From an uncultured Mucilaginibacter sp. (GTDB lineage Bacteria; Bacteroidota; Bacteroidia; Sphingobacteriales; Sphingobacteriaceae): a stretch of 14,662 bases of DNA. The notes below the pieces were generated by a model, which made no database searches, was not told where the DNA came from, and worked only from the letters and a program-made list of their open reading frames with translations. The stretch's first letter is position 1, and every line of letters starts with the position of its first letter. This document shows, one piece after another, positions 1 to 14,662 of this stretch. Location of the stretch: positions 1 to 14,662 of the forward strand of contig CAMLFI010000021.1 of assembly GCA_946479225.1 (NCBI GenBank). Reading direction: 5' to 3'. The position numbers were made by a program, and so were the translations under genes.

Positions 1-145
1 CAAAGTAACAATTTGTTTTTCTTATTGTCAATAGTTTGCACGAATATTTTTGCTCTTTGTTTTGTTAGCCCTGCCGAAACGTTTTTTTTACCTGCAAACA
101 ACATTTTTTTATTTAAACTTGTGCGGCAATGGTATAACCAACAAA

Positions 146-961
146 ATGAACGAAGATTTTTACCGGCAAATTTTAGATAAACAACAGCAAGCCGCAGCTT
201 TACCCTCTAATAAAGAGATAACTGCCTGGGGCTTGCAGGTTATCCGTTTGCTGTACCCGGAGCAGTCAAAAAAGGTGTTTTTTACCCTGCCGCAATTACA
301 GGAAGAGTTTGACAGGTTAAAAAACGAGCTCTGCCATATAATGGATGCCACGCGCGAATGCAGCGACTGCGATAACAACAAAGTGGCCCAGGCTTTTTTT
401 GATGGGTTACCCGCTCTTTACAACATTTTAAATACAGATATACAGGCCATTTTTAACGGCGACCCCGCTGCCCGCAGCGAATTTGAGGTGGTGCGCACCT
501 ATCCGGGTTTTTATGCAATTTCTTTTTACCGCCTGGCGCATTGCCTGGTTACATTGAATGTGCCTTTGCTACCGCGGATATTAACGGAGCATGCGCATTC
601 AAAAACCGGGATTGATATTCACCCAGGTGCGGAAATTGGCGAGTACTTCCATATTGACCACGGCACCGGTATTGTAATTGGCGAAACCAGTGAGATAGGC
701 AAACATGTAAAACTTTACCAGGGCGTAACGCTAGGAGCACTTAGCGTTGCTAAAAATATGGCCGATACCAAACGCCATCCAACGGTTGAAGATAACGTGG
801 TGATCTACTCGGGCGCTACCATATTGGGTGGTAACACCGTTATAGGGCACGACAGTGTTATTGGCGGTAACGTCTGGATAACCGCAAGCGTTGAACCGCA
901 CTCTACCGTTTATCATACCCCAATGATAAAAGTTTCTAAAAACACCGAAAAAACAGAATAA
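146..961 (+). CDS. cysE: Serine O-acetyltransferase (CysE)
   Basis: It transfers acetyl from acetyl-CoA to L-serine, giving O-acetylserine, the first committed step of cysteine synthesis in the cytoplasm. The 271-residue product has a helical N-terminal half (about 1-140) and a C-terminal left-handed beta-helix of hexapeptide repeats (about 155-245). The segment GIDIHPGAEIG followed by HIDHGTGIVIGET places D157, D171 and H172 where E. coli CysE has its catalytic Asp143, Asp157 and His158; the spacing is identical. The frame is open back to 50, but those extra 32 residues are Phe/Leu-rich and unlike the family, so I chose the ATG at 146 (MNEDFYRQ). The stop is one base before the cysM start, so the two are almost certainly cotranscribed and probably translationally coupled. 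Seen: motifs and junction. Known: family reaction. The start is the least certain point. Confidence 0.93.
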   Translation: MNEDFYRQILDKQQQAAALPSNKEITAWGLQVIRLLYPEQSKKVFFTLPQLQEEFDRLKNELCHIMDATRECSDCDNNKVAQAFFDGLPALYNILNTDIQAIFNGDPAARSEFEVVRTYPGFYAISFYRLAHCLVTLNVPLLPRILTEHAHSKTGIDIHPGAEIGEYFHIDHGTGIVIGETSEIGKHVKLYQGVTLGALSVAKNMADTKRHPTVEDNVVIYSGATILGGNTVIGHDSVIGGNVWITASVEPHSTVYHTPMIKVSKNTEKTE

Positions 962-962
962 T

Positions 963-1835
963 ATGGCAGGAATGCTTGATCTGATAGGCAACACGCCGTT
1001 GGTGGAGATCACCCGGCTTAACCCTAACCCCAAAGTAAAACTTTTTGGAAAGCTGGAAGGCAACAATCCCGGCGGAAGCGTTAAGGACCGTGCCGCTTAC
1101 AACATGATAAAGAACGCGCTTGAGCGCGGCGACATAAAAAAAGGCACTAAACTAATTGAAGCCACCAGTGGTAACACAGGCATTGCTTTGGCTATGATAG
1201 CCGGTTTGTATGGTATTGAAATAGAATTGGTCCTGCCATCAAACTCAACCCGCGAGCGTACGCTTACCATGGAAGCATTTGGCGCAAAGGTTACGTTGTT
1301 AGAAGGAATTGAAGCCTGCCGCGATTATGCGGAAGCAAAAGGCGTTACGGGCGAGTATTTTTTACTGAACCAGTTTGCCAATGCTGATAACTACATGGCC
1401 CATTACCATACTACCGGACCGGAAATATGGCGCGATACCAACCAGGGCATTACGCATTTTGTAAGCGCAATGGGTACTACCGGTACCATAATGGGTTGCT
1501 CTAAGTTTTTAAAGGAAGTTAACCCGGATATACAAATTGTAGGTTGCCAGCCAACCGAAGGGTCGTCCATTCCCGGAATACGCCGCTGGCCCGAAGAATA
1601 TCTACCTAAGATATTTGACCCAAGTCGTGTCGATAGGGTAATGGATATAGCAGAAGCTGACGCTGTACAAATGACCCGTAAAATGGCCCGCGAAGAAGGC
1701 GTTTTTGCAGGTATGAGCAGTGGCGGGGCACTATCAGCTGCAATTAAACTCGCCGAAGAATTAGAAGAAGGCGTTATCGTTTTTATTTGCTGCGATCGTG
1801 GGGACAGGTATTTGAGTAGTGAGTTGTTTGGGTAG
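963..1835 (+). CDS. cysM: Cysteine synthase B (O-acetylserine sulfhydrylase, CysM type)
   Basis: A PLP enzyme that replaces the acetyl group of O-acetylserine with sulfide (or thiosulfate in CysM enzymes) to make cysteine, using the product of the upstream cysE. In the 290-residue protein the PLP lysine is K41 in GGSVKDR, the substrate loop is EATSGNTG (66-73), the phosphate-binding loop is GTTGT (171-175), and GMSSGGA (250-256) carries the serine that contacts the pyridine nitrogen. The C-terminal ICCDRGDRYLS is the CysM-like ending rather than the CysK one, which is why I favour CysM. Length is normal for CysM (about 290-305). The start ATG lies one base after the cysE stop (TAAtATG). No terminator is evident directly after the TAG stop; the inverted-repeat region begins about 70 bases further on. 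Confidence 0.93.
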   Translation: MAGMLDLIGNTPLVEITRLNPNPKVKLFGKLEGNNPGGSVKDRAAYNMIKNALERGDIKKGTKLIEATSGNTGIALAMIAGLYGIEIELVLPSNSTRERTLTMEAFGAKVTLLEGIEACRDYAEAKGVTGEYFLLNQFANADNYMAHYHTTGPEIWRDTNQGITHFVSAMGTTGTIMGCSKFLKEVNPDIQIVGCQPTEGSSIPGIRRWPEEYLPKIFDPSRVDRVMDIAEADAVQMTRKMAREEGVFAGMSSGGALSAAIKLAEELEEGVIVFICCDRGDRYLSSELFG

Positions 1836-1904
1836 AGTTTGCGTGATTAAATTATTGCTTCGGTAGTTAAAGCGCCTCGTCTATCGCTTGGTGAGGCCTT
1901 AGCG

Positions 1905-2339
1905 CGCTTGGCTTGCCCCGCTCATTCGCCGCGGAGGCTGTTACTTTTGGCTTGATCCAAAAGTAACCAAAAGATCAAGCCAAGCTGATCGCTGCCACCA
2001 CACAGGCCAGACTCCCGGCCGCGCACCTTGGCAGGCCTTTGCGCTTCTTTTATTTTTGCAATATTTATTTTTTTTGGAACGGAATTCGTCAGCCGCGCAG
2101 CTTCGGAAAAGAGCAGGTAAAACTGCTGGACGGTGTGTGGGCAGGGGCATAGTAATTTTTTGCTGAAGCGCAGGCCTTGGGCGAGCGACAGCGGGGCAAA
2201 ATTTTACAGCCCGTGGTTTTAACTGAGCGTGGGCAAAGGCCTTGTGCGAAAAGAAGCATCGTGGCGGACTTGATTTTTGTTTCTTTTTATCAAGAAAAAG
2301 AAAAAAGGCCTCCGCGGCCCTAGCGGGGCAAGCCAAGCG
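1905..2339. repeat. 435-bp inverted-repeat element, MITE/REP-like
   Basis: This element fills most of the gene-free interval 1836-2418. Its ends are inverted copies: 1905-1922 matches the reverse complement of 2322-2339 over 18 bases, and after a spacer of 5 versus 3 bases, 1928-1938 matches 2308-2318 over 11. Inside each end lies a hairpin: 1940-1950/1957-1967 (11 bp, loop CTTGAT) and 2280-2288/2295-2303 (9 bp, loop ATCAAG). A further 10-base inverted pair is at 2033-2042 and 2233-2242. No transposase and no obvious target duplication are seen. Its minus-strand open frame is low-complexity and basic, so I do not call a protein. It resembles the dispersed non-coding repeats of Sphingobacteriaceae genomes, a recollection I could not check. 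The rest of the interval holds only a weak GCCTC/GAGGC hairpin at 1874-1897 and the short repeat at 2384-2410. Confidence 0.7.
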
Positions 2340-2383
2340 GGATGGACTCGCCAGGGAGAGTAATCTTGCACTTCCTATCGTGT

Positions 2384-2410
2384 AGAGATTGCTTCGTACC
2401 TCGCAATGGC
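2384..2410. repeat. Short dispersed-type repeat (GATTGCTTCG..CCTCGCAATG)
   Basis: A 27-base stretch reading AGAGATTGCTTCG then TACCTCGCAATGGC, with ATTGC (2388-2392) pairing GCAAT (2403-2407). The complementary form, CATTGCGAGG..CGAAGCAATC, is a short intergenic repeat I recall from many bacterial genomes including Bacteroidota. Only one copy is present here, so its repeat status rests on memory. It sits 9 bases beyond the stop of the rhlE-like gene. Confidence 0.5.
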
Positions 2411-2418
2411 AAATATTT

Positions 2419-3651
2419 TTACCCCTTCGGTGAAGATTTTCTGTTATTCCCTTTAAAAGGTTTTCTACGATTATTGTTACCCCTGTTAGGTTTGGCTTCG
2501 TGCGAGGTTTTTGCTTCAGCGATGCTTAACAGATGCTCGGGTATTGGGTGTTCCGTAATTTTGCGCTCCATCAGCTCCTCAATACTTTTCAGCCTGCGCT
2601 CATCGCGATGGTTTACAAAAGTTATAGCGGTACCGGTAGTTTCGGCACGTGCCGTACGACCAATGCGGTGTATATAATCTTCGGCATCGCCGGGTACGTC
2701 AAAATTTACCACCAGGTCAATCCCCTCCACATCAATACCTCGCGAAAGCGCGTCGGTACCAATAATAACGGGTAGTTGGCGGTTTTTAAATTGGAGTAAG
2801 ATCTCTTCGCGTTCGCGCTGCTCCAGGTCGGAGTGAAATGCTTCTACTTTTATGCCGGCTGCCTTCAATTCTTTAGCCAGTGAACGTACTATTTCCTTCC
2901 GCGAAGCGAAAACTATGGTACTCACATAATTGCCTTCCTTTAAAATATGCCTTAATAAAGGCACCTTTTGGGCATCATGCGGGCGATAGATCTGTTGATC
3001 TATACCAACAGCAGGCTGAGAAATAGCTATGTTTATCTGCTCCGGATCGTTCAATATCTTCTTAGCCAGTGTACGGATACGCCCCGGCATAGTGGCCGAG
3101 AAAAGCAAAGTCTGTCTTTCTTTAGGCAGATAGCTTATAATGCGCATAATGTCATCGCTAAAGCCCATATCCAACATGCGGTCGGCTTCGTCTAATATTA
3201 AATATTTTATCTGGTTAAGCTTTAACACGCCCGATGTAAGGTGGGCTATTAACCTGCCCGGCGTTGCTATAATAATGTTTACGTTATTTTGGATACCGCG
3301 GCGCTGCTGCTCATACACGCTGCCATCGCCGCCGCCAAATACGGCTATTGAGGTTACGCCTGTAAAATAAGCCAAACCTTCGGCCTGCTGATCTATCTGT
3401 TGGGCCAGTTCGCGCGTTGGGGTAAGTACCAAAGCTGATGTTTGGTCCATCTCGGTACGACTCAGTAATTCCATTACCGGCAGTAAAAACGATGCTGTTT
3501 TACCTGTACCTGTTTGTGCGCAGGCAATCAGGTCTTTACCTTGTAATATCGCGGGGATGGCCATCGCCTGGATGGGTGTGGCCTGGGTAAACCCCATGCT
3601 GCTGATGCCGTCTGCTAGCTGCTCGTTAAAATTAAATTCCTTAAAAGTCAC
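2419..3651 (-). CDS. DEAD-box ATP-dependent RNA helicase, RhlE-like
   Basis: It unwinds RNA duplexes with ATP; RhlE relatives act in ribosome assembly and RNA turnover. The 410-residue protein shows the full motif series: Q motif GFTQATPIQ (20-28), motif I AQTGTGKT (45-52), Ia PTRELAQQ (78-85), TPGR (130-133), II DEAD (154-157), III SAT (185-187), V GTDALSRGIDV (298-308) and VI HRIGRTAR (328-335). After about residue 375 comes a short Lys/Arg/Asn-rich tail, the usual RNA-binding extension. The start is a GTG (MTFKEFNFNE), matching the usual RhlE N-terminus MSFxxF. It lies 54 bases downstream of the CBS-domain gene on the same strand and could be cotranscribed with it. Bacteroidota carry several paralogues, so I give no symbol. 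Confidence 0.92.
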   Translation of the reverse strand: MTFKEFNFNEQLADGISSMGFTQATPIQAMAIPAILQGKDLIACAQTGTGKTASFLLPVMELLSRTEMDQTSALVLTPTRELAQQIDQQAEGLAYFTGVTSIAVFGGGDGSVYEQQRRGIQNNVNIIIATPGRLIAHLTSGVLKLNQIKYLILDEADRMLDMGFSDDIMRIISYLPKERQTLLFSATMPGRIRTLAKKILNDPEQINIAISQPAVGIDQQIYRPHDAQKVPLLRHILKEGNYVSTIVFASRKEIVRSLAKELKAAGIKVEAFHSDLEQREREEILLQFKNRQLPVIIGTDALSRGIDVEGIDLVVNFDVPGDAEDYIHRIGRTARAETTGTAITFVNHRDERRLKSIEELMERKITEHPIPEHLLSIAEAKTSHEAKPNRGNNNRRKPFKGNNRKSSPKG

Positions 3652-3705
3652 TCTTTATCTGTAAAAGTGCCAAGTTAGATAAAATTAAGCGCATTCCGTT
3701 TATCG

Positions 3706-4134
3706 TTAGGAATGGATGTAACTCTGCAGGTGCTCAATGGTCTGCTCATGGAACAGGATGGTCTCAGTTACCACATCGTTAATAGATATAATTCCGATCT
3801 GGTTGCCGTTATCAAAAACCGGCAGATACCTTACATTTCCTTCGCTCATCAGGTGCATACATTTCTCAATGGAATCGCCGGGCGCTATAAGCGGCAGGTC
3901 GGTGCTCATTATATCGCGCACGATAGTGTGATCTGATGAGCGGCCCATCAAAACAACCTTACGAGCGTAATCCCGTTCGGTTATAAGGCCCATATAATTT
4001 CCATCTTCTGTAATAACTACTGATCCGATATTTTTATCAGCCATTAATTTTAACGCATCTAAAACGGAAGTGGAGGCATCAATGCTGATCACATTCTGCC
4101 CTTTGCGACGGAGAATATCTGCAACTTTTCTCAT
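3706..4134 (-). CDS. Protein of two CBS domains
   Basis: A 142-residue cytoplasmic protein made of a tandem CBS pair (Bateman module), CBS1 about 8-64 and CBS2 about 75-131, with nothing else attached. Each domain has the typical strand-helix pattern and its closing segment: GNYMGLITERDYARKV in the first and GNQIGIISINDVVTE in the second. Such modules bind adenosyl ligands (AMP, ATP, SAM, NAD) and usually regulate a partner. The T-E-R-D-Y-A run is typical of stand-alone CBS proteins in many phyla whose targets are unknown. It lies between pdxA (112 bases upstream) and the helicase (54 bases downstream), and the context does not identify a partner. The fold is clear; the ligand and role are not known. 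Confidence 0.9.
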   Translation of the reverse strand: MRKVADILRRKGQNVISIDASTSVLDALKLMADKNIGSVVITEDGNYMGLITERDYARKVVLMGRSSDHTIVRDIMSTDLPLIAPGDSIEKCMHLMSEGNVRYLPVFDNGNQIGIISINDVVTETILFHEQTIEHLQSYIHS

Positions 4135-4246
4135 AAGCGGGTTTGTTTTATTGGTATACTATATTACAATAAACAATTTAAATAAAAAAGGTTTAAATCT
4201 TTTATTTTTAATTGCTTACGATAATAAGGCCCGCCTGTAAAATCAC

Positions 4247-5302
4247 TTAATCCCTGTCGCGGCTTAGTTTGGTAATGGTTAATGGGTTTTCTGCCAGTTC
4301 TAAACCCTCTTTGCGCCTGCCGGCAATATGTATGGCGCTAAACAACGCTTCGCGGAAAGAGATCTCTGAGGCCTGGTTTTTTCCGGCGATATCATAAGCC
4401 GTACCATGGTCAGGCGAAGTGCGTACAAATTTTAATCCGGCAGTAAAGTTTACACCCGATTCAAAAGCTATCTGTTTAAAAGGAATAAGACCCTGGTCGT
4501 GGTACATGGCTAACACACCATCAAATTGCAAATAAGTCCCGTTGGCAAAGAAACCATCAGCAGGGTACGGACCAAAGGCCAGTATATCCGCTGCGCGTGC
4601 TTCTTCAATGGCGGGGATAATAATATCCTGCTCTTCGTGGCCCAATAAGCCGTTATCACCCGCGTGTGGATTAAGTCCCAGTACGGCTATTTTAGGTTTG
4701 CGGATCCAAAAATCCTGCTTTAGGCTGGAGTTCATCAGCTTAATTTTAGCCAGTATCTTTTCGGTAGAAATATTAGGAGCGATGTGCGATACAGGGATAT
4801 GCCCGGTAACCACACCAACACGCAAAGTGTCGCTAACCAAAAACATCAGCGAATCAGCCGCTTCACCTTTTTCCTGCAAATATTCTGTATGACCGGGGAA
4901 ATTAAAGTCCTCGCTTTGTATGGTATCTTTATTAATAGGCGCGGTAACAAGCGCTGCTATCTCGCCTGATAACAGGTCGGCAGTAGCTTTTTCCAACGAC
5001 GCAAAAGCATATTTTCCGGTCTCTTTATTGGGGATGCCGGGTTCTATCTTCACTTCTTCTTCCCAGCAGGTAAGCAGATTAGCGCGCTTAGGCAGCGCCT
5101 GTGAGGCATCGGTAATAATATTAAAATTAAGCTCGGTTGCTTCAATTGCTTTTTTGTAAAAAGACGCCACCTTTATATGTCCGTAAACAATAGGAGTACA
5201 ATAATTCAATATTTTGCTGTCTGCAAGTGTTTTGATGATGATCTCAAGGCCAATGCCATTTACATCACCTATGCTTATCCCTACCTTAGGTTTTTCGCTC
5301 AT
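4247..5302 (-). CDS. pdxA: 4-hydroxythreonine-4-phosphate dehydrogenase (PdxA)
   Basis: It oxidises 4-phosphohydroxy-L-threonine with NAD in the DXP-dependent route to pyridoxal phosphate; the product then feeds PdxJ. The 351-residue protein begins with VGISIGDVNGIG, the Bacteroidota form of the GDPAGIG motif. The metal ligands are H168 (VTGHIP), H213 (LNPHAGDNG) and H268 (AMYHDQG), each offset by two from E. coli His166, His211 and His266. FPGHTEYL (135-142) is the conserved substrate loop. Length is normal. It diverges from rsmA across 182 bases; a pdxA-rsmA neighbourhood is also found in enterobacteria, though in the same orientation there. The product cofactor is used by the CysM enzyme in this window, but no direct link is implied. 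Confidence 0.95.
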   Translation of the reverse strand: MSEKPKVGISIGDVNGIGLEIIIKTLADSKILNYCTPIVYGHIKVASFYKKAIEATELNFNIITDASQALPKRANLLTCWEEEVKIEPGIPNKETGKYAFASLEKATADLLSGEIAALVTAPINKDTIQSEDFNFPGHTEYLQEKGEAADSLMFLVSDTLRVGVVTGHIPVSHIAPNISTEKILAKIKLMNSSLKQDFWIRKPKIAVLGLNPHAGDNGLLGHEEQDIIIPAIEEARAADILAFGPYPADGFFANGTYLQFDGVLAMYHDQGLIPFKQIAFESGVNFTAGLKFVRTSPDHGTAYDIAGKNQASEISFREALFSAIHIAGRRKEGLELAENPLTITKLSRDRD

Positions 5303-5316
5303 GTTGTTATTATAAA

Positions 5317-5370
5317 AATTACACCGATTTTATTTGATTACACCGATGATGGTTTTGATTTCACTAATGG
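5317..5370. repeat. Three short degenerate tandem units, period about 19-21 bp
   Basis: ATTACACCGAT occurs exactly at 5318-5328 and 5337-5347, 19 bases apart. A decayed third unit (GATTTCACTAATGG) is at 5357-5370. They lie between the pdxA start and rsmA. Similar GATTACACxGAT units are, as I recall, common between genes in this bacterial group. The spacing near two helical turns would also suit a protein-binding array, which cannot be told from the sequence. Confidence 0.5.
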
Positions 5371-5434
5371 AATTGCTTTAGTCTTTTAGCTTTTTGCTTA
5401 AACAGCAAATAAAAGATTTTAGTTATAGCATTCC

Positions 5435-5463
5435 TTGTAAAAGAACAAATATGACGTAATTTG
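5435..5463 (+). promoter_or_regulatory. Candidate promoter of rsmA
   Basis: TTG at 5435-5437 and GTAATTTG at 5456-5463 are 18 bases apart, near the Bacteroidota -33/-7 arrangement TTTG..TAnnTTTG; the TA of the -7 box is displaced by one base. The expected start is about 5470, leaving a leader of about 15 bases before the ATG at 5485. Prediction by pattern only. Confidence 0.4.
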
Positions 5464-5484
5464 TTCAAATATTTACACAGCACT

Positions 5485-6264
5485 ATGTCATTAGTACGGG
5501 CGAAGAAACATTTAGGTCAGCATTTTCTTACAGATAAAAACATCGCCACAAAAATTGTGGACAGCCTGCGCCCCGAAGGAAAGTACACCCAAGTGCTTGA
5601 AGTTGGCCCCGGAATGGGCATCCTGTCAGACATATTGTTGCAGCGCGAAGGTTATGAAGTGCACCTGATAGATATTGATACTGAGTCGTACGAGTTTTTG
5701 CAGAAAAAGTATCCTGAGCTAGGCCCCCGACTTATCAATGCCGATTTTTTGGCGATGGATTTTGCTGCCGCTTTTACCGGCCCACTGGGTATTATTGGCA
5801 ATTTCCCTTATAATATATCCTCGCAGATCCTTTTTAAAATACTGGATAACCGCCAACAAGTGGTTGAAGTGGTAGGCATGTTTCAGAAAGAAGTTGCCGA
5901 GCGCTGCGCCTCTAAGCCCGGCAGCAAAGAGTACGGTATTCTGAGCGTGTTTTTGCAGGCTTATTATAAGGTAGAATATCTTTTTACCGTGAAGGCAGGC
6001 GTTTTTAATCCCCCACCGAAGGTATTGTCTGCCGTTATAAGGCTAACCCGCAACAGTAATGTAGCTTTAGATTGTGATGAAAAATTGTTTTGGCAGATAG
6101 TTAAAGCTGGTTTCAATCAGCGCAGAAAAACATTGAGGAATGCGCTATCATCACTAATTAATAAAGAGAAGATGGGAGAAGATGCAACGCTTGATCTACG
6201 AGCCGAACGCTTAAGTGTTGATGATTTTGTTGGGCTTACCCAACGGATAATGGCGGCGAGGTAG
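5485..6264 (+). CDS. rsmA: 16S rRNA (adenine1518-N6/adenine1519-N6)-dimethyltransferase
   Basis: RsmA (KsgA) dimethylates two adjacent adenines in the 3' terminal helix of 16S rRNA, a late check in small-subunit assembly, using SAM. The 259-residue protein opens with KKHLGQHFLTD, has the SAM-binding loop EVGPGMG (39-45), acidic residues in LIDID (61-65) and the catalytic NFPYNIS (106-112), the Bacteroidota form of NLPYN. VFNPPPKV and GFNQRRKTLRN in the C-terminal part are family hallmarks. The frame extends to a TTG at 5461, but that TTG overlaps the likely -7 box, so I use the ATG at 5485. Loss of RsmA gives kasugamycin resistance in other bacteria. Its TAG stop is four bases from the convergent response-regulator stop. 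Confidence 0.95.
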   Translation: MSLVRAKKHLGQHFLTDKNIATKIVDSLRPEGKYTQVLEVGPGMGILSDILLQREGYEVHLIDIDTESYEFLQKKYPELGPRLINADFLAMDFAAAFTGPLGIIGNFPYNISSQILFKILDNRQQVVEVVGMFQKEVAERCASKPGSKEYGILSVFLQAYYKVEYLFTVKAGVFNPPPKVLSAVIRLTRNSNVALDCDEKLFWQIVKAGFNQRRKTLRNALSSLINKEKMGEDATLDLRAERLSVDDFVGLTQRIMAAR

Positions 6265-6268
6265 CTTA

Positions 6269-6676
6269 TTATTCAGCAAACATCTCTTTTATCTTATCCA
6301 CACTAAGTGGTTTCGAGATAAAATTCTTTACCAGCGGATAGGATTTGGCTTTGTTAATGTCGTTACTGAAAACCGACGAAGAGATAATAAATATTTTGGT
6401 TTTTCCTAAAGGATCAATATTAAGGCGCCTGTATTCATCTAAAAACTCCCATCCATTCATTATAGGCATGTTGATATCCAGCAGAATAAAGTCGGGCAGC
6501 TCGTTGGGATCCCTTTTTTGTATCTGAAGCAACTCATCAATTGCAAACCTGCCGTTAAGGCACGCCGATATCTCAGTGCTCTCAATTGCCTTCTTTATTA
6601 GCTTGATAGAAATGAAGTTATTAATCTCATCATCATCAACTAACAGGATGCTTACAGGTTTACTATCGGCGCTCAT
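6269..6676 (-). CDS. Single-domain response regulator (receiver only)
   Basis: A 135-residue CheY-like receiver with no output domain. The acidic pocket is D14-D15-D16 in LLVDDDEIN, the phosphoacceptor is D67 in FILLDINMP, the switch Ser is about S99-S100 in IFIISSS, and the conserved lysine is K122 in FISKPLS. All active residues are present, so it should accept phosphate from a histidine kinase. No kinase gene lies in the window. The N-terminal EINNFISIKLIKK pattern is typical of the many small receivers in Bacteroidota that pair with unlinked or hybrid kinases. Its 3' end meets rsmA with only four bases between stops. Its partner and output are unknown. Confidence 0.93.
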   Translation of the reverse strand: MSADSKPVSILLVDDDEINNFISIKLIKKAIESTEISACLNGRFAIDELLQIQKRDPNELPDFILLDINMPIMNGWEFLDEYRRLNIDPLGKTKIFIISSSVFSNDINKAKSYPLVKNFISKPLSVDKIKEMFAE

Positions 6677-6762
6677 ACAAAGTTTATACGTAGGGATTTT
6701 AAAAAGGTTATATTCCTGTTAGTTGTATACGAAAAAAAAATTCAGATGGTTTCTATCTCAAA

Positions 6763-6770
6763 CAAATATA
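6763..6770 (-). promoter_or_regulatory. Candidate -7 box for the response regulator
   Basis: On the minus strand this reads TATATTTG, a full match to TAnnTTTG. The start would be near 6756, giving a leader of about 80 bases. No TTG/TTTG lies at the usual 17-23 bases upstream, so support is partial. Confidence 0.35.
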
Positions 6771-6822
6771 GTTTTAAGTGCAATATTAAGTAGTGTCATA
6801 TCAATATAATGATGAAAAAATA

Positions 6823-6843
6823 AAACGCAATGTAGTTGCATTT
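6823..6843. promoter_or_regulatory. Palindromic candidate operator upstream of the merC-like gene
   Basis: Arms AAACGCAA (6823-6830) and TTGCATTT (6836-6843) are inverted copies matching at 7 of 8 positions around TGTAG. The site ends five bases before the -7 box at 6848, where a bound repressor would block polymerase. Two genes downstream is a Fur-family regulator, the obvious candidate protein. The size fits a Fur-family site, but I cannot match it to a published consensus with certainty. Confidence 0.5.
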
Positions 6844-6847
6844 ATAT

Positions 6848-6855
6848 TATCTTTG
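6848..6855 (+). promoter_or_regulatory. Candidate -7 promoter box of the merC-like gene
   Basis: TATCTTTG matches TAnnTTTG exactly. The predicted start is about 6860-6862, at or next to the GTG start codon at 6860, which implies a leaderless or near-leaderless transcript. A -33 TTTG is not evident at the right distance, as would fit a promoter that is weak or factor-controlled. Confidence 0.5.
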
Positions 6856-6859
6856 TGCC

Positions 6860-7297
6860 GTGAAATCGAAAAGGCGTCATTCAAGACTTGACCACATAGG
6901 TATGACAGCGTCTACGCTTTGCGCGGTGCATTGCGCTATAGTGCCGCTGATGCTTACCTTTTTACCACTTGCCGGCTTTGGTTTTTTAACGAATCCGCTG
7001 TTTGAGTGGGGCATGATATCATTGGCTTTACTGCTGGGGGTGTCTTCAATTTTTATGGCTTATTTTCGTACACACCGCCGGGCGCTGCCGCTGTTGCTGC
7101 TTTTAGCTGGCTTTGCAATGATCATATTAGGACATATTTATCTGCTAACCTGGGCCGAGGCCATTGTGGTACCTGCAGGGGGCCTCACTATTGCACTGGC
7201 TCACTTTTTGAACTATAAATATGTTGACAAGTGCAGCACCGAGTCGCATTTTTTTCATTTAAACCACAACAGGCGGGCGGGACATATACACGATTGA
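6860..7297 (+). CDS. MerC-domain small membrane protein
   Basis: A 145-residue inner-membrane protein with about four hydrophobic segments (roughly 13-40, 48-69, 76-96, 101-119, counting from the GTG). The entry motif LDHIGMTASTLCAVHC, with C21, H24 and C25, is the MerC-type metal-binding signature at the start of the first segment, and the C-terminal tail is rich in histidine (H130, H133, H136, H142, H144). MerC itself carries mercuric ions inward, but chromosomal MerC-domain proteins of Bacteroidota have no mer genes nearby and probably handle another soft metal such as zinc; this is inference. The frame also opens at a TTG (6836) that lies in the operator, upstream of the -7 box, and an ATG at 6902 would remove the conserved LDHIG, so the GTG at 6860 is favoured. 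A Fur-family regulator follows after 68 bases. Confidence 0.8.
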   Translation: MKSKRRHSRLDHIGMTASTLCAVHCAIVPLMLTFLPLAGFGFLTNPLFEWGMISLALLLGVSSIFMAYFRTHRRALPLLLLLAGFAMIILGHIYLLTWAEAIVVPAGGLTIALAHFLNYKYVDKCSTESHFFHLNHNRRAGHIHD

Positions 7298-7331
7298 AAA
7301 TTCATTGTTTTTAATCCGGTGTTATTGTTAG

Positions 7332-7339
7332 TAAATTTG
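7332..7339 (+). promoter_or_regulatory. Candidate -7 box of the fur-family gene
   Basis: TAAATTTG matches TAnnTTTG. TTG at 7305-7307 lies 24 bases upstream, slightly beyond the usual spacing. The expected start near 7346 leaves about 20 bases before the ATG at 7366. It may add to, rather than replace, transcription from the merC-like gene. Confidence 0.35.
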
Positions 7340-7365
7340 CTGCTCTGTTTATTATTCCTACAACA

Positions 7366-7797
7366 ATGGCACATACACATAATAGTGAACAACATTTTGA
7401 GCATTTGCTAAAAAGGCATAATCTTAAACGTACCGAACCACGGTTAAGGGTACTTTCTATGCTGTCGGCAAAAAATGTGGCTACGTCGCAGCCTGATCTG
7501 GAAGGCGTTATTGGCGATGTGGACCGGGTAACTTTATACAGAATTTTAAGCGCCTTTGAAGAAAAAGGCATTATCCATAAGGTTTTTGACCTTAACGGCA
7601 CGGCAAACTACGCGCTGTGTTCTTCTGACTGTGATGAGCACGATCACCGAGATGAACACCTGCATTTTAACTGCACGGCATGTAATAATGTTTACTGCCT
7701 TGATGACCATGATTTCCCCCAAATAACGCTTCCTCCAGGCTTTAAACTGGAAAGCTTTAATTTCACCGCAACCGGTTTATGCCCCAAATGCAGCTAA
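7366..7797 (+). CDS. Fur-family metalloregulator, Zur-like
   Basis: A 143-residue Fur-superfamily repressor. The N-terminal winged helix includes LKRTEPRLRVLSML (20-33) and the recognition helix DRVTLYRILSAF (53-64). The dimerisation half carries the structural zinc site as two CxxC pairs, C103/C106 and C139/C142, and a histidine cluster EHDHRDEHLHF (91-101) that would hold the sensing metal. Both CxxC pairs plus the HxHxxxHxH run suit a zinc sensor (Zur) as much as Fur or PerR, so I do not assign a symbol. It follows the merC-like metal protein in the same direction, and a palindromic site at that gene's promoter suggests the regulator controls this small unit including itself. The amidase starts 49 bases after its stop and is probably separate. 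Confidence 0.9.
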   Translation: MAHTHNSEQHFEHLLKRHNLKRTEPRLRVLSMLSAKNVATSQPDLEGVIGDVDRVTLYRILSAFEEKGIIHKVFDLNGTANYALCSSDCDEHDHRDEHLHFNCTACNNVYCLDDHDFPQITLPPGFKLESFNFTATGLCPKCS

Positions 7798-7846
7798 ACC
7801 ATTGTAAGTTTTTTCGGTCATATTCGTAGCCAAAGCAAACCCATTA

Positions 7847-8659
7847 ATGCATAAACACCATACGCGCTTTAGATCAGGATTAATAAGTTTAGCGCTATTT
7901 GCAGGATATCTGTCTTTAAGTTCTTTTACTATAAATGCAGATACCACAAAAACTACATTTAAGTTTAAAACCATTGTGATTGATGCCGGGCACGGCGGAA
8001 AAGACCCAGGTGCGCACGGAGAGTTTGCGCGCGAAAAAACGGTGGCCCTATCTATCGCCAAAAAACTCCGGGAGGCGCTAAAGGCCCAGATTCCGGGTTT
8101 GAATATTGTGATGACCCGCAGCGACGATACTTTTATTGAGTTGAACCGCCGATCCCAAATAGCCAACAAAGCAAACGGAAACTTATTTATATCCATACAC
8201 TGCAACTCGTCGCCCGAAAGACCGGGCCGTACCAAAGGGGTGATGTTATTGGTGTATAAGTACAGTAAGGTTGCGTACCAGGCAGAGGCAATACGCGAAA
8301 ACGCTTCTATCTATCTGGAGAAAGACTATAAAGAGACATACAAAACTTACGATAGCAGCGATCCCATTAATCGCATTATTTTAAATGCTTTTCTTCAAAA
8401 ATACCGCAAGTACAGCATCCTGTTTGGCGATTTGGTGAATAAAGAGTTTAAAGGCGATGGCCGGCAGAGCATAGGCGTAAAAGAGCAAGACGTTTTTGTA
8501 CTAGCCCATACCGGAATGCCTGCTATTCTGGTTGAAACCGGTTTTATTAACCACCCCGAGGAAGAAAAATATCTTTCATCGGATGAAGGGCAGGACGAAA
8601 TTGTGCAGGGTATCGTTCGCGCTGTTAAAACCTATAAAACCAGTACTACCGCGCAATAA
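7847..8659 (+). CDS. N-acetylmuramoyl-L-alanine amidase (Amidase_3), exported
   Basis: It cleaves the amide bond between N-acetylmuramic acid and L-alanine in peptidoglycan, serving cell separation and wall turnover in the periplasm. The 270-residue protein begins with a basic stretch and hydrophobic core (about 11-28), a probable signal peptide, followed directly by the Amidase_3 domain. Zinc ligands are H49 in VIDAGHGGKDPGA, E63 in AREKTVAL and H118 in ISIHCNSS; the catalytic E230 lies in VETGFINHPEEE. It has no LysM, SPOR or AMIN domain, and there is the usual family insertion (about 135-200) between the second histidine and the last motif, which in AmiA/AmiB-type enzymes can carry an autoinhibitory helix. 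The stop lies only 22 bases before the riboswitch that controls the next gene. Confidence 0.93.
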   Translation: MHKHHTRFRSGLISLALFAGYLSLSSFTINADTTKTTFKFKTIVIDAGHGGKDPGAHGEFAREKTVALSIAKKLREALKAQIPGLNIVMTRSDDTFIELNRRSQIANKANGNLFISIHCNSSPERPGRTKGVMLLVYKYSKVAYQAEAIRENASIYLEKDYKETYKTYDSSDPINRIILNAFLQKYRKYSILFGDLVNKEFKGDGRQSIGVKEQDVFVLAHTGMPAILVETGFINHPEEEKYLSSDEGQDEIVQGIVRAVKTYKTSTTAQ

Positions 8660-8666
8660 AATTTTA

Positions 8667-8674
8667 TATCTTTA
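8667..8674 (+). promoter_or_regulatory. Candidate -7 box of the fluoride riboswitch transcript
   Basis: TATCTTTA matches TAnnTTTG except the last base. The expected start, about 8679-8681, is exactly where the aptamer begins, which supports it. No -33 TTTG is seen at the usual distance. Confidence 0.4.
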
Positions 8675-8680
8675 CTTAAC

Positions 8681-8731
8681 GGAAATGGTGTCTTCCGATT
8701 TGAACCGCCCTAAAAAGCTGATGGCGCCTGC
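8681..8731 (+). ncRNA. Fluoride riboswitch aptamer (crcB motif)
   Basis: A fluoride-binding aptamer in the leader of the CLC gene. Stem 1 is GGAA (8681-8684) with TTCC (8693-8696), closing the loop ATGGTGTC, which matches the Thermotoga petrophila aptamer loop AUGGUGUU at 7 of 8 bases. Loop bases 8687-8692 (GGTGTC) can pair all along with 8723-8728 (GGCGCC), with two G-U pairs, giving the defining pseudoknot. The conserved blocks GAACCGCC (8702-8709) and GCTGATG (8717-8723), then GCGCCTGC, follow in order. The second stem is weak here: only two or so pairs at GC/GC around an A-rich loop. Position directly before a CLC-F-like transporter gene is the strongest independent support. Recognition was by eye against the remembered consensus. 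Confidence 0.85.
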
Positions 8732-8748
8732 AAAAATTAACGCTATAC

Positions 8749-8782
8749 ATCGCCTTGCTAAAACAGGCGATCAATATTTTTT
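8749..8782 (+). terminator. Candidate expression-platform hairpin of the riboswitch
   Basis: ATCGCCT (8749-8755) pairs with AGGCGAT (8765-8771) over seven bases around a nine-base loop, and a run of six T follows at 8777-8782, seven bases before the transporter ATG. The five bases between stem and T-run make it an imperfect intrinsic terminator. CAGGCG (8764-8769) can instead pair with CGCCTG (8725-8730) inside the aptamer, giving two exclusive folds. Confidence 0.5.
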
Positions 8783-8789
8783 GTAGGAC

Positions 8790-10085
8790 ATGAACACTAA
8801 TTTAAAATTCCCTTCTGTTTCTCTTAACACACTAAAACATATTATTCGTTGGACGGCTATTACCGCGCCCGTAGCTGTGGCTATTGGCAGCATGGTTGCC
8901 CTGTTTTTATGGCTGCTTAATTGGGCCATACATTTTAGGTTTACTCACCCCTGGTTGCTTTATGTTTTACCGCTGGCGGGTGTAGCTATATGGTTCACAT
9001 ATAAAAAGTGGGGTGGCGCGTCTGACAAGGGCAACAACCTGATAATGGAAGAAATACACACGCCGGGTGGCGGTGTGCCTAAACGGCTGGCACCTTTAGT
9101 GCTTGTGGCTACTGTAGTTACGCACCTTTTTGGCGGATCGGCCGGGCGCGAAGGAACTGCAGTGCAAATGGGGGGTAGTATAGCACAATTTTTCAGCAAG
9201 CAGTTTAAGTTAAATGCCACTGATACACGCATTATGCTCACCGCAGGTGTTGCAGCCGGATTTGGCGCGGTTTTCGGAACGCCTTTGGCCGGGGCCATAT
9301 TTGCGCTGGAAGTACTTGCCATTGGTCGCATTCAATACGATGCCTTACTGGCCTGCCTTATCGCTGCCATTATGGGCGACCTGACGGTAAGCGCCTGGGG
9401 TATTCATCATACCGCTTACCATATTGATATTGTACCGGCAACCCAGAACGCGCTTTCGCCTTATTTCAATTTGGATATGTTGCTGCTATTAAAGATTATT
9501 GCAGCGGCAGTAATATTTGGCATTACCAGCCGGCTGTTTGCACAGGCCGTTCATGCCGTAAAAAACACTTTAAACAAATTTATTGCTCCCGAATGGCTTG
9601 TCCCTGCAATCGGCGGTGTATTAATAATAGCGCTAACATTTATTATCGGCAAACCCGATTATTTGAGCCTGGGCGTTGATGCTGAATATCCCGGTGCGGT
9701 AACTATCCCCTCCGCTTTTAGTTTATCTGGAGCCCATACCTGGAGCTGGTTATGGAAAACCATTTATACCGCAATAACCCTGGGCTCGGGCTTTAAAGGT
9801 GGCGAGGTGACTCCGCTATTTTATATTGGCGCAACTTTAGGCAATACCTTGTCCCAATTAATGGATGCGCCCGTAAGCCTTTTTGCGGCCCTGGGATTCA
9901 TCGCTGTTTTTGCCGGGGCTACCAATACCCCGCTGGCTTGTACCATAATGGGCGTTGAGCTTTTTGGCGGCGAGTATGTGCTTTTCTTCGCCGTAGCCTG
10001 TTTTACTGCTTATTTTTTTAGCGGCAAATCGGGTATTTATAGAGCGCAGCTTGTAGCAGTCCCTAAGGTGCAAAGAGACGGATAA
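8790..10085 (+). CDS. CLC-family transporter, probable CLC-F fluoride/proton antiporter
   Basis: A 431-residue polytopic inner-membrane protein of the CLC fold that most likely expels fluoride in exchange for protons. CLC landmarks are GSAGREGT (116-123) with the gating glutamate E121, GFGAVFGTPLAGAIFALEV (158-176), GSGFKGGEVTPLF (332-344) and GATNTPLA (376-383). Three features mark the CLC-F clade rather than chloride CLCs: GREGT instead of GREGP; KGNN (80-83) where chloride CLCs have GSGIP; and E339 and T341 in GGEVTP, matching Glu318 and Thr320 of the Enterococcus CLC-F. Y417 lies 78 residues after E339, the same distance as Tyr396 from Glu318 in that protein (numbers from memory). The fluoride riboswitch upstream agrees. 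Translation starts at the ATG four bases after the TAG of a spurious frame. It is alone in its unit. Confidence 0.9.
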   Translation: MNTNLKFPSVSLNTLKHIIRWTAITAPVAVAIGSMVALFLWLLNWAIHFRFTHPWLLYVLPLAGVAIWFTYKKWGGASDKGNNLIMEEIHTPGGGVPKRLAPLVLVATVVTHLFGGSAGREGTAVQMGGSIAQFFSKQFKLNATDTRIMLTAGVAAGFGAVFGTPLAGAIFALEVLAIGRIQYDALLACLIAAIMGDLTVSAWGIHHTAYHIDIVPATQNALSPYFNLDMLLLLKIIAAAVIFGITSRLFAQAVHAVKNTLNKFIAPEWLVPAIGGVLIIALTFIIGKPDYLSLGVDAEYPGAVTIPSAFSLSGAHTWSWLWKTIYTAITLGSGFKGGEVTPLFYIGATLGNTLSQLMDAPVSLFAALGFIAVFAGATNTPLACTIMGVELFGGEYVLFFAVACFTAYFFSGKSGIYRAQLVAVPKVQRDG

Positions 10086-10114
10086 TCAAAAGATTAGCCC
10101 TGCTTCTGTAAACT

Positions 10115-10143
10115 ATTTGTGACACTAAAGGTGTTTGACAAAT
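10115..10143. promoter_or_regulatory. Inverted repeat overlapping the xylanase -33 box
   Basis: ATTTGT (10115-10120) and ACAC (10122-10125) pair with GTGT (10131-10134) and ACAAAT (10138-10143) around TAAAG. It overlaps the -33 element, so it could be an operator. It could also be a weak end structure for the CLC transcript, although no T-run follows. Confidence 0.3.
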
Positions 10144-10164
10144 AAACTCCTTTCATTAGCTTTA
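10134..10164 (+). promoter_or_regulatory. Candidate promoter of the xylanase gene
   Basis: TTTG at 10134-10137 and TAGCTTTA at 10157-10164 are 19 bases apart, a near-ideal Bacteroidota -33/-7 pair with a single mismatch in the last -7 base. The start would be near 10170, giving a leader of about 78 bases before the ATG at 10249. Confidence 0.55.
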
Positions 10165-10171
10165 TATAATA

Positions 10172-10213
10172 AAAAATGTGTGCGTATTCTGAGCCAACGG
10201 GATGCGCATTTTT
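10172..10213 (+). other. Hairpin in the xylanase leader, ending in a T-run
   Basis: 10172-10182 pairs with 10203-10213 over eleven positions, three of them G-U, around a 20-base loop, and the 3' arm ends in five T. It lies just after the predicted start, so it could be an early terminator, a stabilising 5' structure, or the terminator of the CLC gene if the promoter call is wrong. Confidence 0.4.
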
Positions 10214-10248
10214 AGTCATAACCCTTTATTAACCAAATAGAAACCAAG

Positions 10249-11568
10249 ATGTCAAATTTTTATCGTTCATTAAGCACGGCCCCAAAACGGCATGCAAAAA
10301 CAGCAGTAATTGCATTAGCGCTGGGATCTGCCATTGTAGCTGTACAATGGATGGACCCTAAACCGAAAGCTCCGAAAACCCGGGCAGCAGCCGAAAAAGG
10401 TTTAAAAGATTATTATAAAGGTTATTTTAAAATAGGTGTAGCAGTTAACGTGCGTAACACCGGTGGCGGCGACGAAACCGAGCTGATAAAAAAAGAATTT
10501 AACAGCATAACGCCCGAGAATGATATGAAAATGATTTCGGTACACCCATCAGAACACGTGTGGAACTGGGAAAATGCCGACAAAATTGCCGACTTTGCTG
10601 TTAAAAACGGCATCAAACTACGCGGTCATAATTTATTATGGCACGCACAGGTAGGTGCATGGATGTTTAAGGATAGCATAACAGGGCAACCCGTTACAAA
10701 AGAGGTGCTTTTACAGCGCCTAAAAACCCATATCACTACTGTTGTAAAGCGCTATAAAGGCAAAATTTACGCCTGGGATGTAGTAAATGAGGCGATTGAT
10801 GATAAAGAGGGTGTGTTTATGCGTAATTCGCAATGGTACCAGATAGCCGGCGACGACTTTATACCAGCAGCATTTACTTATGCGCATGCTGCCGATCCAA
10901 AGGTTGAACTATACTATAACGACTATAACGAAAGCAACCCAAGCAAAAGAGACAAAATATACCAACTGGTAAAAACCCTATTAGAGAAAAAAATCCCTAT
11001 TACAGGTATAGGCTTGCAATGCCACTGGAAAATTGAGAGCCCAAGTACAGAAGATATCAGGGCCGCTTTTGCAAAATACGCGTCGTTAGGTGTGAAGTTG
11101 CAGGTTACCGAACTGGATATAACTGCCCGTCAGCAACGCCCTCGCGGGGAAACACCCGATACTGCGGCGGCTTATAGCGCAGAAATGTCTGAAAGACAAA
11201 CAAAGCGTTACAAAGAGGTGTTCGAGATATTCCGCGAAAATAAAAAATATCTTAACAGTGTAACGTTCTGGAACGTGTCTGACCGCGGAAGCTGGTTAGA
11301 TGGCCGCAACATGTTTGCCGGTGGCGCAGCTGCAACTGCAGCGCCTGCCGGAGCTCCACCAGCTGGCGGCCCCCCTGCGGGTGCTCCTCCTGCCGGCGGC
11401 CCTCCTGCTGCTAATCGCCCTGCCGGTGCCCCTGGTGCTGGTGGTCCTCCTGCCGGATTCGGCGGCGGCCGCGGTGGTGGCGCGAGAATTAAAGCTTACC
11501 CGCTTTTATTCGGCGTGAACCTGGAGCGCAAACCTGCTTATTTTGCAGTTGTCGATTTTAAGAAATAA
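10249..11568 (+). CDS. Endo-1,4-beta-xylanase, GH10 family, with low-complexity insertion
   Basis: It hydrolyses internal beta-1,4 bonds of xylan by the retaining mechanism. In the 439-residue protein a basic N-terminus and hydrophobic stretch (19-33) indicate a signal peptide or membrane anchor. The GH10 barrel follows: ITPENDMKM (87-95), RGHNLLWH (125-132), the acid/base E181 in WDVVNEA, LYYNDYN (221-227), GLQCHW (255-260), and the nucleophile E288 in QVTELDI. The segment SWLDGRN (348-354) should continue to YPLLF (417-421) after a few residues. Here residues about 357-414 form a run of Ala, Pro and Gly, with repeats of the GAPPAGGPPA kind, in the loop after beta-strand 8. No carbohydrate-binding module or SusC/D genes are seen. 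It ends at a strong terminator facing the MFS gene. Confidence 0.93.
   Translation: MSNFYRSLSTAPKRHAKTAVIALALGSAIVAVQWMDPKPKAPKTRAAAEKGLKDYYKGYFKIGVAVNVRNTGGGDETELIKKEFNSITPENDMKMISVHPSEHVWNWENADKIADFAVKNGIKLRGHNLLWHAQVGAWMFKDSITGQPVTKEVLLQRLKTHITTVVKRYKGKIYAWDVVNEAIDDKEGVFMRNSQWYQIAGDDFIPAAFTYAHAADPKVELYYNDYNESNPSKRDKIYQLVKTLLEKKIPITGIGLQCHWKIESPSTEDIRAAFAKYASLGVKLQVTELDITARQQRPRGETPDTAAAYSAEMSERQTKRYKEVFEIFRENKKYLNSVTFWNVSDRGSWLDGRNMFAGGAAATAAPAGAPPAGGPPAGAPPAGGPPAANRPAGAPGAGGPPAGFGGGRGGGARIKAYPLLFGVNLERKPAYFAVVDFKK
11317..11490 (+). repeat. Pro/Ala/Gly-rich coding repeat within the xylanase
   Basis: Codons 357-414 encode about 58 residues that are almost only A, P and G, ending in GFGGGRGGGAR. 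GAPPAGGPPA is repeated in tandem in its first half. At DNA level it is GC-rich, with imperfect 15-30 base units that would favour slippage. It lies inside the barrel domain, not between domains as linkers usually do. Confidence 0.85.
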
Positions 11569-11584
11569 ACCTTTTAACTATAAA

Positions 11585-11619
11585 CAAAAGCCCGCTTAAC
11601 AAAATTAAGCGGGCTTTTG
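11585..11619. terminator. Bidirectional intrinsic terminator
   Basis: A perfect 15-bp stem, 11585-11599 with 11605-11619, and a five-base CAAAA loop. The core is GCCCGC/GCGGGC, flanked by AAAA and TTTT, so it works on both strands. It sits between the convergent xylanase (stop 11568) and MFS gene (stop 11623) and should serve both. Confidence 0.92.
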
Positions 11620-11622
11620 CTT

Positions 11623-12858
11623 TCACTGGCTTTTCTTCTTTCCTTCAATATCCGGTAACAAGCCGGTAAATATGCCGATCAAAGGCAGGAAAGCGCAAAC
11701 TTTAAATACATACTCAATGCTGGTTCTGTCTGCCAGTTTACCTAACAGTGCTGAGCCCAAACCGCCCATGCCGAATGCCAGACCAAAAAACAAGCCTGCT
11801 ATCATTCCAACTTTTCCCGGCACAAGCTCGGTAGCGTAAACCAATATGGCAGAAAATGCCGAGGCTAAAATCAGGCCTATAAAGCCGGAGAGCACAACTA
11901 CCCAAAACAAAGAAGCGTATGGCAATATCAGCGTAAATGGCGCTACGCCTAATATGGAGATCCAGATGATGTACTTTCTGCCAAACCTGTCGCCTAAAGG
12001 GCCGCCAAACAATGTGCCTGCCGCTACCGCGCCTAAAAAAACAAACAGATAGATCTGCGATTGCTGTACGGTTACATGGAATTTATGGATAAGGAAGAAC
12101 GTGTAATAGCTGGTCATGCTGGCCATGTAAAAGTATTTGGAGAATACCAGTATCAGCAGAATAAACAGCGAAAATACAACTCTTTGTTTAGATAGCACCG
12201 GGCGGGCGTCGTCTGTGCTAGCATACTTTTTGGCAACTTTCCGGGCCATGTGTACCTGGTACCATCTGGCAATACGCGAGAGTAGAAAAATGCCAACCAT
12301 AGCCAGTAAACAAAACCAAATAACGTTGAACTGCCCGTGTGGCACTATAATTACCGCAGCCAATAGCGGCCCGATCGCGCTGCCGGCATTGCCACCGAGT
12401 TGGAAAATAGATTGCGCCAAGCCCTTCTTTCCGCCTGATGCTAAGTGGGCTACCCGCGACGCTTCAGGGTGGAATATGGACGAGCCGATTCCTATTAAAG
12501 CGACGGACATTAAGATATGCTCAAAGCTGTGGACCAAAGCGATCAATAGCAAGCCTGTTAACGTGAAACACATGCCAATTGCTAGGGAATAGGGTCGTGG
12601 CCGCCTGTCGGTATACGCACCGACAACCGGTTGCAGCAACGAGGCGGTTAATTGGTTGGTAAGTGTGATTAAACCTATTTGCGCGAACGTGAGGTTATAT
12701 TTCGCTTTAATAAGCGGATATATTGACGGTATTAAAGATTGCAACACATCATTAATAAAATGCGCGGCGCTTATGGTGAATAGGATGGAAAATACGGTTT
12801 GCTGAATTGCCTGTTTGGCGTCAGTTTGTGTCGTATCAATATTAGTTGTAACTTTCAT
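11623..12858 (-). CDS. MFS exporter, fosmidomycin-resistance (Fsr) type
   Basis: A 411-residue, 12-segment major facilitator protein of the inner membrane. The N-terminal signature AAHFINDVLQSLIPSIYPL, then NLTFAQIGLITLTNQLTASLLQP and TDRRPRP (83-89), is close to E. coli Fsr, which exports fosmidomycin by proton antiport. GSSIFHPEASRVA and the loop DRFGRK (second half) are further family features. The natural substrate of Fsr-type proteins is unknown, and many Bacteroidota carry them without known drug contact, so the substrate is left open. It diverges from the broken PPOX-like gene across 166 bases. A six-base inverted repeat (12865-12881) lies just upstream of the ATG. Confidence 0.9.
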   Translation of the reverse strand: MKVTTNIDTTQTDAKQAIQQTVFSILFTISAAHFINDVLQSLIPSIYPLIKAKYNLTFAQIGLITLTNQLTASLLQPVVGAYTDRRPRPYSLAIGMCFTLTGLLLIALVHSFEHILMSVALIGIGSSIFHPEASRVAHLASGGKKGLAQSIFQLGGNAGSAIGPLLAAVIIVPHGQFNVIWFCLLAMVGIFLLSRIARWYQVHMARKVAKKYASTDDARPVLSKQRVVFSLFILLILVFSKYFYMASMTSYYTFFLIHKFHVTVQQSQIYLFVFLGAVAAGTLFGGPLGDRFGRKYIIWISILGVAPFTLILPYASLFWVVVLSGFIGLILASAFSAILVYATELVPGKVGMIAGLFFGLAFGMGGLGSALLGKLADRTSIEYVFKVCAFLPLIGIFTGLLPDIEGKKKSQ

Positions 12859-12864
12859 TAGTAA

Positions 12865-12881
12865 AATCAGGTTGTCTGATT
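12865..12881. promoter_or_regulatory. Small inverted repeat upstream of the MFS gene
   Basis: AATCAG (12865-12870) and CTGATT (12876-12881) flank GTTGT, six bases from the MFS start codon. It could be an operator half-site pair or a hairpin at the ribosome-binding region. Short palindromes of this size also occur by chance. Confidence 0.25.
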
Positions 12882-13024
12882 ATTTCATCTGACGGACTGC
12901 TAAGTTATAATTTGTGGATGAGAACTAAGAAAGGTTGAATATTCGCAAATAACAAGCAGGTGATTTTTACCTGTCGCTGATAAATGGCGGCTTTATTGAA
13001 CATTTTTCTAATCAATTCATTGTA

Positions 13025-13570
13025 ATGGGAAAGTTTTACACTGCCATAGAAGATCATCACAAGGCATTTATCGAAAAACAGAAAATGTATTTCGTAAGCT
13101 CGGCGCCGCTGGCGGCTGATGGTCATATCAATTTGTCGCCTAAAGGGCTGGATAGCTTCCGGGTGCTTAACGCTAACCGGGTAGCCTATATGGATATTAT
13201 TGGCAGCGGCAACGAAACATCGGCGCATTTGTTAGAGAATGGCCGCATAACGCTTATGTTTTGAGCTTTTGACGGTCCACCGTTAATACTGCGCCTGTAC
13301 GGTTCCGGCTACACGGTTTTGCCCGGCGATGCTGAATGGGAAGCGCTGGCACAGCATTTCACAATTCTGCCCCATACCCGGCAGATTATTGTGACGGATG
13401 TTACCATGGTACAAACATCCTGCGGGTTTAGCGTACCCTACTATCAACACACCGGCGAACGCGACCATGCTTATAAATGGGCCGAAAGCAAAGGGCCAGA
13501 AGGGTTGGAACAATATAAAGCGGAAAAGAATATGATCAGTTTGGATGGTTTGCGCACGGCCATGGGGTGA
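13025..13570 (+). pseudogene. Pyridoxamine 5'-phosphate oxidase-family protein, interrupted by in-frame TGA
   Basis: One frame of 181 codons with a single TGA at 13262-13264 (codon 80). The first part (MGKFYTAIEDHHKAFIEKQKMYF, then LSPKGLDSFRVL) and the second part (PGDAEWEALAQHF, VTDVTMVQTSCGFSVPYY) both belong to the PPOX/FMN-binding split-barrel family of about 180-190 residues. Between them the frame reads ITLMF, stop, AFDGPPLILRLYG; relatives usually have a cysteine at that position (as I recall), so a TGC or TGT to TGA change explains it. No frameshift and no other damage is seen, so the lesion is recent, a sequencing error, or a recoded codon. Intact relatives bind FMN or F420; the substrate is unknown. 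It ends six bases from the convergent mfd stop. Confidence 0.8.
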
Positions 13571-13576
13571 TTTAGA

Positions 13577-14662
13577 CTATCCGCTCACTGGCTCCAATAT
13601 CCCCGTCAGCAATTCAATTCCCTCGTCAATATCCCGCACACCTTCAATACTCAGGCGCAGGGTGTTCTTTACTTCTTTTAAATTTGTTCGGCGTGGGTTA
13701 CCCTGTACAAAGTTAAGTATGTTTCTAAACACCGGCGTTTCAAAGTAGATAGATTGCTGGTTAGTAATAAAGTAGCCGCGCAATACGCCTTTTTTAAGCG
13801 AGATCTTCTCAAAGCCCAAAGCCTTACCCAGCCACTGCAAACGCATGGTGTTCAACAGATCATTAACCTGCGGCGGTATCGGACCAAACCTGTCATGCAG
13901 TTGTTGTTGGAAAGCTAATAACTCTGTTTCATTCTCGAGTTTAGATAACTCCGAATATAAATTATAGCGTTCAGAAAGGCTGGTTACATACTCGTTCGGT
14001 ATCAATATCTCCAGGTCGGTATCTATCTGTGTAAAGCTGATAAATGGTTTTGGCTTATCATCAGGGAACAGCCCTTTAAACTCATCGTCTTTTAGCTCTT
14101 GTATGGCTTCGTCTAATATCTTATGATACATTTCGAAACCGATCTCGGCAATAAAGCCGCTTTGCTCCGCACCTAAAAGGTTTCCGCTGCCGCGGATATC
14201 CAGATCGCGCATGGCCACGTTAAACCCACTGCCCAGATCAGAGAATTCTTCTATCGCGCTCAGGCGTTTGCGTGCCTCGTTGGTCAGGGTTGATAAAGGC
14301 GGACTTAACAAATAACAAAAAGCCTTTTTATTGCTCCTGCCCACGCGACCCCGCATTTGGTGCAGATCGCTCAAGCCAAACATGTGCGCGTGGTTTATGA
14401 TGATAGTATTGGCGTTGGGAATATCCAACCCTGCTTCAATAATAGTAGTGGCTACCAGCACATCATATTCATGATTTACAAACTTGAGCATCACATCTTC
14501 CAGCGCGTCGCCTTCTAACTGCCCGTGCGCAATACCTATACGTGCTTTAGGCACCAGTTTATGGATCATGCCACCTAATTGCGGCAAATCATTTACCCGG
14601 TTATGGATAAAGAATACTTGTCCGCCGCGGTCGATTTCGTGTTCAACAGCCTCTTTTATCAG
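13577..14662 (-). CDS. mfd: Transcription-repair coupling factor, C-terminal part (Mfd)
   Basis: Mfd pushes stalled RNA polymerase off damaged DNA and recruits UvrA. The window holds the last 361 codons; the frame is open to the right edge (reading LIKEAVEHEIDRGGQVFFIHNRV at the start of the visible part), so the N-terminal two thirds lie outside. Visible are the second helicase lobe with HGQLEG, motif V VATTIIEAGLDIPNANTIII, motif VI QMRGRVGRSNKKAFCYLL, the RecG-like translocation (TRG) segment around RLSAIEEFSDLGSGFNVAMRDLDIRGSGNLLG, and the D7 domain at the end that masks UvrA binding. The IRGSGNLLGAEQSG run is highly typical of Mfd. The stop is TAG, six bases from the PPOX-like stop. Confidence 0.95.
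   Translation of the reverse strand: MIKEAVEHEIDRGGQVFFIHNRVNDLPQLGGMIHKLVPKARIGIAHGQLEGDALEDVMLKFVNHEYDVLVATTIIEAGLDIPNANTIIINHAHMFGLSDLHQMRGRVGRSNKKAFCYLLSPPLSTLTNEARKRLSAIEEFSDLGSGFNVAMRDLDIRGSGNLLGAEQSGFIAEIGFEMYHKILDEAIQELKDDEFKGLFPDDKPKPFISFTQIDTDLEILIPNEYVTSLSERYNLYSELSKLENETELLAFQQQLHDRFGPIPPQVNDLLNTMRLQWLGKALGFEKISLKKGVLRGYFITNQQSIYFETPVFRNILNFVQGNPRRTNLKEVKNTLRLSIEGVRDIDEGIELLTGILEPVSG

Follow-up and report, generated by a model that had tools for sequence, protein, structure and literature searches.

Fluoride exporters of the CLC-F type are most frequent in Bacteroidetes, where about 30% of species have them, and about 30% of CLC-Fs are under riboswitch control (PMC11139923). This 2024 review gives GNNLI/GMGLI, GREGT/V and GEVTP as CLC-F signatures, listing both the Asn-type and the Met-type form of the first, and describes the fluoride-inhibited enzyme enolase as often encoded in such operons. 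Covariation models of whole fluoride riboswitches have been published in which the pseudoknot strand is common to the terminator stem P4 (PMC13273304, 2026); in that paper a search over all variants gave nothing new except a reduced U-run, which was interpreted as spanning the two types of expression platform. Translational fluoride riboswitches are named in the same source for Pseudomonas syringae and Burkholderia pseudomallei. Fluoride locks the A40-U48 linchpin pair that immediately follows the pseudoknot of the Bacillus aptamer (PMC8752731). Bacteroidetes mRNAs are described as lacking Shine-Dalgarno sequences, and RNA structure around the start codon as tuning their initiation (PMC6847099).

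The locus compared with these systems lies in a stretch of 14,662 nucleotides from an uncultured Mucilaginibacter sp., referred to here as the window. An earlier note, made from the sequence alone, had proposed that a fluoride riboswitch stands in front of a CLC-F exporter gene in this DNA, and the analysis bore this out by a match to the Rfam fluoride riboswitch family (RF01734) and by the signatures, clade and solved-structure match (6d0j) of the encoded protein. Given the frequencies in the review, a riboswitch-exporter pair is to be expected in this phylum; since such pairs are known, it is a new example of a known arrangement. The features of the locus, with the evidence for each, were as follows.

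8667..8674, plus strand: possible Bacteroidetes -7 promoter box TATCTTTA (seven of eight positions of TAnnTTTG)
8672..8737, plus strand: fluoride riboswitch aptamer (RF01734 match, 45.8 bits)
8681..8696, plus strand: stem 1 (P1), whose loop holds GGUGUC (8687-8692), the 5' strand of the pseudoknot (RF01734 match, motif positions)
8707..8718, plus strand: P3 region GCCCUAAAAAGC, two contiguous pairs (pair count)
8723..8728, plus strand: pseudoknot 3' strand GGCGCC, its final two nucleotides common to the switch helix (sequence comparison)
8727..8736, plus strand: 5' arm of the switch helix, CCUGCAAAAA (leader statistics; fold pair probabilities 0.84-1.00)
8749..8771, plus strand: local hairpin AUCGCCU/AGGCGAU within the switch-helix loop (fold)
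8778..8787, plus strand: UUUUUGUAGG, the 3' arm of the switch helix, which stops 2 nt short of the ATG (fold; pairing conserved over relatives)
8790..10085, plus strand: gene for a putative CLC-F type fluoride/proton antiporter of 431 aa (Voltage_CLC, 6d0j match, tree, signatures)

The covariance model search that the earlier note had suggested matched the whole of RF01734 (model positions 1-64) at 8672-8737 on the plus strand with 45.8 bits and an E-value of 3.9e-10, above the curated cut-off of 34 bits, which scores sequence and structure together. RF01734 was the sole Rfam family called in the window at the gathering threshold. Stem 1, the GGTGTC/GGCGCC pseudoknot and the conserved motifs AACCGCC (from 8703) and GCTGATG (from 8717) were all found at the positions that the note had given. 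Of the helices of the family, P1 was present, the pseudoknot had six pairs, two of them G-U, and P3 was short; the reduction of P3 to two contiguous pairs is one point at which the window differs from the RF01734 model. Judged on these features, the aptamer is a fluoride riboswitch of the crcB/RF01734 class, and the window RNA would be expected to bind fluoride.

The note had also described the second stem as unusually weak and possibly the mark of a divergent variant. The stem is indeed short, but many leaders of the lineage share the two-pair form. Among the 175 unique leaders used for the helix test below, a simple count gave two contiguous P3 pairs in 59, three in 62, four or more in 42 and fewer than two in eight (four were unreadable), with some rows scored zero or one showing a longer stem in another register. 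The 12-nucleotide P3 region of the window was identical in 22 of the 175. A divergent or non-fluoride aptamer was set aside on the ground that the two-pair P3 is so common (59/175).

Upstream of the aptamer, the presumed Bacteroidetes -7 promoter consensus, which we take to be TAnnTTTG, occurs exactly in several relatives (L001, L004, L006, L007 and L031). The window site carries no exact match, and the exact pattern is present in the window at chance level (15 found, 16.8 expected), so that this box is given here as a possible one. No sigma-70 promoter was called on the plus strand before the aptamer, and that reading was set aside.

The product of the 8790-10085 reading frame was assigned to Voltage_CLC by Pfam and carries the full set of CLC-F signatures of the review, with GNNLI starting at residue 81, GREGT at 119 and GEVTP at 338. 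It also has E339, T341 and Y417, and these and GREGT are as the earlier note had read them. The best solved chain was 6d0j, a fluoride/proton antiporter, with E = 4.5e-59, while the first ClcA entry scored 3.4e-09. In this alignment E121, E339, T341 and Y417 were matched to residues 121, 321, 323 and 399 of the chain. Judging from the mutant chains 6d0k (E to Q) and 6d0n (V to G), the numbering of the chain exceeds that of the published E118 and V319 by 3; the four window residues are therefore equivalent to E118, E318, T320 and Y396, the last of which we take to be the published name of the residue matching Y417. What E118 and E318 do is set out in PMC12035849, where T320 is also named. The CLC-F of Enterococcus casseliflavus (PDB 6D0J) thus shares GREGT/V, GEVTP and these four equivalents with the window protein over aligned residues 27-422, and differs in having M79 where the window protein has an Asn (GNN).

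In a tree of 48 CLC rows, made of the window protein and fetched loci and linked to a functionally proven CLC-F through the 6d0j match, all 22 rows with GREGT and GEVTP fell on one side of a branch with support 100/99, and the 26 other CLC rows fell opposite. This placement, which the note had proposed as a check, grouped the window protein with Mucilaginibacter sequences in a set of five rows (98/97), its closest row being 78% identical. In a large protein database the nearest relative besides an identical entry was 92% identical (among the 120 best of 8000 scored), and a search of plasmids matched 143 records, the best identity being 69.9% among the 20 listed.

These results support the assignment of the 8790-10085 product to the CLC-F type, and fluoride would be its predicted substrate. 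It is very improbable that the gene instead encodes a chloride-type CLC behind an RNA that has decayed or is unrelated to the fluoride riboswitch. The database names do point that way, since the source names, where given among the 120 listed relatives, are chloride channel or ClcA, and the weak P3 could suggest decay of the RNA; against this stand the three CLC-F signatures, the difference of some fifty orders of magnitude in E-value between the 6d0j and ClcA matches, the clade separate from other CLCs and the match of the whole aptamer model above its curated cut-off. The chloride CLC reading was set aside on the 6d0j match and the supported clade. The warning in the note that a chloride channel annotation would mislead therefore holds, for the Pfam assignment as well as for the names of relatives, and the locus is a further example of how misleading such names are for the CLC-F protein group.

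The pairing of riboswitch and exporter was widespread. A protein-similarity scan found 146 loci encoding a relative, of which 80 were kept, and 74 of these 80 had an RF01734 match; the six without were L002, L025, L061, L064, L068 and L080, and in L025 and L080 the protein match begins near a contig end. Among the 74 loci, 51 had at most 400 nt between the end of the aptamer and the protein match, and in 23 the aptamer lay farther upstream. In two Pedobacter loci (L009:1559-3982 and L003:2210-3969) the riboswitch was 1.7-2.4 kb 5' of the CLC-F gene with an enolase gene between them; L009 additionally carries a short EamA-like ORF, and the first ORF behind its switch (184 aa) had no Pfam match. 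In L002 (2554-5344), a locus with no RF01734 match, a chloride-type CLC gene (GSGIP, GREGP) stands directly 5' of the CLC-F gene. RF01734 scored above the cut-off in at least 99 of 201 sampled genomes of the nearest genome's family and in at least 46 of 395 genomes of a phylum sample, both being lower bounds because the filters used lose weak matches.

No expression platform had been described in the earlier note. One is visible here: the end of the pseudoknot 3' strand and the A-rich tail that follows it (8727-8736) can pair with 8778-8787, and the ATG lies 2 nt past the helix. When the window was compared with 15 relatives, a CCUAC(AAAA) after the pseudoknot was often matched by a (UUUU)GUAGG at the start codon. 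The helix, which was required to include the final two nucleotides of the pseudoknot 3' strand, was assessed in 218 leaders (175 unique), with a CLC-F relative within 2.6 kb in 152 of the 175. Compared with 300 dinucleotide shuffles of the downstream part, it reached p≤0.05 in 90 of the 175 leaders and p≤0.01 in 43, and 85 missed p≤0.05; related leaders are not independent, and these counts are not to be read as probabilities. After clustering at a ratio of 0.85 the corresponding figures were 65/116 and 34/116. The window helix, with ten pairs, had p = 0.03 and is by itself only moderately improbable by chance.

When downstream parts were swapped in from other arm classes, the native pairing beat 95% of the swaps in 75 of 175 leaders, again not independent of one another, where about nine would be expected by construction. 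By arm class, this held for 31/62 GCCUAC, 13/29 GCCUGC, 14/16 GCCUGA, 5/17 GUCUAC, 3/25 UCCUAC and 0/5 GCCUGG leaders, and for 9/21 in the other eight classes. A single platform for all leaders was unsupported, the 25 UCCUAC-arm leaders being mostly without the helix. Leaders of that type stand before ORFs starting MPVK (L091-L097, L100, L103, L104, L107, L109, L112-L117, L119 and L120), and CLC-F genes lie behind some UCCUAC-arm leaders (L092, L104 and L117). By eye, many of them have an A/U-rich hairpin before the ATG instead of the switch helix.

Covariation was scored in 28 leaders, all picked for a clear helix and aligned with MAFFT without structure. In this picked set the ten proposed pairs were formed in 91.8% of cells, compared to 29.6-49.3% when the arms were slid. 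None of 500 shuffles attained the observed count of doubly changed cells (17) or the covariation score (0.178); two measures out of five were unexceptional in these 28 leaders, namely pairs with double changes (3; 72/500) and further pair types (8; 316/500). One helix pair was AU in 14, GC in 11 and GU in 3 rows. A concerted change was also observed across three strands, the 5' and 3' ones of the pseudoknot and the one in the start region, which in this order read GG/CC/GG in the common form and GA/UC/GA in 12 leaders (for example GAUGUC/GACGUC/GUAGAC); such a joint change of three strands is as predicted by mutually exclusive pairing. These comparisons showed that a putative competing helix at the start codon is conserved, with compensatory changes, in Bacteroidota leaders.

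The position of the helix relative to the start codon was determined in the 134 of 175 leaders in which it was called at a stack energy of -9 kcal/mol or better. The first start codon to open an ORF at least 50 codons long lay inside the helix in 34 (33 GTG and one ATG), 1-12 nt past it in 76 and 13-25 nt past it in 11, and was absent in 13. Where a downstream GREGT/V ORF was located, the switch start codon opened the exporter ORF directly in 80 leaders, and at least 90 nt separated it from the exporter ATG in 17. In 15 of these 17 long-gap leaders, some of which are close kin (for example L034 and L057), the frame of the switch codon stayed open and stopped within 29 nt of the exporter start, where shuffling predicts 2.0 of 17; L172 and L193 were the misses. 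Frames 1 and 2 reached to within 50 nt of the exporter start in one and two of the 17, respectively.

The 15 leader ORFs are 30-77 codons long (L008, L011, L033, L034, L043, L044, L047, L057, L059, L060, L072, L076, L079, L161 and L164) and start with GTG in 14 cases and with ATG in L047. No clear shared sequence was seen by eye among their peptides. Short ORFs also lie behind the switch in leaders with no exporter located in the searched stretch (for example L003, L012, L030, L058, L149 and L177), and these were left out of the count of 15 in 17. The kept reading frame is separate evidence that translation starts at the GTG within the helix, and it points to a possible translational coupling of leader ORF and exporter in the long-gap relatives. 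The window has no leader ORF of this kind.

The most probable reading of these observations is that the crcB/RF01734 riboswitch controls the CLC-F antiporter at the level of translation, as an ON switch; both the direction and the level of control are predictions drawn from the leader. When fluoride is absent, the 5' arm CCUGCAAAAA would pair with UUUUUGUAGG just 5' of the ATG, and this helix would impede the loading of ribosomes. Once Mg-fluoride is bound, the pseudoknot would hold GGCGCC and, by analogy with the Bacillus linchpin pair, the following U8729 as well; the sequestering helix would then lose these bases and open, and the exporter would be made. Translational control, reported for the P. 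syringae and B. pseudomallei switches, would be shared by the window. Those two switches presumably hide a Shine-Dalgarno sequence, whereas the window switch would hide the start-codon region. A helix that hides the start region fits a phylum whose mRNAs are without Shine-Dalgarno sequences and whose initiation is tuned by start-codon structure.

Alternatively, the same riboswitch could control transcription, with the hairpin at 8749-8771 and the U-run at 8778-8783 acting as an intrinsic terminator whose formation fluoride prevents, as in Bacillus cereus. A hairpin containing G+C does precede a U-run in the window, leaders with a like hairpin and U-run occur in near relatives (for example L004-L007), and for this class of riboswitch terminator platforms that use the pseudoknot strand have been established (PMC13273304); the pseudoknot 3' strand is common to aptamer and platform in those terminator models as it is in the window. 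However, no terminator was called at the platform (three were called elsewhere in 8500-10300, where 2.4 were expected), the U-run begins 6 nt past the hairpin and lies within the switch helix, and many relatives keep the helix without a U-run (for example L003, L009, L012 and L037). The Bacillus cereus arrangement, a pseudoknot-sharing hairpin with a U-run directly after it, had no counterpart at this platform. Termination is unsupported here because the competing helix of the window, unlike the RF01734 terminator platforms, stands at the start codon with no U-run after it; we regard it as unlikely, and it was set aside as the main reading for want of a call at the platform and on the loss of the U-run in many relatives.

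Folding of the leaders bore on the translational model in both directions. When the window leader (8679-8825) was folded alone, the helix was in the minimum-energy structure, and blocking the pseudoknot strands and the next U opened the last five nucleotides of its 3' arm only partly (0.00 to 0.27). The same blocking made the window AUG less open (0.80 to 0.59), and both results argue against the translational model. The comparison was scored in 121 of the 134 helix leaders. Where the start codon lies in the helix, blocking raised codon access in 37 of 41 leaders (mean 0.05 to 0.25) and opened the helix end in 39; where it follows the helix, access rose in 46 of 80 (0.54 to 0.57) and the helix end opened in 78. 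Since the fold model includes no energy for the pseudoknot or for fluoride, such folds cannot settle the mechanism.

Beyond the window, we somewhat favour the view that the fluoride riboswitches of many Bacteroidota belong to a translational class of their own. In this class the region around the start codon, which is often a paired GUG, would be captured by the pseudoknot strand, and in some Mucilaginibacter, Parapedobacter, Pontibacter and other relatives the switch would gate a leader ORF, unconserved in sequence, through whose translation the exporter gene is opened by coupling. Two features, both seen by sequence comparison, go beyond an ordinary example: the helix conserved at the start region and the putatively coupled leader ORFs of relatives. 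No description of a start-codon platform in Bacteroidota was found in the literature searched, which was open-access and left most subscription journals outside it. If this view is true, riboswitches here would control translation without any Shine-Dalgarno sequence, and the locus would offer a simple, testable model of such control in a phylum without that sequence, backed by covariation and by the kept frames.

Other features were noted in the window. A gene for a MerC-family membrane protein is followed by one for a Fur-family regulator at 6836-7797; the best NCBIfam match of the regulator was to Zur, with a score below the Zur cut-off. In the 3' part of a GH10 xylanase gene (10249-11568) lies a tandem repeat rich in Pro, Ala and Gly (11344-11456), with a period of 30 and 3.8 copies.
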